Position numbers and translations under genes: made by a program
Notes under the pieces: model-generated
What the model was told of the DNA's origin: nothing
Seen by the model: the letters and a program-made list of their open reading frames with translations, nothing else
The model's database searches: none
Assembly: GCA_036488875.1 (NCBI GenBank)
Contig: DASXGW010000013.1
Coordinates: 355,281-419,280 of the forward strand
DNA: 64,000 nucleotides
Direction of reading: 5' to 3'
Origin: Candidatus Baltobacteraceae bacterium
GTDB taxonomy: Bacteria; Vulcanimicrobiota; Vulcanimicrobiia; Vulcanimicrobiales; Vulcanimicrobiaceae
Part shown: positions 1 to 64,000 of the stretch, in pieces
How the letters are laid out: the number at the start of each line of letters is the position of its first letter
Position numbering within the stretch: the stretch's first letter is position 1

Positions 1-2022
1 GATCGAGTAGCCGGTAAAGACGGGCTTCACGGTATTGTTCTCGCCGTACGCACCGTTTTCGCCGACGAAGTACGCGCACGGTCCGCTGCCGCACGACAGT
101 CCGCTCACGTTGCCGGTCGAGCCGCCGCCGTTGAGCCCGACGAACGACGGCAGCCTGCCGTAGCCGTAGGAGACGCCGCTGCCGCCGCCGTCGTAGCACG
201 TCGTCGCAAACGTGCTCGTGCCGTTGGCTTGGATGCGGTAGCACGTGCCGCTCATGGGATCTTTGGCGTTCACCAATTCGGCAAACGCGTTGCCGTAGTA
301 GCGGCCGTACGCAAACATCTGCTCGTTGTAAATACGCGCGCCGACGGAGGTCGTGTAGGAGCCCTCGACGTTGAGCAGGTTCTGCGAATTGAGCTGATTG
401 GCATAGGAGAGGCTTACGCCGCGGGTGTGGTTGTTGATCTCGTAGTCGCCGCTATCGTAGTACGCGTAGTATTGAAGCGTCTCCATCGGGCCGTTTTCGA
501 TCCAGTCCGAGTAGTACGTGTAGCCGTAGAGCCGCAAGTACGAGCTCGGGCTGAAGTTCTTCTGGTATTGCAGTTTCACGATCGCCTGGCCGTTGAAACC
601 GCCGTCACGCTGGTAGGTCCCGTCGGGGATCGTTCCGCCCGACCCCTGCTGCCCGGACGACGGATAGAGGTACCGGCCGATCATCGATTGGTAGTTGTTC
701 GGCAGCAGCGTGCCGACCGGACCGTGATACGAATAGGTGTTGTAATAGTACGGCGGAATCGCGCCGCCCGTGGAGACGAGCCAGTTCGGGAGCCCTTCAT
801 CGGCGACCGAGCTGGAGAACGTCGTGAAGATTTCGTCGTTGTCGTAGAGCAGCTGAATGTCGTCGCGAAGCCCGTCGTTTTTGTGCGGGACGGCAATGTG
901 GAAGTTCGTTACGAAGGTGCGATCGGCGATCCCGATCGGATTGGCCGTTCCGAATCCAAACGGACCCAACAGCCAGCCCGGTGAACCGTTAGGCCCCACG
1001 TTCGGCTTTCCGTTGGTGAAGCACGACGGATAGGTCGACGCGTTGATCGGAACGCCGTAGGCGCTCGCGCCGGTGGGACATTGCGCGAGCTGCTGTCCGA
1101 ACTCAGGCGCTAAGGCGGCACCGTTGAACTGATCGACGAGCCGGTGCTCTTGATTGTAGCCGTCGAAACCGGCGTAATACGAGAACGTGCGATCGGGCGT
1201 CGAACCGCCGACCTCCGCTTGAAAATCGTGATAGAACGTCGGCGTTCCCAGCGCGAATCCGGCCGTCGCGTATCCCGGATAGGTTCCGGTCTTGATGACC
1301 TGATTGACGAAACCGGCTAAGCCCTGCGCCTCGGCGCCCGCCGGCGTTGCGCCGGTATAGACTTGAAGCTCGAGTTGGCCGAGCGACGAGAGCGCGTTCG
1401 ACGGGTAGTTGTCGAAAGCGCGGTTAACCGGAATACCGTCGAACTCATAGCCGACCTCGTACGCGTCGCCGCCGCGCACGTGGACTCCGGAGAGATATCC
1501 GGACTGATTTGAGGGCACGTAAGCGCCCGGTACGCTGGCGATGGCCGAGAACGCGCTGTTGAGATTGCTGCCGCCGCCGAGCGCGCTCACGCGCTCCTGC
1601 TGAGCGGCATTGACCGAATAGAGATCGGCGGTCGTGCCCGAGCGCACCAGATCCGAGGAGCTGCGCGACGTCACGTTTGCGATCGTCTTGAGCGCCTTGC
1701 GCAGCACGAAGGTCAGCGTCTGCTGCGCGTCGGCGAAAACGACCGCGCCGGCGAAACTGACCGAGTCGTAGCCTTGCTTCGCGATCGTCACCGTATACGT
1801 GTCCGGTGCGAGTGAGACGAAAACGAAGTGTCCGCCCGCGTCGGTGTCGGCGGCGACCGTCTGCGACGGGCTAATGACGGTGACTCGCGCGCCGGCGATC
1901 GGCGCGTGGCTCTGCGCGTCGGTGACCGTTCCGCTCAATCCGCCCGTGGTTCCGGCGTAGGCCGGCATCGCGAGTGCGAGCGCCAGAAGAAGGAGAACGA
2001 AAAATGATAACGGGCGTTTCAT
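1..2022 (-). CDS. TonB-dependent receptor with N-terminal carboxypeptidase-regulatory-like domain (C-terminus outside window)
   Basis: Outer-membrane receptor expected to import a ligand using TonB energy. The first 674 codons are present and the frame is open at the window edge, so the barrel end is missing. Residues 1-23 are a signal peptide (MKRPLSFF, hydrophobic core, AYA cleavage). Residues about 25-110 form a CarboxypepD_reg-like beta-sandwich (GTVTDAQSHAPIAGARV; AGGHFVF). A plug domain follows, with VHVRGGDAYEVGYEFDGIPV. The rest is aromatic-rich, alternating barrel sequence (YYSDWIENGPMETLQYYAYY). It starts 4 bp after the stop of the propeller gene upstream, so it is the third gene of a Rieske-propeller-receptor operon. 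The ligand is unknown. This CarboxypepD_reg/plug type is common in Acidobacteria, Bacteroidetes and Eremiobacterota-like genomes. Confidence 0.9.
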   Translation of the reverse strand, partial: MKRPLSFFVLLLLALALAMPAYAGTTGGLSGTVTDAQSHAPIAGARVTVISPSQTVAADTDAGGHFVFVSLAPDTYTVTIAKQGYDSVSFAGAVVFADAQQTLTFVLRKALKTIANVTSRSSSDLVRSGTTADLYSVNAAQQERVSALGGGSNLNSAFSAIASVPGAYVPSNQSGYLSGVHVRGGDAYEVGYEFDGIPVNRAFDNYPSNALSSLGQLELQVYTGATPAGAEAQGLAGFVNQVIKTGTYPGYATAGFALGTPTFYHDFQAEVGGSTPDRTFSYYAGFDGYNQEHRLVDQFNGAALAPEFGQQLAQCPTGASAYGVPINASTYPSCFTNGKPNVGPNGSPGWLLGPFGFGTANPIGIADRTFVTNFHIAVPHKNDGLRDDIQLLYDNDEIFTTFSSSVADEGLPNWLVSTGGAIPPYYYNTYSYHGPVGTLLPNNYQSMIGRYLYPSSGQQGSGGTIPDGTYQRDGGFNGQAIVKLQYQKNFSPSSYLRLYGYTYYSDWIENGPMETLQYYAYYDSGDYEINNHTRGVSLSYANQLNSQNLLNVEGSYTTSVGARIYNEQMFAYGRYYGNAFAELVNAKDPMSGTCYRIQANGTSTFATTCYDGGGSGVSYGYGRLPSFVGLNGGGSTGNVSGLSCGSGPCAYFVGENGAYGENNTVKPVFTGYSI

Positions 2023-2026
2023 TACT

Positions 2027-4951
2027 CTATGGCCTCACAGTGAGAGCGTGATAAGCATCCATGGCTGCGTCGTACTCGGCTTTGATCTCCGCCGCTTCCT
2101 TGAGATGCGGCGGTAGCGGTGGACCCTGGGAGAGATTCACGACGCCCAAGAGAATCGTCAGTCGTTCCCTCAAGCTGTCGGGGCGCCATTGGTCGTCCTC
2201 GGAGTTGACGATGCCCGACGTGAGCTGAGCGTAGACGCGGTCGATCGCGTGACCTTGCGCGCCGCCGGCATGCCTGCGACGAGCATCGAGATCGTTGAGC
2301 GCGGCGTCGATTGCCGAGAGCTCGCCGTCAAGCTCGGCGAGGAAGTCGTGACGCGCGACGTACTGTTCTTGCGTCCAATGCGCGCGCGGATCAGCCTTCA
2401 CGTCGATCGTCCGCGAGACGGTTTCGGAGCCGGCGTGCAGCACCGCTTCGTACGTTCCCGGGACGACCATCGGCGCGGTCCACGTCTTGTTCCAATCGCG
2501 TGCGGCTTTCCACGCCACCACTGGATCCTCCAACAAATCCCACGCGGCGCGCCGTACGCCCGCGCCGCCTTCGACGTCGAAACGCCGCACGTGCTTGCCG
2601 GCCGCATCGCGAATCTCGACGTATGCGCCGGGCACGGAATGCGGCAGATAGTAAGAAAGCAAGGCGCCGTACTGCGCGTCGGTGCCGCTGAAGACGCCCG
2701 TCGGGACGCAGCACTCGTCGTCGTACGTTCCGTACTGTCCCTCCCACCAGACGTACCACGTGTAGGCGGTACGCGGCCCGAAGAGCTCGACGCGACCGGC
2801 GCGCTGCGCGGCGGTCAAACCCTGCAGCGGGGCCAGATCGTCGAGAATGTAGATGCCGCGGCCGTGCGTGCCGGCGATCAAATCGTTGGCCGACGGCTGC
2901 ACGCGCATGTCGTGCACCGAAACGGCCGGCATGTCGAGATGCATGTTCTGCCAGCTCGCGCCGCGGTCGAAGCTGATCCAGGCGCCTTGCTCCAGTCCGG
3001 CGTACAGCACGTCGGGATTGCGCGGATCCTCGCGCACGACGTGCGCGGGTTCGCCGGCCGGTAAACCCGCGGTAACGGTACGCCAATGCGCGCCGCCGTC
3101 GTCGGTCACCAAAACGTAAGGCGTGAGATCGCCCATCCCGTGGCGGTTGACGACGGCGTAGGCGCGCGTTAACGCGGCGTGCGACGGCTCGACCGTTTCG
3201 ACGCGCCCCCACGGTCCGATCGAAGCCGGCGTCGCGTCGGTCCAATGCGCGCCGTCGTCGGGCGTGCGCCAGATCTTCCCGTCGTCGGTTCCGGCCCAAA
3301 GCGTCTTAGAATCGAGCGGCGAAATTGCGATGTCGAGCAGGTTGTCGTAAAACTCGGCACCGGAGATGTCGGTGTTGATCGGTCCCCCCGCGAGCTGTTG
3401 TTTGCTCGGATCGTTACGCGTGAGATCGGGACTAATCGCGGCCCACGTGCGTCCGCGATCGGTCGTTTTGAAGACCACGTTGGCGCCGAGGTACCCCACA
3501 CCGGGACCAAGGGCGATCGGCGCCTCCCAGTTAAAACGATACGGCAGGCCTTCGAGCTTACGACCGTTGGTATCGCGTACGTACGGCGTGATGTCATAGT
3601 TCTGGCGCGAGTCCAAATCGAAAATTCCGAGCTGACCGCTGAGCTCGTTGATGCCGACGTTCCAAACCGAGTTCGGATTGCCGGGCTCCGGCCACACCGC
3701 GACGCCGTCCGCATCGTTAGCGACGTCGCGCCAGTCGCGCTCGGTGAGGCCGAGCGGACTCAGGCTGGTGTTGGGCGCGCAATACGAGTCGTCATCCTGC
3801 ATCGCCGCGCACACGTGATAGGGATTCTGATCGTCGTAACCGATATGGTAGATTTGCGCGAGATCGACGTTGAAGCGCCAATCCCACGTCTTGCCGCCGT
3901 CGATCGAGATCGGCGCGCCGCCGTCGTCGGCTTCGATGAGGCGCTTTCCGTCGCGCGAGATCCAAAAACCGTGATGGTCTTGATGCACCGCCGACGACAC
4001 GTCGTCGAACGTTTTACCGCCGTCGTGCGTTTCGATGAGATTCTCCGACGCGAAGAACACGTGATCGGCGTTGCGCGGGTCGACGATCAACCGGCTCATG
4101 TAAAACGGCCGCTGGTCGATCAGGGTGTCGTCGCTCATCGTCCGCCAATGCGCGCCGGCGTCGTCGGATCGCCACAGCAGTCCCGCCTTGGATTGGATGA
4201 GCGCGTAGACGCGACGCGGATCGCTGGGCGCGACCGCGATACCGATGCGTCCCATGTATCCGCGCGGCAATCCGCCGCCCGCGAGCTTGTGCCAGGTACT
4301 GCCGCCGTCACCGGATTTATAGATGCCGTCGACGGGACCGCCGCTCGTAAACGTCCACGGTTTACGCCGAAACTGCCACACGCCGGCGTAGACGACACGC
4401 GGATCGCGCGGATTCCAATCCATGTCGGAGATGCCGCTTTGCGGTCCGGCAAAGAGCGTCTGCTGCCAGGTCTTGCCGCCGTCGGTCGTACGGTACACGC
4501 CGCGTTCGCGAGTATCGCGAAACGGATTGCCGAGCGCGCCCACCAGCGCGGCATTCGCATCGTGCGGATCGACGAGAATCTTGGCGATCGCGTAGGTGCG
4601 CTCGAGACCGCGATGCGCCCACGTCGCCCCGCCGTCGCGCGTTAGCCAAACACCGTTGCCGTACGAGGCGTCGTTACGCGGATTCGGCTCGCCGGTTCCC
4701 ATCCACACGGCCTCGGGGTTTGACGGCGCAATCGCCATCGCACCGATCGCGGCGGTCGCGCCGTGCGGCGAAACGTCGCTCCACGTCAATCCGCCGTTGG
4801 CCGTCTTGTACGCGCCTCCGCCGGCACTTCCGAAGTAGTAGAGATTGCGGTCGGCATCGGTCCCGGCGACTGCGGCCGTGCGTCCGCCGGCCACTGCCGG
4901 CCCGACGTTGCGCCAGTGCAGCATAAGCGCTACGGTAGCGGCCGCGATCAA
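2027..4951 (-). CDS. VPS10/BNR-repeat beta-propeller protein (sortilin-like, exported)
   Basis: 974 residues, made of repeated BNR/Asp-box blades: S-x-D-x-G-x-T-W occurs as NGGLTWSDV, DGGATWAHR, DGGKTWQQT, DGGSTWHKL, DAGAHWRTM, DRGRTWAAI, DDGAHWTDA and DRGASWQNM. This is the two-propeller architecture often annotated as glycosyl hydrolase or VPS10 domain. No glycosidase active site is evident, so that label should not be read as an activity. The last 100 residues are helical. The start is TTG at 4949-4951, overlapping the TGA of the Rieske gene (ATGAGTTGA), which suggests translational coupling. A short hydrophobic N-terminus (MIAAATVALML) may be a weak export signal. It sits just upstream of the TonB receptor, so a cell-envelope binding role is plausible but inferred. 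Confidence 0.82.
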   Translation of the reverse strand: MIAAATVALMLHWRNVGPAVAGGRTAAVAGTDADRNLYYFGSAGGGAYKTANGGLTWSDVSPHGATAAIGAMAIAPSNPEAVWMGTGEPNPRNDASYGNGVWLTRDGGATWAHRGLERTYAIAKILVDPHDANAALVGALGNPFRDTRERGVYRTTDGGKTWQQTLFAGPQSGISDMDWNPRDPRVVYAGVWQFRRKPWTFTSGGPVDGIYKSGDGGSTWHKLAGGGLPRGYMGRIGIAVAPSDPRRVYALIQSKAGLLWRSDDAGAHWRTMSDDTLIDQRPFYMSRLIVDPRNADHVFFASENLIETHDGGKTFDDVSSAVHQDHHGFWISRDGKRLIEADDGGAPISIDGGKTWDWRFNVDLAQIYHIGYDDQNPYHVCAAMQDDDSYCAPNTSLSPLGLTERDWRDVANDADGVAVWPEPGNPNSVWNVGINELSGQLGIFDLDSRQNYDITPYVRDTNGRKLEGLPYRFNWEAPIALGPGVGYLGANVVFKTTDRGRTWAAISPDLTRNDPSKQQLAGGPINTDISGAEFYDNLLDIAISPLDSKTLWAGTDDGKIWRTPDDGAHWTDATPASIGPWGRVETVEPSHAALTRAYAVVNRHGMGDLTPYVLVTDDGGAHWRTVTAGLPAGEPAHVVREDPRNPDVLYAGLEQGAWISFDRGASWQNMHLDMPAVSVHDMRVQPSANDLIAGTHGRGIYILDDLAPLQGLTAAQRAGRVELFGPRTAYTWYVWWEGQYGTYDDECCVPTGVFSGTDAQYGALLSYYLPHSVPGAYVEIRDAAGKHVRRFDVEGGAGVRRAAWDLLEDPVVAWKAARDWNKTWTAPMVVPGTYEAVLHAGSETVSRTIDVKADPRAHWTQEQYVARHDFLAELDGELSAIDAALNDLDARRRHAGGAQGHAIDRVYAQLTSGIVNSEDDQWRPDSLRERLTILLGVVNLSQGPPLPPHLKEAAEIKAEYDAAMDAYHALTVRP

Positions 4952-6057
4952 CTCATCACACCAACGTAGTGGCGATCGAACGCGCTCAGCAGGCCTTCGG
5001 CATTAGAGTACGGTCCCGGCGTGTACGCGCGCGAGCGCATGCCAAGCTGCGTGAGTTCGTTGACGTGCCAATCCTGACGATTGGTCAGATCCCAAAAATC
5101 TGCCGCATCGCTCGGATCGAATCCAGGCTTGGCCATTTCGTTTGGATCGAAGAGCCACGCGCATTCGACTAACGTGCGGTCGGGCGCCACGGGCTTCGCG
5201 TAGTGCACCATCACGTAGTCGGGGTGCAGGCTGAGGAGCATCGACGGGAAGATCGTGTAGTAGAAGATGCGGTTGAGCTCGTCGCCCGAGACCTCGCCGA
5301 TCGGCGGGCGGGACGTGTGGCCGCTAGTCGTCAAGCTGGTACCGTCGGTGCGCAGCTCGGAGTAACCGCCCAGGAACGGACCGTCCGTTAGATCGTTGCG
5401 CCCGCTGTCCGACGGCGAAAGCTTATCGAGCTGCGGGTGCACCAACGGGCAGTGGTAGCACTCCGAGTAATTGAGGAAGACGAGCTTCCAGTTGCAGGCC
5501 AGATCGTAGTGAATTGTCGCAGCCGTCTGCAGCTCGCCGATATGCCACTTCGCAAACCGTCCGACTAGCGGCGCGAAAAGCTCCGCGAACGGCTCCGGTT
5601 TCTCGGCAAGCGTAACGAAGATAAAGCCTTCCCAGGTCGCGATCGCAGCTTCGTGCAGCGGATACTGCGCGCGGTCGAAGCCCACGACCTCTGCCATGTT
5701 GCGCGCCGCTTTGAGCGCGCCGTCCAAGCCGTAGGTCCAGGCGTGATACGGACATTGGATCGAGCCTTGAAAGCGGCCGGAGTGCTGCTCGCAGATGCGC
5801 GTGCCGCGATGGCGGCATACATTATAGAAGGCGTGCAGCGTGCCGCTTGCGTCCCGCGTGACGATCAGGCTGTCGCCGTTGACGTCCGCGACGAAAAACT
5901 CGCCGGGCTGACGTACCTGCTCCTCGCGTCCGACGCAAATCCAGCTTCGCGAGAAAATGCGCTCGCGTTCGCGCGTGAAAACGTCGGCCGAGGTATAGCA
6001 AGAGGCGTCGAGCGTCATTGCGCCCGAGCCGACGGAGGGCCGTGCAAAAGTGTCCAT
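4948..6057 (-). CDS. Rieske non-heme iron oxygenase, alpha subunit (GbcA/ring-hydroxylating type)
   Basis: Hydroxylating oxygenase with an N-terminal Rieske [2Fe-2S] domain (C-R-H then C-P-Y-H; Cys81, His83, Cys102, His105 counted from the chosen start) and a C-terminal catalytic domain with the mononuclear-iron motif NYSECYHCPLVHP. Length is 369 aa, usual for the alpha-only family that includes glycine betaine monooxygenase GbcA and stachydrine or carnitine demethylases. I chose ATG at 6055-6057 because CCGGAG lies 8 nt upstream; an in-frame ATG 12 codons earlier (6093) has no such site. The gene is divergent from a second Rieske gene. No ferredoxin reductase partner is in the window, so electrons must come from elsewhere. 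The exact substrate cannot be read from sequence; a quaternary amine is the favoured guess given the neighbouring sarcosine-oxidase homologue. Confidence 0.88.
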   Translation of the reverse strand: MDTFARPSVGSGAMTLDASCYTSADVFTRERERIFSRSWICVGREEQVRQPGEFFVADVNGDSLIVTRDASGTLHAFYNVCRHRGTRICEQHSGRFQGSIQCPYHAWTYGLDGALKAARNMAEVVGFDRAQYPLHEAAIATWEGFIFVTLAEKPEPFAELFAPLVGRFAKWHIGELQTAATIHYDLACNWKLVFLNYSECYHCPLVHPQLDKLSPSDSGRNDLTDGPFLGGYSELRTDGTSLTTSGHTSRPPIGEVSGDELNRIFYYTIFPSMLLSLHPDYVMVHYAKPVAPDRTLVECAWLFDPNEMAKPGFDPSDAADFWDLTNRQDWHVNELTQLGMRSRAYTPGPYSNAEGLLSAFDRHYVGVMS

Positions 6058-6179
6058 GAGTGTCACTCCGGAGGCAGGTCCCGAGGATTCCATCCCGTTT
6101 GTTAGAAACCCCTCCTGACCAACGATTTATTTGGCGTTTACTTGAAAAGACCGCCGAAGCCTTCGGGAGTAGCCAGCTC

Positions 6180-7310
6180 TTGGCCGAACGACCTCTGGAC
6201 GTCTCCCTGCCCCGCGCCGCTTACTGGGACGACGCTTTCTTCGAGCGCGAGCGGCGGGCAATCTTCTGGGATCAGTGGTTCTACGCGGGGCGTGCCGATC
6301 GGCTCTCCGAGCCCGGAGCTTTCGAGGTGCTCGACCTTGCCGGCGAGAGCATCATCGTCATCCGCGACCGCGACGGCCGGCTCTACGGTCACATCAATCT
6401 TTGCCGCCACCGCGGCAGCCGTCTGCTGTGCGGCGAGGGGGTGCAGCGCGGCGCAATCCGCTGCCCGTACCATGGCTGGTCTTACGCCCTCGACGGAACG
6501 CTCGTCGCGACACCGTTCGTCGAAGACGGCGACGTCCCAATCGAAGCGCGCAAGCTGCATCCCGTTGCGGTCGACACGTGGGGCGGATTCCTGTTTATCA
6601 ATTGTCATCCTGAGCCCTTCGACTCCGCTTCGCTACGCTCAGGACAGGCGAAGTCGAAGAGCGGGCATCTCTTAGATCAGCTCGGCGCAGTCCCCGAACG
6701 TCTCGCGCGCTATCCGCTCGCCGATCTCGTCACCGTCAAATCGATCGTTTACGAGGTCGATGCGAACTGGAAGGTTCTGCTCGAGAACTATAACGAGTGT
6801 TACCACTGCGCGGGCGTCCATCCCGAGCTGTGCCGCGTCGTGCCCGCGTTCAAACGTCAGGGCGGCGCCGAGCTCGACTGGGAGCGGGGCATTGCGCATC
6901 GCGAAGGCGCTTGGACGTTTACGTTCAGCGGAACGACCGCGCGCGAGCCGTTCCCCGGTCTCGACGACGACGAGCGCGTGCGCCACAAGGGCGAGCTCAT
7001 CTATCCCAACTTCATGCTGAGCCTCTCGGCCGAGCACGTCGCGGCGTTTTCGCTCTGGCCCAAGAGCCCGTCGAAAACCGTCGTGCAATGCGATTTTCTG
7101 TTTCATCCAACGGAGATCGCCAAGCCGGGTTTCGACCCCAGCGATGCGATCGATTTCTGGGATTTGGTCAACCGTCAAGATTGGTGGATCTGCGCTTGCG
7201 TGCAGTCGGGCATGAGCTCGCAGCGATTCGAATACGGTTACTACGCGCCGATGGAAGATTATAGTTTGGATATTCGCCGGTACGTTCGTGAGCGGCTCGG
7301 CGATGGCTGA
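6180..7310 (+). CDS. Rieske non-heme iron oxygenase, alpha subunit, carrying an in-frame repeat-element insertion
   Basis: Second member of the same family as its divergent neighbour. It has Rieske residues NLCRHRGSRLL and RCPYHGWSY and iron-site motif ENYNECYHCAGVHPE. TTG at 6180 is the likely start (GGGAG 10 nt upstream), giving 376 aa; a GTG at 6060 would extend it into the divergent gene. Between FLFIN and LLDQLG there are about 20 residues (CHPEPFDSASLRSGQAKSKSG) that homologues should lack. They are encoded by a 64 bp palindromic repeat (6605-6668), inserted in frame at a surface region between the Rieske and catalytic domains. The last 8 nt (ATGGCTGA) overlap the start of the flavin oxidase, so the two are co-translated. 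Likely role: first oxidative N-demethylation of a methylated amine. The insert leaves all metal ligands intact, so activity is plausible. Confidence 0.86.
   Translation: MAERPLDVSLPRAAYWDDAFFERERRAIFWDQWFYAGRADRLSEPGAFEVLDLAGESIIVIRDRDGRLYGHINLCRHRGSRLLCGEGVQRGAIRCPYHGWSYALDGTLVATPFVEDGDVPIEARKLHPVAVDTWGGFLFINCHPEPFDSASLRSGQAKSKSGHLLDQLGAVPERLARYPLADLVTVKSIVYEVDANWKVLLENYNECYHCAGVHPELCRVVPAFKRQGGAELDWERGIAHREGAWTFTFSGTTAREPFPGLDDDERVRHKGELIYPNFMLSLSAEHVAAFSLWPKSPSKTVVQCDFLFHPTEIAKPGFDPSDAIDFWDLVNRQDWWICACVQSGMSSQRFEYGYYAPMEDYSLDIRRYVRERLGDG
6605..6668 (+). repeat. Palindromic repeat element, copy A, inside a Rieske gene
   Basis: TCATCCTGAGC is followed by CCTTCGACTCCGCTTCGCTAC and then GCTCAGGA, so the inner part is the inverse of the family core. 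CCTGAGC and GCTCAGG pair as a nested hairpin. It ends in AAGTCGAAGAGCGGGCAT. It keeps the host frame and encodes about 20 extra residues between the Rieske and catalytic domains. Confidence 0.85.
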
Positions 7311-8466
7311 GTACGACGTCATCGTTTTGGGTCTGGGCGGCATCGGCAGCGGTGCGGCGTATTGGTTGGCTAAGCGCGGCGTACGCGTGCTGGGCATCGA
7401 GCAGTTCGAGCTCGGGCACGCGCGCGGCGAATCGCACGATCACTCGCGTATCATCCGTCTGTCGTACGTTACCGCACCGTACGTGCGTCTTGCAAAAGAA
7501 GCCTATGCGGCATGGGAATCGGTCGAACGCGACGCCGGCGAGCAGCTCGTCTTCAAAACCGGCGGCTTGGATATCGGTCCGGAGAACGGCGCAATTCCGC
7601 TGCAGGGCTATGCCGACGCGATGGGTGCGTGCGGCGTCCCCTTCGAATGGCTCGATGCGGCGGAGATTCGCAAGCGCTGGCCGGCGTTCACGATCGGCGA
7701 AGACGTTCGCGGTCTCTTTCAGCCCGAGAGCGGAATCGTCGCGGCCGAGCGCGCGACGGCCGCTCATCAGCGTGCGGCGCGCGCGTACGGCGCGACCTTG
7801 CTCGACCGTACGCCCGTTACCGCCATACGCACCCGCGGCGGCGAAATCGAGGTCGAAGCCGGCGGTGAACGGTATCGTTCCGGCGCGCTGGCAATCGCGG
7901 CAGGTCCGTGGAGCGCGCGTGCGCTCGCGCAGTTCGACGTGCGCCCCCCGCTCGAGGTCACCAAAGAGCAAGCGATGTACTTTCGCGCGCGCAACGTGGA
8001 GCGATTTGCGTTCGGGCGCTTTCCGGTGTGGATTTGGATGGACGATCCGTCGTTCTACGGCTTTCCCGTATTCGGCGAAAACGGAGCGGTGAAGGTCACG
8101 CAAGACGCCGGCGGCGAGCCGGTCGATGCCGATAGGCGCACGTTCGAGGAAGATCCCGAGATCACGCGCCGCGTGACTGGATTCTTAGAACGGAATCTCC
8201 CGGATGCGAACGGTCCGCTGCATCTGGTTAAGACGTGCCTCTACACGTTGACGCCCGATCGCGACTTCGTCATCGATACGCTGCCCGAGCACCCCAACGT
8301 CTGCGTCGCCATCGGTGCGGGGCACGCGTTTAAGTTCGCGTCGGTCATCGGCCGCATCTTGAGCGATCTGGCAATCGACGGAATCACCAGCAGCGGCATC
8401 GCCGATTTCACCATCGATCGACCCATCCTCCAAATGGACGCCCCACCCAAATCGTATATGGTCTAG
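7303..8466 (+). CDS. solA: Monomeric sarcosine oxidase / N-methyl-amino-acid oxidase, covalent FAD
   Basis: 387-residue flavoenzyme of the MSOX/MTOX family, which oxidises N-methyl groups to formaldehyde with production of H2O2. Seen directly: the dinucleotide-binding GLGGIGSGAAYWLA near the N-terminus, SRIIRLSY (equivalent to the MSOX active-site Arg segment), CLYTLTPDRDF with Cys312 at the place of the covalent-FAD Cys315 of MSOX, and GAGHAFKFA near the C-terminus. The start ATG at 7303 overlaps the Rieske stop by 8 nt. With the two Rieske oxygenases this could complete a betaine or proline-betaine to glycine or N-demethylated product route. Sarcosine, N-methyltryptophan and pipecolate cannot be separated by motif alone, so the symbol is by family. 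Confidence 0.87.
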   Translation: MAEYDVIVLGLGGIGSGAAYWLAKRGVRVLGIEQFELGHARGESHDHSRIIRLSYVTAPYVRLAKEAYAAWESVERDAGEQLVFKTGGLDIGPENGAIPLQGYADAMGACGVPFEWLDAAEIRKRWPAFTIGEDVRGLFQPESGIVAAERATAAHQRAARAYGATLLDRTPVTAIRTRGGEIEVEAGGERYRSGALAIAAGPWSARALAQFDVRPPLEVTKEQAMYFRARNVERFAFGRFPVWIWMDDPSFYGFPVFGENGAVKVTQDAGGEPVDADRRTFEEDPEITRRVTGFLERNLPDANGPLHLVKTCLYTLTPDRDFVIDTLPEHPNVCVAIGAGHAFKFASVIGRILSDLAIDGITSSGIADFTIDRPILQMDAPPKSYMV

Positions 8467-8759
8467 TGCGTCGCTTTGTCAGCGCACCGCTAACGCCGAT
8501 CGGTGATGGGTTCATCACCGCGGCCGACGCAAGCGCGCCGCCGGTTCCAAGCACGTTCGGCTGGAAAGAAGGCGAGCTCCACATCGCGTCGGTGCTGCGC
8601 TCGTGGCGTTCGACGAAGGACGATCGCGGCGATACGTATCTCAAACGTCATTGGTTCGAACTGCAAACCGCCGAAGGTTCGCGAATCGAAGCCTATTATG
8701 ACCGCGAAGCGCGCAAAGGCTCCTCGCACTGGTGGCTTTACACCATCGACGAAAGCTGA
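8466..8759 (+). CDS. Small conserved protein, DUF6504-like
   Basis: 97 residues, GTG start sharing its first base with the stop of the oxidase gene (TAGTG), so probably in the same transcript. It has no signal peptide or membrane segment. The pattern PSTFGWKEG, VLRSW, YLKRHWFEL, YYDREAR and HWWLYTI resembles the small all-beta DUF6504-type family, whose function is not established. That family is often reported near translesion polymerase genes, but none is present here. The 3' end overlaps the convergent acetyltransferase gene by 22 bp. Family assignment is from remembered motif shape and should be confirmed by profile search. Confidence 0.6.
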   Translation: MRRFVSAPLTPIGDGFITAADASAPPVPSTFGWKEGELHIASVLRSWRSTKDDRGDTYLKRHWFELQTAEGSRIEAYYDREARKGSSHWWLYTIDES

Positions 8760-9364
8760 CGCTTTATCTCCGGCCACTCGCTTGCGAGGATCGAGAAGCG
8801 GGCCGAGTTGCGCGGCGTCACGTCGGTTGCAATACGATAGGCGCGCGAGATGCCCTCGAACTTCGCGCCGATGCGTGCTAGAGCGTTACGCGAACGCTCG
8901 TTGCGTTCGTCGGTATGAAAGACGATGCGCCACAGGTTCCACGTTTCGAATGCGTAGGTCAGCATGAGCAGCTTCGCTTCGGTGTTGGCTGCGGTTCGGA
9001 TCGCGTCGGGACCGAGCCACGTAAATCCGATCTCGCACGCGTCGAACGGCCGTCCCGCGTTCTCGTAGCCTGCCGGCCACGGCCAGCGCTCGAAGTCGAA
9101 GAAGCGCGTGCTGCCGATCGTTTTCCCGTCGCTCAATCGCACGGTTGCAAACGGAAACGCGTTGCCTTCGTCGCGCCATCGAAGGGCCGTCTCGATGTAC
9201 GTGCGCACCGCGTCCGCTCCGACGGGAACGAAGCTCCACCGGTAGAGATCCGGATCGGCGCCGGCGCCGGCCTGCGCCAGGCCCTCGGCGTGCCGGTAAT
9301 CCAGCGGCTCCAGCCGCACGTGTTTTCCCGTAAGAACGATATCGCTTCGCTCCATAACTCCCAT
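8738..9364 (-). CDS. GNAT-family N-acetyltransferase (RimJ/RimL type)
   Basis: 208-residue acetyl-CoA-dependent acetyltransferase. It opens with LTGKHVRLEPLDYRHAEGL, typical of RimJ/RimL and small-molecule GNATs, followed by IGSTRFFDFE (beta4), CEIGFTWLGP, NTEAKLLMLTYAFE (acetyl-CoA pyrophosphate loop region), WRIVFHTDERNERSRNALARIGA (motif B) and a C-terminal ARFSILASEWPEI. A family signature TWLxP-xxxT-xxNTExKxLxLxYAFE is clear. The substrate (protein N-terminus or a small amine) is not decidable. Two in-frame ATGs (9364 and 9355) are possible and neither has a well-placed ribosome site. It converges with the upstream small gene, overlapping by 22 bp. Confidence 0.88.
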   Translation of the reverse strand: MGVMERSDIVLTGKHVRLEPLDYRHAEGLAQAGAGADPDLYRWSFVPVGADAVRTYIETALRWRDEGNAFPFATVRLSDGKTIGSTRFFDFERWPWPAGYENAGRPFDACEIGFTWLGPDAIRTAANTEAKLLMLTYAFETWNLWRIVFHTDERNERSRNALARIGAKFEGISRAYRIATDVTPRNSARFSILASEWPEIKRQLSSMV

Positions 9365-9766
9365 GTTTGTTTCTTAGCACTTAGGGGCAATGGGGACAAA
9401 GGCAGCCTAGCGCTCGGCTAAAATCGGGCAGCCATCCCTTGCTCGAATACTCTACGCCCGTACCGCGTTTGGGGAGGATCGGATGAATCGTTGGATTGCT
9501 CGCCTTCTCGCACTCATGAAGTCAAAGTAATCTTGCCACCGCGCGCCAGGCGAAGATTTTCGCCAGGCTCTGTAAAGTGATTCGACTTACGGCATTCGGC
9601 GGCGCTTTTGCCTTCGCAATCGCTAATCCGGAAGCCGGCGGCGAGGGGTTAGCCGAGCAAGCGCGCGCCGAACAAGAGTTGGAAGAAGACGAAGAAAAAA
9701 TACGAGACCTTGCCAACAAGCCGATTGAGGACGATACCGCAGCGGAATGCGCGTCCTTATAGCAAG
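9365..9766. other. 400 bp between divergent genes; possible frameshifted small gene 9483-9762 on plus strand
   Basis: No confident gene lies here. A very good ribosome site (GGGGAGG, 9471-9477) precedes ATG 9483, which opens a 15-codon peptide MNRWIARLLALMKSK ending in TAA (9528-9530). If one base is skipped at AAG-T-AAT the frame continues as NLATARQAKIFARLCKV and on to 9762. That gives a roughly 93-residue protein with a basic start, a small hydrophobic patch and a very acidic tail (QELEEDEEKIRD). Without a shift only a weak GTG (9577) serves the second part. It could be a programmed +1 shift, an assembly error, or chance. 9365-9482 holds nothing else I can name. Confidence 0.3.
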
Positions 9767-10147
9767 TTACGGCGGGAGGGACGCCCAAATGTCGGCGGCA
9801 CGCCGCACGAGTTCCTCGCGCTGCTCCTGCAGCGCACGCTCCGTCTCCGGCATCGTCGGTGGAAGAATGGCGAGCAGCACGTCGCGGTCGTGGGCCTCGC
9901 CAAGCGCGTCTTGAATCGCCGCTAGGCTCGCAGCCGGCGCTTCGAACTCCGGAACGCGTTTGCTAAATCGCTCCATCGCGTAGCGTAACCGTTTACATGC
10001 GATGCGAAAGTCGTGCAGCTCGTGCATTTGATTCGAAGCAAAGGCGGCCGAAAGCGCCTCGGTCTCCGCCCGACGCGTTCGCACGATGGCGTCGATAACG
10101 TCGCGCGCGCGGCGCGCGTCGTCGAGAGGAACGCGTCGCGGCTTCAC
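9767..10147 (-). CDS. CHAD-domain protein, second half (split CHAD)
   Basis: 126-residue, all-helical, Arg/Glu-rich protein. HELHDFRIACKRLRYAMERF is the second-repeat signature of CHAD domains, which use conserved His, Lys and Arg residues to bind inorganic polyphosphate. A canonical CHAD domain (about 200-300 aa) has two such four-helix halves in one chain. Here the first half is the gene just upstream and the two overlap by 4 bp (ATGA, 10144-10147), a strong sign of coupled translation and a probable two-chain complex. No CYTH/triphosphatase domain accompanies them in this window. Function inferred: polyphosphate binding or targeting to polyphosphate granules. Confidence 0.8.
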   Translation of the reverse strand: MKPRRVPLDDARRARDVIDAIVRTRRAETEALSAAFASNQMHELHDFRIACKRLRYAMERFSKRVPEFEAPAASLAAIQDALGEAHDRDVLLAILPPTMPETERALQEQREELVRRAADIWASLPP

Positions 10148-10509
10148 GCGAATTCGATCCTGCGCAGCAGCCTGCGCGCTTCGCTCGTCGCGGTGCGTTC
10201 GCGCTCGCGCAGTTGCTCGAGAAGGGGTTCGGCCGTTAGGCGTTCGGTTTCATCGACGGCGTTGTCGAGCAGTGCCAGTAGAATCGCGGCGTCGCGCGCC
10301 GCGTCGGTCAACGCGGCCGCGCGCTTGAGCCGGCGCAGCAGTTTTGGGCGGGGTTCCAGTTCCGCCACGGCTTCCAGGAACGAGCGCAGCCGGCGTGCTC
10401 GGGTACGCAGCTCGTGGAGGCGTTCTTCATCGGGCTCGTCGATAAACCGCCGCCGCGCGCGCTCCAAACGGCGCCGCTCGCCGTCGATGGTCTTGCCGAC
10501 CCACTTCAT
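10144..10509 (-). CDS. CHAD-domain protein, first half (split CHAD)
   Basis: 121 residues from ATG 10509 (MKWVGKTIDGERRRLERA); a GTG at 10611 would extend it across the divergent GerMN gene start. RLHELRTRARRLRSFLEAV matches the first-repeat CHAD motif (V/L-H-x-x-R-x-x-x-R-R-L-R). Rich in Arg, no signal peptide. The stop codon TGA overlaps the ATG of the second half. Seen: two adjacent genes each with one CHAD repeat. Known: single-chain CHAD proteins have both. Inferred: the pair assembles into one polyphosphate-binding unit, either by ancestral domain fission or by a nonsense change with re-initiation. Confidence 0.78.
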   Translation of the reverse strand: MKWVGKTIDGERRRLERARRRFIDEPDEERLHELRTRARRLRSFLEAVAELEPRPKLLRRLKRAAALTDAARDAAILLALLDNAVDETERLTAEPLLEQLRERERTATSEARRLLRRIEFA

Positions 10510-10552
10510 AACTGCATGGATACGCGCACGGATCAGAGAATACCGGTAGAAC

Positions 10553-11074
10553 GTGAGGGGATCGCGCTTACCTCTGCTCGTCCTGGTGCTGGCGATCGTC
10601 GCCGCCGGCACGTGGTACTACCTCTCTCACCGACCCCCGGCCGCCGGGGGAAGCCTGACGGTCTACTACACGAAACTCGATGGAACGACGCTCGCTACGC
10701 AGAGCGTCTCTTTACGTCCGCAGCAGCCGGGTGAGAGCGCGGCGGAACACCGGCACAACACCGCACTATACGCTGCCGTCGAAGCGGTTGCCGGCCCACC
10801 GAGCGAGGTGCAAGCGATACGCTTTCCGCCGGGAACTCGCGTCCTGGGCGCGACCGTTAACGGATCGACGGCAACGGTCGATCTTTCTAAGGAAGTAGAG
10901 CAGCAGCCGGGTGGGGCGTTTGCTGAGAACGGCGAGTTCAAGGCACTCGTTTACACCCTGACCGGACTGTCCGGCGTCGACGCCGTGCAAGTCAAAGTCG
11001 AAGGGCAGAAGCTAGCAACGCTTCCGGGGGGCCACGTTGAGCTTGATACGCCACTGCATCGTTCCGACTTTTAG
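10553..11074 (+). CDS. GerMN-domain exported protein
   Basis: 173 residues. It has an N-terminal membrane anchor or signal (LPLLVLVLAIVAAGTWYYL) and then one GerMN domain: LTVYYTKLDG, then YAAVEAVAGPP, the characteristic FPPGTRVLGATVNGSTATVDLS and GEFKALVYTLTGLSGVDAVQVKVEG. GerMN domains are named from Bacillus GerM and are widespread in non-sporulating bacteria, where they go with peptidoglycan amidases. Here the gene overlaps a cell-wall amidase gene by 38 bp, which supports a role in envelope or peptidoglycan handling. GTG start. No spore-formation genes are visible in the window. Confidence 0.8.
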   Translation: MRGSRLPLLVLVLAIVAAGTWYYLSHRPPAAGGSLTVYYTKLDGTTLATQSVSLRPQQPGESAAEHRHNTALYAAVEAVAGPPSEVQAIRFPPGTRVLGATVNGSTATVDLSKEVEQQPGGAFAENGEFKALVYTLTGLSGVDAVQVKVEGQKLATLPGGHVELDTPLHRSDF

Positions 11075-12977
11075 TCTCGTTTTCGCTTTCGCGCTTGCAA
11101 CGGCTGCCGTCGCGGGAACGAACGCGCCTATTACGGCGCAGTATCAGCAACAAACCATTCGGTTCACGCACGTCGAATCGGGAAGTCTCGGTTTGGCGAT
11201 CGGCAGTCAGGATCCCGGACTGCAAGCGCTGCTGCGCGCGACGGGCGCGGTCCTGACATGGAAGCCCGGCGAGCGATACGTCATGATCACGACGTCGGTT
11301 CCGGTGGTGGTGAGTTTTTCAGTCGGCGATCGCCGCTACGAAGTCGGCCCGATCAGCTTGCAAGCCGGTTTCGCCCCCTACCAGGAAGGCTCCGAAGTCT
11401 ATCTGCCGCTCGACGAAGTCCTTCGCTCGCTCGATCTCGCGTTGCGCCAAGACGGCGCCGTCGCGTTCCTGCAACCGCAGCTCGCGACGCTCGACGTTTC
11501 CACGCAGGGCGGTCGCACGACCGTCGTCGCGCACGGCGGTGCGCCGCTGCGTCCCCGGGTGACCAACGAAACGCCGTCTTCGATCACGTACGAGTTCGAC
11601 GGCGTCGGCACCACCTTGAGCGGAACGCGTGCCGTCAACGCCGGCGGCATTCGCGCGATGCAGATCGCACAAGCGGGTACCATCCGCGATCCCAAGACGC
11701 TCGTCACCGTGCAGCTGCTGCCCGGAGCGGCACACGAGGCACCGCGCAGTAATGACGACCGCGACGTCGTCTTGGCGTTTAGCGGCGCCGGACCGTCCGC
11801 GCCGCAAGCTGTCGCTCAACAACAAGCTCCCACGCAGCCGGTGGAACCGGCGACCGCGCCGCAAATGCCGGCGCAGCAACCGTCGTCGGAGCCGACCGCG
11901 ACGCCTTCGACGGGGCCCGCGATGGTCACCGGCGTTTCCGTGCAGCAATCGCCCGACGGTTACGTCGTCTCGATCGCGGTCACCGGTAATGCGTCGTTCG
12001 AATGGCATCGCTTACGCGATCCCGACAACCGCTTTTGGGTCGACATCACCGGCGCGCAGCTCGCCGGGCCTCCGATCGATCAAGACGAACCCGATCCGCT
12101 CGCATCGCTGCGCGTACGACAGAACGATCCGCAAACGGTGCGCGTCGCGATCTCCCTGATCGGACCCAAATCGTTGACGATCTCGCCTTCGGCCACCGGA
12201 CTGACGCTGACGGTCGGTCGTCAAGACACCTCCGAGGTCGCGCGCATGGGCACCGGCAGCATCGGATCGGTGATCGCGTCGGACGAACAGCAAGATCTCG
12301 TGACGCCCGCACCCATTAGCGAGAACGGCGGCGACAACGGCACCGAGGATTCGAATTGGAAGTTCGGACCGCGCGACAACGGATACGTTCCGACCAATCC
12401 TCGTCTGATCGTGATCGATCCGGGGCACGGCGGCAGCGACATCGGATCGGCGCACGGCGGGTTGCGCGAGGCCGACATCGCGCTCGACATGGCGAAGCGG
12501 CTGCGCGACTTACTGGTGTCGCAAGGATGGCAGGTGAAGCTTACCCGTGAGACCGACGTCGACGTGTACGGACCCGACGCGTCGGCGCACGACGAGCTGC
12601 AAGCGCGCGATGACGTGGCCAACATCGCTGGCGCCCGAATGTTCGTCAGCATTCACGCGAACGCGTTTATCAACTCCGGCCCGTACGGCACGACGTGCTA
12701 CATCTCGAAGCAGCGGGATTGGGCGCTCGCACGTGACGTTTCGCGCCATCTTTCCGACGACGGGACCAAGAACGACGGAATCATCAAGAGCCATCTGTAC
12801 GTAACGCTGCACGCGCGCATGCCCGCCGTGCTCGTCGAGACGGCCTTCCTTACCAATCCGCACGACTACTCACTGCTCGCTTCTCCGTCGTGGCACCAAA
12901 AGGTCGCACAAGAGATCGCCGACGGCATTGCCGAATACGCGCAGGCAAATCCCGTCCCCAATCAGCCGGCACAATAG
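11037..12977 (+). CDS. amiC: N-acetylmuramoyl-L-alanine amidase (Amidase_3) with copper-amine-oxidase-like and AMIN domains
   Basis: 646 residues, secreted (signal peptide FSLVFAFALATAAVAG). Order: a CuAO_N1-like beta domain (about 30-150, VYLPLDEVLRSLDLAL); an AMIN domain (about 150-245, GGIRAMQIAQ); a Pro/Ala/Gln-rich linker (QQQAPTQPVEPATAPQ); a second AMIN-like segment (about 295-395); and a C-terminal zinc amidase domain from 455. Zinc and catalytic residues can be placed: His464 in IDPGHGGSD, Glu478 in GLREADIAL, His540 in SIHANA and Glu601 in VLVETAFLTN. It cleaves the lactyl-Ala bond of peptidoglycan, usually in daughter-cell separation. TTG start inside the GerMN gene, 5 nt after GGGGGG. 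murI follows 17 bp downstream. The symbol is by family; amiA/B/C cannot be separated. Confidence 0.9.
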   Translation: MSLIRHCIVPTFSLVFAFALATAAVAGTNAPITAQYQQQTIRFTHVESGSLGLAIGSQDPGLQALLRATGAVLTWKPGERYVMITTSVPVVVSFSVGDRRYEVGPISLQAGFAPYQEGSEVYLPLDEVLRSLDLALRQDGAVAFLQPQLATLDVSTQGGRTTVVAHGGAPLRPRVTNETPSSITYEFDGVGTTLSGTRAVNAGGIRAMQIAQAGTIRDPKTLVTVQLLPGAAHEAPRSNDDRDVVLAFSGAGPSAPQAVAQQQAPTQPVEPATAPQMPAQQPSSEPTATPSTGPAMVTGVSVQQSPDGYVVSIAVTGNASFEWHRLRDPDNRFWVDITGAQLAGPPIDQDEPDPLASLRVRQNDPQTVRVAISLIGPKSLTISPSATGLTLTVGRQDTSEVARMGTGSIGSVIASDEQQDLVTPAPISENGGDNGTEDSNWKFGPRDNGYVPTNPRLIVIDPGHGGSDIGSAHGGLREADIALDMAKRLRDLLVSQGWQVKLTRETDVDVYGPDASAHDELQARDDVANIAGARMFVSIHANAFINSGPYGTTCYISKQRDWALARDVSRHLSDDGTKNDGIIKSHLYVTLHARMPAVLVETAFLTNPHDYSLLASPSWHQKVAQEIADGIAEYAQANPVPNQPAQ

Positions 12978-12994
12978 GACCCTACACTCAAGCG

Positions 12995-13834
12995 ATGATC
13001 GGACTCTTCGACTCGGGCCTCGGCGGCCTGACGGTCGTGCGCCGCGTGCACGAGCGCCTTCCGCAGGCGGATTTGCTCTTTTTTGCCGATCAGGCGCACG
13101 TTCCGTACGGTGACCGCGCGCCGGACGATCTGCATCGGCTGCTGTCGGCGAATCTGGCATGGCTCGACGCGCAAGGCGCCGCCGCAATCGTGATTGGCTG
13201 TAACACGTCGTGCGCAATTGCCGAGCGCTACGGCTGGCCCTCGACGCGCGCGCACGTGCTCGACCTCATCGACTCGGCCGCTACGGCCATCCAGCGCGCC
13301 GGCTACCGGCGTTTGGGCGTCGTCGCGACCGCCGCGACGGTCAAGGCGGGGTCGTACGGCCGCACCTTGCGCTCGGCGATCGCCGGCGCCGAAGTTTGGG
13401 AAGTCGCCGCCCCCGCGCTCGTACCGCTGGTGGAAGCCGGTGAAATGGGAACGCAGCGCGCGGACGACGCCGTTGCCGCGGTCTGCGCCGAGTTGCCTCG
13501 CGATCTCGATGCGGTCATCTACGGCTGCACGCATTATCCGCTTTTGGAAGAACATTTCCGGCGCGCACTTGGCGCCGGCGTCGCGCTGGTCGATCCCGCG
13601 GTCATGCAGGCGGAGCGTGCCGCACATCTCATCGAAGGCCGACCGCCCGAATCGGGCCGCCTGCGTTACGTTACCAGCGGCGATCTTTCGCGTTTTCGCT
13701 CCAACGTCGCCCGTATTATGGGAGACGGCAGCCCTGACGTCGGCACGTGTCATCCCGAGCCCTTCGACTCCGCTTCGCTACGCTCAGAACAGGCCGAAGC
13801 CGAAGGGCAGGCGTATCGCACCTTATCATCGTGA
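12995..13834 (+). CDS. murI: Glutamate racemase
   Basis: Cytosolic cofactor-independent racemase that supplies D-glutamate for peptidoglycan. The N-terminal FDSGLGGLTV motif, first catalytic Cys69 in VIGCNTSCA and second catalytic Cys178 in YGCTHYPLL are all present. ATG 12995 starts exactly at the family N-terminus; an in-frame extension to 12890 would run inside the amidase gene. The core family sequence ends near LSRFRSNVARIMG. The last 25 or so residues (CHPEPFDSASLRSEQAEAEG) come from a palindromic repeat element (13750-13818) that has replaced or extended the natural C-terminus. It is placed after an amidase, so the pair fits a wall-synthesis operon. Confidence 0.93.
   Translation: MIGLFDSGLGGLTVVRRVHERLPQADLLFFADQAHVPYGDRAPDDLHRLLSANLAWLDAQGAAAIVIGCNTSCAIAERYGWPSTRAHVLDLIDSAATAIQRAGYRRLGVVATAATVKAGSYGRTLRSAIAGAEVWEVAAPALVPLVEAGEMGTQRADDAVAAVCAELPRDLDAVIYGCTHYPLLEEHFRRALGAGVALVDPAVMQAERAAHLIEGRPPESGRLRYVTSGDLSRFRSNVARIMGDGSPDVGTCHPEPFDSASLRSEQAEAEGQAYRTLSS
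13750..13818 (+). repeat. Palindromic repeat element, copy B, at the murI 3' end
   Basis: TCATCCCGAGC, the same inverse core CCTTCGACTCCGCTTCGCTAC, then GCTCAGAA and AAGGGCAGGCGTATC. Encodes the last residues of MurI (PEPFDSASLRSEQAEAEGQA). The shared peptide PEPFDSASLRS with copy A shows both were kept in the same reading frame. Confidence 0.85.
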
Positions 13835-13843
13835 ATTTATGAC

Positions 13844-16819
13844 GTGATCGCTTTCGTACTCGCCGCAACGCTGTGGTCGAATCTCGCGAGCCCCGTTTTC
13901 GTGCGCGTCGACGTGCGTGATTTACCGCCCACCGTCGAAGCCGTCGCGCAAGACGAGATCGGGTTCATGTGGATCGCGACGCAAGGCGGATTAGCGCGTT
14001 ACGACGGCTACCGCTTTCGCGTGTTCGCGCCGAATCCAAGCGATCCCAAAGCGTTGCCCGACGGATATTTGCTAACGCTGCTGGCCGACGGCCCCGGACT
14101 TTGGATCGGAACCGAATCGAGCGGATTGGTGCGGTTCGACGAAGCGTCGGAGACCTTCCGCACGTGGCGCTCGGTAACGGCGGGGACTGCGGGTCCGCGC
14201 AGCGCTACGGTGCTCGCGCTGGCAAAGGGCCGTAACGGCATGCTTTGGGTCGGCGGTGACGGAGGCGTGGACCGTTTCGATCCGCGTACGGGAACGTTTT
14301 CGCACGTCGCGTTCTCGGGGCTTAGGCCGCAGCCGCGCGTTCGCGGAATCGCCATCGACCGCGACGGCGTGGTGTGGGCAGCGACCAGCGAAGGGTTGTT
14401 CTTCGGTAACGCGCGCGGCTTTGCGCGATTTCCAATCGGCGCCGCGCCGCCGGCATTTTCTGCGGCGTACATCGATGCGGCGGGTACGTTATGGCTCGGA
14501 TCGCACAACGCGGTCTATCTCGTCGACGCGTCGCGACGTCACGTCGAGCGTATCGACGCCGCCTCCGGCGATGCCGCGCTTACACCCGGTTGGCAGCGGT
14601 CGTTCATCGAGGTGAAGCCCGGCGAAATGTGGATCGGCTCGGACTCCGGCATCTCGATCGTCGATTCCGCAACGCGCGCGATCCGGCGCATCGCGGCAGA
14701 CCGCGATTCGAGCGGCGGTCTCACCGAAGGACAGACCGTCGGCTTTTTGCGCGACCGTTCCGGCCTGATTTGGATCGCAAACGCCGCCGGCGATTTGTTG
14801 TGGCACAATCCCAATACGACCGGTATCTACGAGCTTTCGAAAAACCGTCCGGGCATCAGTCTGGGCGATCAAGACGTGATTTCCTTGGCAGCCTTCGGCG
14901 GAAAGTTATGGCAGGGCGGTTTTAAGGGAGCGATTATGTCGCTCGATCCCAAGTCGGGGACGATCGCACGCTACCAACTGCCGAATCAGCCGATCGTTCT
15001 CCGGCTGCGCCCCGCAAGCGACGGTACGCTTTGGATCGGAACGCTGCAAGGTTTGTGTGCCCTTCGCGCGCACGCGACCGCCGCAACCTGTCCGGCGGGA
15101 CCGAAGATCGCGGCGAACGCCCGCATTACGGCGATCGCGTCGTCGCCGCGCCATCTCTGGCTCGGCACGGAAGCCGGAATAGTAGAAGAAGACACCGCAA
15201 GCAAAGCGGTTCGCGTGTTTCGTCACTCGGCGTCGCTCGATACGTTATCGAACGACCGCGTGACGTCGCTGCACTTCGATCGGCGCGGCCGGCTATGGGC
15301 CGGCACGGCCAACGGTCTCGACCGCATCGATCCGCTGACGGGACGCGTCGTTCGCTATACGTTCGATCCGCACGATCCCGATTCGGTCGGTCCCGGTACG
15401 ATCGAAACGATTCTCGAGGATCGCCGGGGCCGCATCTGGGCCGGAGCGGTCGGCGGTCCGCTCAACGTCCTGCAAGAACGGCAGAACGGAACGGTCACCG
15501 TGAAGCATCTCGGTCGCGCCGACGGTTTGCCCAACGAGAACGTCGACGGTCTGGCGCAGAGTCCGTCCGGCCGGATTTGGGCCAGCACGGATCAACGGAT
15601 GGCCGCGATCGACCCGCGAACGCTGCGCGCTCGAACGTTCGGGTTGGCCGACGGCACCTCGGATTACGGCTACTGGGGCGGCGGTTTCGCGCAATCGGAA
15701 GACGGAACGATGTTCTTTGCCGGCGGCGACGGCGTGACGGTGATCGCGCCGCGCGCGGCTTCTCCGTGGAACTACGTGCCGCCGGTCGTCCTGACCGCAT
15801 TGAAGGCCGGCGGTCGCGATTTGGGTTCGTACGCGGCCAACGCCGGCACGACGATCGATCTGGCGGCGCAACATCACGACTTCACCGCGGAGTTCGCCGC
15901 GCTCGATTATTCCGGACCGCAAGATCTGCATTACGGCTATCGTCTCGATGGGTACGATCGCGATTGGATCGCTGCCGATTCGGAGCACCGTTCGGCAACC
16001 TATACGAACTTGCCGCCGGGCAGCTACACGCTCGAGGTTCGCGGGACGAACCGGCTGGGCGTGTGGAGCGGGGGTTCGCTTTTGCTGCACGTGCGCGCCA
16101 TCGCGGCTTGGTACGAATCGTGGTGGTTTCGCCTCCTCGTTGCGCTGCTCGTTCTCGGCACGATGCTCTTGGCGCTAAAGCGTCGAACTTCCGTACTGGA
16201 GCGGCGCCAGCGCGAACTCGAGGCGACCGTTCGCGATCGAACCGCCGAACTGTCGCAAGCCAACCGTGCGCTCGAGGAAATGAGCCTCACCGATCCGTTG
16301 ACGGGATTGCGCAACCGCCGCTTCCTCGCACAAAACATCGAGAGCGAGATCGCGCTCGCGCGGCGCCAGCCCAACGACCTCGTCTTTTTCGTCATCGACG
16401 TCGATCATTTCAAGCAGGTCAACGACGAGCACGGTCATCGCGCCGGCGACGAGGTCCTCGTGCAGGTCCGCGAGCGCTTGGAAGAAGTGTTTCGCGAAAG
16501 CGACTTCCTGGTGCGCTGGGGCGGAGAAGAGTTCTTGGCCGTTACGCGCGGCATGCGCCGCGAGGATGCGGGCGAAATGGCGCAGCGCGTTCTGCGCGCC
16601 ATTGAGGACCGTGCGTTTACGCTCGGAGACGGCACGCAGTTACGGAAAACCGTCTCGATCGGCGTTGCCGCCTATCCGCTCGATCCGGGCAAACCGGAGG
16701 CGTCTACGTGGTGGCAGGTCATCGAGTGTGCCGACGCGGCGCTCTACGAAGCAAAAGAGGCGGGTCGCAACGCGTGGCGCCTAAGCTCGGTACTCTTTGT
16801 CGGGCTCCGCGAAGAGTGA
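13844..16819 (+). CDS. Two-component-regulator-like propeller / Y_Y_Y / GGDEF diguanylate cyclase
   Basis: 991-residue membrane sensor that should make cyclic di-GMP. A signal or anchor at the N-terminus is followed by about 14 Reg_prop blades (recurring I-G-x-M-W-I-A-T-x-G-G-L-x-R-Y-D; LWIGTESSGLVRFD; IWAGAVGG), a Y_Y_Y beta-sandwich (about 690-755, YRLDGYDRDW and NLPPGSYTLEVRGTN), one membrane helix (WWFRLLVALLVLGTML), a short coiled coil and a GGDEF domain. The active site is GGEEF (893-897). An intact inhibitory site R-E-S-D (884-887) lies exactly five residues before it, so product inhibition is expected. This periplasmic architecture normally ends in a histidine kinase; here it ends in a cyclase. 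GTG start. The last 39 bp overlap the convergent serine hydrolase. Confidence 0.9.
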   Translation: MIAFVLAATLWSNLASPVFVRVDVRDLPPTVEAVAQDEIGFMWIATQGGLARYDGYRFRVFAPNPSDPKALPDGYLLTLLADGPGLWIGTESSGLVRFDEASETFRTWRSVTAGTAGPRSATVLALAKGRNGMLWVGGDGGVDRFDPRTGTFSHVAFSGLRPQPRVRGIAIDRDGVVWAATSEGLFFGNARGFARFPIGAAPPAFSAAYIDAAGTLWLGSHNAVYLVDASRRHVERIDAASGDAALTPGWQRSFIEVKPGEMWIGSDSGISIVDSATRAIRRIAADRDSSGGLTEGQTVGFLRDRSGLIWIANAAGDLLWHNPNTTGIYELSKNRPGISLGDQDVISLAAFGGKLWQGGFKGAIMSLDPKSGTIARYQLPNQPIVLRLRPASDGTLWIGTLQGLCALRAHATAATCPAGPKIAANARITAIASSPRHLWLGTEAGIVEEDTASKAVRVFRHSASLDTLSNDRVTSLHFDRRGRLWAGTANGLDRIDPLTGRVVRYTFDPHDPDSVGPGTIETILEDRRGRIWAGAVGGPLNVLQERQNGTVTVKHLGRADGLPNENVDGLAQSPSGRIWASTDQRMAAIDPRTLRARTFGLADGTSDYGYWGGGFAQSEDGTMFFAGGDGVTVIAPRAASPWNYVPPVVLTALKAGGRDLGSYAANAGTTIDLAAQHHDFTAEFAALDYSGPQDLHYGYRLDGYDRDWIAADSEHRSATYTNLPPGSYTLEVRGTNRLGVWSGGSLLLHVRAIAAWYESWWFRLLVALLVLGTMLLALKRRTSVLERRQRELEATVRDRTAELSQANRALEEMSLTDPLTGLRNRRFLAQNIESEIALARRQPNDLVFFVIDVDHFKQVNDEHGHRAGDEVLVQVRERLEEVFRESDFLVRWGGEEFLAVTRGMRREDAGEMAQRVLRAIEDRAFTLGDGTQLRKTVSIGVAAYPLDPGKPEASTWWQVIECADAALYEAKEAGRNAWRLSSVLFVGLREE

Positions 16820-18175
16820 ATCGATGTGACCTTTTGCGTTGATGACGAGGTCGAGCAAAACCGAGCGTGAGGCCTTAAGAAGGCGAAACTGATAGATCCT
16901 CAGCGTCGGGTCGTCCTCGTCGATCGTACGGTCGACCAGCGTTACGTCGCCGCCCGGCCACAACGCCGTGAGGTGGCGACGGTCGAGCGCCGATCGGAGC
17001 GAAGCCATGACGCGTGGATCGGGGCCTGCAATGGCGGTAAGCTTTTGCGGAAGAAGGGCAGCGTCGACCAGTCCGGCGATGACGTGCGCCGCATAATCCG
17101 GACGCGCGTGGCCCGCGTCCAAGTTGGTCAAGACGACGACGGTGAGTGAATCGCCGGTGTATCGCGCGATCTGACACGTAAACCCTTGCCAAGCTCCGCC
17201 GTGCTCGACAATTCGATGACCGTTTTGCGTGTGGATCCGCCATGCAAAACCGTATTGAGCCGGGTTAGGCCTTCCGTCGTTGAGCCGATAGACCGTCCAG
17301 ATCCGGTCCAGGCTGGATTGTTTGAGCAACCGGGTCGTGTACAGCGCCGCGTCCCATTTTGCCAAGTCGAGCACGTTGAAGTAGAGCGCCCCGTCGGCCG
17401 TGGAGTTGAAAGTGGGCGAGACCCAGTCCTGATTTTTAAGGGTTTCGTTTTGCCATTGGTAACCGGCGGCGCGATTAGGGATGACGTCCGCTTCGCTAAT
17501 GAGGCGGGTCGAAGTCATGCCCAGCGGCTTGAAGATGTGTTTGGCGAGATAATCCGCGTAGAACAGGCCGGTCACGCGATGGATCAGGATTCCCAGCAAC
17601 ACGTAGTTCGTATTTCGATACGCCCATCGGGCGCCCGGAGCGTTCTCAATCGGCAGCGCTTCAATTTTTTGCAGCAACTGGTTTTCGGTAAAATCCAGGC
17701 GTAAGTAGAATGGTCCGTTCGGGCCGGTGCGCGCGTCGGTTTCGTATTCGGCCAGACCGGAGGTGTGCGAGAGAAGGTTTTCGATCTTGATCGCGGCCCA
17801 AGACGCGGGAGCGCCGGGGAAATACTTCGCGATGCCGTCGCCGAGCGAAATGCGTCCTTGCTCGACGAGCATCATGATCGCCGCCGAGACGAACTGCTTA
17901 CCTACCGAGCCCGATTGAAAGATCGTCTGCGGTTTGACCGGCACGGCGAGCTCTACGTTAGCGAGGCCATAGCCCTTCGCGAGAAGCATCGTTCCTCGGC
18001 TGTAAATTCCGACGGCCGCTCCGGGAACGTGCGTGCGGACCATTTCTTGCGTCATAAAAGCATCGACGGCTGCCGTCTGCGCGCCGGTCAGCGCCGGTCT
18101 GGGAGCCGCGGGTGCCGCGACACCGAGGCAGGCGGCGAGAAATATCCCGCAGGATAGGATTTCACCGGACTTCAT
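16781..18175 (-). CDS. Exported beta-lactamase-family serine hydrolase (class C / D-aminopeptidase-like)
   Basis: 464 residues with a signal peptide (SCGIFLAACLGVAAPAAP). The catalytic triad motifs of the penicillin-recognising fold are in order: S90-V-G-K93 (SxxK), Y186-R-N188 (YxN) and EHGGAWQGF as the HxG-type third motif. A small C-terminal beta domain (about 370-460) follows, as in many uncharacterised EstB or LACTB-like hydrolases. Such proteins are esterases, D-peptidases or beta-lactamases, and the sequence alone does not decide. It is followed by a 23 bp gap from the chemoreceptor stop on the same strand and converges with the diguanylate cyclase. Confidence 0.87.
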   Translation of the reverse strand: MKSGEILSCGIFLAACLGVAAPAAPRPALTGAQTAAVDAFMTQEMVRTHVPGAAVGIYSRGTMLLAKGYGLANVELAVPVKPQTIFQSGSVGKQFVSAAIMMLVEQGRISLGDGIAKYFPGAPASWAAIKIENLLSHTSGLAEYETDARTGPNGPFYLRLDFTENQLLQKIEALPIENAPGARWAYRNTNYVLLGILIHRVTGLFYADYLAKHIFKPLGMTSTRLISEADVIPNRAAGYQWQNETLKNQDWVSPTFNSTADGALYFNVLDLAKWDAALYTTRLLKQSSLDRIWTVYRLNDGRPNPAQYGFAWRIHTQNGHRIVEHGGAWQGFTCQIARYTGDSLTVVVLTNLDAGHARPDYAAHVIAGLVDAALLPQKLTAIAGPDPRVMASLRSALDRRHLTALWPGGDVTLVDRTIDEDDPTLRIYQFRLLKASRSVLLDLVINAKGHIDSLFAEPDKEYRA

Positions 18176-18198
18176 ACTGTGTTTGCCAGTACTTTAGC

Positions 18199-20838
18199 TT
18201 AAGCGAATAACGCTTTTCGCTGATGCTCGAGCTCGACGGCGACGCCCATCGCGCGCGTGCTCTCCGTCGCGTAGGCATCGACGAGTTCGGCCATCTGCGA
18301 ATAGTCGCCCGACATGGCGTGCGAACGCTGCGATTCGGCTTGCGCCGCTTCGAACGCGTCGCCGAGCGTGCGCGACGCGGAAAACGCAAACGTTTCGATG
18401 CGGCCGAACGCTTCTTGCGCAGCGCGCGCTTGGCGCGAGCTGTGCTCGGCTTTCGAGACGCCGGACTCGATCGCGACGGCAGCCTGTTTTCCGCGCTGTT
18501 CGAGATCGGTGAGAACCATGCGAATCTCTTTGGTCGAAGCCTTGGTCTTTTCGGCGAGATTGCGGACCTCGCCAGCAACGACGTTGAAGCCTTTACCGTA
18601 GTCGCCGGCGCGCGCGGCTTCGATCGCGGCGTTGAGCGCGAGCAGGTTCGTCTTGTCGGAGACCGTGCGCACCAGCGCGATGATCTCGACGATCTGCTTC
18701 ATCGAACCGGCGAACTGATCGAGCGCCTTGCGGCTCTGCACGGCCATCGACGAAAGCGTCTCGATCGTCGAGATGAGCTGGTCGACCGTACCGCGCATCG
18801 TCTCTACCTGCGGCGCCACCGCCGTGAAGCGTCCGCTCAGCGTGGAAAACTCGCTAGATAGCGTCCGATTCGAATCGCTCAACCGTAGAGCGTGCTGGGC
18901 GAGGCCGCGCAGCCCCGCGATTTGCGTGCGGGCTTGCGCCGAAATGTTCTCGCCGGTACTGCGCACGGCGCGAACCGATTCGTCGATCGACGTCACGATG
19001 TCGTCGATCGTGAAGCTTTGATGCGAGTGCGAAGTCATCGCCGTTTTCGGATGCCAGGCCGATAGATTGCGCGAGACCAGCAAACGGAAGACGTCGGCTC
19101 CAAAGAGCGGCTCCATGCGTTCCCAGACAAAACGCGCCGCGTGGACGAACTCGTCGTGTTCTTCGGGCGCCAGGTCGTGAATCTGCAGGTACTTGCGCAG
19201 CTCCGCAATTGCGTGCAGCTCGTCCTCGGCGGCGATGCGCCGGTGGACTGCGGTCGCCTCGGCAAACGCGGCCTCTAAGATCTCGCGATCCTCGCTGCTC
19301 AGCGCGTGAATTCGCTCGACGTTAGCCAGGACGATTTGCGTGTTGTAGGCGTGCGCGGTGAGCGAGAGATGGCTCTGCACCTCGTGCAAACGGGCGCCGA
19401 GAATGTTCGGCAAGGGGTTTTCCTGCGCGTCGACTTCGTGATTGGCCAGCGCCGCACGGAGCTGCGTGAAGGGAATGACCTTCGGCGACGCGCCGAGTGC
19501 GTGCATCAACGCCAGGTAGACGACGGAGTCTTGAATGCGAACGCGCATGCGCTTGACGTCGTGCGGGCGCGCGATCGTCCGGAGCGAGTTGGTGAAGTGC
19601 CGCATCCCGTTTTCGAAGTACGCCATGCCCGTTAAGCCGAACGAACCGAACGATTGCAGCACGTGTTTGCCCAGCGGTCCGTCGAGAATCGCATGCGCCT
19701 CGCGCAGGTTGTCGAACGCAAACGGCATGTCAAAAAGCTGCGCGAGCGGCAGCAGAGCGCCCGCCACGAACGTGGTGACGCTGATCATGTCCAGCTCGCC
19801 CGAACGTACGCGCAGCAGCGCTTCGAACTCGGTTCCGCCGGTAAACGGAATCTCGAGCTCGAGCTGGAGTCGCCCGGCGGAAAGCTCCGCCACGCGTTTG
19901 GCGACGTGCTGCCACGCGCGCGACGGAGGATATCCCGGCGGCAGCAAAGTCGCCACTTTCAACGACGTGCGCTCGGATTTGGCCACGGTTCGCGCGCGCG
20001 AAATGTAGGCGATCTCGGCGCCGTAATACGATAGACGCTGAGTCGCAAACGCCGATTCGAGCGCCTGACGCCCCTGATGGGCGGCGGTGCCGGCAAAACC
20101 GTCGGTTTCGCGGCGCATCTGCCCGGCCAAGGCGCTGTGCTCGCGCCCCGCGACCACGGCGCGGTCGATTGCCACGGAAAGATCCGCGGCGAGCTCGGCG
20201 ATCTCACCGAGCGACGAGTGCGCCGCGTCCGCGAGCGGAGCGGATTCGGCCGAGCGCTGGGCGTTCGCGCGCACCGCGTGAATCGTCGCTTCGGCTTCGC
20301 GCTGCACGTCGCCGACGAGATGCTTGATCGTCGTGGTCGATTCGCTGGTCGTCTTCGCCAAGCGTCCGACCTCGCCGGCGACGACAGCGAAACCAAGCCC
20401 GTGCGTTCCCGCACGCGCGGCTTCGATCGCGGCGTTGAGCGCCAAGAGCTGCGTTTCGTCCGAAACCTCTTCGACGAAATCGGTCATGCGCCCGATCTCG
20501 CTCATCAGTCGACCGAAGTCGTCCATGGCGGCCGCGGTCGCCGCCGAAAGTTCGGCGAGCTGCTGAACCGACGTCAGCAGCGTGCCGACGACCTCGAACG
20601 AGTTGCCGAGGTCCTCGGCCGCGCTGCGCGCTTGCGTTTGCGCGGCCCCCAGTCGGTCGGCCGTCTCTTGCGATTGCTTGGCGAGGATTCCCGCGCTCTC
20701 GGAGAGCGCGACCATGAGCGTCGTTTGCTCCTGCGCCGTGGCGGCGATGCCTTCCGACGTGGTGCGCACGGCGTCGACCGCCGCCGAGATGCTGGCGTTG
20801 AACTTGTCGAAGCCTTCGTCTCGTCGCGTCTCGATCAT
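18199..20838 (-). CDS. Cytoplasmic chemoreceptor with two MCP signalling domains flanking a DctP/TRAP solute-binding domain
   Basis: 879 residues, no signal peptide and no membrane segment, so apparently soluble. Residues 1-280 form a helical MCP signalling domain whose hairpin tip is [17 protein letters not shown] then [12 protein letters not shown] (128-161). Residues about 292-590 are a TRAP-type DctP solute-binding domain: [10 protein letters not shown], then [15 protein letters not shown] (406-420), [20 protein letters not shown] (431-450, with the conserved ligand-carboxylate Arg region) and [11 protein letters not shown] (469-479). Residues 605-870 form a second MCP domain with tip [20 protein letters not shown] (731-750). 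ATG 20838 overlaps the stop of the PAP2-like gene (ATGA), so it is co-translated. A DctP domain inside a cytosolic receptor would sense a cytoplasmic carboxylate; that is inference. No che genes lie nearby. The frame is open 105 codons further upstream, but that stretch is the PAP2 gene read in another frame. Confidence 0.9.
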
Positions 20839-21479
20839 AACGTCATCATCGTGCGCACGTGGAAGATGTAGAAGAAGAGCGTCGTCGATACGCCGCCCAG
20901 CACGGCCCCGGCGACCACCTGTGCCAGCGTGTGGGCCTTTAGGTAGACGCGCGCCCAGCAGACCATCGGAACCAGCACCAGAAACGGCAGCGTTTGCCGT
21001 CCGTAGAGCAGCGTGAGCGCGACCAGCGGCGCCGTGATTCCGAGGGCGTGCGTGCTGATCTTCCAGTAGCGCGTGATGTATCCAACCACGAGCGTCGCCG
21101 CAAAGTAGCCGAGCATGGTCGCGATCAACACGCGCGGCGCGTGCACGAGCCACAACACTCCGGCTCCGGTCAAATAGAAAGCGACGAAGGCGGTGAAGAC
21201 GGTCTCGCGCTCCGCGCGCACCGACATGTCGAGATCCGAGATGCGGTCGGTCGCGTACAGCCAGAAGACGTAGAGCATCGGACCGATCGACGTGAAGAAC
21301 GTCGAGACGAATAACAATCGCCAGAAGTCAACGGTATCGCGCGCCGTCGCGTGCGACAAAATGACGTACAACGCCAGCGCCGTCAAGAACGGGTTGAAGA
21401 TCGTCGAAAGGATCTTTGCGAGATCGCGCCATACCCGCCGCTGTTTGAGAGGAACGACCGTTTGGTTGGGTTCCAACAC
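20835..21479 (-). CDS. PAP2-like integral membrane protein, degenerate phosphatase motifs
   Basis: 214 residues with about six hydrophobic helices. The C-terminal part resembles PAP2/lipid phosphatases: ISTHALG in the place of PSGH, and [16 protein letters not shown] in the place of SRxxxxxHxxxD-xxAG. The Arg and His of motif 3 remain, but the final Asp is Gln and motif 2 has lost Pro-Ser-Gly. A lipid or undecaprenyl-phosphate phosphatase activity is therefore uncertain; it may be a divergent acceptor or an inactive relative. It is the first gene of a two-gene unit whose second member is the double-MCP receptor (4 bp overlap). Divergent from secG. Confidence 0.62.
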
Positions 21480-21501
21480 GCCTGCTACTAGAGTCTTACT
21501 G

Positions 21502-21540
21502 CGCAGGACTCCTGCGTGTGGGGCAGGCAGGTCTGCCCCA
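21502..21540. promoter_or_regulatory. Two adjacent dyads between divergent secG and PAP2-like genes
   Basis: The first is a 15-nt palindrome, CGCAGGA-C-TCCTGCG (21502-21516), whose one-base centre suits a protein operator better than an RNA hairpin. Three bases later TGGGGCAG (21519-21526) pairs with CTGCCCCA (21533-21540) around a 6-nt loop. Both lie between two divergently transcribed genes, so a shared operator or leader hairpin for secG is possible. No T-tract follows, so it is not a classic terminator. Confidence 0.4.
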
Positions 21541-21624
21541 TCGGTCGTAAAGTTGGTGGTCGGATCGCACCCTCCGCCGATTTTTCGCCGGAGCGGCGTC
21601 TATTACAAAGGAGAGTCCACCGCG

Positions 21625-22014
21625 TTGTTATCGCTTTTACTCGCCGTAGCGACGGCCAAACCGGCTGCGCTCGCGACGGCGGGGGCCGTCAAGCCCGGCG
21701 CGTCGCCGGCCGCCGTACCGCCCGTTCCGCTGCAGGCGCCTACGCCGGCACCGGTCCAAACGCCGGTCGCGCAGCATTTCCCGTGGCTCACGCACGGCAT
21801 TGCCGGCATCTTCATCATCTCGGCGATCGCGCTGGTGTTCTTACTCGCGATTCAGACGACCAAACAAGAGGGACTTACCGGATCGATCGGCGGTCGCGTC
21901 GAGTCCGCGTATCGCGGACGCCTCGGCGCCGAGGAGCAGCTCAAACGTCTGACCGGCTTCGTCGCCGCCGCGTTCGTCATTAGCGCCTTCATCCTGTCGC
22001 TGACCGGAATTTAA
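21625..22014 (+). CDS. secG: Preprotein translocase subunit SecG with long N-terminal extension
   Basis: Accessory membrane subunit of SecYEG. Typical SecG features are two membrane helices (GIAGIFIISAIALVFLLAIQ and FVAAAFVISAFILSLTG) separated by the Gly-rich cytosolic loop TKQEGLTGSIGGRVESAYRG, then AEEQLKRLTG. Usual SecG is about 70-110 aa; this one is 129 aa because of a signal-like hydrophobic start (MLSLLLAVATAKPAALATAG) and a Pro/Ala/Val linker before helix 1. TTG start at 21625 with AAAGGAG upstream; other in-frame starts far upstream would cross the divergent regulatory region. It is followed 9 bp later by oppD. Confidence 0.87.
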   Translation: MLSLLLAVATAKPAALATAGAVKPGASPAAVPPVPLQAPTPAPVQTPVAQHFPWLTHGIAGIFIISAIALVFLLAIQTTKQEGLTGSIGGRVESAYRGRLGAEEQLKRLTGFVAAAFVISAFILSLTGI

Positions 22015-22023
22015 ATCAGCCGC

Positions 22024-23037
22024 ATGTCGCTGCTCGAGGTCAAGAACCTGCGGGTGACGTTCCGAACCGAAGACGGTCCGGTCACCGCCGTCAACGGACT
22101 GTCGTTCTCACTCGGCGCCGGCGAAACGCTCGGCATCGTCGGCGAGTCCGGCTCCGGAAAGTCGGTTACCGCGCTTTCGATCATGCGCTTGCTCGCACGG
22201 AACGCAGCCGTCACCGGAGATCGCATTGCGTTCGACGGCGAGAATCTGCCCGAGAAGAGCGAGACGGAGATGCGTCGGATCCGCGGTCACAAGATCGCGA
22301 TGATCTTCCAGGATCCAATGACCTCACTCAATCCGGTGCTCACCATCGGCGAGCAGATCGCCGAAGCGGTGCGTCTCCACTTGGGTCTCAATAAGCACGA
22401 GGCGCGCGACCGCGCCATCGAGATGCTCGAGAAGGTTCGCATTCCGGCGCCCGCGGGGCGCCTCAACGACTATCCGCATCAGTTTTCCGGCGGTATGCGC
22501 CAGCGCGTCATGATCGCGATGGCGTTGTCGTGTAATCCGCAGCTGCTCATCGCCGACGAGCCGACGACGGCGCTCGACGTCACGATTCAAGCCCAAGTCC
22601 TCGAGCTCATGAACGAGCTCCAGCAGGAGACCGGCGCGGCGATCATTCTCATCACGCACGACCTCGGGGTCGTCGCCGAGGTCTGCAAGAACGTGCTCGT
22701 GATGTACGGCGGAAACATGGTCGAATACGGAACCGCCGAGCAGATCTTCGGCGATCCGGGCATGCCGTATACGCAAGGACTGTTAGCCTCGCTTCCGCGT
22801 TTGGACTCCACCGAGCACCGCCGTCTGGAGCCGATCAAAGGGCAGCCGCCCAACTTGCTCAACTTGCCGCCCGGATGCGCCTTCGCACCGCGCTGCGTCT
22901 ATCGCATGGCGATCTGCGACGATCCGGTGCGCCTCTACGACCTCGGTAACGGACACGTTTCGCGCTGCTGGCTCTACGACGAACATGCCGAAGACCGTCC
23001 GCTCGACCTTCCCGCCGCGCGGGTGACCGAACTGTGA
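22024..23037 (+). CDS. oppD: Oligopeptide/dipeptide ABC transporter ATPase, D subunit
   Basis: 337-residue ATPase. Walker A is [11 protein letters not shown], the signature [14 protein letters not shown] and Walker [13 protein letters not shown], with switch His in [10 protein letters not shown]. The C-terminal Opp_C region carries [16 protein letters not shown] and VSRCWLY, whose cysteines match the Fe-S-like cluster seen in Opp/Dpp ATPases. It should energise uptake of peptides (or nickel) with a permease pair and a binding protein, none of which is in the window. GTGA overlap with oppF. Dpp, Opp, Nik and glutathione types cannot be told apart from the ATPase. Confidence 0.9.
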
Positions 23038-24095
23038 GTGCCGGCACAGCACCCGCCGTGGTGCCGAGCAAAATGCTCGTCGAAGCCGTCGAGCTCTATA
23101 AGTATTTTCCGATTTACGCCGGTTTGATGTCGCGCCACGTCGGCGACGTCAAGGCGGTCGACGGCGTGAGCTTCTCGATCGCCGCCGGCGAAACGCTCGG
23201 CTTGGTGGGAGAATCCGGATCGGGCAAAACCACGATCGGCCGGCTCTTGCTGCGACTGCTTCCGGCCACCAAAGGCGAGATTCACTTTGACGGCCAGGAC
23301 GTCGTGGCGCTCAATCGCCGGGACGTGCGCAAGCTGCGCCGCGAGATGCAGATCATTTTCCAGGACCCGTTCGCGTCGCTCAATCCGCGCATGACGGTTG
23401 GCGAGATCGTGGGCGAGCCGTTACGCGTTCACCGGATCGTCGAAGGCAGCGGCGTGCACGATCGAGTGCTAGAGCTGCTGCGGCTCGTCGGCTTGCGGCC
23501 TTATCACGCCAATCGGTACCCGCACGAGTTTTCCGGCGGGCAGCGCCAACGCATCGGTATCGCTCGAGCGCTGGCCGTCGATCCGAAGTTCATCGTCTGC
23601 GACGAGCCCGTGTCCGCGCTCGACGTCTCCATTCAAGCGCAGGTCATCAACCTGCTCGAGGATCTGCAGGCCCAGTTCGGCTTGACGTACCTCTTCATCG
23701 CGCACGACCTTTCCGTCGTTCGCCATATCTCTACGCGCGTTGCCGTGATGTACGTCGGCAAGATCATCGAGCTGGCCGATCGCGACGCTCTCTATCATAA
23801 CCCGCTGCATCCCTACACGCAGGCGCTGCTCTCGGCGATTCCGATCCCCGATCCGGTGCTCGAAAAGCGCCGCAAACGCATCGTGCTCACCGGCGACATT
23901 CCATCGCCGGTAAATCCCCCGTCGGGATGCCGGTTTCACACCCGGTGTCCGGTCGCGTTCGATCGCTGCGTGACGGAGATTCCGCCGTTCAACGAGTATG
24001 CGCCGGGGCACTTTGCCGCCTGTCACTGGGTGGAAGAACACGGCGGACAAGCTCCGAATCTTATCGCCGGCCCGGTGGTGCTGGAGAAGAAATAA
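23034..24095 (+). CDS. oppF: Oligopeptide/dipeptide ABC transporter ATPase, F subunit
   Basis: 353 residues; partner of the preceding ATPase. Walker [12 protein letters not shown], signature [15 protein letters not shown], Walker [13 protein letters not shown], switch His FIAHDLSVV, and a C-terminal cysteine set ([21 protein letters not shown]). [12 protein letters not shown] near the N-terminus is the family-typical insert before the Walker A of OppF proteins. Start GTG 23034 overlaps the oppD stop; ATG 23073 is an alternative and would drop 13 residues. A strong hairpin follows the stop codon. Confidence 0.9.
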
Positions 24096-24098
24096 ATA

Positions 24099-24123
24099 AT
24101 GGGCGGTCGCAACGACCGCCCAT
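24099..24123. terminator. Bidirectional intrinsic terminator hairpin
   Basis: ATGGGCGGTCG (24099-24109), loop CAA, CGACCGCCCAT (24113-24123): a perfect 11-bp stem. On the minus strand it is followed by TATTTATTT, giving a good intrinsic terminator for the nucleoid-protein gene. On the plus strand it follows oppF by 3 bp and can act there too. The two genes converge on it. Confidence 0.82.
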
Positions 24124-24144
24124 CGATTCTATGACGATGCCTTG

Positions 24145-24528
24145 TTAGGCTTTCTTCTTGCGTCCGCCCTTTTTCTTACGTCCGCCCTTCTTGCGCCCGC
24201 CCTTTTTGGCTGCGCCTTTCTTGCGTCCGCCCTTTTTCTTGCGACCGCCGGCAGCTTTTTTACGTCCGCCCTTTTTCTTGCGTCCGCCCTTTTTGGCTGC
24301 GCCTTTCTTGCGTCCGGCTTTCTTGCGTCCGGCTTTCTTGCGTCCGGCCTTCTTACGTCCAGCGGCCTTCTTACGTCCGCCGGCAGCCTTCTTGCGACCG
24401 CCCTTGCGCGCTGTCTTCTTACGTCCGCCCGCAGCGGCTTTCTTACGGCCACCGGCTTTGCGGCGCTTGCGGCGAGGCTTCTTTTCTTCGGCCATCATCC
24501 CGCCGTTCATCATGGTATCGGAGTCCAT
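24145..24528 (-). CDS. Lysine/arginine/glycine-repeat nucleoid protein (histone H1-like)
   Basis: 127 residues, almost all Lys, Arg, Gly and Ala after a 15-residue non-basic start (MDSDTMMNGGMMAEE). The tail is built from short repeats: GGRKK, KAGRKK (three in tandem), GAAKKGGRKK (twice) and GGRKKKGGRKK. Such disordered basic proteins (H1-like Hc1/Hc2, or C-terminal tails of actinobacterial HupB) bind and compact DNA without sequence preference. A strong ribosome site (GGAGGA) precedes ATG 24528. The repeat DNA (CGTCCGCCCTTTTTCTTG units) is nearly identical between copies, so length variation by slippage is likely. It is divergent from topA, which may matter for coordinated control of DNA topology. 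No folded domain is present. Confidence 0.8.
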   Translation of the reverse strand: MDSDTMMNGGMMAEEKKPRRKRRKAGGRKKAAAGGRKKTARKGGRKKAAGGRKKAAGRKKAGRKKAGRKKAGRKKGAAKKGGRKKKGGRKKAAGGRKKKGGRKKGAAKKGGRKKGGRKKKGGRKKKA

Positions 24529-24699
24529 TCATTCCTCCTCGTCCCCCGGGGGACGATTAGCGTTTTTTGGACAGCGCCCCAAATGGCGCTTTGAGCGCAT
24601 CATAAAGGATTTTTCCTATTAGTGCAAATTCGCGCGCACGCGCGCATACGTACGCGCGCGGTATACAGAGTATAAGGGGATGAATTTGCCCGCCACTTG

Positions 24700-24723
24700 A
24701 CCGCGGCTGTATACTAGGCCCCG
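24700..24723 (+). promoter_or_regulatory. Candidate topA promoter giving a leaderless mRNA
   Basis: TATACT at 24710-24715 is a good -10 box, with TTGCCC 18 bp upstream as a weak -35. The start codon GTG (24723) is 8 nt beyond the -10, where transcription normally begins, and there is no ribosome site in between. The natural reading is a leaderless topA transcript. Confidence 0.5.
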
Positions 24724-26897
24724 TGAAAAAGCCCCTGATCATCGTGGAGTCGCCGACCAAGGCGCGGACGATCAAGAAGTTTCTTCCCGCGCGTTATGCG
24801 GTGAAGGCCTCCGTCGGGCATATACGCGATTTGCCCAAGAGCACGCTGGGCGTCGACGTGGAGCACGATTTCGCGCCGAAATATCTAACGATCAAGGGTA
24901 AAGGCGACGTTATCAAAGAGCTCAAGAGCGCCGTCAAAACCGCGAGCGAGGTCTATCTGGCGACCGACCCCGATCGCGAAGGCGAAGCGATCGCTTGGCA
25001 CTTGGCGGAGCTGCTGAAGCTGCCCGAGCCCAAACGCATCGAACTGCACGAGATCACCAAAGAAGCCGCGCTCGCGGCGCTCAAGGACGCCCACCAAATC
25101 GATATGAACCGCGTGAACGCTCAGCAGGCGCGGCGCATTCTCGACCGTCTCGTTGGCTACAAGATCTCGCCGTTGCTCTGGGCGAAAGTGCGCGGCGGTC
25201 TCTCGGCCGGGCGCGTGCAGTCCGTGGCCGTGCGCCTCATCGTCGATCGCGAGCGCGAAATCTCCGCGTTCGTCCCAAGGGAATATTGGACCATCGCCGC
25301 GCTGCTCGCCGGCGAACGCGAACCCGAGACGGTCTTTCCAGCCGAGTTGATCGCGCGCGGCGGGAAGAAGTTGGAGATCGCCGGCAAAGCGGAAGCCGAT
25401 GCGATTCTGCGCGACCTCGCCGGAGCGACGTACCGCATCGCTTCCATCAAGAAACGCGAGGTTCGCCGCAACGCCCCGGCGCCGTTTACCACTTCGACCA
25501 TGCAGCAAGAGGCGTCGCGCAAGCTGCGCATCCGGGTTCGGCGGTCGATGCAGATCGCGCAGGCGCTGTACGAAGGCGTCGATTTGGGCGGCAGCGAGGG
25601 GACCGTCGGTCTCATCACGTACATGCGCACCGACTCGACGCGCATCTCCGACCAGGCGCGCGACGCCGCTCGCGCGTTTATCGTCGACACGTACGGCGAA
25701 GCGTACGCCGAGGGCCGCGTTCACAAGGTTCGTGAGGGCGCGCAGGACGCGCACGAAGCGATTCGCCCGACGTCGGTTTCGCGCACGCCCCAACGGATGG
25801 CCGCCGTCCTCAAACGCGACGAGCTGCGGCTGTATACGATGATTTGGGAGCGTTTCGTCGCTTCGCAAATGTCGCCGGCGGTGCTCGATCAGACCACCGT
25901 CGACGTGCAGGCCGCCGACTACACGTTCCGGGCGACCGGCACGATCATGCGGTTCCCGGGCTTTACCAAAGTGTATGAGGAAGGCAAAGACGAGGATCCC
26001 AACGCGGCGCAGGGCGCCGGCAGCGGCGCGAGCGCCGACACCCGGGTGAAATCAAAAGTTCGTCTTCCCGAGCTCAGCGAAAAAGAGACGCTCGACTGCC
26101 GGAAGCTCGATCCCAAGCAGCACTTCACCGAGCCGCCGCCGCGCTACACCGAAGCGACCTTGGTCAAGGCGCTCGAAGAAAACGGTATCGGCCGTCCGTC
26201 GACCTACTCCACGATCGTCGACACGATTCAGGCTCGAGGGTACGTGACGCAGACGGAGCGGCGTTTCATGCCGACCGAGATCGGGGTCGCGGTCAACGAT
26301 TTGCTCGTCGAGCACTTCCCCAAGATCGTCAATCTCGATTTCACTGCGACGATGGAAGGCGACCTCGACAAAGTCGCGGTCGGCAACGAAGACTGGGTGG
26401 GACTGCTGCGCAAGTTCTATGGCCCGTTCGAAAGCGAGCTCCAAACCGCCGAACAGAAGCTGCCGCGCCTGGAGCTGCGCGACGAGCCGACCGACGAGAT
26501 CTGTCACGTCTGCGGCCGTCCGATGGTGATCAAAACCGGGCGTTTCGGCAAGTTTATCTCGTGCAGCGGTTATCCGGAATGTAAGACCACCAAACCGATC
26601 GTCAAAGATACCGGCGCGAAGTGTCCCAAGGACGGCGGCGCGATCGTCGAACGCCGCTCGAAAAAGGGCCGCACGTTCTACGGCTGCGCCAACTATCCGA
26701 AGTGCGACTTCGTGTCGTGGGACCGGGTCGTCGCCGAACCGTGCCCGGTGTGCGCTTCGTACGTCGTTAGCAAGGCTCGCCGGGGCGGTACCGTTCAATA
26801 CGAGTGCGCCGCGAACAAGGAGCACGACGTTTCGGCCGTCGCCCGCGCTCACGGCGTCGAAGAAGCCTCAGCCGAACCCGAGCTGGTATCTCCGTAA
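24723..26897 (+). CDS. topA: DNA topoisomerase I
   Basis: 724-residue type IA topoisomerase that relaxes negative supercoils. It has an N-terminal Toprim domain (IIVESPTKARTIKKFL, with acidic DPDREGEAIAWHL), catalytic Tyr300 in GLITYMRTDSTRIS, the QDAHEAIRPTS motif and ENGIGRPSTYSTIV. Two or three C-terminal zinc-ribbon modules follow: CHVCGRPM...CSGYPECKTT, CPKDGGAIV...CANYPKCDF and a last CPVC half-module. GTG start predicted to be leaderless. It heads a cluster with trmFO, hslV and hslU that matches the Firmicutes gene order except that xerC/codV is absent. Confidence 0.97.
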   Translation: MKKPLIIVESPTKARTIKKFLPARYAVKASVGHIRDLPKSTLGVDVEHDFAPKYLTIKGKGDVIKELKSAVKTASEVYLATDPDREGEAIAWHLAELLKLPEPKRIELHEITKEAALAALKDAHQIDMNRVNAQQARRILDRLVGYKISPLLWAKVRGGLSAGRVQSVAVRLIVDREREISAFVPREYWTIAALLAGEREPETVFPAELIARGGKKLEIAGKAEADAILRDLAGATYRIASIKKREVRRNAPAPFTTSTMQQEASRKLRIRVRRSMQIAQALYEGVDLGGSEGTVGLITYMRTDSTRISDQARDAARAFIVDTYGEAYAEGRVHKVREGAQDAHEAIRPTSVSRTPQRMAAVLKRDELRLYTMIWERFVASQMSPAVLDQTTVDVQAADYTFRATGTIMRFPGFTKVYEEGKDEDPNAAQGAGSGASADTRVKSKVRLPELSEKETLDCRKLDPKQHFTEPPPRYTEATLVKALEENGIGRPSTYSTIVDTIQARGYVTQTERRFMPTEIGVAVNDLLVEHFPKIVNLDFTATMEGDLDKVAVGNEDWVGLLRKFYGPFESELQTAEQKLPRLELRDEPTDEICHVCGRPMVIKTGRFGKFISCSGYPECKTTKPIVKDTGAKCPKDGGAIVERRSKKGRTFYGCANYPKCDFVSWDRVVAEPCPVCASYVVSKARRGGTVQYECAANKEHDVSAVARAHGVEEASAEPELVSP

Positions 26898-26901
26898 ACG
26901 C

Positions 26902-28242
26902 ATGCGCCTCACCGTAATCGGGGGCGGGCTCGCGGGATGCGAGGCGGCTTGGCAAGCGGCGAAGTGCGGAGCCGAGGTCGATCTCTACGAAATGCGGCCG
27001 AACCGGAGCGGACCCGCGCACAAGACCGGCGCCTTGGCCGAGCTCGTTTGCAGCAACTCGCTGCGCGGCGCCGCGCTGGAAAACGCCGTCGGTTTGCTCA
27101 AAGAAGAGTTGGCCCGGCTCGATTCGATTATTATCACGTCGGCGCGCGAAGCGGCCGTTCCGGCCGGCGGCGCGCTCGCGGTCGATCGCGAACGTTTTGC
27201 GTCCGCCGTCGACTCACGCATCGCGTCGGAGCCGCGCATAGCGCTGCATCGCGAAGAAGTCACCTTGATTCCCGCCGATCGTCCCGTCGTCGTGGCCTGC
27301 GGTCCGCTTCCGAGCGACGCGCTGCTCGCAAGCATCGACGCGCTCGTTGGGAACGCCCGCCTTCATTATTACGATGCGGCATCGCCCATCGTCGCGGCCG
27401 ACTCGATCGACGAAATGCCGATGTACCGGAAATCGCGGTACGACAAGGGCGATGGCGACGACTACCTCAACATTCCGCTCGATCGCGACCAGTATCTCGA
27501 GCTGATTCACGATTTGCGCACGCTCGAGCGGCATCAGCCCAAGGATTTTGAGCTGGATGCCGGCGGCGTGAAATACTTCGAGGGTTGCCTGCCGATCGAA
27601 GAGATGGCCGACCGCGCCGACGACGTCTTGCGCTTCGGACCGCTCAAGCCGGTGGGCTTGCGCGATCCGCGCACCGGCAAAGCCCCGTACGCCGTCGTGC
27701 AGCTGCGTAAAGAGAACGTCGCGGCGACCGCTTATAATCTCGTCGGTTTTCAAACGCGGCTGTCGTGGCCGGCGCAAAAGACCGCGTTCGCGAAGCTTCC
27801 CGGATTGCACGACGCCGAGTGGCTGCGCTTGGGCGTGATGCATCGCAACACGTTCTTAGATTCGCCGCGCCTGCTCGACGCGCGCTTGCGATTGCGCGAT
27901 CGGGGCGAGCTCTACTTCGCCGGCCAGATTACCGGCGCCGAAGGCTATGTCGAAGCCGCCGCATGCGGTGCGATGTGCGGGATCCATGCGGCGCGCGCGA
28001 TCCTGGATTTGCCGCCGGTCGACTTTCCCCGCGCCAGCGCGTTGGGCGCCGTGGTCGCGCACCTGCAGAACGCGCAGACGCACGACTTTCAACCTGCAAA
28101 CGTCACCTGGGCGCCCTTCCCGCCGCTCGAACGCAGCGTCAGGGACAAAAAAGAGCGCCGGCGCCTAATGGCCCAACGCGCTCTGGTCGAGATCGACACC
28201 TTTGCCGCCGGTCTGCGGCTCGAGGCGGCCCCCGTTTCCTGA
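26902..28242 (+). CDS. trmFO: Methylenetetrahydrofolate-tRNA-(uracil-5-)-methyltransferase
   Basis: 446-residue FAD enzyme that makes m5U54 in the tRNA T-loop using methylene-THF as carbon donor. Diagnostic segments: VIGGGLAGCEAAWQAA (FAD-binding), YEMRPNRSGPAHKT, LVCSNSLRG (the first active Cys), YFEGCLPIEEMA (the second active Cys), and QITGAEGYVEAAACGAMCG near the C-terminus. It starts 4 bp after topA and is co-transcribed. The gene was historically called gid. Confidence 0.97.
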   Translation: MRLTVIGGGLAGCEAAWQAAKCGAEVDLYEMRPNRSGPAHKTGALAELVCSNSLRGAALENAVGLLKEELARLDSIIITSAREAAVPAGGALAVDRERFASAVDSRIASEPRIALHREEVTLIPADRPVVVACGPLPSDALLASIDALVGNARLHYYDAASPIVAADSIDEMPMYRKSRYDKGDGDDYLNIPLDRDQYLELIHDLRTLERHQPKDFELDAGGVKYFEGCLPIEEMADRADDVLRFGPLKPVGLRDPRTGKAPYAVVQLRKENVAATAYNLVGFQTRLSWPAQKTAFAKLPGLHDAEWLRLGVMHRNTFLDSPRLLDARLRLRDRGELYFAGQITGAEGYVEAAACGAMCGIHAARAILDLPPVDFPRASALGAVVAHLQNAQTHDFQPANVTWAPFPPLERSVRDKKERRRLMAQRALVEIDTFAAGLRLEAAPVS

Positions 28243-28278
28243 AACCCCGGACCCGCGCCCCGGGTACTGACGCAAGGT

Positions 28279-28809
28279 ATGAAGATTCGCTCCACCACCA
28301 TCCTGGCGGCCCGCCGCAACGGTCAGCTGGCAATCGCCGGCGACGGGCAGGTGACGCTCGACAAGACCGTCGTCAAGCACGGCGCGCGTAAGGTGCGCAA
28401 GGTGGCCGGCGGCAAGGTGCTGGCCGGTTTTGCCGGCTCGGCCGCCGACGGCATTACGTTATTGGAAAAGTTCGAAAGCAAGTTCGGCGAGTACAAAGAC
28501 ATCGTTCGCGCCTCGGTCGAGCTGGCCAAAGAGTGGCGCCAGGACCGCGCGCTGCGTCGGCTGGAAGCGTTGCTCATTGTGGGAAATACCGACCATCTCT
28601 TCGTTATCTCCGGCAGCGGCGACGTCATCGAGCCCGACGAAGGCGTCGCGGCGATCGGCAGCGGCGGCCCTTACGCGCAAGCCGCGGCCGCCGCGCTGCT
28701 GCGCAACACGGAGCTCGGCGCCGCCGACGTCGCGCGCAAAGCGCTCGAGATCGCGGGCGAAATCTGCATCTACACCAACGACGACATCACCGTGGAGACC
28801 CTTCCGTGA
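28279..28809 (+). CDS. hslV: ATP-dependent protease subunit HslV (ClpQ)
   Basis: 176-residue N-terminal-threonine peptidase of the HslUV complex, cytosolic double hexamer. The family core is clear ([51 protein letters not shown]). In most bacteria the nucleophile Thr directly follows Met. Here the start is [13 protein letters not shown], so the Thr equivalent is residue 6 or 7 and a 5-6 residue propeptide must be removed, a layout like ClpQ of Gram-positives. ATG 28279 is the only start that keeps this. It overlaps hslU by 4 bp (GTGA). Confidence 0.95.
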
Positions 28810-30248
28810 CGACCACCGTAACGCCAACCCTCGATCCATCGACGCTCACGCCGCAGCAAATCGTTGCGGAGCTCGACAAATACATCGTCGGCCAGGCCAA
28901 CGCCAAGCGCTCCGTGGCCATCGCGCTGCGCAATCGCTACCGGCGTGCGCGCGTCCGCGAAGATTTGCGCGAAGAGATCGTTCCGAAGAACATCCTGATG
29001 ATCGGCCCCACCGGCGTCGGCAAAACCGAGATCGCGCGGAGGCTGGCGTCGCTGGTCGGCGCGCCCTTCGTAAAAGTCGAAGCGACGAAGTACACCGAGG
29101 TGGGATACGTCGGCCGCGACGTCGAGTCGATGGTTCGCGATCTCGTCGAAGCGTCGATTCGCACGGTCAGCGACGAACGCCGTGGGGAAGTCAAGGAACT
29201 TGCGGAGCGCCACGCGGTCGAACGCATCATCGATGCGCTTCATCCCGAAACGCGTCCGCCGTCGTCGCAAGGTTCGAACAATCCCTTCGCGGCGACTTTG
29301 GGTTCGATCTTCGGCAACAGCTTTACGCCGCAGCAGCCGCCTCAACCGCCGCCGGCGTCCGCGCAGAGCGCCGACGCGCAGCAGGTTCGCGAACAGACGC
29401 GCAACGAGATCGAACGCGGGTTTTACGACGTGCGCCTTATCGAGATCGAAGTCGAAGAAGCGCAGAGCCTGCCGATCGGCGTCATCGGCGGACCGGCCGA
29501 TCAAGGCGGCGACATCGGTGAGATGCTCGGCGGGATCCTTCCGAAGAAACGCGTTCGTAAGCGCGTGACCGTCGCCGATGCGCGGCGGATCTTCGAGCAA
29601 GAAGAAGCCAACAAGCTCATCGACATGGACGCGGTCAAGCGCGAAGCGGTGCGGCGCGCCGCCGAAGACGGCATCATCTTCATTGACGAGATCGATAAAG
29701 TCGCCGGTGCGGGCCCGCGCGGCGGCCCCGACGTCTCACGCGAAGGCGTGCAGCGCGACATCCTGCCAATCGTCGAAGGCTCCACGGTCAACACCAAGCA
29801 CGGGCCCGTCAAGACGGATCACGTGCTGTTCATCTGTGCGGGCGCGTTTCACATCAGCAAGCCATCGGACCTTATCCCCGAGCTCCAAGGCCGGCTGCCG
29901 ATTCGCGTCGAGCTCGACTCGCTGACCGCCGAAGATTTCAAAACAATTTTAACTCAACCTAAGAACGCGCTCGTCGAACAGTACAAGGCGCTGCTCTCGA
30001 CCGACGGCATCATCCTCGACTTCCGCCCCGATGCAATCGAGCAGTTGGCGACCTACGCGATGCGCGTCAACGAACAGAGCGAGAACATCGGCGCGCGCCG
30101 GCTGCACACGGTGCTGGAGCGGCTGCTCGAAGAGGTCAGCTTTGCCGCCCCCGAGCAAACCGGGACGGTCGTGGTGGACGCGGAGTACGTTCGGTCGCGA
30201 TTGGCGGACGTGGTGGAGAACGCCGACCTTTCGGGGTACATCCTCTAA
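28806..30248 (+). CDS. hslU: ATP-dependent protease ATPase subunit HslU (ClpY)
   Basis: 480-residue AAA+ unfoldase that feeds HslV. The N-terminal [17 protein letters not shown] is family-typical. Walker A is [15 protein letters not shown], Walker [12 protein letters not shown], with the pore sequence [10 protein letters not shown] and an I-domain of about residues 110-240 containing a Pro/Gln-rich linker ([13 protein letters not shown]). The C-terminal tail LSGYIL inserts into HslV. GTG start within the hslV stop. Upstream in-frame codons to 28533 are hslV read in another frame. Confidence 0.96.
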
Positions 30249-30306
30249 GCGAATTCACATCAATTTCGGCAGGCCGCCGCGCTCCCGCAGTAGGATGATT
30301 GGAAAC

Positions 30307-30816
30307 ATGAAACGATCGATCGGCGTCTTTTTCGGTGCCATTGCGGCCGCCACAGTTCTGGCTGCGTGTAACAACGGCAATGGCAGCGCTGTACCCACAC
30401 CTCCGCCTGGTTACGGTACGAACTGCGGCAAGCCACCGTACAATATGGAAGTCATTTATCCCAAGCCCAACGCAAAGGGCATTCCCCCGAACGTGGGCGG
30501 CGCGGTCGTGGCGTTCAGTCAAGCGCTCGTGTCGGGAAATCAATACGACCTGTGGGTGAATCAGAGTAACGGCAGCGCTCAATTCACCGGAAACGTTAGC
30601 GGCGGACCGGTCTATGGTCCGGGCTCGGGTTTCACGACGATTGCGTATTCCAAAATTCCGAGTCCTCACGCCACGGCGAGCTTCCCGAATCCGCAGTACT
30701 ACGTGACGCTCTTCAACAATCCGATCGGCCCGACGCAAACCGTCAACCTGTATTGGAACGACGCCGGGTTGCAGTGCAATCCCAACTTCATCGTCAGCGC
30801 GTTTAGGACGAAGTAG
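30307..30816 (+). CDS. Small lipoprotein of unknown function
   Basis: 169 residues from ATG 30307 (MKRSIGVF), or 173 from ATG 30295. Lipobox TVLAAC gives Cys at position 20; the mature protein begins CNNGNGS followed by a Pro-rich spacer (AVPTPPPGYG). The remainder is beta-rich with an Ig-like look (MEVIYPKPNAKGIPPNVGG, then VVAFSQAL and YYVTLFNNPIGP). I recognise no family. It sits between hslU and def, with a strong hairpin behind it. Envelope-anchored; function unknown. Confidence 0.78.
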   Translation: MKRSIGVFFGAIAAATVLAACNNGNGSAVPTPPPGYGTNCGKPPYNMEVIYPKPNAKGIPPNVGGAVVAFSQALVSGNQYDLWVNQSNGSAQFTGNVSGGPVYGPGSGFTTIAYSKIPSPHATASFPNPQYYVTLFNNPIGPTQTVNLYWNDAGLQCNPNFIVSAFRTK

Positions 30817-30846
30817 TCGATTCCGGCGCGCCGTCCGCGACCGGCA

Positions 30847-30881
30847 GGGCGGCCCCCGCATTTTGCGGGAATAGGCCGCCC
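30847..30881 (+). promoter_or_regulatory. Stable two-part hairpin abutting the def start codon
   Basis: GGGCGGCC (30847-30854) pairs with GGCCGCCC (30874-30881) and the inner CCCGCA pairs with TGCGGG around a TTT loop, with a 4-nt AATA bulge on the 3' side. The last paired base is directly before the ATG of def (30882), so the hairpin would cover the ribosome-landing region. It may also end the lipoprotein transcript, although there is no T-tract. A protein- or RNA-controlled translational switch for def-fmt-rsmB is possible. Confidence 0.5.
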
Positions 30882-31397
30882 ATGCCCTACATCCGCGAAA
30901 TCGTTCGGGACGGTCATCCGACGCTGCGCAAGGTCGCCAAGAAGGTCGACCCCAAGGAAATTGCCGATCCGCTTTTTCAGCAGCTCATCGACGACATGTT
31001 CGCGACCATGTACGACGCGCCGGGTGTGGGTTTGGCCGCTCCGCAGGTCAACGTCTCGAAACGATTCTTCGTAATGGACGTTCACGACGACGAGTACGAG
31101 CCCGCCGTCGTGATCAATCCGAAGATCGAGAGCGCGGAAGAAGAAATAGAGATGACCGAGGGCTGTCTGTCGGTCCCCGGAATGGTCGGCGAGATCGTGC
31201 GCTTCAAACGCGTTGCGGTGAGCGGCCTCGATCGCAACGGCGAAAAGATTCGCTTGGAAGGCGACGGCCTGCTCGCACAGTGCCTGCAGCATGAGATCGA
31301 TCACCTCAACGGCGTGCTCTACGTCGACAACGCCCGTAACATCCGCCCGGCCGTTACCGAGGAAGAGAAAGAGATCGCAGAAACGGCGTCGGAGTGA
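30882..31397 (+). CDS. def: Peptide deformylase
   Basis: 171-residue metalloenzyme that removes the formyl group from nascent proteins. All three signature motifs are present: GVGLAAPQV (motif 1), EGCLSVPG (motif 2, metal Cys) and QHEIDHLNGVL (motif 3, HExxH). Type 1-like with a long C-terminal helix (EEKEIAETASE). ATG 30882 lies immediately after a hairpin and lacks a separate ribosome site. Four-base GTGA overlap with fmt, the enzyme that adds the formyl group to initiator tRNA. Confidence 0.96.
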   Translation: MPYIREIVRDGHPTLRKVAKKVDPKEIADPLFQQLIDDMFATMYDAPGVGLAAPQVNVSKRFFVMDVHDDEYEPAVVINPKIESAEEEIEMTEGCLSVPGMVGEIVRFKRVAVSGLDRNGEKIRLEGDGLLAQCLQHEIDHLNGVLYVDNARNIRPAVTEEEKEIAETASE

Positions 31398-32218
31398 AGA
31401 CGCTTTTTTTTGGAACGAGCGCCTTTGCCGTTCCGAGTCTGCGCGTGACGGCCGCGCGTTCGCAGCTCGCCGGCGTCGTCACGCAGCCCGATCGTCCCGC
31501 CGGGCGCGGCCAGAAGCTGACGCCTTCGCCCGTGAAGGCGTGCGCGCTCGAACTCGGCACACGCGTGTACGAGCCGCGCAAATTGCGCGAATTCGCAGAG
31601 TCGATCGCAGGCGAAGGCTTCGACCTTTTCGCGCTGGCTTCGTACGGCCGGATCTTACCCGAAGAGCTGCTCTCGCTGCCGCGGCTTGGCGCGCTCAACG
31701 TCCATCCGTCGCTATTGCCGAAGTATCGCGGCGCGACGCCCATTCAAACGGCGTTGCGCAACGGCGACAGCGAAACCGGCGTCAGCATCATGCTGATGGA
31801 CGCGGGGCTCGATACCGGCGAGGTCGTGCTGGGCGAGCGGGTGCCGATCGCTTCCGGCGAGACGTACGGCGAGCTTCACGATCGTCTGGCGATTATTGGC
31901 GCCGAGCTGCTCGGACACGCCCTCGATCTTGCCGCGAGCGGCGGCGCACTGCCCCACTCGCCACAGCGCGGCGAACCCACGCTCACCAAACCGATCGCGA
32001 AGGAAGATCTGATCGTCGACTGGTCGTGGCCTTCACAGCGTATCGTCGATCACGTGCGCGCCTACTCGCCGCAGCCGGCGGCGCGGGCGACCGTCGACGG
32101 CGAAACCGTGAAAGTTCTGCGCGCTCACGTCGGCGAAGAAGGAAAAGTCGAAATCGACGAACTCATCGCACCCAACCGCGGCCGCATGTCGTGGTCGCAA
32201 TACGTGCAAGGCAAATAG
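31394..32218 (+). CDS. fmt: Methionyl-tRNA formyltransferase (short C-terminal domain)
   Basis: 274 residues, shorter than the usual 305-320. The catalytic formyltransferase domain (1-195) is complete: FFGTSAFAVPSL, TQPDRPAGRG, LNVHPSLLPKYRGATPI (Asn-His pair) and MLMDAGLDTGEV. The C-terminal OB-like domain that holds tRNA is trimmed to about 75 residues (PIAKEDLIVDWSWPSQRI...RGRMSWSQYV). GTG start in the def stop. It formylates Met-tRNA for initiation. The deletion in the tRNA-binding part is seen in some other phyla and need not impair function. Confidence 0.93.
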   Translation: MKTLFFGTSAFAVPSLRVTAARSQLAGVVTQPDRPAGRGQKLTPSPVKACALELGTRVYEPRKLREFAESIAGEGFDLFALASYGRILPEELLSLPRLGALNVHPSLLPKYRGATPIQTALRNGDSETGVSIMLMDAGLDTGEVVLGERVPIASGETYGELHDRLAIIGAELLGHALDLAASGGALPHSPQRGEPTLTKPIAKEDLIVDWSWPSQRIVDHVRAYSPQPAARATVDGETVKVLRAHVGEEGKVEIDELIAPNRGRMSWSQYVQGK

Positions 32219-32222
32219 ATAC

Positions 32223-33557
32223 GTGAGTGCGCGCGATGTGGCGCTAGCGGTCGTTCGCGACGTCTTTCCGGCGCAGAGCAATCTGGCCGAGCGGGGCGCG
32301 CAGGAAGCGCTGGATTATCGCGTGCGCAAGGCCGGCCTCAGCGCGCAGGACCGCGCCTTCGCCACGGAGCTGGCGTACGGCTCGATCAAGATGCGCCGCA
32401 CCTTGGATTGGTACTTGGAACCGTTCGTGGGCGAGCGCAAGCAGCCGCTGCCGCCGGCGATCCGGGAAATTCTGCGTCTAGCCGTCTACGAGCTGGCATA
32501 CACGCGGGCCGATCAGCACGCGACCGTCTTCGAGTTCGTGAACTTGTCCAAGCGCTTCGGCCACCGGGGCCTCGCAAATCTCACCAACGCCGTCTTGCGC
32601 TCGTTCTTGCGTGCGAATCCGCCGCCGCCCCAACGCGAGATGTTCGAACTCGAAGAAGAGTACCTCGGAACGCGCTACTCGCTGCCCGCGTGGCTGGTAC
32701 GGCAGTGGCGGCAAACGTTCGGCGAACGCACCGAAGCCGTCTGCGCGGCCGTGAACGATCCCGCGCAAGCCGCGATCGTCGTCAACACGCTCGTCAACAC
32801 GCGCGACGAGGTTGCCGAGCGGCTCGAGGGTGCCGGCGTCGCCGCGGCCGCATCGCCCATCGTCGCGGAATCGCTGCTCGTACGCGCTGCGGGCGCACTG
32901 GCTGCAATTGAAGGCGAAACGGCGGCGCGCTGGTGGCAGCAATCGGAAAGTTCGGCGATGCCGGTCGACGTGCTCAATCCGCAACCCGGTGAAGCGGTTC
33001 TCGACGTCTGCAGCGGCCGCGGCAACAAGGCGCTTCAGATTGGCGTGCGCCTTGGCGGCGAGGGGACGCTCTTGTGCATCGAGCGCGACCCGCGCAAGGC
33101 GCAGACGCTGGACCGGCGTCTCGAGGAGGCTGGAATCCCGGCCGGCACCGTTATCGGTGACGCTACGGCCGAGCTGTTACCGGCCGAACAGCGCTTCGAT
33201 CGTATCCTCGTCGACGCGCCCTGCTCGGGAATCGGCGTGGTCGGACGGCACCCTGAAGCGCGTTGGAAGAAGCTCGGGACCGACGGCGAACGCCTTGCTC
33301 TCACGCAGCGCGGCGTGCTCGAGCGCGTGGCGTCTCACGTCCAACCCGGCGGCGCGCTCGTATATGCAGTCTGTTCGACGGATCCGCGAGAAACGATTGA
33401 AGTAGTGGAGTGGTTTTTGTCCCGGCATAACTTCGAACGCGGCCTGATACCGGCCGCGTACGAGACCTTGCTCACGGATAGCGGCGACGTGCTCGTACCT
33501 CCCGGCATCGACGGCCGCGACGGATTTTACATCGCGCGGTTAGAGAGTCGGACTTGA
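32223..33557 (+). CDS. rsmB: 16S rRNA (cytosine-967-C5)-methyltransferase
   Basis: 444-residue RNA m5C methyltransferase (Sun/Fmu). The N-terminal NusB-like RNA-binding domain (1-140: LSAQDRAFATELAYGSIKMR; LRLAVYELAYTRAD) is followed by an SAM-dependent Rossmann domain with LDVCSGRGNKALQI (SAM loop), IERDPRKAQTL, DAPCSGIGVVGRHPEARW (motif IV with catalytic Pro-Cys) and LVYAVCSTDPRE (motif VI Cys). GTG start, 4 bp after fmt. def-fmt-rsmB is the standard Gram-positive order, but rlmN and prpC-prkC, which normally follow, are replaced here by FHA genes. Confidence 0.95.
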   Translation: MSARDVALAVVRDVFPAQSNLAERGAQEALDYRVRKAGLSAQDRAFATELAYGSIKMRRTLDWYLEPFVGERKQPLPPAIREILRLAVYELAYTRADQHATVFEFVNLSKRFGHRGLANLTNAVLRSFLRANPPPPQREMFELEEEYLGTRYSLPAWLVRQWRQTFGERTEAVCAAVNDPAQAAIVVNTLVNTRDEVAERLEGAGVAAAASPIVAESLLVRAAGALAAIEGETAARWWQQSESSAMPVDVLNPQPGEAVLDVCSGRGNKALQIGVRLGGEGTLLCIERDPRKAQTLDRRLEEAGIPAGTVIGDATAELLPAEQRFDRILVDAPCSGIGVVGRHPEARWKKLGTDGERLALTQRGVLERVASHVQPGGALVYAVCSTDPRETIEVVEWFLSRHNFERGLIPAAYETLLTDSGDVLVPPGIDGRDGFYIARLESRT

Positions 33558-33596
33558 GCGAACAGGATGTGAGCCATTGTCACGGACAGGACGTCC

Positions 33597-33624
33597 CCGC
33601 GCGTAGCGCGGCGCCCGAAGGGCG
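33597..33624 (+). promoter_or_regulatory. Two tandem small hairpins before the fhaA-like gene
   Basis: CCGCGC-GTA-GCGCGG (33597-33611) is followed at once by CGCCC-GAA-GGGCG (33612-33624). They lie in the 75-bp gap between rsmB and the FHA gene, 8 nt before its GTG. Either a leader structure, a transcription block after rsmB, or a relic of the palindromic repeat family seen elsewhere in the window. Confidence 0.4.
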
Positions 33625-33632
33625 GTGAGATA

Positions 33633-34340
33633 GTGTCGTTTCTGGATCGCGTCGAGCAGGCGTGTGCGGCGTTCATCGAGCGCACGTTTGCCAAGACGTT
33701 TCCCAGCGACCTCGAGCCGACTCAAATCGCGCGCAAGCTCGTCGCGACGATGGAAGCGCGCACGCGCGGCGGCGAGGGCGCGATGTACGCCCCGGGCTCG
33801 TACCTCGTGTACGTCAATCCGGACGATTTCGCGCGGCTTGCCGAGCATCAGGCGTATCTCGAACGGGAATGGGCCGAGTTGCTGCGCGATTTGGCCGGCC
33901 GCGTCGGCGTCAAGTTCCTCGAGGGTGATCCCAACATCGAGATGTCGCCGCGCGAGAGCATTCCCGCGGGCGCAGTCGAGGTGACCGCAATCGGCGAGGC
34001 CACCGTCGCGATCGACGCGACGATTCCGCGGCCGCCCGGGGCCGGTCGCCGGTTTCATCTGCGAATGATTAAAGGCGTGCCGGCTTACGGGGTATACTTT
34101 GTAGAGGGACGGGCGCAGATCGGGCGCAGTGAAGAAAGCGACGTCTTTCTCGTCGACCCGAGCGTCTCGCGCACGCATGCGATCGTCGAGGTGGACGGCA
34201 TGCAACCGGTCGTGCGCGATCTCGGTTCCACGAACGGCACCTTCGTCAACGGCGAGCGAATCGAGGCCAGGCAGCTCGAAGATGGGGATGAATTGATGTT
34301 CGGGAACACGCGGATGCGGTTCGAGGCAAGCGGAGCGTAA
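33633..34340 (+). CDS. FhaA-like protein: DUF3662 domain plus C-terminal FHA
   Basis: 235 residues. The N-terminal DUF3662/FhaA_N domain (1-115: FLDRVEQACAAFIERTFAKTF, then PTQIARKLVATME and APGSYLVYVNPDDFARL) is joined by a short linker to an FHA domain (about 150-235). The FHA phosphothreonine-binding residues are all present: IGRSEESD, SRTHA and GSTNGTF. In Actinobacteria FhaA binds phosphorylated MviN/MurJ and links Ser/Thr kinase signalling to wall synthesis. Here it heads fhaA-fhaB-PP2C-rodA as in that phylum. GTG start with a purine-rich stretch close by. Confidence 0.9.
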   Translation: MSFLDRVEQACAAFIERTFAKTFPSDLEPTQIARKLVATMEARTRGGEGAMYAPGSYLVYVNPDDFARLAEHQAYLEREWAELLRDLAGRVGVKFLEGDPNIEMSPRESIPAGAVEVTAIGEATVAIDATIPRPPGAGRRFHLRMIKGVPAYGVYFVEGRAQIGRSEESDVFLVDPSVSRTHAIVEVDGMQPVVRDLGSTNGTFVNGERIEARQLEDGDELMFGNTRMRFEASGA

Positions 34341-34778
34341 ATGGTCCTATTCGGCGCGGCAGTGGAAGCGCAGTTGCGAGTCGGCTCGCTCGAGATTCTT
34401 GCTGGGCTGGCCGTCGTCGCCGTAGCCGCCACCCGCCCGCGCATTCGTCCCGCCAGCGAGGCCGGACGCCTCGTCCCGATGCGCCTCACCTTGGAAATCT
34501 TCGAGCAGGGCCAGACGCGCCGCTTCGAAGGCCGACCCCCGTTTGAGATCGGCCGCGGTGCCGACGCCGAGCTCTCGTTGCGCGATCCGGAGGTCAGCCG
34601 GCAGCACGCTTGCTTCCAGAGCCGCAACGGCATCGTCTACGTCGACGATCTGCAAAGCCGCAACGGAACCTTTCTCAACGGAAGGCGCGTTACAGAAGCG
34701 ATCGAGGTGCGCGAAGGCGACGCCGTCGACGTCGGAACGACGCGCATGATGGTACGTACGGTGGAAGAATGGACTTAA
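34341..34778 (+). CDS. FhaB-like membrane-anchored FHA protein
   Basis: 145 residues. One N-terminal hydrophobic helix (LEILAGLAVVAVAAT) anchors a cytosolic FHA domain with intact binding residues: FEIGRGADAE, SRQHACF and SRNGTFLNG. ATG follows the upstream stop codon with no gap. Corresponds in position and build to actinobacterial FhaB/FipA, which recruits phosphorylated division proteins. No Ser/Thr kinase gene is in the window, so the phosphorylating partner must be elsewhere. Confidence 0.87.
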   Translation: MVLFGAAVEAQLRVGSLEILAGLAVVAVAATRPRIRPASEAGRLVPMRLTLEIFEQGQTRRFEGRPPFEIGRGADAELSLRDPEVSRQHACFQSRNGIVYVDDLQSRNGTFLNGRRVTEAIEVREGDAVDVGTTRMMVRTVEEWT

Positions 34779-34782
34779 CGCC

Positions 34783-35526
34783 ATGGACGTAGCGATTCGA
34801 GGCGATCGCGCATCGTGTCTGACGATGCAGCTCGGTCCGCGGACCTGGTTTTTGGCAGTCACGCGCGGATTCGGCAGCGTCGACGGTATGGCCATCGAGC
34901 GCGCACTGCTGACGCGCCTTCGCGCTGAATGCGAACGCCGGTTGCGCAGCGAGCGTTTTCGCCGCGCCGTCGATCGCCCGCACGCCGCCGCCACGGCGGT
35001 GCTCGCCGCGCTCGCCCGTGTGAACTCCGATCTGCACGCGCGCACCGCCGGACACGAAGACTACGTGACCGCGGCCGCGTCCTTAACCGCCGCACTGGTC
35101 GTTCGCGGACGCGCTTACGTCATGCACGCGGGCGGAACGGCGGCCTATTTGGCACATCGCGGCGAAGTCGTCGCGCTTTCCGGCGACGATACGTTCGAGG
35201 ACACTCCAATGCCGCTGCTCGCGCGCGCTCTCGGAACGACGCCCACGCTCGACGTTGCCGTTTCCAGCGTCATGCTCGACGAAGGCGACGTCATTATTCT
35301 GTGCGGCCGGCGCGTTCCGGGTGAGATCGACCGTCGCGCGCTCATCGCACACGTCGAGGCGGCCGATCCCCAAGAACATCTCTTGGTTGCCCGGTTCGAA
35401 CACGACGATGCGTCCGAGTCGGGTGCGCAAGCCGTGGCGTCGTTGCGTCCGCTGCACGTGGCAGCCTCGCTCGCGCGCATCGCCGCGGCGATAGGCTTCG
35501 TTCTCGCAATGGTATTCGCGCGCTGA
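34783..35526 (+). CDS. PP2C-fold pseudophosphatase with C-terminal membrane helix
   Basis: 247 residues in the place of the PstP/PrpC phosphatase. The PP2C framework can be followed: WFLAVTRGFG (28 should be Asp of A-D-G), then TAAASLTAALV (the G-T-T-x-x-x-A segment), YVMHAGGTAAYLAHRGEV (G-D-S-R replaced by G-G-T-A), LLARALG, and DEGDVIILCGRRVPGEI (S-D-G replaced by G-R-R). The last metal Asp is lost too (DPQEHLLVARF). So at least three of the Asp ligands for the two metals are replaced and catalysis is not expected. One membrane helix (about 226-246) ends the chain, as in PstP. Inferred role: non-catalytic phosphopeptide- or FHA-linked scaffold. The family assignment rests on alignment by eye. 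Confidence 0.7.
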   Translation: MDVAIRGDRASCLTMQLGPRTWFLAVTRGFGSVDGMAIERALLTRLRAECERRLRSERFRRAVDRPHAAATAVLAALARVNSDLHARTAGHEDYVTAAASLTAALVVRGRAYVMHAGGTAAYLAHRGEVVALSGDDTFEDTPMPLLARALGTTPTLDVAVSSVMLDEGDVIILCGRRVPGEIDRRALIAHVEAADPQEHLLVARFEHDDASESGAQAVASLRPLHVAASLARIAAAIGFVLAMVFAR

Positions 35527-35543
35527 TCCGCTCGCTGGCGCCG

Positions 35544-36761
35544 ATGGCCGGCGCATTGGCAATCTCCGCGCTCATCCTAACCTTCGCCCCTCCCCATACC
35601 ATCGGTCCGTGGTGGATGCTCGCCCTGCTCGGATTTCTTGCGATGGGGTGGGTGCTGGTGCAGCCGCCGGGGTCGGTGCGCGACGACATGCTCCCGGCGT
35701 TGGCGATCGTGTTGGCAGCGCTCGGCTTGGCCATCGTCGCGCGCCTCTCGCCCGAGCTCGCGCAAAAACAGCAAGCGTGGCTGCTCGTGTCGCTCGTTCT
35801 GGTGCTCGCATTCGGACCGGCTTTTTCGAACTTTCGACGCTTCGCCGCGTACAAATATCTGTGGGTGATCGGATCGCTCGTCCTCTTCGGCCTACTGCTC
35901 GCCTTCGGTCAAGAGGTCAACGGAGCACGGCTTTGGATCAAGCTCGGTCCGGTCGAGTACGAACCGATCGAACTCATCAAACTCTTCATCGTCTTCTTTC
36001 TCGCGGCGTATCTGGCGGAAATGGCCGACGTGATCGCCGAGGCGCGACCGTGGTCGCTGCGCGCCAACCTCAAATATCTCGGGCCGCTGTTCATCGGGTG
36101 GGGCGCCTCGATGGCGATCTTGGTCGTTCAACGCGACCTCGGTATGGCTACGCTCTTGCTGCTGACGTTTGCAACGTTGCTGTTCGTCGCGACGCGCCGC
36201 GTGGACATCGTCGTGCTCGGCGCCGCCATCTTTGCGGGCGTCGCGTACTGGGCGGTTCGCCACTATCCGTACGTGCAGACGCGCATCGCCGTGTGGCGCA
36301 ATCCCTTTTCCGATCCGCTCGGCGCGGGCTTTCAGTCGTCGCAATCCTATTACGCGCTCGCGGCCGGCGGGGTGTTCGGCACCGGTTATCGCTTAGGGCA
36401 TCCCGGCTTCATTCCCGACGTCGCGACCGACTACGTGTACGCCGCGTTCTCCGAAGAGTTCGGAGTGATCGGCGCGCTGATCGTCCTGGTCATCTTTTTG
36501 GGACTCGTGCGCCGCATTCTCGCGACCGGCCTGGAACAGCCCGATCTCTACACGAAGCTGCTGGCCGCCGGTCTCGGAGCGACCTTGGGATTTCAAATCT
36601 TCATTATCGTTGGCGGCGTCATCGGACTCTTTCCGCTCACCGGCATCACGCTGCCGTTCGTCTCGTACGGCGGCAGCTCGCTCGTGGCGAACTTTCTACT
36701 CGTCGCTCTCGTGTGGGCGATGAGCTCCCGGCCCAGACGCACGTCGCCGAATACTTCTTGA
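35544..36761 (+). CDS. rodA: FtsW/RodA/SpoVE-family peptidoglycan glycosyltransferase
   Basis: 405-residue polytopic SEDS protein, about 10 membrane helices. Landmarks: NGARLWIKLGPVEYEPIELIK (the catalytic-loop region after helix 4), KYLGPLFIGW, VQRDLGMATLLL, and the C-terminal GITLPFVSYGGSSLVANFLL. It polymerises lipid II into glycan strands with a partner PBP. Position after FHA and PP2C genes supports RodA (elongation) as in actinobacterial fhaAB-pstP-rodA-pbpA-pknAB, but FtsW is not excluded. No partner PBP2 follows; the next gene is a deacetylase-like protein. ATG 35544; earlier in-frame CTG codons would extend it by several residues. Confidence 0.92.
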   Translation: MAGALAISALILTFAPPHTIGPWWMLALLGFLAMGWVLVQPPGSVRDDMLPALAIVLAALGLAIVARLSPELAQKQQAWLLVSLVLVLAFGPAFSNFRRFAAYKYLWVIGSLVLFGLLLAFGQEVNGARLWIKLGPVEYEPIELIKLFIVFFLAAYLAEMADVIAEARPWSLRANLKYLGPLFIGWGASMAILVVQRDLGMATLLLLTFATLLFVATRRVDIVVLGAAIFAGVAYWAVRHYPYVQTRIAVWRNPFSDPLGAGFQSSQSYYALAAGGVFGTGYRLGHPGFIPDVATDYVYAAFSEEFGVIGALIVLVIFLGLVRRILATGLEQPDLYTKLLAAGLGATLGFQIFIIVGGVIGLFPLTGITLPFVSYGGSSLVANFLLVALVWAMSSRPRRTSPNTS

Positions 36762-36762
36762 G

Positions 36763-37548
36763 ATGCGGAGTGCGTTTTGGTGGGCGCTGATTGCCGGAGC
36801 TTTGGCCGCTATCGGCGCGGGGTACGTGCAGGCGAGCGTGCAGACGCGGCCGCCGCCGATCGCGCAACTCCGTTCGAACCCTGAAACGCTCCCCGCGCCG
36901 CAGCCCGGCGTCAGGCGCGAAGCGCAGACGCAAGCGCTCGACGATGCCTTCGCGCAAGACGAGGTCGTCGTCGATCGCGCCCGAACGCCGCAGCCGCAGT
37001 GGCAAAGCGAGCAGTTGCAGCTCGTGGTCGGGATTTGCGGCAGTTCCGTTGCCGCCGAGTCGGGCTTCTTGCGGCTGCGGTATCCGGTCGCATTCGTCCT
37101 CGATCCGGCGGCCGAGCAGGCGCGCGCCTTTGCCGATCTCGTGCGCGACAACGGTGACGCGCTGCTGGTGCAGCTCGACGAGCCGCCCGCGGTGCAAACG
37201 CTCGCGGCGCTTCGTCGAACGATCGGGCAGTTCGACGGCATTGCGTCGCGCCACACAGCCGGAATGGCGGTCGCGCTGCACGGCACCGGGCTGGCGTTTT
37301 TCGACGAGCGTGGCGACGCGGCAAATGGGGACACGTTCGCGCGAATGGGCGTAAGACTCGTGCGGCGCGACGTGACCGCCGACAACCGGGGTGGTCTGGG
37401 CTACGTGACGTTCATGCTTGGCCGGGCGGCGGCGCTCTCGCGGCGCAACGGTCCCGTCGTCGTCTTCGTCCGGCCGCAGCCGTCGACGCTGGAAGCGCTT
37501 GCGGACTTCGGCGCGGCGCACGACGTGCGCATGATCGCCTTGCAATAG
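36763..37548 (+). CDS. YibQ-like divergent polysaccharide deacetylase family protein
   Basis: 261 residues; an N-terminal anchor (FWWALIAGALAAIGAGYV), a disordered Pro/Gln/Arg spacer, then a NodB-like beta/alpha fold (about 85-261: LQLVVGICGSSVAAESGFL, YPVAFVLDPAAEQARAF, DALLVQLDEPP, and GYVTFMLGRAA). This resembles the DUF610/YibQ divergent deacetylases found near division and wall genes. The family's paired acidic residues at the first strand (I-D-D-x-G) are replaced here by G-I-C-G, so metal-dependent deacetylation is doubtful. One base separates it from rodA, so it is co-transcribed. Confidence 0.55.
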   Translation: MRSAFWWALIAGALAAIGAGYVQASVQTRPPPIAQLRSNPETLPAPQPGVRREAQTQALDDAFAQDEVVVDRARTPQPQWQSEQLQLVVGICGSSVAAESGFLRLRYPVAFVLDPAAEQARAFADLVRDNGDALLVQLDEPPAVQTLAALRRTIGQFDGIASRHTAGMAVALHGTGLAFFDERGDAANGDTFARMGVRLVRRDVTADNRGGLGYVTFMLGRAAALSRRNGPVVVFVRPQPSTLEALADFGAAHDVRMIALQ

Positions 37549-37565
37549 CGCAGAATCCGTTAAGC

Positions 37566-38018
37566 GTGTCACGTCTTGCCGCAGCGGCATCGCTCGCCTG
37601 GCTGCTCGTGCTGCTTCCCGCCTGCGGCTCGCGAGCGGCCAAGTCCGACGCGGGCGCGCGAGTTTCGCAAGCCATCGCCAAGATCAATCCGGCGTCGGCC
37701 AACGACGGCGGCCGCGTGTATATCAAGAACTGCTCGAGCTGCCACCAGGTCGACGGCCGCGGCGTCCCCGGCGCATTTCCGCCGCTCGCCGCAAACCCGC
37801 TCGTCACCGGAAATCCGCTGCGAACGATCGCCATCGTCAAGTTCGGTGTGAGCGGGAAGACGATGGTGGAGGGCGGCGGCTATAACGGAACGATGCCGGC
37901 GTGGGGACAGCTCATTTCCGACGAGGACATAGCGTCGGTCGTCAGCTACATCCGCGCCTCATGGCACAACGACGCCAAACCCGTCACTCTGGGCGACGTT
38001 GCTACGGCGTCGAAATAA
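37566..38018 (+). CDS. Lipoprotein c-type cytochrome (class I, monohaem)
   Basis: 150 residues. Lipobox LLPAC (Cys19) gives a membrane-anchored periplasmic protein. A single haem-binding CSSCH lies in VYIKNCSSCHQVDGRG, with FPPLAAN and the distal Met likely in GTMPAWGQLISDEDIASVVSYIR. This pattern is typical of SoxX/cbb3-CcoP-like or free electron-carrier domains, an accessory in respiration or in the oxidation of a substrate. GTG start. No partner oxidase is near. Confidence 0.86.
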   Translation: MSRLAAAASLAWLLVLLPACGSRAAKSDAGARVSQAIAKINPASANDGGRVYIKNCSSCHQVDGRGVPGAFPPLAANPLVTGNPLRTIAIVKFGVSGKTMVEGGGYNGTMPAWGQLISDEDIASVVSYIRASWHNDAKPVTLGDVATASK

Positions 38019-38023
38019 GGCCC

Positions 38024-39313
38024 ATGCGTAAAATTATTGCGCCGATCGTCGCCCTCGCGATAACCGCCTGCTCGAATTCGTCCGTGCCGACGCTGCCGCG
38101 CCAGTCCTCCTCGGCACGGTTCGCGGTGCCGGCGCGCGGAAAGATCGATCGCCTGTTCTTCGTGACGACGCTGAGCAAATCGCGAATGTCGGCGGGTCTG
38201 TTCGGCAAGGTGATTACCGAATTGGGTGGTGCTCCGAAGTGCGCCGTGAAGCTCTTCGGCATCAAGTATGAAACCGTGGGCGTCAACGGCGAACGAGCAA
38301 ACGCCAGCGCCGCGTTTTTCATTCCGCAGGCGCCGTGTAAGCCGCCGTTTCCGCTGGTAGGGTACGCGCACGGCACGAATCCAGTCAAAGAGCAGCTGAT
38401 CACCAGCCCCAAAACGACCAGCGCCACCTGGACTGCGCCCGATCAAGATCCCGTCGTCGTCGCCGCCGTCTTCGCCGCGCACGGCTATGCCGTTGCCGCG
38501 ACCGACTACCTCGGCCTGGGGCTCTCGACGTATCCGTTCCACCCGTATCTGCACGCTGCGTCCGAAGCGTCGGCCGTGGTCGATTCGATGCGCGCCGCGC
38601 GCGCGGCCGCGCTGAAGTTGAACGTGCGCCTCTCCGGCAAAGTGTTTCTCACGGGCCATTCGCAGGGCGGCCAGTCGGCGGTAGCGACACAACGCGCGAT
38701 CGAAGCGCAGTACTCGGGCGAGTTCAACTTGCGCGGGGACGCGCCGTCGAGCGGTCCGTACGCGCTCACGCAAACGTTCGAAGATTCGCTGCAGCACCAA
38801 TCGCAAGACGCGCCGATCCTCGCGGCCTACATCTTGCCCGGCTACCAGAAGATCTACGGAAACGTCTACGCGCATCCAACGCAGATCTTCAAGAATCCAT
38901 ACGCGTCGCGCATCGACGCACTGCTGCCCGTCGCGACCTATCGCGACGAGAAGAAGCTCTACGGCAAGACGCTGCCGCTGCAGCTCGGAGCGCTGCTGCA
39001 GCCGGCCTTCGTGAAGAGCTTCCTCAACGATCCGTCGAGCCCGGCGCGCCAGGATACGGCCGATAACGATCTGCTGGGCGGCTGGGTGCCCAAGGCGCCC
39101 GTTTGGCTGTGCGGGGGCAGGCGCGACCCCGAAGTCGAGTTCAAGAATGCCGAGAAGGCCAAAGCGTACTTCCTAGCCCACGGCGTCACCGTGACGTTGA
39201 CCAACGTCAACCGCCTGATCCCCAAGGACGTCCCCATCACGGATTACCACGTGGTCGTGGCGCTGTTCTGTCTGCCGCTGGCGCGCAGCCAGTTCTTCGA
39301 CGGCCTAAAATAG
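38024..39313 (+). CDS. Exported lipase/esterase, secretory-lipase type alpha/beta hydrolase
   Basis: 429 residues. The signal carries a lipobox (LAITAC). The hydrolase core shows GYAHGTNP (oxyanion region), TDYLGLG, nucleophile in GHSQGGQSA, acid in GGRRDPEVEF and a likely His in TDYHVVV. TDYxGLG plus GHSQGG are shared with the fungal-type LIP and bacterial secretory lipase family. It should hydrolyse lipid or ester substrates outside the cytoplasm. ATG 38024 follows the cytochrome stop by 5 bp; an upstream in-frame start would overlap that gene. Followed by a short GC hairpin (39313-39325). Confidence 0.85.
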   Translation: MRKIIAPIVALAITACSNSSVPTLPRQSSSARFAVPARGKIDRLFFVTTLSKSRMSAGLFGKVITELGGAPKCAVKLFGIKYETVGVNGERANASAAFFIPQAPCKPPFPLVGYAHGTNPVKEQLITSPKTTSATWTAPDQDPVVVAAVFAAHGYAVAATDYLGLGLSTYPFHPYLHAASEASAVVDSMRAARAAALKLNVRLSGKVFLTGHSQGGQSAVATQRAIEAQYSGEFNLRGDAPSSGPYALTQTFEDSLQHQSQDAPILAAYILPGYQKIYGNVYAHPTQIFKNPYASRIDALLPVATYRDEKKLYGKTLPLQLGALLQPAFVKSFLNDPSSPARQDTADNDLLGGWVPKAPVWLCGGRRDPEVEFKNAEKAKAYFLAHGVTVTLTNVNRLIPKDVPITDYHVVVALFCLPLARSQFFDGLK

Positions 39314-39438
39314 GCGGTCGCCGCCGGGCGATTATGTGCCAATCTTTACGCGGTGTCTATTGCATGTTGACGCGTTAATGGTTCCATCCTGCCCGGCCGA
39401 GTGCTACGGTCGTAGTGGGAAAGGCACGGGTCACGAAA

Positions 39439-39684
39439 ATGCGTTTGAGTTTCTTCCTAGCGATGTCGGCAGCGATCTTCATGATTCCGTTTCTGGCGTA
39501 CTCGGCCGGCGTACCGGCCGACGACGAACTCTCCCAGCGCTACGTCCAAACCGTTCAGGGCGTTCGCGATAACGTGAAGTCGTTCGATGCGTCGAGCAAC
39601 ATTCGGTACGAGACCACCGAGATCGGGCGGACCATACGCGTGGGAACGAGCGAAGTAGCCGGCTGGATCCGCCAGCACGTGTAA
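39439..39684 (+). CDS. Small exported protein of unknown function
   Basis: 81 residues from ATG 39439 with GAAAGG upstream (GTG 39415 would add eight). Signal sequence RLSFFLAMSAAIFMIPFLAYSAG, then a mature domain of about 55 polar residues (ELSQRYVQTVQGVRDNVKSF, then EIGRTIRVGTSEVAGWIRQH). No cysteines and no known family. Flanked by a 125-bp upstream gap and a strong terminator behind it, so it is probably its own transcription unit. Confidence 0.65.
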   Translation: MRLSFFLAMSAAIFMIPFLAYSAGVPADDELSQRYVQTVQGVRDNVKSFDASSNIRYETTEIGRTIRVGTSEVAGWIRQHV

Positions 39685-39738
39685 AAACTATTGGAGAAAC
39701 TCTAGCGCGAAGACAAAACGTAAGCCACACCACACCCC

Positions 39739-39771
39739 GACCCTCCGCGAAGTCGTCTCTCGCGGAGGGTC
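39739..39771 (+). terminator. Hairpin terminator, 12-bp perfect stem
   Basis: GACCCTCCGCGA (39739-39750), loop of 9 nt, TCGCGGAGGGTC (39760-39771). The following CCTCATTTC is only weakly T-rich. It ends the small exported-protein transcript 55 bp after its stop and precedes cutC, which begins at 39802. An attenuator for cutC is possible but no alternative pairing was seen. Confidence 0.7.
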
Positions 39772-39801
39772 CCTCATTTCAGCGGCACAATTACGACGGC
39801 G

Positions 39802-40476
39802 GTGCGGCTTCTTGAAGTGATCGTGACCACCGTCGATGAGGCGCTTACCGCGGCCGCGGGCGGTGCCGGCCGCGTCGAACTGGTCGCGGATCGAGACTGC
39901 GGGGGACTTACGCCGGACGTTTCGACGGTGAAAGCAGTCCTTGAAGCCGTTGCGATTCCAGTTCACGTCATGGCGCGGCCGCAGGCTCGCACGTTTACCT
40001 ATCGCGGTGCGGACCGGGAGGCGCTCCTTCGCGACCTGTCCCGCATCGCCGCGCTCAAACCCGCAACGATCGTGACCGGGGCGCTGGACGATCGCCGCTG
40101 CATCGACGTTCCGCTGCTGCGCGACATTCTCGACGCTGCCGGCGGGTTACCGATAACGTTTCATCGCGCGTTCGATCAACTCGCGGATGTAGAGGCCGGC
40201 TTCGACGTTCTAGCCGAGTTCGGACAGATTGCTCGCGTTCTCACATCCGGCGGTGCTGCAGATGCGTGGGGCGGGCGCGCCGTGCTCGCGGGTCTGGTCG
40301 CAAAGCGCAGCGGCCCGATCGTGGTGCCGGCTGCCGGGATCCACGAGGGAAACGTGCGCGATTTGCTCGCGGCAACGCAGGCACGGGAAATCCACGTCGG
40401 CAACGGCGCGCGCATCGGAGGCCGGATAGATAGGGAGCGAGTCGCGTCGCTGAAAAGGGCGATGAGCGCGCTATGA
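39802..40476 (+). CDS. cutC: CutC-family protein
   Basis: 224-residue TIM-barrel protein. LLEVIVTTVDEALTAAAGGAGRVELV is the typical start, followed by GGLTPDVSTVK, VHVMARPQARTFTY (usual MIRPR replaced by MARPQ), TFHRAFDQ, VLTSGGAADAW and GIHEGNVRDLL. The family was first linked to copper tolerance in E. coli but the link is disputed and its biochemical role is not settled. GTG start 30 bp after the terminator; the next gene begins 15 bp after the stop, probably co-transcribed. Confidence 0.9.
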   Translation: MRLLEVIVTTVDEALTAAAGGAGRVELVADRDCGGLTPDVSTVKAVLEAVAIPVHVMARPQARTFTYRGADREALLRDLSRIAALKPATIVTGALDDRRCIDVPLLRDILDAAGGLPITFHRAFDQLADVEAGFDVLAEFGQIARVLTSGGAADAWGGRAVLAGLVAKRSGPIVVPAAGIHEGNVRDLLAATQAREIHVGNGARIGGRIDRERVASLKRAMSAL

Positions 40477-40491
40477 TTTATAGTGAACATC

Positions 40492-41490
40492 ATGGTGAAG
40501 CGAAGTGCGTTCATTGCGTCGGTGGCCGGGTCGGCCGCGGTTGCCGCCGGTCGTCCGGAGATCGCTGAGGCGCACGCGCAGACGTCGCCCGTCTTCGTCA
40601 ATACGTGGAGCGATAGTTTCCCGTATTTGCCGATTGCCGGCGACGTCTATAAAAAGAGCGGTTCGCTGATGGATGCCGTCGAGAAGGCCATCAATGCCGT
40701 CGAAGACGATCCGAACATCCACACGGTCGGCTATGGCGGCTTTCCGAATGCAGACGGCGAGGTGGAGCTCGATGCGGCCATTATGGATGGCACCCTCGTG
40801 CGCGCGGGAAGTGTGTGCAGCCTGCAGACGATCAAGAATCCGATCTCGGTCGCGCGGGCGCTGATGGAGAATACGTATCATACGACGATTGCGGGTGCCG
40901 GTGCGCTGAAGTTCGCGCGCGAGATGGGATTTAGATCGACGGACTTGCTGACGCCCCAAGCGCGCGCCGCGTGGGAAGCGTGGAAGCGGGACCCGCACCA
41001 TCAGACGTATTGGCTGCCCGGACATTCGCCCGCGAACTCGTCACACCACGACACGGTGGGTTTGCTCGGGTACGACGGCAGAGGCCACGTCGTCGCCGGC
41101 TGTTCGACGAGCGGCATCGCTTGGAAGCTACCGGGTCGCGTAGCGGATTCATCGTTGGTCGGCTGTGGGCTCTACGCCGACGATAACGTTGGCGCGGCCG
41201 CGGGGACCGGCGACGGCGACGTGATGACGAACTACTGTTTGAGTTTTCTAGTCGTGACGCTGATGGGGCAAGGCCTTTCGCCGCAACGAGCGTGCGAAGA
41301 AGGCTTGCGGCACATGGCGCGCACCGACCCGAAGACGACGTCGATCCAAGCCGCAGTGATTGCCGTTAGCAATCGCGGCACCGTCGGCGCCGCACAGATG
41401 CGCAGCGACTCACGGTTCCATTACGGTGTCTGGCGCGACGGATCCGCGAAGCTGCACGTCGCCGCAGCAATCGTAACGGCGGTGCAGTGA
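40492..41490 (+). CDS. N4-(beta-N-acetylglucosaminyl)-L-asparaginase family Ntn-hydrolase, exported
   Basis: 332 residues; KRSAFIASVAGSAAVAAG resembles an export signal starting with Lys-Arg. The Ntn-hydrolase precursor must self-cleave before the Thr of HHDTVGLLGYD, giving the new N-terminal nucleophile Thr. Flanking motifs GCSTSGIAWKLPGRVADSSLVGCG and AAAGTGDGDVM (substrate-binding Arg and Thr-Gly) match glycosylasparaginase and isoaspartyl peptidases. It would act on Asn-linked GlcNAc or isoAsp peptides outside the cytoplasm. Start ATG 40492 with GTG 40483 as an alternative. Confidence 0.85.
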   Translation: MVKRSAFIASVAGSAAVAAGRPEIAEAHAQTSPVFVNTWSDSFPYLPIAGDVYKKSGSLMDAVEKAINAVEDDPNIHTVGYGGFPNADGEVELDAAIMDGTLVRAGSVCSLQTIKNPISVARALMENTYHTTIAGAGALKFAREMGFRSTDLLTPQARAAWEAWKRDPHHQTYWLPGHSPANSSHHDTVGLLGYDGRGHVVAGCSTSGIAWKLPGRVADSSLVGCGLYADDNVGAAAGTGDGDVMTNYCLSFLVVTLMGQGLSPQRACEEGLRHMARTDPKTTSIQAAVIAVSNRGTVGAAQMRSDSRFHYGVWRDGSAKLHVAAAIVTAVQ

Positions 41491-41498
41491 CCGCTACC

Positions 41499-42083
41499 TT
41501 ACGCGGCAATCGAAAACTCGGTTCGAAAGATCGTGGCGACGTAGTCGTACATCTCCGGATCGACGCGCAATAGGCGGCGGCGCGTCGCGCGCGGCCACGG
41601 CGATGCGGGATCGTTGATCTCGACGTACGCGCGCACGCTTTCCGCGAAGTATTCGTCGACGCCGGTAGCGGCGTATGGCGTAACGAACGCCGGCGCATTG
41701 CCAAAGAGCGTGCGCACGCGCGGATCGACACCGGAACGGTACACGCCGCAACCGAGGGCGCAATCGAGTGCGTGCGCGAACTCGTGCGCGACGGTCATCG
41801 GACTGCGCGATCGCAGATACACGGTGCGTTCTTCGACGACGAATAATCCGGCCGGCGGACACGGCCACGCGTCGACGTCGATGCCGAGCCGCATGAGCGC
41901 ACCCGACGCGTGGGCGTACGATTCACCCCGCGTGAGAAGCACGACGCGAATGGCCGCATCGCGCGCGTAGGCCAGCGGACCCATACCAAAGCGAACGAGC
42001 GTCGCCACGGCATCGTCTTCGATCGGACGCGCGCTTTCGCGCGTAAAGAGTGAACGCGCCAGCTCTGCGGTTGGTTCGTGCAT
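41499..42083 (-). CDS. Putative zinc metallopeptidase (HEFAH), lethal-factor-like fold
   Basis: 194 residues, no signal. MTVAHEFAHALDCALG contains the HExxH zinc motif, and GVDEYFAESVRAYVE downstream gives a third acidic ligand. This is the arrangement in ATLF-like (anthrax lethal factor C-terminal-like) peptidases, seen in many small bacterial proteins. Substrate unknown. Converges with the asparaginase gene with only 8 bp between stops, and is divergent from the propeller lipoprotein. It may equally be a distant MtfA/SprT-type gluzincin. Confidence 0.55.
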   Translation of the reverse strand: MHEPTAELARSLFTRESARPIEDDAVATLVRFGMGPLAYARDAAIRVVLLTRGESYAHASGALMRLGIDVDAWPCPPAGLFVVEERTVYLRSRSPMTVAHEFAHALDCALGCGVYRSGVDPRVRTLFGNAPAFVTPYAATGVDEYFAESVRAYVEINDPASPWPRATRRRLLRVDPEMYDYVATIFRTEFSIAA

Positions 42084-42180
42084 GCCTGCATCGTCGCCGC
42101 CGGGCGTGACGCCGAGATGACCGCGATATTGCCGTTTTGCAAAAGGTCAGGTCGCAGCGGCTTGCGAACACCGGGCCTTC

Positions 42181-43380
42181 ATGCGTACGAGAAATCTATT
42201 TGCGGCAGCGGCACTTGCGTGTGCGACTGCTTGTACCGGCATGGGAGGCGGGCATGCGATCCCGCAGGCTCCCGATCAAGCAAGCGCGCTGTTCGGCGAC
42301 GCCGGCGGCACGGCTTCGGTCTTAAAGACTCTGAAGAAGCACGTGGCGATCGGTTCGACGGTCGATCCGGACAACGGCGACGTCAATCCCTACGGATTGA
42401 CGATCGTCGGAAGCACGCTCTACGTTTGCAACTTCAACAACTCGGCGAACGTTCAGGGCATGGGCACGACGATCGTTACGCTTTCCACGAAGCCCGGCTC
42501 GGCGCCGCAGCATTTTGCCGGCGACAGCTCGCTCCTGGGATGTTCCGCGTTGTCGGCCAGCAAGAAACAAAACGGTGTCTACAGCATCTACTCAACCGGA
42601 GCGCTGGCACCGGCGATCGACCAATATTGCGCCACGAGTAAGTGCGGCGGTGTTGGAAAGCAACTCAAATCGATCACCAACAAGCTCTCGCGTCCGTGGG
42701 GCGCGGCGTGGGCGGTCTCGAGCGGCGTCTACTTTTACGCATCGAAAGCGCTGTTTGTCAGCGACGCGACGACGGGATCCATTCTTCTCGCGGTTTCGTG
42801 CGCGGGAGGCGGCGGATGCACGGCGCCGATGACGCCCATCGTCACCGGCTTTAAAGTCAACCACGGACAGCCGGGCAGCATTCTCGGTCCCTCCGGCCTC
42901 GTATTCGATCCGAAGAACTGCGTGAAGATCGGCGCCAATCCGGCGTGCGGAACGCTCTATGTCGTCGACGGCGCCAATAACACCGTCGTCGCGATCCACA
43001 ACGTCATGAATCTGCGCAAGCCCAAGAGCATCACGGTCGGGAAGAGCGGAAAGACGTTCGGCGGTCCCGAGAAGTCGTGGGCCTCGTTAGTCTACTCCGG
43101 CAGTCCGCTCAAAGGTCCGATCAGCGCCGCGGAGTTCGCCAACGGCAACTTGGTCGTCGGCAACACGACCGAGCCGGCGGGCACGAACAGCCTGATCGAA
43201 ATCGCTAAGCCCGCGTGTTCGGCGGTGCCCTGCAAACCTTCAACCGTTTTGGATAAAGTCAACGTCGACAAAGGTGCGGCGGGCGCACTGTTCGGTCTCG
43301 CCGTCGGCGGTACCAAGAAGAGCCCGGTGCTGTACTTCAACGACGATAACACTAATACGGTAGATGCGCTGACGAAGTAA
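42181..43380 (+). CDS. Beta-propeller (NHL/SMP-30-like) lipoprotein
   Basis: 399 residues. Signal MRTRNLFAAAALACATAC, with Cys18 as the lipid site. The body shows repeated propeller strands: YGLTIVGSTLYVCNFN, WGAAWAVSSGVYFYASK, GLVFDPKNC, GTLYVVDGANNTVVAI, FANGNLVVGNTTE and LYFNDDNTNTVDAL. Eight or more cysteines may form disulfides. It probably binds a ligand or protein at the envelope; no enzymatic residues recognised. The last 29 bp overlap the convergent pbpC. Confidence 0.72.
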   Translation: MRTRNLFAAAALACATACTGMGGGHAIPQAPDQASALFGDAGGTASVLKTLKKHVAIGSTVDPDNGDVNPYGLTIVGSTLYVCNFNNSANVQGMGTTIVTLSTKPGSAPQHFAGDSSLLGCSALSASKKQNGVYSIYSTGALAPAIDQYCATSKCGGVGKQLKSITNKLSRPWGAAWAVSSGVYFYASKALFVSDATTGSILLAVSCAGGGGCTAPMTPIVTGFKVNHGQPGSILGPSGLVFDPKNCVKIGANPACGTLYVVDGANNTVVAIHNVMNLRKPKSITVGKSGKTFGGPEKSWASLVYSGSPLKGPISAAEFANGNLVVGNTTEPAGTNSLIEIAKPACSAVPCKPSTVLDKVNVDKGAAGALFGLAVGGTKKSPVLYFNDDNTNTVDALTK

Positions 43381-45589
43381 AACCGGGACGGTCGTCGCGC
43401 GGCGCCGGCACCACGTGAATGGTCACGGTGTCGGCCGAGCGTCCGTCGTAGGCGCGTACGGTCCACGTCCCTAATCGAACCGGAAGAAACGCCGTGCCGT
43501 TCGCATCCAATGCGAGCGGCACGCCGTTTGCCGACCAGAGTACGGCCCCGATCGACGGAGCGATCGCGCGCAGTGCGAGGCGCTGCTCGCGCGCCTGCAG
43601 CGGTGACGTTACGGCGTTGCGTTCGAACACGTCGCCGTCGTGCGGAAAAACGATGCGGACGCGGCGCGAAGCGATCTCGCGATGCTGCGCGAGCCAGGGA
43701 TCGTACTCGTGAGTCAAGGTCAACGGCACCGCGTGCCGCACGAACGCCACATCGCGCGGAAGCACCCACTCCTCGACGACGGCGCGGCAACCCGCCAGCG
43801 GCGCGTGGCCCGTCGTCGCACAGATTCTCACGCGCACGTACCCCGGCGGCGGCGGATACGGCGGCGGATCGCCGTTTTCGTGCAGGTGCAGCATGATGCG
43901 ATTCCACAGCGGTCCGGCACCGGTGACGCCGGAAACGCCGCGCATCGCCGAACCGTCGAAGTTTCCGACCCACACGCCAACGGTGTACTCACGCGAGAAC
44001 CCGACCGTCCACGTGTCGCGAAAGTCCGACGACGTTCCGGTTTTCACCGCCGCCCAGAACGGCATTTCGAGCACCGAATGAATGCCGAACGCTTTGACGC
44101 GCGCGTGCGGGTCGGCAAGCATGTTGCCGACGAGCGCCCACGTCGCCGCAGTGCCGACGGGGCGCGCCGGCGCGGCGTTCCCGGTGAGATGCAGCGGAAC
44201 GTACGAACCGCTCCGCGCCATCGTCGCGTAGGCCTGCACCAGTTCCCAGAGCGTCACCTCGCCGCTGCCTAACGTCAAGCCGAGTCCGTAATACGAAGCC
44301 GGGTGGTCGAGATGTTCGAAGTGCAGCGCGTGCAGCCGGTCGAGCAGCACGTCGACGCCGAGCGACGACAAGACGTGTACTGCGGGGACGTTGAGCGAGT
44401 TCGCCAGCGCGTAGCGAACGCGCACCGGGCCGCTGAACCGTCCGCTATAGTCGGCCGGCTGGTAGAGCTTGCCGCCCGGGATCGCGTACGTTGACGGCAC
44501 GTCGGGCAGAATCGTCGTGGAACGGATCGTTCCGTTTTCGAGCGCCGCCTCGTAGGTAAACGGTTTGAGCGACGAGCCCGGCTGGCGCAGTGCCTGCACG
44601 CCGTCGTTGCGTCCCAGAATTTCGTCGGAGAAGTAATCGGGAGATCCGACGTACGCGAGCACTGCACCGGTCGCATTGTCGACGACGAGCGCCGCGGCAT
44701 CGTTGACGTGATACGCGTCGAGCGCGCCGGCCACGTCGCGCGTCTGCGCCTGCACGAAGCGCTGCAGCGCGCGGTCGAGGGTCGTGCGCACGCGTCCGCT
44801 TCCCGGCGGCACTCGCGAGTAGAGATAGAAGAGCGCGTGCGCCGCGTCGGCAATTCCGGCGTCGTGGCGGCGCACGTGGAGCGTTTCGCCAAGCGCGCGC
44901 GACGCTTGCGCCGGCGAGATATCGCCGAGTGCGGCCATTCGGCCGAGCACGTAGTGCTGTCGCGCCCGCAGCGCCTTCCAGCCGGTGTCGGGTGATAGGC
45001 GGCCGGGGTCGTTGGGAATCGCGGCCAGCAGTGAGGCCTGGGCGACGTCGAGGTCGGATGCGGGCTCGCCGAAGTACGTGCGCGCCGCGGCCTCGACGCC
45101 GTAGAGATTGCCGCCCATCGGAACGCGGTTGACGTACGCTTCGAGGATTGCCGTCTTGCTCGAGCGGACCGCGATGCGTTCGGCGTCCACGATTTGCGCC
45201 AGCTTCCCCGACGGCTGGAGTAGACGTGCGAGCTGCATCGCGATCGTCGAGCCGCCGCTGCGCGGTTCGCCGTACACGATCAGCTCGCGCGCGGCGCGAA
45301 TCAGTGCCGGCACGTCGACCGCTCCGTGTCGATAGAAACGAGCGTCCTCGGCAGCGACGATGGCGTCCACGAATGCGGGCGAGACGCGCGAGAGCGGGAC
45401 GAAGACGGCGTGCGACGAGTCCGAAGCTAAAATCGTCCCCAGCGGTGCGCCGGTTCGATCGGTAAAGGTGACGGCATCGCGGCCTCGCGCAAGCGTCGAG
45501 ACGTCCACGCCCCAGAGATAGACGCCCAGGAGCGTCGCGGCCGCTGCGACGACCGCGATAAAAGGTACGACGCGCACAAAGAGTTTCAC
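43352..45589 (-). CDS. pbpC: Penicillin-binding protein 1C
   Basis: 745-residue bifunctional class A PBP. One N-terminal membrane helix; glycosyltransferase domain with catalytic Glu81 in EDARFYRHGAVD and GGSTIAMQLARLL; transpeptidase domain with SxxK at 339-342 (GSSLKPF), SLN at 398-400 and KTGTS at 516-520; and a C-terminal BiPBP_C beta domain (about 640-740). GTG start, facing a macroglobulin gene only 26 bp away. The E. coli pbpC/yfhM pair is the known parallel: the macroglobulin is thought to guard the cell while PBP1C repairs peptidoglycan after damage to the outer envelope. Confidence 0.95.
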   Translation of the reverse strand: MKLFVRVVPFIAVVAAAATLLGVYLWGVDVSTLARGRDAVTFTDRTGAPLGTILASDSSHAVFVPLSRVSPAFVDAIVAAEDARFYRHGAVDVPALIRAARELIVYGEPRSGGSTIAMQLARLLQPSGKLAQIVDAERIAVRSSKTAILEAYVNRVPMGGNLYGVEAAARTYFGEPASDLDVAQASLLAAIPNDPGRLSPDTGWKALRARQHYVLGRMAALGDISPAQASRALGETLHVRRHDAGIADAAHALFYLYSRVPPGSGRVRTTLDRALQRFVQAQTRDVAGALDAYHVNDAAALVVDNATGAVLAYVGSPDYFSDEILGRNDGVQALRQPGSSLKPFTYEAALENGTIRSTTILPDVPSTYAIPGGKLYQPADYSGRFSGPVRVRYALANSLNVPAVHVLSSLGVDVLLDRLHALHFEHLDHPASYYGLGLTLGSGEVTLWELVQAYATMARSGSYVPLHLTGNAAPARPVGTAATWALVGNMLADPHARVKAFGIHSVLEMPFWAAVKTGTSSDFRDTWTVGFSREYTVGVWVGNFDGSAMRGVSGVTGAGPLWNRIMLHLHENGDPPPYPPPPGYVRVRICATTGHAPLAGCRAVVEEWVLPRDVAFVRHAVPLTLTHEYDPWLAQHREIASRRVRIVFPHDGDVFERNAVTSPLQAREQRLALRAIAPSIGAVLWSANGVPLALDANGTAFLPVRLGTWTVRAYDGRSADTVTIHVVPAPRDDRPGFTSSAHLPY

Positions 45590-45616
45590 GTTGCTTGAGT
45601 TAATGTACGACGGCGG
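45589..45616. promoter_or_regulatory. 26-bp divergent start region, possible bidirectional -10
   Basis: Only 26 bp lie between the GTG starts of pbpC and the macroglobulin gene. In it TTAATGT (plus, 45600-45606) and TACATT (minus, 45607-45602) are overlapping AT-rich -10-like boxes facing away. Each would begin transcription within a few bases of its start codon, so both mRNAs would be leaderless. If not, promoters must lie inside the opposite coding sequences. Confidence 0.35.
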
Positions 45617-48600
45617 TGCGTAGATCGCTGTTTTTCGCCGTTACCCTGATCGCTGCTGCCGCAGCCGTGACGTCGTGCAATCAAAACGCGCCCACACCCA
45701 CAAAGCTGTCGCCCGTGGCACCGCTCGTAAAGCCGGTGCTGCCCACGTGGATCGCTTCGATTTCGCCGACCGGCAAGACGGAGTCGCTCGCGCAGGTCCG
45801 CGTTATCTTCGCCAAACCGGTTGCGAAGGTCGAAGCGCTGTCGGGGGCCGGTCCGGCCGACGTGCTGTCGCACTTCTCGCTCGATCCGCCGCTCAAAGGA
45901 AAGTTCTCGCTGCTCACGCCGCGCATGGTCGGCTTCGTCGCGGAGCAAGCCCTGCCGATCGGCACCCGCGTGGCGGTCAAGCTCTCCGCCGGCCTGCACG
46001 ATCTCGACGGCGACACGCTTGCCAACGACCTCGCGTGGACGTTCGAGACCGATCCGCTCGCGATGACCAACTTGCCGTCCCTCAAAGCCGCACAGGACGA
46101 AAGCGCGACGCCCGGGCCGGCCCCGACGTTACCCACGCTCAAGATTACGTCCAACGCCGCGGTCGACGCGTCCTCGCTCGCGGCGCATACGACGTTCCAA
46201 GGCGGCGGCGAGATGGTGCCGGCTACCGCCGTCCTCGAAGCGCAGCCTACGCCGTATCCCGCAAGCAACAGTGCGGAGCTCTTCGATCCGTCGCTCAACG
46301 ACTGGACGTACGACGTCAAGCCGCAGCGCGATTTGAAGACGAGCACCACCTACTCGCTGGTCATCGCTGCGGGTGTCGAGCCTGCCTACGGCAACGTTGC
46401 GTCGAGCAAACAGTTCAGCGGCGCTATTCACACGTACGACGCATTGGCGATCGTGCCGACGCCGAGCGCGAGTCCCGCGCCCGGCTCCGGATCCCGGTTT
46501 GCCGCCGGCGATCCGTCCATCGCGTTCAACAATCCGCTCGACGCAAAGTCGATCGCGGGAGCCGTGACCGTTTCGCCGGCGCCCGCGAACGTCAAATCGC
46601 TCGTCACACTTTCCGACGACGGCACGACGTTGTCGATCGATCCCTACGCTCTCGATCCCGACGCGACGTACGCTGCCACCCTCGGGCCCACGATCAAAGA
46701 CGTGTTCGGGCAAACGCTCGGTCAGGCGCGCACGATCACGATTCGCACCAGCGACTTCGGTCCGGGCGCGTGGGCGCCGAGCGGAGCCAACGTGATCGCG
46801 GCCGGCGCGCCGGTGCAGCTCAACTTCTACGCGACGAATCTTCCGCGCAACGCGTATCGCATGGCGACCGCGCGAGTTGCCGCCAACGACCTGATGACGA
46901 GTCTCGACGCGCTGCACTGGCTGCCCGCTCCGTCGGCGTGGCCCGAGCACACGCTCGCGGGTGCCAAACGCAACGCGCAGAGCGTCGTCCGCGTGTCGCT
47001 GCAGGCGCAGCTCGGGGGCCCGTACGGTGCGCTCGCCTATGGTTTCCGCACGGATTTGGATCCGGCCGACAGCAGCCCGGGACTGGTAGGTATCGCGCAG
47101 CTAACGAACATCGGCGTCTTCGCGCAGTGGTTCCCGCAGCGCGGTATCGTGATGACCCAGCACTTGAGCGACGGTTCCCCGGCTGCCGGCGTCAACGTGA
47201 CGCTCTATCGCTACGACAACTCGAACAACACGGTGCTCGGCACGTGCGCGCAGGGCACGACGGGCCAAAACGGTGAGGCCGATTTCTCCGGCGTCGACAT
47301 CGAACGCTGTTACGCCGGTGCCGACGCCAATCAAGCGCCGACGATGGGTGTGGTTGCTACCGAAGGCGGCGACGTTGCGACGTTGCAGACGCAGAGCTAT
47401 AGTGGCATCTACCGCTTCGACGTCAACGGCGGCTGGTCGTCGGGCGCGCCGCTCTCGCGCGGAACCGTGTTCCCGGATCGCGACATGTATCAGCCCGGCG
47501 AAACCGGCGAAATCACCGGCGTCGCCTATTACGTCAGCGGCGATCGCATCGTCGCGGATCGCAACGCGACGTACGCGCTCACCTTGCAGGATCCCAGTAA
47601 TAATAAGAGCTCGCTCGGATCGGTTAAGACCGACGCGTACGGGATTTTCTCGCTGCCGCTGATCTTCTCGAAGCAGCAGGCGTTGGGCTATTACACGGTC
47701 GACGCCAAAGGTGCGAGCGGAAACGACATCAACGGCGGATTTCGTGTTGCCGAGTTCAAGCCGCCGAACTTCAAGCTGACGTTGTCGCTGAGCGGAACGT
47801 CCGCGCAAGCCGGCAGCGAGGTGCGGGCAAACGCGAACGCCATGTATCTCTTCGGCGCCCCGCTGCAAGGCGGAAGCGCGCACGCGTACGTCACGCGCGA
47901 GCTGGCGTCGGTTCAACCGCAGGGATGGGACGCGTTCTTGTTCGGGCGTCAGTGGTTCTATCCCGAGCAGACGCCGTCGTTCGACACCGACGTGCTGCAG
48001 CGCGATCTGCCGCTCGACGCGCAGGGCAACGCGAGCTTGAGCGTCAGCGTGCCGGGCGATCTGCCGTTCCCGATGACGTACACCGTCGACATGGAAACCA
48101 CCGACGTCTCGAACCTATCGGTCTCCGACTCGAAGAGTTTTCTGGCGCTGCCGGGTGACGGCGTTATCGGTATCAGCTCCGACGTGGGCGGCGTGGCCGG
48201 AAAACCGATGCCGCTGCACGTGATCGTCACCGACGCCGGCGGCCATCCGATCGCCGGACGCGGCGTGCATCTCGTGTTGCAGAAGATGACGTACACGTCG
48301 GCGACCCAGGAAGTCGAAGGCGGTCAGAGCGCGCAGCAATCGATCGAGTATGCGGATGCCGGCAGCACCGACGTGACGTCGGCTCAGGCGCCGGTGGACG
48401 CTCAGTTGACGCCGCCCGACCCCGGACCTTATCGCGTCGTCGCAAACTTTGCGAGCGCTCAAGGTGATGCAACCTCGACCGATTATCAGATTTTTGCGTT
48501 CGGTCCGGGCGAAGCCGATTGGGGCTTGAGCGATGCCAACGCGGTCGCGGTGAAGCTCGACAAGAAGTCGTATGCGGTCGGCGACACCGCGACCGCGATG

Positions 48601-51249
48601 GTCGCTTCGCCGTATGCGAAGGCGGACGTCTACGTAAGCGTGGTGCGCGGCGACATGCTGTATCGCACGACAATGCGCGGCGCCGGCGGCGCCGCGCGCG
48701 TTTCGTTCAAGATCACGCCCCAGATGCTGCCCAACGCGGCGTTCGAAGCGGTCGTCGTTCGCCGGGGTCCCAGCGTCGCGTCGGCCAAGCCGGGCAGCGT
48801 CGACGGCCTGTCGCGCGTCGGCATGGCGAGCTTCGAAGTCAGCACGGCCGACCGGTATCTGAAGCTCGGCATCGTTCCCAAGTCCGCCAAGGTGCAGCCG
48901 GGCGGCTCGCAGCACGTCGATTTTGCCCTCACGCACAAAGACGGCAGCCCGGCGCGCGGCGAGGTCGTTGCGATGGTCGTCAACGACGCGATCTTACAGC
49001 TCTCGGGCTATCGCCCTCCGGACTTGGTGCAGACCGTCTTCGCCGATCAACCCGTCTCGACGATCTTCTCGGACAATCGCGAGGGCATCGTGCTGCAAAC
49101 GCAAACGCCGCCCCCCGAGAAAGGCTTCGGCTATGGCGGCGGATACTTGGCGGGCGCCGCGAGCACGCGCGTGCGGCAGCACTTCTTGCCGCTGGCATTC
49201 TATCGCGTGCTGCCGACCGACGCATCGGGCAAAGCCGGCGTCACGTTCTCGATGCCCGACGACCTCACGACGTGGCGCGTGATGGCGGTAGCGGTTGCCG
49301 ATGACGATGCGCACTTTGTTACGTCGGATACGACGTTCATCTCGGCGCTGCCGTTGATGACCAATCCGCTGCTGCCGCAGTTCGCGCGGCCCGGCGACAC
49401 GTTCGGACTCGGCGTCTCGGCGTCGAATCAAACCGGTAACGGCGGTGCGCTCGATTTAGTGCTGCAGCTCAGCGGTGCGTTGGCGTTTACGTCGGGCGAC
49501 CCGCACCGGATGCAAACGTCCGACCAAGCTTCGACCGGCACGCAGGCGTGGCGCTTCCCGGTACACGTGGGGACGCCGTCGCCGACGATGGTTGAAGCAA
49601 CGAGCCATTTGGGCTCGGCAAGCGATGCGTTCAAGGTTTCGTTCGGGGCGATCGATCGCGGCAGCACCGACGCGGTGATCGAGAGCAGCGCAACCGCGTC
49701 GCGTGTGTCGATTCCGATCGATTTGAACCGCGGCGGTTTCGTGCAGATTACACTGGCCAACTCCATCGTTCCGCAGTTCGTCGTTCCCAGCGAACGAATG
49801 ATGGACGCCGATCCGTATCCCTTCGCGGACGAGCTCGCCTCGCGATTGGAGGTTGCCGGCGCGCTGCAGGGATTACGCGGGCCGTACCGTCTGAATCTTT
49901 CGTTCGATCCGGCAGCGCAGATAGCGACCGTGCTTGCGAAACTGTACGCGCTGCAGCGCGACGACGGCGGCTTCGCGTATTGCGAGGGATCGAAGGCGAG
50001 CGATCCGTTTGCCACCGCCTACGCGTTGGAAGCCCTGGCCTTCGCCCAAGCGCACGGCGTTGCCGTCGATTCGGGTGTCGTCTCTCGCGCGCAGGCCTTC
50101 GTCGCCCAATCGCTGGCCAACCCGTCGCGCTATAAATGGTGCGACGACGCGCACTGTAAGGCACAGCTGCGATTCGAGGCGCTGTGGGCGCTGGCGGCAA
50201 GCGGACGCCGTCAGACCGACTTCCTCAACGATATCGTCGCGCAGCAGTCGACGTTCGATCCCGCGACCAAAATCCGGTTGGCGCGGTTCTTGCTGGCGAC
50301 GCCGGGGTGGCAGAGTCAGGGAGCCGCGCTCGCCGATCGTTTACAGCAAACGCTGTACGTCACCGGACGGTACTCCGCCGCTAACGTGTCGTCGCAGTGG
50401 GGATGGATGGGTTCGACCGTCGACGCACAGGCGCAGATGCTGCAGCTGCTGATCGAGCGTCACGCTCCGGTCGAACAGCTCGACGGTGCCGTGCGCCAAC
50501 TGGTCGCACAGCAATGCCGCTGCGGATGGCCGACGATCGACGACACCGCCTCGGCAACGATGGCGCTCGCCGCGTACGCTGCGACCGAGCATTTAGGGCC
50601 GGCATCGGCGATGGTGACGGCCGGCGGCGCGACCTTGGCATCGGCGCAGTTCAACGGCGTTGCGTCGTCGCAGAGCGTGACGATTGCGGCGAGCAAAGTC
50701 AAGGGCGGCGCTCTCGACGTCGCGGCGCAGGGCGGAACGATTCACTACATCGTGCTTTACTCGTATCCGGTTGCTGCGAACGCGCCGGGCGAGCTCGCGG
50801 CGTTCCGCGTGATCCGCACGGTCGCTCCACCGGGAGCGAGCAGCACGCCGGTAGCGACCATGGATTTGGCAGCCGTCGCGCCGGTCGACATCACTGCCGG
50901 CAACGTCTTCGACGTCGGCGTGCGCGTGATCGTCGATCATCCGGTCGACCGCCTATTGATCGAAGATCCGCTGCCGGCCGGTTTTGAAGCCGTCGATACG
51001 AGCTTCCGCACGACGTTAGCGACGCTCGTGCCGCAAAGCGACAGCTGGGAACTCGACACGCAGCAAATTTATCGCGACCGCGTGATGGGATTTGCGGAGC
51101 ACTTAGGTCCGGGCGTGTACGAGATGCACTATCTGGTGCGGTCGGTGACGCCGGGAACGTTCTTGTGGCCCGGCGCGAAGGCGTATCTGCGCGACGCGCC
51201 CGAACAGTTCGGCCGCAGCGCCTCAACGCAACTCCACATCACGCCTTAG
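45616..51249 (+). CDS. Alpha-2-macroglobulin family lipoprotein lacking the thioester motif
   Basis: 1877 residues, inner-membrane or periplasmic lipoprotein (lipobox AVTSC, mature CNQNAPTPT). N-terminal bacterial Ig/MG-like domains; macroglobulin domains with FPDRDMYQPGETGEITGVAYY (MG1-like), GRGVHLVLQKMTY, then the A2M core FSMPDDLTTWRVMAVAVADD, a TED-like helical toroid (about 1400-1680: LQRDDGGFAYCEGS, AYALEALAFAQ, RFEALWALAAS) and a C-terminal receptor-like domain. In YfhM-type relatives the TED begins with YPYGCxEQ holding the thioester Cys-Gln; here the same place is YPFADELASRL (Tyr1401), so Cys and Gln are gone. It should trap proteases sterically (like YfaS) rather than covalently. 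GTG start; divergent from pbpC. Confidence 0.9.
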   Translation: MRRSLFFAVTLIAAAAAVTSCNQNAPTPTKLSPVAPLVKPVLPTWIASISPTGKTESLAQVRVIFAKPVAKVEALSGAGPADVLSHFSLDPPLKGKFSLLTPRMVGFVAEQALPIGTRVAVKLSAGLHDLDGDTLANDLAWTFETDPLAMTNLPSLKAAQDESATPGPAPTLPTLKITSNAAVDASSLAAHTTFQGGGEMVPATAVLEAQPTPYPASNSAELFDPSLNDWTYDVKPQRDLKTSTTYSLVIAAGVEPAYGNVASSKQFSGAIHTYDALAIVPTPSASPAPGSGSRFAAGDPSIAFNNPLDAKSIAGAVTVSPAPANVKSLVTLSDDGTTLSIDPYALDPDATYAATLGPTIKDVFGQTLGQARTITIRTSDFGPGAWAPSGANVIAAGAPVQLNFYATNLPRNAYRMATARVAANDLMTSLDALHWLPAPSAWPEHTLAGAKRNAQSVVRVSLQAQLGGPYGALAYGFRTDLDPADSSPGLVGIAQLTNIGVFAQWFPQRGIVMTQHLSDGSPAAGVNVTLYRYDNSNNTVLGTCAQGTTGQNGEADFSGVDIERCYAGADANQAPTMGVVATEGGDVATLQTQSYSGIYRFDVNGGWSSGAPLSRGTVFPDRDMYQPGETGEITGVAYYVSGDRIVADRNATYALTLQDPSNNKSSLGSVKTDAYGIFSLPLIFSKQQALGYYTVDAKGASGNDINGGFRVAEFKPPNFKLTLSLSGTSAQAGSEVRANANAMYLFGAPLQGGSAHAYVTRELASVQPQGWDAFLFGRQWFYPEQTPSFDTDVLQRDLPLDAQGNASLSVSVPGDLPFPMTYTVDMETTDVSNLSVSDSKSFLALPGDGVIGISSDVGGVAGKPMPLHVIVTDAGGHPIAGRGVHLVLQKMTYTSATQEVEGGQSAQQSIEYADAGSTDVTSAQAPVDAQLTPPDPGPYRVVANFASAQGDATSTDYQIFAFGPGEADWGLSDANAVAVKLDKKSYAVGDTATAMVASPYAKADVYVSVVRGDMLYRTTMRGAGGAARVSFKITPQMLPNAAFEAVVVRRGPSVASAKPGSVDGLSRVGMASFEVSTADRYLKLGIVPKSAKVQPGGSQHVDFALTHKDGSPARGEVVAMVVNDAILQLSGYRPPDLVQTVFADQPVSTIFSDNREGIVLQTQTPPPEKGFGYGGGYLAGAASTRVRQHFLPLAFYRVLPTDASGKAGVTFSMPDDLTTWRVMAVAVADDDAHFVTSDTTFISALPLMTNPLLPQFARPGDTFGLGVSASNQTGNGGALDLVLQLSGALAFTSGDPHRMQTSDQASTGTQAWRFPVHVGTPSPTMVEATSHLGSASDAFKVSFGAIDRGSTDAVIESSATASRVSIPIDLNRGGFVQITLANSIVPQFVVPSERMMDADPYPFADELASRLEVAGALQGLRGPYRLNLSFDPAAQIATVLAKLYALQRDDGGFAYCEGSKASDPFATAYALEALAFAQAHGVAVDSGVVSRAQAFVAQSLANPSRYKWCDDAHCKAQLRFEALWALAASGRRQTDFLNDIVAQQSTFDPATKIRLARFLLATPGWQSQGAALADRLQQTLYVTGRYSAANVSSQWGWMGSTVDAQAQMLQLLIERHAPVEQLDGAVRQLVAQQCRCGWPTIDDTASATMALAAYAATEHLGPASAMVTAGGATLASAQFNGVASSQSVTIAASKVKGGALDVAAQGGTIHYIVLYSYPVAANAPGELAAFRVIRTVAPPGASSTPVATMDLAAVAPVDITAGNVFDVGVRVIVDHPVDRLLIEDPLPAGFEAVDTSFRTTLATLVPQSDSWELDTQQIYRDRVMGFAEHLGPGVYEMHYLVRSVTPGTFLWPGAKAYLRDAPEQFGRSASTQLHITP

Positions 51250-51284
51250 GGCCAAAATGTTAGCTGCGCTAGACCGCCGCATTG

Positions 51285-51337
51285 TCATCCTGAGCGTAGC
51301 GCCCGCAGGGCGCGGAGTCGAAGGGCAGGCGTATCCC
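51285..51337 (+). repeat. Palindromic repeat element, copy C
   Basis: TCATCCTGAGCGTAGCG then a 13-nt variable centre (CCCGCAGGGCGCG), then GGAGTCGAAGGGCAGGCG. Sits between the macroglobulin stop and a small membrane gene. Opposite in orientation to copy D (51606-51651); same family as copies A (6605) and B (13750). Confidence 0.85.
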
Positions 51338-51356
51338 ACGTCTAACGGCTGTTAAG

Positions 51357-51773
51357 GTGACACGCGAGATGCTCCCGTTTTATCTCGTTACCGCTGGGTG
51401 GCTCACGCTTTCGGTGGTCATTTGGATCAAGGCAAGACCTTGGGCTGAGAAGCAAATTGAACTCTACAATCGCGGCGGTCCGCTAATGTGGCTTTATAAA
51501 ATTGGATCCTTCGGAATCGCTTCTCGCCCTGGATATTGGGAGATCAGCTACCGCGCAGTCGCTGTCTTCGGCGTGATGTTTGGAACCTTGGTAGCTCTAC
51601 ACCCTAGCGCCTGCCCTTCGACTCCGCTCGCCCTCGCTACGCTCAGGATGACAGAAGTGCCGCATTCTTCGTCAGTGATTCCGGACCGTAACCATAATCG
51701 CGCACACTGTATCATGGGTGCGCAGGAGGGCATTGATGTTTCGCACGGTGCTGGTTGCCACGGACGGATCTGA
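51357..51773 (+). CDS. Small membrane protein truncated or recoded at its C-terminus by a repeat element
   Basis: Nominally 138 residues, but only about the first 83 look natural: a helix (FYLVTAGWLTLSVVIWI), a polar loop (QIELYNRGGPLMWLYKIGSF) and a second helix (YRAVAVFGVMFGTLVAL). From HPSACPSTPLALATLRMTE onward the chain is read from the repeat copy D in reverse and then into the uspA leader, ending inside uspA. So the end of the gene was altered or replaced by the element. Function unknown; no family recognised. Bracketed by the two repeat copies. Confidence 0.6.
   Translation: MTREMLPFYLVTAGWLTLSVVIWIKARPWAEKQIELYNRGGPLMWLYKIGSFGIASRPGYWEISYRAVAVFGVMFGTLVALHPSACPSTPLALATLRMTEVPHSSSVIPDRNHNRAHCIMGAQEGIDVSHGAGCHGRI
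51606..51651 (-). repeat. Palindromic repeat element, copy D
   Basis: Reverse orientation of copy C: on the minus strand TCATCCTGAGCGTAGCG, a short centre, then CGGAGTCGAAGGGCAGGCGC. It is read as the C-terminal residues of the small membrane gene on the plus strand. Together with copy C it flanks that gene as inverted repeats about 270 bp apart. Confidence 0.85.
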
Positions 51774-52173
51774 CGAGGCGATGGCCGCCGTCCGCAAGGC
51801 TGTGGAGTTGACACTCTCGCTGGGGGCCGGCGCGAGCCTCCATATCGCGTCGGTGGTTGCGTATGCGGATATCCCGTTGATGCTTGCGAAGCAGCCCGCC
51901 AACGCGCCCGACTTGCTCTCCGACCAAGCCCAGGAGGCGGTCCAGCTGGCGGCAGCCCTAGCCTTCGCCACCGGCCTGCAGCCGCAAACCCACCTGCTGA
52001 CCGGCGAGGTGGTCCCGGCGCTCCTGGAATGCGCCGAAAAGGTCGGAGCCGACGTTCTGGTCGCGGGTTACCGCGGGCGCAACCGGCTCGCGGCAATCGT
52101 GATGGGCAGCGTAGCCGGAAAGATCGTCCGGTCGACGGCCATTCCCGTCATGGTCGTTCGGGAGCCCGAGTAA
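51736..52173 (+). CDS. uspA: Universal stress protein UspA family
   Basis: 145-residue alpha/beta nucleotide-binding protein. FRTVLVATDGSDEAMAAV gives the start and the first Asp; GYRGRNRLAAIVMGSVAGKIV is the G-x2-G-x9-G-S ATP-binding loop of the ATP-binding branch, and IPVMVVRE ends the fold. ATG 51736 has AGGAGG at good distance; start codons further upstream are weaker. Cytosolic, dimeric in relatives, usually induced by growth arrest. Stands alone between the repeat-damaged gene and padR. Confidence 0.92.
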   Translation: MFRTVLVATDGSDEAMAAVRKAVELTLSLGAGASLHIASVVAYADIPLMLAKQPANAPDLLSDQAQEAVQLAAALAFATGLQPQTHLLTGEVVPALLECAEKVGADVLVAGYRGRNRLAAIVMGSVAGKIVRSTAIPVMVVREPE

Positions 52174-52203
52174 CCGTGCCCCTGAAATAAGCTTGCTCGG
52201 GCC

Positions 52204-52233
52204 TTGCATTATTAGTTTTAATAATGCTATACC
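52204..52233 (+). promoter_or_regulatory. padR promoter with operator palindrome between -35 and -10
   Basis: TTGCAT (-35, 52204-52209), an 18-bp spacer, TATACC (-10, 52228-52233). Lying across the spacer is a perfect inverted repeat GCATTATTA-N4-TAATAATGC (52206-52227), the only AT-rich segment for several kb. Its position would block polymerase binding, so autorepression by the PadR protein is likely. The ATG at 52243 is 9 nt from the -10, so the mRNA is nearly leaderless. Confidence 0.65.
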
Positions 52234-52242
52234 TAATCACAC

Positions 52243-52653
52243 ATGGCATCCCGAGTCGCAGAGCGGGCTTCCCAGCCCTCCGCCCGCGTAGCGGAAACGC
52301 TTATTCGCGGACCCATCAAGTCCAAGACGGTCTTCCCCGTCTTGGTGCTGCACTTGCTCGCCGAACAGCCCGATACCGGTTCCGGTTTGATGGCGCGCAT
52401 CGAAGCGCTGTGTGAGGGCCTGCTGGCCGTCAACACGAACACCATCTACCCGCTATTGCGGCGGCTCGAGGAACGCGGTTTCATCGTCGGCGAGTGGGAG
52501 CATCCCACCAAACGTTCGCGCCGCTTTTACAAAGTTACCGACGCCGGAATCGAGCGACTCGACCGCATCAAGACCGGGATGCTGCCTTACCTCGAGATGT
52601 TAGCCGCTTCCGTTGCGCGTTTGCGCGGCGAGTTGTACGCCTCGGCTTCCTGA
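52243..52653 (+). CDS. PadR-family transcriptional regulator
   Basis: 136 residues. A winged-helix N-terminal domain: KTVFPVLVLHLLAEQPDTGSGLMARIEAL, then NTNTIYPLLRRLEERGFIVGEWEH and SRRFYKVTDAGIERL (wing and helix alpha4), followed by a helical tail (LPYLEMLAASVARLRGELY) for dimerisation. It lacks a longer Vir_act C-domain, so it belongs to the short subfamily-2 type. It probably represses its own promoter and perhaps the beta-oxidation operon that starts 33 bp downstream. Its N-terminal 25 residues (ASRVAERASQPSARVAETL) are a non-conserved extension. Confidence 0.9.
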   Translation: MASRVAERASQPSARVAETLIRGPIKSKTVFPVLVLHLLAEQPDTGSGLMARIEALCEGLLAVNTNTIYPLLRRLEERGFIVGEWEHPTKRSRRFYKVTDAGIERLDRIKTGMLPYLEMLAASVARLRGELYASAS

Positions 52654-52686
52654 CCACCACTTCATAGAAGAAAGACGTAAACAACG

Positions 52687-54507
52687 ATGAGCACGTACCG
52701 CGCCCCCCTTCGCGACATGCAGTTCGTTCTGCGCGAGCTTGCAAACGTCGAAGAACTTTCGAAGCTTCCCGGCTGCGAACAAACGTTGGACGTCCTCGAT
52801 CCGATTCTCGAGGAGGCCGGAACGTTTGCAACCGAGGTGCTCGATCCGATCAACCGGATCGGCGACAAAGAAGGCTGCACGTGGAACGACGGTGAGGTTA
52901 CGACGCCCAAGGGCTTCAAAGAGGCGTACAAAAAGTTCGCCGACGCCGGCTGGATCGGTCTTCCCGTTCCCGAGGAATACGGCGGTCAAGGGCTGCCGTC
53001 GCTGTTGCTCGGCCCGACGTTGGAGATGTGGAACGCGGCCAACATCGGTTTTGCAAACGGTCCACTGCTCAATCAAGGCGCAATCGAAGCGATCGAGCTG
53101 TGCGGAAGCGACGAACAGAAGAAGACGTACATTCCGAACCTCGTCAGCGGCAAGTGGACCGGCACGATGTGCCTCACCGAACCGCAAGCCGGGTCGGACC
53201 TCGCGCAAGTACGTACGAAAGCCGTTCCGGAAGGCGACCGGTACCGCCTGACCGGTCAGAAAATATTCATCACGTTCGGCGAGCACGACATGGCCGAGAA
53301 CATCATTCACTTGGTGCTCGCGCGTCTGCCGGACGCGCCGGAAGGCACCAAGGGCATCTCGCTCTTCGTCGTGCCGAAGTTCGTCGTCACCGCGGACGGA
53401 AAGGTCGGCGAGCGCAACGACATCGTTTGCGCCGGCATCGAGCACAAGCTCGGTATCAACGGTAATCCGACCTGCACGATGAGCCTGGGCGAGAAGGGCG
53501 GCGCCGTCGGTTATCTGGTCGGCGAAGCCAATCGCGGCCTCGAGTACATGTTCATCATGATGAACGCCGCGCGATTTTCCGTCGGCGTGCAAGGCATCGC
53601 GTTGGCCGATCGCGCCTACCAACACTCGCTCGAGTACGCCAAGGAGCGCGTCCAGTTCCGCGACGTCACCACGCGCGACAAGAGCGCGGTAACGATTATC
53701 CACCATCCCGACGTGCGCCGCATGCTCATGTGGCAGAAGGCCACGATCGAGGCGATGCGCGCGCTGGCCTACGTCACCGCCGCGTCGCTCGACTACGCCC
53801 ATAAGAGTCCCGACGAGAAAGTGCGCAAGGAGCACAAGGCGTTCGTCGAGCTCATGATTCCGGTCGTCAAAGGCTGGTGCACCGAGAACGCGATCGATCT
53901 CTGCTCGAACGCGCTCCAGATCTTCGGCGGCATGGGCTACATCGAAGAGACCGGCATCGCACAGCAGTACCGCGACGTGCGCATCATCACCATCTACGAG
54001 GGCACGACCGGCATTCAGGCCCTCGATCTTCTCGGCCGCAAGCTCATCGGCGACATGGGCGCGAGCGCGATGGCCGTCGGCAAGAAGATGGAAGCCACCG
54101 CCAAGGAGTGCGCCGCCAGCGACAACGCCGACGTCAAAAGCATCGGCGAAGCGCTGCTCAAGAGCCTCGCCGCGCTGACGGAAGTCTCGCAGTGGATGGG
54201 CATGACGGGCATGGGCGACATGAAAAAAGCGCTCGCGTGCAGCGTGCCCTACCTCAAGCTGTGGGGCGTGATCGCCGGCGGCTGGCAGATGGCCCGCGCC
54301 GCGCACATCTCGGCTGCAAAAATCGCCGCCGGCGACCCGGAAGCGGAGTTTTATAAAGCCAAGCTTGCGACGGCGAAGTTCTACGCGACGCACGTCCTGT
54401 CGCAAGGCGCGTACTTCACGAAACAGATCATGGACGGTTCCGGCGATGTGATGACGCTCACCGAAGACCAGTTCGAACTCGATCGAAAGATGACGGTAAC
54501 GGCATAA
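52687..54507 (+). CDS. Acyl-CoA dehydrogenase, long (about 600 aa) FadE-like class
   Basis: 606 residues, FAD enzyme of the first step of beta-oxidation. CLTEPQAGSDLAQVRTKA (FAD/substrate motif), IFITFGEHDM, NAARFSVGVQGIALADRAYQ, QIFGGMGYIEETGIAQQYRDVRI and YEGTTGIQALDLLGRKL cover the standard fold. The last 150 residues are the extra helical C-terminal domain of the long ACAD class (mycobacterial FadE5-like). The catalytic Glu is likely in YEGTTGIQ. Ribosome site AGAAAG. It lies 33 bp after padR and 2 bp before the fused hydratase/dehydrogenase gene. Confidence 0.93.
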   Translation: MSTYRAPLRDMQFVLRELANVEELSKLPGCEQTLDVLDPILEEAGTFATEVLDPINRIGDKEGCTWNDGEVTTPKGFKEAYKKFADAGWIGLPVPEEYGGQGLPSLLLGPTLEMWNAANIGFANGPLLNQGAIEAIELCGSDEQKKTYIPNLVSGKWTGTMCLTEPQAGSDLAQVRTKAVPEGDRYRLTGQKIFITFGEHDMAENIIHLVLARLPDAPEGTKGISLFVVPKFVVTADGKVGERNDIVCAGIEHKLGINGNPTCTMSLGEKGGAVGYLVGEANRGLEYMFIMMNAARFSVGVQGIALADRAYQHSLEYAKERVQFRDVTTRDKSAVTIIHHPDVRRMLMWQKATIEAMRALAYVTAASLDYAHKSPDEKVRKEHKAFVELMIPVVKGWCTENAIDLCSNALQIFGGMGYIEETGIAQQYRDVRIITIYEGTTGIQALDLLGRKLIGDMGASAMAVGKKMEATAKECAASDNADVKSIGEALLKSLAALTEVSQWMGMTGMGDMKKALACSVPYLKLWGVIAGGWQMARAAHISAAKIAAGDPEAEFYKAKLATAKFYATHVLSQGAYFTKQIMDGSGDVMTLTEDQFELDRKMTVTA

Positions 54508-54509
54508 CC

Positions 54510-56654
54510 ATGGGACAAGTACGCATTGAAGATCGCGACGGCGTTCGCGTGATCACCCTCGACAATCCGCCGGTCAACGCCCTCTCGTTTGCCTACTCGG
54601 CGGAGCTGCTCAACACCGTCGAAGCGGCAGAAGCCGATCCGGGCGTCAAAGCGATCATCTTCACCGGCGCCAACGGGTTGTTCAGCGGCGGCGCCGACGT
54701 GAACGATTTCTCGACGGAGCCGACGCCCGAAACGAAGACCGTTCGCGACGTCATCGCGGCGGTGGAGCGCGGCGCGAAGACGTACGTCGCGGCGATCGAC
54801 GGAAACTGTATGGGCGGCGGTCTCGAGCTGTCGCTCGCGTGCGACTATCGCGGGGCGACCCAACGCTCGAAGGTCGGCCTGCCGGAAATCAAGCTCGGTT
54901 TGCTGCCGGGTGCCGGCGGGACACAGCGGCTGCCGCGTCTCATCGGCGCGCAGGCGGCGCTCGAGTTCATGCTCAAAGGCAACACGCACCCGGCGGACAA
55001 GGCAAAAGAGCTCGGCATTATCGACGAGATCATCGATGATAACGCCGTCGACGACGCCGTCGCATTCGCCAAAAAAGTTATCGATCCGGCGCAAGGGATG
55101 CCGGCCAAGCGGCGCATCTCGAAGATGAAGCCGTTCATCGGCAAAGGGATCTCGACGCAAGCGGGACCCTTCGTGGTGTCGCAAGCGCACAAGATGGTGC
55201 CCCCCGAGGACAACGGCGGATTCGCCGCGCACAAGCTCATCGACGCCGTCGAAGCCGCGGTCGAAATGCCGTTCGAGTTCGGCATCGCGCGCGAAGCGCG
55301 GCTTTTTGAAGAGCTTGCGCGCTCGGCGCCGTCGTTCGCCCTGCGCCACGTGTTCTTCGCGGAGCGCGAGCTCTCCAAGATTCCGGGGCTTCCGGCGGCC
55401 GAACCGATCGATATCAAGAAGGCCGGCGTGATCGGTGCGGGCACGATGGGCAGCGGCATCGCGATAACGTTCGCGCAAGCCGGCATTCCCGTCGTGGTCG
55501 TCGACTCCAACGACGAAGCCGTCGACAAAGCTCGTCAAACCGTGATGGGCATGTTCATGTATCAGGTGCAGAAGGGCAAGCTGACGCAAGAAGAAGCCTG
55601 GAAGCGCGGTCAGTCGATTAAGTTCACCGACGACTGGAGCGAGCTCGCCGACGCCGACGTGGTCGTCGAAGCGGTGTTCGAGAACATGGACGTCAAGAAA
55701 GACGTCTTCACCAGGCTCGAATCGATCGTAAAGCCCGAAGCGATCTTCGCTTCGAACACCTCCACGCTCGACATCGACGAGATGGCGTCGGTCACCAAAC
55801 GGCCGGCACAGTTCCTCGGTCTGCACTTCTTCGTACCAGCGAACATCATGCCGCTGCTCGAGATCGTGCGCGGCTCGGAAACCTCGCCGCAGACGCTGGC
55901 GACGGCGTTCAAGCTCGGCAAGACGCTGCGCAAGACGTCGGTGCTTTCGGGGAACGCATTTGGTTTCATCGGCAATCGCATGATCTTCGATTACGCGCGT
56001 GAAGCGGTAGCGCTCGCCGAAGAGGGCGTGTCGCCGATGCGCGTCGACGCGGTAATGAAGAAGTTCGGCTTCCCGATGGGACCCTTTGCCATGAGCGATC
56101 TTTCCGGTATCGACGTCGCGTGGCACATTCAAAAATCGCGCGGCGAAGAGGGTAAGGGACGCACGAACATCATCGACCGGCTCGTCGAGCTCAAGCGGCT
56201 GGGTCAAAAGACGATGGCCGGCTACTTCAAGTACGACAAAGCCGTGGGCAAAGGCCGCGAGCCCATTGCCGATCCGCACGTCGAGGAACTCTTTGCCGAA
56301 GAGGCGCGTAAAGCCGGTATCGCCGCGCGCACCTATACCGACGACGAGATTGCCGACCGGCTCGTGTATGCGCTGATCAATCGCGGCGCGTTCTTGCTCG
56401 CCGAAGGCGTCGCGCTGCGGCCCGGCGACGTCGACATCGTCTACGTCTACGGCTACGGCTTCCCGCCGCACAAGGGCGGACCGATGTGGTACGCCGACGA
56501 GGTTGGCGTCGACACCGTCTACGCCAAGGTGGAAGAGTTTGCGCGCGAGTTCGGTCCGCAATGGACCCCAGCGCCGCTCCTGGCCGAGATAGCAAAGTCC
56601 GGCGGAACCTTCGCCAAGCACACTGCAGCCACCAAGGAGTTAGTCAATGCGTGA
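54510..56654 (+). CDS. fadJ: Enoyl-CoA hydratase / 3-hydroxyacyl-CoA dehydrogenase (FadJ/FadB-like)
   Basis: 714-residue fusion. The crotonase domain (1-190) has [23 protein letters not shown] (oxyanion hole) and [20 protein letters not shown] with the catalytic Glu. The Rossmann domain starts near 305 with [38 protein letters not shown] contains the catalytic His; C-terminal 3HCDH domains (from about 490) begin [10 protein letters not shown]. It carries out steps 2 and 3 of beta-oxidation in the cytosol. 8-nt overlap with the thiolase (ATGCGTGA). The symbol follows the fusion family; fadB is equally defensible. Confidence 0.93.
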
Positions 56655-57834
56655 GGCGGTCATCGTCTCTGCCGCGCGTACGCCGATCGGGCGTGCGTTT
56701 CGCGGTGCTTTCAATCAAACGCCCGGAGCGACGATGGCGGGACACGTCGTCAAGAACGCGATGGAGCGCGCCGGTATCGATCCCGCCGAAGTCGACGACG
56801 TCGTCATCGGTTCGGGTTTGCCCGAAGGCGCAACCGGCAACAACATCGGCCGTACCGCCGCGCTGCGCGCGGGTTGTCCGGTAACGGTTGCGGGTCAAAC
56901 CGTTAGCCGCTACTGTGCGTCGGGGCTCGACGCCATCGCGGCGGGCGCCAAGCGCGTTATTGCCGACGGTGCGAACGTCATCGTTGCCGGCGGCGTCGAG
57001 TCGGTCAGCATGGTGCAGAATTACTTGAACATGGAGTTCTACACCGAGGAGTGGCTGCTGCGCCATACGCCCGACGTGTACATGCCGATGCTCTATACCG
57101 CCGACAACGTTGCCAAGAAGTACGACGTGTCGCGCGATCGTCAAGACGAGTACGCGCTGCAAAGTCAGCAGCGGACCGCGGTCGCGCAGGCTGCCGGACG
57201 CTTCGACGCCGAGATCGTGGCGCTTCCGTCGTGGAAGTACGTGCAGGATAAAGACAGCGGCACCGTGAGCGAACAGCATGTGGTCCTCGATAAGGACGAA
57301 GGCAATCGTCCCGAGACGACGCTAGAAGCGTTGCAGAAACTGCCCGGCGCCGTTCCCGGCATAAAAGAAACGTCGATCACCGCCGGCAACAGTTCGCAGT
57401 TGTCCGACGGCGCCGGCGCGGTCGTCATTATGGACGCAACGCTCGCGCGGCAGCGCAATCTCGCACCCCTCGGCATTTATCGCGGCTTCGCGGTCGCGGG
57501 ATGCGAGCCGGGCGAGATGGGCATCGGTCCGGTGTTCGCCGTGCCGAAGCTGCTGCAGCAGCACGGTTTGAAGATCGACGACATCGGCTTGTGGGAACTC
57601 AACGAGGCCTTTGCGGTGCAGACCGTCTACTGCCGCGACACGCTGGGCATTCCGAACGACCGCTTCAACGTCGACGGCGGCGCGATCTCGATCGGCCATC
57701 CGTACGGCATGAGCGGCGCGCGCATGACGATGCACGCGCTCATCGAAGGTAAGCGCCGCGGCGTGAAATACGTCGTCGTAACGATGTGCATCGGCGGCGG
57801 CATGGGTGCCGCGGGCCTTTTCGAAGTCGTCTAG
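56647..57834 (+). CDS. fadA: Acetyl-CoA acyltransferase (3-ketoacyl-CoA thiolase)
   Basis: 395 residues, last step of beta-oxidation. Nucleophilic Cys in [17 protein letters not shown], His in ELNEAFAVQ region and [10 protein letters not shown], and the second catalytic Cys in [15 protein letters not shown]. The start [20 protein letters not shown] is family-typical. Overlaps the upstream gene; the first YaiO-like barrel gene starts 9 bp after its stop, probably by read-through rather than functional grouping. Confidence 0.94.
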
Positions 57835-57843
57835 CGCCGGCTC

Positions 57844-58653
57844 ATGCTCGTCGCCGCACTGCTGTTGGCGCAAGTAACGCAAGGGACTCCGGTCTTTCCG
57901 TTAGCGACGCCGGCGCCCTCGCCGTCTCCCGGCGCTTCGCGGCGGCCGGCAATCGTCGATGTGGATGCCGGCGGTTCGAACTCGTATCTCAACAACGGCA
58001 AAGGGCGTTGGGAGACGGGATATTTTGGCACCTCGTATCGAGCGCCGTCCGGTTTTGGGGTTCACGTCGATGCGCTCAACGAAGTCCGCTTCGGCACGAG
58101 CACGGACGTGTACGCGGCCGGCGTCGACGTTCCGACGGGACATCCCAACGGTACTTTGCACCTCGGCTACGGCGTCAGTTCGAGGAACGAAGTCATCCCC
58201 TCGAAAGCGATTCTCGCGGGCTACGATCTACGAACGGGCGGCGGATGGAGTTACCAGTTCGGTTACGTCGGTCGCGACTTCTCGTCGGCAAGCGCGGCAA
58301 ACTACGGTGTGGGGACCGACAAACATTGGGATCATCAAGCCCTCGGATATTTCCTGAATTTCTCGACCGTTTCGAGCAAGACGGGACTCGGCATCGTACA
58401 AGGTTTGCGCTGGTCCGACTTTCTGCCGCTCGACACGGTAACGCTGACGGCCGATGCAGGCCGTGGCGCCGAAAATACCGGGCGCGCGCGGGTCGCGATC
58501 CACGACGTGGTGGGCTTTGACGCCGACGAGGTCCACTGGCTCGATCCGCATACCGCAGTCCGTTTGGATGCGGGATATTTTTCCGTCGCGCGAGCATACC
58601 AGCGCTTCCTCGTCCTGGTCGGATTGCGCGTTCGCATGGGGCGCCTTTTTTAG
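57844..58653 (+). CDS. YaiO-family outer-membrane beta-barrel, paralogue 1
   Basis: 269 residues: signal (MLVAALLLAQVTQG), a Pro-rich spacer (ATPAPSPSPGASRR), then a barrel of alternating strands. DVDAGGSNSYLNNGKGRWETGYFGTSYR, LHLGYGVSSRN and AILAGYDLR match paralogue 2 (61333-62184), as do WLDPHTAVRLDAGYF and AYQRFLVLVGLRVRM at the end. YaiO is an outer-membrane protein; in several bacteria its homologues sit beside glycosyltransferases. The gene begins right after fadA but belongs by homology to the polysaccharide cluster. Confidence 0.75.
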   Translation: MLVAALLLAQVTQGTPVFPLATPAPSPSPGASRRPAIVDVDAGGSNSYLNNGKGRWETGYFGTSYRAPSGFGVHVDALNEVRFGTSTDVYAAGVDVPTGHPNGTLHLGYGVSSRNEVIPSKAILAGYDLRTGGGWSYQFGYVGRDFSSASAANYGVGTDKHWDHQALGYFLNFSTVSSKTGLGIVQGLRWSDFLPLDTVTLTADAGRGAENTGRARVAIHDVVGFDADEVHWLDPHTAVRLDAGYFSVARAYQRFLVLVGLRVRMGRLF

Positions 58654-58746
58654 CCCGAGGGGCCCACGGAGCGAAGGCTTGCCCCGGTTCCGGCCGATAA
58701 GGCTATTCATAGGGGCGCTCTTTGAGGCTACCCTTGATGACCTATG

Positions 58747-58755
58747 TGATAGAAT
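58747..58755 (+). promoter_or_regulatory. Extended -10 promoter and 80-nt leader before the sugar dehydrogenase gene
   Basis: TG-A-TAGAAT (58747-58755) is an extended -10 element with no clear -35. It lies 87 bp upstream of ATG 58842, in a gap of 188 bp after the first barrel gene. The leader is GC-rich and could be structured, but I found no known riboswitch core. AAGGGG gives the ribosome site of the dehydrogenase. Confidence 0.4.
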
Positions 58756-58841
58756 TGTGCACCGAGCGGGCGCATGATCGTCCGTGGTCCGGGCTATTGA
58801 GCTAAGGGGCGGGCTCGTGGCGTAAGTGTGGAAGGGGTTGT

Positions 58842-60359
58842 ATGGCGGTCAGCCAGCTTGCCCGCGTTGTGGGCGAGGAGGCTTCCTTAGAGAAGCTTCT
58901 AGAGCGCATTGCCGATCGAAGTGCGCGCGTCGGGGTCATTGGCCTCGGATACGTCGGGTTACCACTCGCGGTCGAGTTCGCACAGCAGTTCGGCGTGGTC
59001 GGATTCGACACGGATCCCCGCAAGGTCGAGAAGCTCGAGCGCGGCGAGTCCTATATCATGGACGTCGAATCCGAAGACCTCGAACACGTCGTAAAAACCG
59101 GCTCGTTCAGCGGAACTACCGATTTCAACCGGCTGGTCGACTGCGACGCGATCGTGATCTGCGTCCCGACGCCGCTCGAGAAAAGCAAGAGCCCCGATCT
59201 CTCCTACGTGGAAGGCGTCGCGCATATCGTCGCTAAGCTGCTGCGGCCCGGTCAACTGGTCGTGCTCGAGTCGACGACGTATCCCGGCACGACCGACGAG
59301 CTGCTCCTGCCGCTCTTTCAAAAAGGCGGACTCGAGCTCGACAAAGACTTCCTCCTCGCGTTTTCGCCCGAGCGCATCGATCCGGGCAACAAAAACTTCA
59401 AGCTCATCGAGATTCCAAAAGTCGTCGGCGGCTGCTCGAAAGCGTCGACCGAGGCGGCGGCTACGCTCTACGGCTCGATCATGCGGCGCGTGCATCCGGT
59501 TTCCACGGCACGCGCCGCCGAAGCCGCGAAGCTGCTCGAAAACACGTTCCGCCTGGTGAACATCGGTCTCGCCAACGAAATGGCGCTGCTGTGCCATCAG
59601 CTCGGCATGGATGCGAACGAAGTGATCGAGGCGGCTGCAACCAAGCCGTTCGGGTTCATGCCGTTCTATCCGGGTCCGGGCGTCGGCGGCCACTGCATCC
59701 CGCTCGATCCGTTGTACTTATCGTGGAAGGCCAAGCAGCAAGGGTTCATCTCGCACTTCATCGCGCTGGCCGACGAAGTCAACTCCGCGATGCCGGCGCA
59801 CATCGTGCAGCTCATATCGCACGCGCTCAACGACCGCAGCAAATCGCTGCGCGGCTCGCGCATCCTGCTCGTGGGGGTTGCGTACAAAGAGAATATCAAC
59901 GACACGCGTCAAACGCCGGCCATTCCGATCATCGATCGGCTGCGCTCGCAAGGCGCGAACGTCGCCTACCACGATCCGCTCGTTGCGCACTTGGACATCG
60001 ACTTGAGCGAATGGCCGGAGTGGCGGCCGCGCCGCGTTTTCAACGTCGTGCAGCGACGGCGACGCGCCGACAACGGCCAAGAGCGGCGCCAGGAGCGCGG
60101 CGATGGTCAGCCTCGCGCCGTTCACGTCGATCGCCGCGCGGCCGGTTCCGAAGTCACCCGCCGCCGTCACGACGGCTTGCGCAGCGCCGAGCTAACCGAT
60201 GAGGAGATCGCGCGCGCGGACTGCGTCGTCATCATCACCGCGCATTCCGGCGTGGACTACGACCGCATCGCGAGAGTCGGCGACATCATCATCGATACGC
60301 GCAACGCGCTCGACGACGACCAGCGGCGCAACGCTCCCGGACTCGTGGTGCGGCTATGA
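58842..60359 (+). CDS. Nucleotide-sugar dehydrogenase (UDP-GlcNAc/UDP-ManNAc 6-dehydrogenase type) with Arg-rich insertion
   Basis: 505 residues; usual length is about 430. NAD site VIGLGYVGLPLAVEFAQQ, then ESTTYPGTTDELL, AEAAKLLENTFRLVNIGLANEM and catalytic Cys in PGPGVGGHCIPLDPLYLSWK, which is the WbpA/WecC/TviB pattern. In the C-terminal UDP-binding domain, about 50 residues (nt 60021-60180, VVQRRRRADNGQERRQERGD and more, very Arg-rich) separate LSEWPEW from LRSAELTDEEIARADCVVII. The insert leaves the flanking motifs intact. Oxidises the sugar to a uronic acid for exopolysaccharide or LPS. Overlaps the epimerase gene by 4 bp. Confidence 0.9.
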   Translation: MAVSQLARVVGEEASLEKLLERIADRSARVGVIGLGYVGLPLAVEFAQQFGVVGFDTDPRKVEKLERGESYIMDVESEDLEHVVKTGSFSGTTDFNRLVDCDAIVICVPTPLEKSKSPDLSYVEGVAHIVAKLLRPGQLVVLESTTYPGTTDELLLPLFQKGGLELDKDFLLAFSPERIDPGNKNFKLIEIPKVVGGCSKASTEAAATLYGSIMRRVHPVSTARAAEAAKLLENTFRLVNIGLANEMALLCHQLGMDANEVIEAAATKPFGFMPFYPGPGVGGHCIPLDPLYLSWKAKQQGFISHFIALADEVNSAMPAHIVQLISHALNDRSKSLRGSRILLVGVAYKENINDTRQTPAIPIIDRLRSQGANVAYHDPLVAHLDIDLSEWPEWRPRRVFNVVQRRRRADNGQERRQERGDGQPRAVHVDRRAAGSEVTRRRHDGLRSAELTDEEIARADCVVIITAHSGVDYDRIARVGDIIIDTRNALDDDQRRNAPGLVVRL

Positions 60360-61336
60360 AGAAGCGTTTTCTGATCACCGGCGGCACCGGCTTCATTGGG
60401 TCGCATCTTACCGATGCGCTGCTCGCGAAAGGGCACTCCGTTATCGCGCTGGATAATCTGGAGACCGGAAGCCGCGACAACGTCGAGAGCGCGCTGTCCA
60501 ACCGTAACTTCGACCTCGTCGTCGGCGACATTTGCGATGCGCCGCTGGTCGACAAGCTGGCTCGCAAGAGCGATGTCGTCGTGCACATGGCCGCGCGCAT
60601 CGGTCTCAAGCTCGTCATCGAAAGCCCCTTGCGCACGGTCGACGTCAACGTTCGAGGAACCGAGGCGGTGATGGGCGCGGCGACGCGCTACCGCTGCCGC
60701 ACGATCGTCGCATCGACGTCCGAGGTGTACGGTTTGGCGACCAAGATTCCATCGGCCGAGGAGGATCCGATCACGTTCGGCTCCCCGACGAAAGGCCGCT
60801 GGGCGTACGCGTGCAGCAAGGCCGTCGACGAGTTTCTGGCGCTCGCGCTCGCCCGCGAGCGCGGGCTTCCCAGCACCGTCGTGCGGCTCTTCAACACGGT
60901 AGGCCCGCGCCAAAGCGCGCGCTACGGAATGGTGTTGCCGCGTTTCGTACGCCAGGCGCTAGCGAACGAACCGCTGACGGTCTACGGCGACGGCACGCAG
61001 ACTCGCAGCTTCTGCTACGTGGGCGACGTCGTCGGCGCGCTGCTGGACATTCTCGACTGCGAAGCGACCGTCGGCGAGATCTACAACCTCGGTAACCCGC
61101 AAGAAGTGCGCATCCTGGATTTAGCGCAGGAGGTCATCCGCCAAACCGGATCGACGTCGACGGTGCGGTTCGTTCCGTTCGACGAAGCTTACGCTGCGGG
61201 CTTCGAAGAGATCCACCGCCGCGTTCCGGACATTACGAAGCTGCACGAAACGGTTGGCTTCGTGCCGCGCGTGTCTTTGAGCGAGATCATCGCTGCGGTT
61301 ATTGAAAGCGCCCGTAAGCGCGAGCACGTCGCGTGA
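60356..61336 (+). CDS. NAD-dependent nucleotide-sugar epimerase/decarboxylase (SDR)
   Basis: 326 residues, extended SDR. ITGGTGFIGSHLTDALLAKG (NAD-binding), catalytic YACSK with Ser-Thr in ASTSEVYG, VVRLFNTVGPRQSARYG, YGDGTQTRSFCYVGDVV and YNLGNP. The GPRQ...YG and RSFCYVxDVV patterns are closest to UDP-glucuronate decarboxylase or UDP-GlcNAc/glucuronate 4-epimerase types. It acts with the preceding dehydrogenase to make an activated sugar for the polysaccharide. GTGA overlap with the next barrel gene. Confidence 0.88.
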   Translation: MKKRFLITGGTGFIGSHLTDALLAKGHSVIALDNLETGSRDNVESALSNRNFDLVVGDICDAPLVDKLARKSDVVVHMAARIGLKLVIESPLRTVDVNVRGTEAVMGAATRYRCRTIVASTSEVYGLATKIPSAEEDPITFGSPTKGRWAYACSKAVDEFLALALARERGLPSTVVRLFNTVGPRQSARYGMVLPRFVRQALANEPLTVYGDGTQTRSFCYVGDVVGALLDILDCEATVGEIYNLGNPQEVRILDLAQEVIRQTGSTSTVRFVPFDEAYAAGFEEIHRRVPDITKLHETVGFVPRVSLSEIIAAVIESARKREHVA

Positions 61337-62184
61337 GGGCGGAGGCAGCGACCGTAGCGCTGGGGGTACTCTTAGCCCTTGGAACGGCGGCAGCCGCGCG
61401 CGCCGACCAGGCGCTGGCGGCGCCGCCGGCGCCCGTCGCGCAGGCCACTCCGACGGCCGGACAGGTGTGGCCGACGCAGCCGCAGCCGTTTGATACCGTC
61501 GATCTGGAAGCCGGGGGGTCGAACGATTGGCTCAACGCGGGCCGCGGCATGTGGCACGGCAGCTACGCCAACGCCGCGTTTGCTTCGACGTCGGGTTTCA
61601 AGGCGTACGGCGGCTATCTCGACGGCGTTCGCTTCGGACTCGATGACAAGTATTATTACGCCGGAGTGTACGTTCCGACAAAAGTTCCACACGGAACGCT
61701 CAACGTCGAGTACGGCTTCAGTCCGCAGCACAATAACCTTCCGTCGTCGCAGGTGACGGCCGGATACGACCTGCGGCTCAACGGCGGTTTCGGCATTCAA
61801 GCCGGATATAGCAATCGCTCCTACACCGCCATCGACGCGTCGATTTGGAATGGCGGCTTCGATAAGTACATCGGCAACGATCGGTTTGCTTACAACGCGA
61901 CGCTGGCCTCATTATCGGGGACACCCGGCGTCGGCTTTTCGCAGACCGTATCGTGGTCGAAGATCCTTCCTAGCGACACGGTGACCGCGGCGGTCAACGT
62001 CGGCCGAGATATCGAGAACACCGGCTTCAACCACGTCGCCTTTTATTCGTCGGCCGTACTCGTGCTCGACGACGTGCACTGGATCGACCCGCATACGGCG
62101 ATTCACGCGGACGTCAACTATAACTCCTTAGCCGGCGCATACCAGCGCTACGAGGTGTTGCTTGGTCTACGCGTCCGGCTTTAA
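61333..62184 (+). CDS. YaiO-family outer-membrane beta-barrel, paralogue 2
   Basis: 283 residues: signal (TVALGVLLALGTAAAARA), a Pro/Ala/Gln spacer, then a barrel nearly aligned with paralogue 1 along its length (LEAGGSNDWLNAGRGMWHGSYANAAF, AGVYVPTKVPHGTLNVEYGF, VTAGYDLRLNGGFG, VHWIDPHTAIHADVNY, ending LLGLRVRL). Co-translated with the epimerase gene; the HEAT-repeat membrane gene follows. The usual arrangement of YaiO next to HEAT-repeat and GT2 genes suggests an export pore or outer-membrane partner for the polymer; this is inference. Confidence 0.8.
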   Translation: MRAEAATVALGVLLALGTAAAARADQALAAPPAPVAQATPTAGQVWPTQPQPFDTVDLEAGGSNDWLNAGRGMWHGSYANAAFASTSGFKAYGGYLDGVRFGLDDKYYYAGVYVPTKVPHGTLNVEYGFSPQHNNLPSSQVTAGYDLRLNGGFGIQAGYSNRSYTAIDASIWNGGFDKYIGNDRFAYNATLASLSGTPGVGFSQTVSWSKILPSDTVTAAVNVGRDIENTGFNHVAFYSSAVLVLDDVHWIDPHTAIHADVNYNSLAGAYQRYEVLLGLRVRL

Positions 62185-62200
62185 CGTCTTCCTCCGTGCG

Positions 62201-63295
62201 ATGGAGATCGCGGTGGTGTTTTTCGCCGGGGTCTGCGTGCTGCTCGGCGTCGTTCTCGTGGTCTTGCGACGTCGCAATGCAGCTATTTCGCGTCACCGCA
62301 TCGAGTTGCAGCAGCGTTGGCAGAAGACGTTCCGTACCACGTTCACGACGCCCCTGACCGAGTTTCCGCCCATTCTCAAGAAGGACCGTTACGACGTCTT
62401 GCTCGTTTTCAATCAAGTGCGCCAGCTGCGGCAGTCCGACCGAGAGACCGATCGCGATGGCCGCACCGCGTACGGTCCGACGCTCAACGACATGGCGCGC
62501 AAGATCGGCTTGGACGCGTTTGCGGTCACCCTGCTCGATCGTAAAGACGACGCGGATAAGATCGCGGCGCTCAACCTTCTGGGCTGGATGGGTGATGCGC
62601 GGCTGGTTCCCATTATTCGCAATCTTATGAAGACGGCGCGCGCTAGTCTCTCGCGTGCCGCGGCAGAAGCGCTGTTGCGGCTCGATTCCACCTCGGTGGA
62701 GGACGTCGTAGTTCAAGTGCGCGATCGGTTCGGTTACGTGCGCGCGCGTGTCGAGCTGATGCTGCGCGAGGTCGGAACCGCACGGCTCGATCCGGCGATG
62801 AAGCGCGTCGTTACGCTCTCCGACGACCGCGGAAAGATGCGGCTGCTGGATTACCTCGGCTGCGCGTCGCCTAGTGCCGCCCGAGAAATTTGCCGCGCCG
62901 TCGTCACGACGTCGAGCAACGGCGAACTGGTGGCGGCGGCGCTCAAGACGCTGGCCACGGTCGCGCAGGCCGAGGACGCCGATCTGGGACGCCGCTTTGC
63001 CGAAGATGAACGACCGTTCTTGCGTTTGGCCGCGCTGCGCGTGCTCAAAGAGACGGCGACGCCGCAAGATCTGCCGCTGCTCGAAAAGATGACCAGCGAT
63101 TCGAGCTGGTGGGTCCGTCAGCGTGCGGCCGAGACGCTCGTTTCCATCGATACGGGTAACGAGATCGCCGCGCGCGTTCTCGAAGCGCACGAAGATCCGT
63201 ACGCCAAAGCTGCCGTCACCGCGGCGCTCGCCGGCCAGCGTGCGAGCAGCGCAATCCGTTCTAGCGATCGCCGTGCCGAAAGGAGTCGTCGATGA
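62201..63295 (+). CDS. HEAT-repeat protein with N-terminal membrane anchor
   Basis: 364 residues from ATG 62201 (an in-frame TTG at 62162 would overlap the barrel gene). A membrane helix (EIAVVFFAGVCVLLGVVLVV) then a basic linker and a solenoid of HEAT-like repeats: DKIAALNLLGWMGDARLVP, ASLSRAAAEALLRLDSTSVE, RLAALRVLKETATPQDLP and WWVRQRAAETLVSIDTGNE. Cytosolic scaffold that probably binds the glycosyltransferase which overlaps it by 4 bp (ATGA). Same three-gene set (YaiO, HEAT, GT2) is known to me from other phyla as an uncharacterised polysaccharide module. Confidence 0.82.
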   Translation: MEIAVVFFAGVCVLLGVVLVVLRRRNAAISRHRIELQQRWQKTFRTTFTTPLTEFPPILKKDRYDVLLVFNQVRQLRQSDRETDRDGRTAYGPTLNDMARKIGLDAFAVTLLDRKDDADKIAALNLLGWMGDARLVPIIRNLMKTARASLSRAAAEALLRLDSTSVEDVVVQVRDRFGYVRARVELMLREVGTARLDPAMKRVVTLSDDRGKMRLLDYLGCASPSAAREICRAVVTTSSNGELVAAALKTLATVAQAEDADLGRRFAEDERPFLRLAALRVLKETATPQDLPLLEKMTSDSSWWVRQRAAETLVSIDTGNEIAARVLEAHEDPYAKAAVTAALAGQRASSAIRSSDRRAERSRR

Positions 63296-64000
63296 GCACT
63301 GGCTTGCATTATCCTTGGGATCTCGTCGTGCTCGTCATCGAGGTCTGCCTTTTTGCCTATTTCCTCTTCGTCAACGGTTACTACGTCTTCACCGCGGTTC
63401 TCGCGCTCCTGAACTTGCCGCTGTTTATGCGGTTGCATCGCGTCGATCCGCTCCGGCGGTCGTACTCTTCGCTCGATACGCCGGTTTCGATGATCGTTCC
63501 GGCGCATAACGAAGAGGAAGTCATCGTCAAAACGGTGCGGTCGCTGCTCGCGATGGAGTATCCGACGTTCGAAATCATCGTGGTCAACGATGGCTCCGAG
63601 GACCGTACGCTCGAGAAGCTCGGCCAAGAGTTTTCGCTCGAACCCTACCCCGAAGCGTACCGCGTCTCGATTCCGACTGAGGAAGTGCGAGAAATTTATC
63701 GCTCTGCCCAGTATCCCGAGCTCATCGTCATCGACAAAGTCAACGGCGGTAAAGCCGACGCGCTCAACGCCGGGCTCAACATCGCTCGCTATCCGCTGGT
63801 GCTCTCGGGTGACGCGGACTCGTACTACCATCCGGCGACCTTGCAGTGGATGACCGAGCCATTCCAAAAGGACGGTCGCACGATGGTGGTGGGCGGCGCG
63901 ATTGCCGTCGGCAACGACTGCATTCCCGAGTCGTTCGGCGATCCGTTTAAGCCGTCACTGCCGAAGAAAATGCTGCCGCGCTTCCAGGCGCTCGAGTATC
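63292..64000 (+). CDS. Processive-type glycosyltransferase family 2, C-terminus outside window
   Basis: First 236 codons only. An N-terminal membrane helix (VVLVIEVCLFAYFLFVNGYYVF) precedes a GT-A domain: VSMIVPAHNEEEVIVKTV, EIIVVNDGSEDRT, the donor-site KVNGGKADALNAGL and DxD-like SGDADSYYHP. This build (TM then GT-A with KxGGKADALN) is that of hyaluronan, chitin, cellulose and PNAG synthases (NodC/BcsA/PgaC class). AAAGGAG directly before ATG 63292. The polymer cannot be told, but the upstream dehydrogenase and epimerase suggest a uronic-acid-containing exopolysaccharide. The frame remains open at the end of the window. Confidence 0.9.
   Translation, partial: MSTGLHYPWDLVVLVIEVCLFAYFLFVNGYYVFTAVLALLNLPLFMRLHRVDPLRRSYSSLDTPVSMIVPAHNEEEVIVKTVRSLLAMEYPTFEIIVVNDGSEDRTLEKLGQEFSLEPYPEAYRVSIPTEEVREIYRSAQYPELIVIDKVNGGKADALNAGLNIARYPLVLSGDADSYYHPATLQWMTEPFQKDGRTMVVGGAIAVGNDCIPESFGDPFKPSLPKKMLPRFQALEY

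Follow-up and report, generated by a model that had tools for sequence, protein, structure and literature searches.

The receptor gene lies on the minus strand of a window of 64,000 nucleotides, the whole stretch of DNA that was analyzed, and translation of positions 18199-20838 gave a single 879-residue frame with no internal stops (Table 1). Pfam identified MCPsignal (PF00015) in two stretches (combined E 2.1e-56) that flank one complete DctP domain, which spans residues 298-575 (E 1.5e-58), and NCBIfam TIGR00787 scored 194.6 bits (cut-off, 175). Together with the fold matches described below, these data bear out the description in an earlier note on this DNA of two MCP signaling regions with a DctP domain between them in one 879-residue frame. 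A hydrophobicity scan of the entire chain identified no membrane helix or signal peptide, since the most hydrophobic 19-mer sits within the DctP fold, and the protein is thus soluble, as had been claimed. The upstream gene, named PAP2-like from its sequence, adjoins the receptor gene in some relatives only. Gene order around the receptor is partly conserved among relatives, and as the other neighbors also vary, no functional partner was assigned.

Table 1. Features of the receptor locus, in coordinates of the window (aa, receptor residues).
Feature	Position	Strand	Basis and remarks
PAP2-like phosphatase gene, upstream	20835..21479	minus	ORF list; 4-bp overlap (ATGA) with receptor start; PAP2 name read from sequence
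MA-DctP-MA chemoreceptor gene	18199..20838	minus	879 aa + stop, ATG at 20838; translation, Pfam, NCBIfam, 23 full-length genes
N-terminal MA coiled-coil hairpin (aa 8-281)	19996..20817	minus	AlphaFold helices, PF00015, heptad period 3.5, MCP fold match
Possible methylation-like site ATAQEQTTL (aa 33-41), N-terminal MA only	20716..20742	minus	Match to a relaxed consensus; conserved across 23 genomes
N-terminal hairpin tip (aa 118-172)	20323..20487	minus	Q130/E130, L148, G158 replace canonical N, R, R; 23 genomes, other MCPs
DctP (SBP family 7) domain (aa 292-590)	19069..19965	minus	PF03480 E 1.5e-58; 4p47 fold match TM 0.89, 1.8 Å
Putative ligand-pocket residues E337, R413, R434, F457, N474	19417..19830	minus	Alignment to 4p47 D76/R152/R173/Y196/N213
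Variable linker, DctP to C-terminal MA (aa 591-610)	19009..19068	minus	Poorly conserved, high dN, pLDDT < 50 at 600-608
C-terminal MA coiled-coil hairpin (aa 611-878)	18205..19008	minus	Pfam best stretch 703-852, AlphaFold helix, PDB sequence matches
C-terminal hairpin tip (aa 719-773)	18520..18684	minus	Canonical sequence

The full-chain AlphaFold model (pTM 0.57), a check that the earlier note had proposed, recovered a hairpin, a DctP fold and a hairpin, with helices at residues 8-142 and 148-281, the DctP fold at 292-590 and a second helical hairpin at 611-878; the linker was disordered at approximately 600-608. All four coiled-coil arms, of ~125-135 residues each, had periodicity peaks at exactly 3.5 residues. 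Taken separately, the N-terminal and C-terminal MA domains (N-MA and C-MA) each matched solved MCP structures in the PDB by sequence, and N-MA modelled alone gave a fold match to solved MCP cytoplasmic domains. The modelled DctP part matched solved TRAP solute-binding proteins, with the best geometry obtained for 4p47 (1.8 Å, TM 0.89).

The Eremiobacterota are a phylum known mostly from metagenomes. Our architecture search covered 149 genomes of this phylum (Vulcanimicrobiota), and the MA-DctP-MA order was intact in 23 of these, the host included, with two more copies broken by contig ends (G069 and G070). The 25 carriers are all Candidatus Eremiobacterota (now Vulcanimicrobiota) metagenome-assembled genomes (MAGs) from at least 11 genera. 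An assembly chimera or a frameshift, named in the earlier note as what would overturn the finding, was ruled out because the same domain order recurs in the full-length genes of 23 separate genomes and in the two fragmentary copies. Receptor identity among relatives lay between 55% and 87%, indels were very rare across ~880 residues, and dN/dS values of 0.09-0.16 for the whole gene and ~0.02-0.04 for the hairpin tips indicate that the gene is under strong purifying selection. Outside the Eremiobacterota, a genome scan with two DctP peptide patterns, by which divergent fusions could be missed, found lone DctP proteins only, mostly with visible export signals. No relative of the receptor was identified among viral contigs, and in plasmids no region reached 80% coverage of the query.

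DctP-type nutrient-binding domains are normally located outside the inner membrane. The host genome contains no second DctP domain and no DctM permease, and nearly all of the other carriers outside genus g37 likewise lack both. DctM was also absent from 19 of the 20 other carriers tested outside genus g37, the remaining one having a single marginal match. The receptor has neither the export nor the pairing with a DctM permease that define a TRAP component, and the lack of these partners in the host and in nearly all of the non-g37 carriers indicates that its DctP domain does not serve a transporter.

The putative ligand pocket of the domain is nevertheless retained. In 4P47 numbering, the carboxylate is typically bound by Arg152, Arg173 and Asn213; position 196 is aromatic, and the residue at position 76, which is acidic, touches a ligand hydroxyl (PMC11668362). 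The Arg/Arg/Asn carboxylate triad is kept in the receptor (R413, R434 and N474), and all five of the known TRAP carboxylate/hydroxyl pocket positions are invariant in 20 relatives. Pocket conservation of this sort gives a ligand class only, and our best guess for the class is a hydroxy- or sugar-acid, because pantoate, erythronate and sugar acids account for most of the ligands of the solved DctP relatives, many of them co-purified (PMC11668362). The proposal that the receptor senses an organic acid in the cytoplasm appears sound on these sequence comparisons, since the chain is soluble, its DctP domain looks ligand-competent and CheA and CheW are encoded in the same genome.

A search for the chemotaxis partners, which had also been suggested in the earlier note, identified one CheA and one single-domain CheW in the host genome, clustered with CheY, CheC and the FlhA flagellar export gene. 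These were the only two CheW-domain matches, and no DosM-type triple-CheW protein was identified in that genome. A CheB-CheR fusion, further CheR and three other MCP genes are also encoded. CheA was detected in 22 of the 25 receptor carriers, the three without it being draft MAGs, and in genus g5, where no CheA was found among the genomes listed, the receptor was absent as well. Taken together, these findings make coupling of the receptor to the flagellar CheA the natural reading. There were two FlhA/FHIPEP homologues in the host genome (G000:C10:60612-62555, L119, and G000:C11:50497-52437, L120), one in the che-flagellar cluster and the other elsewhere, and the second homologue suggests a second flagellar-type export system. 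One CheA match, at G118:C1:1310199-1310429 in a single-contig genome, falls in a frame that is interrupted by a single TAG.

The two hairpin tips differ from one another. The C-terminal tip carries the canonical GKGF.VVA.EVR.LA, whereas in the N-terminal tip the substitutions Q/E130, L148 and G158 are fixed where the surveyed single-MA receptors have N, R and R, at positions that we take to be Tsr N376, R394 and R404. The N-terminal tip is almost invariant across the 23 genomes. It has 87% invariant columns at residues 121-165 and a dN/dS of ~0.04; no other region of the protein is as invariant, and this tip is therefore not decaying. A literature search on the role of the tip residues returned nothing usable. 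It is likely that the two receptor ends divide the labor between them. The same phylum has double-MA receptors without DctP (L203, 328-2985, minus strand; L205, 735-3152, minus strand; and L204, frame from 698, plus strand). As L204 resembles the N-terminal tip in its GLGF...EIGRLA and L203 also carries GLGF, tips of this type may be characteristic of double-ended receptors.

In a tree of 110 DctP domains, the cytoplasmic DctP sensors all grouped in a single clade (support 0.993), and the exported DctPs of the phylum lay outside it. The sensor clade comprises three architectures: MA-DctP (~600 residues, e.g., L034), in which DctP follows a single MA and has its C-terminus free; MA-DctP-MA; and MarR-DctP (L112, 1078-2505, minus strand; L113, 91-1557, plus strand; L114, 1368-2915, minus strand; and L157), in which a MarR DNA-binding domain replaces the MA. 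The MarR-DctP fusions, in which the DNA-binding domain precedes a cytoplasmic DctP, are apparently carboxylate-sensing transcription regulators. In the MA tree, the N-MA and C-MA of the receptor were sisters (support 0.885), and as their grouping with MA-DctP was weak (0.118), the tree evidence for duplication of the C-MA is the one 0.885 node. The two MAs also aligned without gaps at an offset of 601, their arms being identical in length, which points to an internal duplication, and outside the tip the N-MA/C-MA alignment scores of the arms exceeded those of heptad-preserving shuffles. The simplest account would be that a binding protein was first internalized and fused to the N-MA, and that the C-MA then arose via internal duplication of the N-MA, after which the tips diverged.

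The explanation that we consider probable is that the protein is a cytoplasmic hydroxy-acid chemoreceptor that feeds the flagellar Che pathway through two non-equivalent signaling ends. Within this explanation we infer the ligand, the direction of signaling, dimerization and the geometry of the two ends. A TRAP-type binding protein would have lost its export signal and gained an N-terminal MA hairpin, giving MA-DctP, after which the MA would have been duplicated to the C-terminus to give MA-DctP-MA. The DctP cleft would bind an intracellular acid, presumably of the hydroxy- or sugar-acid class, and closure of the cleft would shift both of the coiled-coil hairpins that leave the ends of DctP, altering CheA activity and consequently flagellar switching. 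The C-terminal tip retains the canonical CheA/CheW-coupling sequence, while the N-terminal tip, with its fixed substitutions, probably has a modified role in the array.

Two alternatives concern what the individual domains do. The DctP could have lost small-ligand binding and serve, between the hairpins, as no more than a rigid spacer or a module for protein interactions, as the TRAP transporter is no longer in the genome and exported solute-binding proteins elsewhere work by docking onto receptors (PMC9602780). We regard this as improbable because all five ligand-contact positions are invariant and the pocket motifs are also kept in the MA-DctP and MarR-DctP sensors. We are less dismissive, though still doubtful, of the idea that the N-MA lacks CheA/CheW coupling and is a dimerization or scaffolding rod, the C-terminal tip doing all of the signaling. 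That the N-terminal tip departs from the surveyed single-MA receptors at three positions where these are canonical would fit such a rod, but the 87% invariance and low dN/dS of this tip would not. In addition, the N-terminal MA is the sole signaling domain in the MA-DctP relatives, and a tip resembling GLGF...EIGRLA recurs in the double-MA receptor L204.

The remaining alternative concerns geometry. The equal-length hairpins of one chain could lie side by side as a pseudo-dimeric four-helix bundle, which would produce a folded-back, single-ended receptor with one DctP, and the substitutions in the N-terminal tip would then be asymmetric adjustments inside the bundle. The exactly equal length of the MA arms (offset 601, no gaps) is what such a bundle needs, and the linker between DctP and C-MA is flexible; equal length, however, is also predicted by duplication by itself. 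The N-MA had a mean pLDDT of 90.3 when modelled alone by AlphaFold versus 82.3 in the full chain and so gave no sign of needing the C-MA as a partner, although this difference is not decisive. As a full explanation the folded-back receptor seems to us possible at best, and for the geometry itself we lean slightly toward an extended, DosM-like double-ended rod.

DosM of Vibrio cholerae (VC1403) has two signaling domains and forms an extended rod that joins two CheA/CheW layers (PMC7534058). Among DosM homologues, 98% are without any sensory domain, and DosM systems use triple-CheW proteins and F9 clusters (PMC9321776). The receptor resembles DosM in being a soluble MCP with two MA domains in one chain. 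It differs in having a DctP sensor between its ends, where most DosM homologues are sensorless, and in that its genome encodes a single ordinary CheW and a single CheA in a flagellar cluster rather than an F9, triple-CheW system. The earlier note had considered two tips in one MCP as unusual and the domain order as undescribed. The second point stood, as full-text literature searches that combined DctP with MCPsignal or chemoreceptors turned up no account of the MA-DctP-MA order. The two-tip layout, by contrast, is already known from DosM and the other double-MA receptors of the phylum and is thus not new on its own.

Soluble single-MA chemoreceptors usually carry PAS-like or similar sensor domains. 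Like the receptor, they are cytoplasmic MCPs without a membrane anchor, and they are Che-coupled, as the receptor is predicted to be; each has one tip, however, and DctP is not described as their sensor in the literature found. The TRAP solute-binding proteins (4P47, IseP and DctPAm) share the fold and the carboxylate-binding residues of the receptor, but they are exported and paired with DctQM, whereas the DctP of the receptor is cytoplasmic, fused to hairpins and encoded in a genome without DctM. That domains of solute-binding protein families serve as sensor parts of other signaling proteins is known in general (PMC9602780). What is new here is an apparently undescribed double-signaling soluble chemoreceptor with a central DctP sensor that looks competent for ligand. 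The conservation of this layout across many related soil bacteria argues that it represents a real kind of internal organic-acid sensor.

The receptor provides a natural test of how one central ligand domain can drive two signaling hairpins at once, and of whether a single receptor can link baseplates in a ligand-controlled manner; most published DosM receptors have no sensor and so cannot do this. We also tentatively speculate that binding of a carboxylate in the central DctP changes both ends at once and that the non-identical tips dock different arrays or array positions, such that an internal metabolite would control the coupling of two signaling layers. More widely, under this speculation a TRAP binding protein would have become, in the Eremiobacterota, a cytoplasmic sensor module that could be used repeatedly (in MA-DctP, MA-DctP-MA and MarR-DctP) and that outlived its transporter. 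The three regulator types document a periplasmic binding-protein fold that was brought into the cytoplasm once and then reused.

Two other frames in the window were noted. The first (24145-24528, minus strand) encodes 127 residues that are nearly all GGRKKA-like repeats and resembles a histone-H1-like basic tail protein. The second (13844-16819, plus strand; 991 residues), read by eye, contains propeller-like repeats and a membrane segment and ends in a GGDEF-like region, and is likely a membrane diguanylate cyclase sensor.

Follow-up and report, generated by a model that had tools for sequence, protein, structure and literature searches.

Control of cell-wall growth is usually ascribed to a PASTA kinase and a PP2C phosphatase that are regarded as belonging inseparably together. 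The window, that is, the whole 64,000-nucleotide stretch of DNA analysed here, carries a gene in the position of such a phosphatase whose product appears to have lost its metal-binding aspartates, and this raises the question of what the protein is, how it came to this state and what it may still do. A first-pass annotation had placed the gene after two FHA genes and before RodA, and the same slot was recovered: the gene (34783..35526, + strand; ATG start; 247 aa) follows 33633..34340 and 34341..34778 and precedes 35544..36761. From the fold match (AlphaFold, Foldseek and VIA) and the alignment described below, the product is very likely a PP2C pseudophosphatase without metal-binding residues, encoded at the place typical of PstP.

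The window presents the gene order FHA-FHA-PP2C-RodA. The first gene (33633..34340, +) encodes an FhaA-like protein with an FhaA_N domain (Pfam, 67.5 bits) and a C-terminal FHA domain (73.5 bits; GR..SRTH..NGT). The second (34341..34778, +) encodes an FhaB-like protein with a hydrophobic N-terminus and an FHA domain (67.4 bits; GR..SRQH..NGT), which scored 62.9 bits against the NCBIfam FhaB model, below the cut-off of 125. Both FHA domains thus keep the phosphothreonine-binding residues (GR...SRxH...NGT) that had been noticed at the outset. Downstream lies a SEDS glycosyltransferase gene of the RodA/FtsW family (35544..36761, +; Pfam FTSW_RODA_SPOVE, 241.9 bits), which scored 232 bits against ftsW and 223 bits against rodA in NCBIfam, neither above cut-off. 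The next gene in line encodes a divergent polysaccharide deacetylase (36763..37548, +; Pfam Polysacc_deac_2, 51.4 bits) and adjoins the cluster in part of the relatives only.

The product of 34783..35526 did not reach the family score cut-offs for catalytic PP2C/PPM proteins in Pfam or NCBIfam: SpoIIE gave 17.4 bits (cut-off 25), PP2C_2 16.2 bits (cut-off 24) and NCBIfam Stp1 34 bits (cut-off 230). A sequence search matched PstP (1txo) with an E value of 0.0025. We predicted a single structure, using 54 aligned relatives, and subjected it to one Foldseek and one VIA comparison. The AlphaFold model had a mean pLDDT of 87.5 and matched PP2C phosphatases in Foldseek with E values down to 5e-10. 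The best PDB match in VIA-align was a bacterial PP2C (Z 18.9), and the structural alignment to PstP 1txo, which had been proposed as a check, gave a Z value of 16.5 over 187 residues at 25% identity. The protein is accordingly modelled as a PP2C domain followed by a C-terminal helix. The membrane helix proposed earlier was found at residues 224–246 (35452..35520, +) from the AlphaFold secondary structure and the best hydrophobic window (hydropathy 2.15); it is followed by 3 residues and no extracytoplasmic domain.

The metal positions were assigned via intact relatives, which align with tPphA, Stp1 and PstP over the full domain. The Asp of motif I is replaced by A10 (codon 34810..34812, +), the ADG Asp, corresponding to PstP Asp38, by R28 (34864..34866, +; T-R-G), the Asp of GD(S/A)R by G118 (35134..35136, +; G-G-T) and the Asp of (S/T)DG by R176 (35308..35310, +; G-R-R), and the DN motif is deleted. 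This alignment gave the same changes that had been read from the window (ADG to TRG, GDS to GGT, SDG to GRR and loss of DN), and the claim that all metal Asp residues are replaced holds for five of five. The change at A10 and a flap shorter by approximately 14 columns were absent from the first-pass annotation. For PstP, the available portion of PMC3052367 describes the role of Asp38 and reports that D38G or D229G alone removes more than 90% of the activity. Judged from the residues and these PstP mutants, canonical PP2C metal catalysis by the window protein is very unlikely.

To follow the slot among relatives, we compared the window's GTDB family of soil bacteria (f1), its sister family (f2) and an outgroup family (f3). 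A scan of genome contigs for close relatives found 9, of which 8 were Candidatus Eremiobacterota MAGs. A match in the PP2C slot was present in 75 of the 99 f1 genomes. After the fragments G004, G063, G022, G072, G094 and G082 were dropped, 84 full-length proteins remained; the f3 genome G112, in which the gene is split over contigs, was left out of the typing, as were 7 of the 99 f1 genomes. The 69 full-length f1 proteins comprised 9 with an intact metal site, 3 with a partial one and 57 eroded ones, of which 13 belong to clade A and 44 to clade B, the clade of the window. An intact five-Asp PP2C occupied the same slot in all full-length proteins of f3 (12/12) and f2 (3/3). In 17 further f1 genomes the PP2C gene is cleanly deleted, with FhaB and RodA adjacent and −43 to 73 bases between them; this was the case in every PP2C-less locus having both flanks (17/17). 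None of the five positions holds Asp in 41 of the 44 full-length clade B proteins, so that the condition of the window protein is no chance event. On the evidence of these alignments, the protein appears as a clade-wide PP2C pseudophosphatase formed in situ and not as one odd gene.

The order FHA-PP2C-RodA is conserved in nearly all loci, and in 78 of the 84 measured no more than approximately 100 bases separate the PP2C stop codon from RodA; the six exceptions are three large gaps (G059, G058 and G100) and three overlaps due to start choice. At L047 and L106 (G059 and G058), approximately 1.7 kb is inserted between the PP2C gene and RodA. The strict FHA pattern was found in 42 of 44 FhaA and 40 of 44 FhaB proteins of clade B, and in 17/17 and 16/17, respectively, of the PP2C-deleted genomes. 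In the intact group it was absent from 16 of 24 FhaA and 12 of 24 FhaB proteins, 12 of each being from f3 genomes, where the FhaA search retrieved only a short FHA protein.

Other origins of the eroded site were considered. A frameshift or assembly artefact was ruled out by the common state of the 44 full-length relatives, an overprinted frame by the PP2C fold and purifying selection, and a transfer from elsewhere by the class-wide conservation of the position.

Intermediate states of the metal site are preserved (DDEDD, EDDSD, EDQGH, DEGxF and xDNK). The GD Asp alone is lost in G043 and G044, the ADG Asp is retained in G085, and G040, G042 and G060, which diverge first within clade B in the 63-row tree, keep the ADG Asp and have a Lys at the TDG site, which could form a salt bridge instead of binding a metal. 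Trees were built from RodA and FhaA (77/108 rows) and from RodA, FhaA, FhaB and PP2C without the motif columns (63 rows), after near-duplicates and short rows were thinned. In both, clade A grouped next to the intact proteins and clade B stood separately, with an SH-aLRT value of 100 for clade B in the four-gene tree. When all lost rows were forced together, the arrangement was not rejected with RodA and FhaA (AU p 0.154) or after addition of FhaB and PP2C minus the motif columns (AU p 0.194). Two losses of the metal site are thus probable, favoured by the free trees, with a single origin not rejected. Within their respective clades, G085 and G040/G042/G060 still have the ADG Asp, so the complete zero-Asp state was reached more than once if Asp was never regained. 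Parsimony on the RodA and FhaA tree required at least 6 changes between presence and absence of PP2C, which indicates that the protein in this slot is dispensable in some relatives.

The tail past the membrane helix measured 71–82 residues in the 8 f2 and f3 proteins examined, and 8 and 15 residues in two intact proteins of the window's own family. Together with the 3 residues in the window protein, these lengths suggest that the tail was lost first, then the metal site and then the gene. In 13 of the 44 clade B proteins, the C-terminal helix scored below the hydropathy threshold. The pseudophosphatase tail is shortened in the g35 genomes (G077, G078, G079–G081, G083 and G084; L037–L041, L102 and L103), and no clear membrane helix over the hydropathy threshold was seen in these genomes.

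We estimated dN/dS by the NG86 method with our own script; several dS values exceed 1, and the values are rough. Cells with a wrong start or a fragment were dropped (fhaA G080/G084; fhaB G067/G071, G069/G070 and G068/G073), and the partial pair G043/G044 was computed and assigned to no group. The median for the eroded pp2c gene was 0.146 (0.061–0.31) in 15 clade B pairs and 0.196 in 4 clade A pairs, compared with 0.105 in 6 pairs of intact pp2c. The medians of the neighbouring genes ranged from 0.069 to 0.151; in the clade B pairs they were 0.098 for fhaA, 0.131 for fhaB and 0.069 for rodA. The eroded gene is under purifying selection and is slightly less constrained than the intact copies. 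Approximately 35 positions are nearly invariant over the 44 clade B proteins, and the (near-)invariant residues include G29, F30, G31, N81, D93, Y94, S100, G117, R148 and D169.

The emptied site, once acidic, has a basic character. At the ADG and TDG Asp sites, 43 of the 44 clade B proteins have at least one basic residue and 30 have two, against an overall basic share of 13.5%, although the rows are related and these counts give no probability. The phosphate-Arg column holds R in 33 of the 44. The residues standing in for Asp are diverse (R, H, T, A, Q or E at ADG; H, R, K, C or A at TDG), and the column entropy of the four alignable former Asp positions lies at the 46th–66th percentile in clade B. 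This average conservation indicates that the pocket is not tightly constrained. The flap of PP2Cs serves substrate recognition, and its shortening weakens the idea that the window protein still holds phosphorylated substrates.

A kinase had been proposed as something to look for elsewhere in the genome (3.7 Mb, 15 contigs, 97.6% complete), and two protein kinase domains were found. One is a Pkinase domain with five PASTA matches. Its gene comes immediately behind that of a penicillin-binding protein whose dimerisation domain is of the PbpA type, and VAVK, HRD and DFG, which we take to be the kinase motifs, are readable in the kinase translation. These two genes lie at a separate locus, L098, outside the FHA-FHA-PP2C-RodA cluster; at L098:4058-7557, the PbpA-type transpeptidase gene and then the PASTA kinase gene stand near RuvB and SpoIID genes. 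An FHA-PP2C-RodA-PbpA-kinase cluster is known from Actinobacteria (PMC6554272, in the part available), and here its genes fall into two groups, FHA-FHA-PP2C-RodA and PbpA-PASTA kinase. The same PASTA kinase was found in the PP2C-deleted genomes G010 and G036, and a kinase domain in 96 of the 99 family genomes.

With regard to other phosphatases in the window's genome, PF00481 gave no match and PF13672 none over cut-off; one weak PF13672 match (C4:474443) is a SpoIIE-type domain. SpoIIE-type PPM domains gave 13 matches and are possible candidates for substitute phosphatases. One SpoIIE domain outside the window (G000:C13:438604-439157) was matched as two neighbouring pieces in separate open frames, suggestive of a frameshift or a sequence error. 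Among 55 good genomes, a PP2C_2 match over cut-off was present in 13 and absent in 42, and one of these 42 (G003) has a partial metal site. Outside the cluster, a further PP2C_2 gene, different in subtype, occurs at L164 (G019), L163 (G085) and L165 (G086), where the cluster PP2C is eroded. The earlier proposal of phospho-dependent regulation without a local phosphatase fits the retained FHA motifs and PASTA kinase, but in view of the 13 SpoIIE-type matches the absence of a phosphatase holds for the cluster and not necessarily for the cell.

We consider it probable (about 0.6) that the protein is an in-place descendant of a PstP/Stp1-type phosphatase that now, anchored in the membrane and without catalysis, serves the RodA/FHA complex as a docking partner; the retained fold, anchor and neighbours, together with the lost chemistry, point to such a docking or scaffold role in wall growth. 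The ancestor would have been a PstP/Stp1-type PP2C acting with a PASTA kinase in an FHA-FHA-PP2C-RodA wall-growth module. Within the family, the suggested order is that the tail past the membrane helix became short first, and alignment and trees show a stepwise loss of the metal Asp residues. Phosphate hydrolysis by the PP2C metal mechanism would thereby have ended, as the residues and the PstP mutants imply. The fold and the membrane helix are kept, the gene has stayed in its position and purifying selection still acts on it. A partner might now dock on surfaces that formerly bound substrate. Arg or His residues line the emptied site where Asp used to be, and a segment that is acidic or carries phosphate may sit there without being cleaved. 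The PASTA kinase would write the marks and the FHA proteins would read them, their removal presumably being left to another phosphatase or to turnover. A structural role for the PP2C fold, which had also been suggested from the window, agrees with the purifying selection; the function itself is our interpretation.

The most serious competitor is that the gene is dying: a useless phosphatase whose active site was lost by drift, which is heading for deletion and has no present function. The uniformly clean deletions, the repeated changes between presence and absence, and a dN/dS somewhat above that of intact copies are what such decay would produce. However, dN/dS is far below 1 in 15/15 pairs, no stop was seen within the matched frame among the family matches listed, nearly invariant positions persist across the 44 proteins and the structure prediction of the fold is highly confident; we regard decay as unlikely. 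Shielding of phosphate marks has been proposed for other pseudophosphatases, and the window protein could likewise restrain another phosphatase, or the PASTA kinase, as a decoy or brake that binds substrates and protects their marks. The kept PP2C fold and the Arg at the phosphate column would suit this role, and PHLPP2 "may have retained substrate binding" according to the available text of PMC12002173. However, the 42 of 55 good genomes that have no PP2C_2 match over cut-off would mostly offer no PP2C rival, and the shortened flap speaks against it as well, so that a decoy seems distinctly improbable.

Least credible is a changed enzyme, in which the basic pocket would perform a metal-free reaction or use another substrate. 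The conspicuously basic site invites this explanation, and PP2C-fold relatives with altered chemistry are discussed in the accessible part of PMC5468089, but the replacing residues vary in a manner unlike a new catalytic centre and no clade-specific set of residues stands in place of the metals; we give it very little weight. A bolder form of the docking reading is that a PASTA-kinase phosphatase was converted in at least two lineages, through the preserved intermediates, into a metal-free phospho-reader with a basic pocket, leaving a write-and-read module without its cognate Ser/Thr phosphatase and later making the gene itself dispensable. We offer this extension tentatively and hold it to be doubtful, somewhat less so than the decay of the gene.

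One gene slot thus shows every stage from an intact through a partial to a completely lost metal site and to deletion, with the kinase and FHA readers kept. This lets one ask what a PP2C protein does beyond catalysis, and whether wall-growth control by the kinase and FHA proteins needs any phosphatase. The phylum has a cultured member, Vulcanimicrobium (available part of PMC9758169), which makes a bench test conceivable. Our searches of open-licence papers listed none that describes a PstP-type protein lacking its metal site within an FHA-RodA cluster, and the terms "inactive", "degenerate" and "Eremiobacter" are absent from the accessible portion of a bacterial PP2C survey (PMC12088040).

PP2C pseudoenzymes as such are already known (RssB, TAB1 and PHLPP2). 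The closest counterpart is PstP of the mycobacterial fhaA-fhaB-pstP-rodA-pbpA-pknA-pknB locus, which has the same fold (Z 16.5), the same FHA/FHA/RodA neighbours and a C-terminal membrane helix. Unlike PstP, the window protein is without the five metal Asp residues and the extracytoplasmic domain and has a shortened flap, and the PASTA kinase and PbpA are encoded at another locus. The ClpXP adaptor RssB likewise uses a PP2C-type domain without phosphatase function (PMC5468089, as far as available). RssB, however, serves a protease as adaptor and belongs to the atypical response regulators (PMC7226468, text available in part), whereas the window protein consists of one membrane-anchored domain, is part of a wall-growth cluster and has relatives in which the orthologue at this position is intact. 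For PHLPP2 and TAB1, the accessible text of PMC12002173 likewise traces the loss of activity on a tree and proposes a membrane scaffold role. These eukaryotic proteins keep one metal at the M2 site, whereas in the window protein the residues for all metals are replaced, and the present case differs from them further in being bacterial and in combining repeated loss with deletion of the gene.
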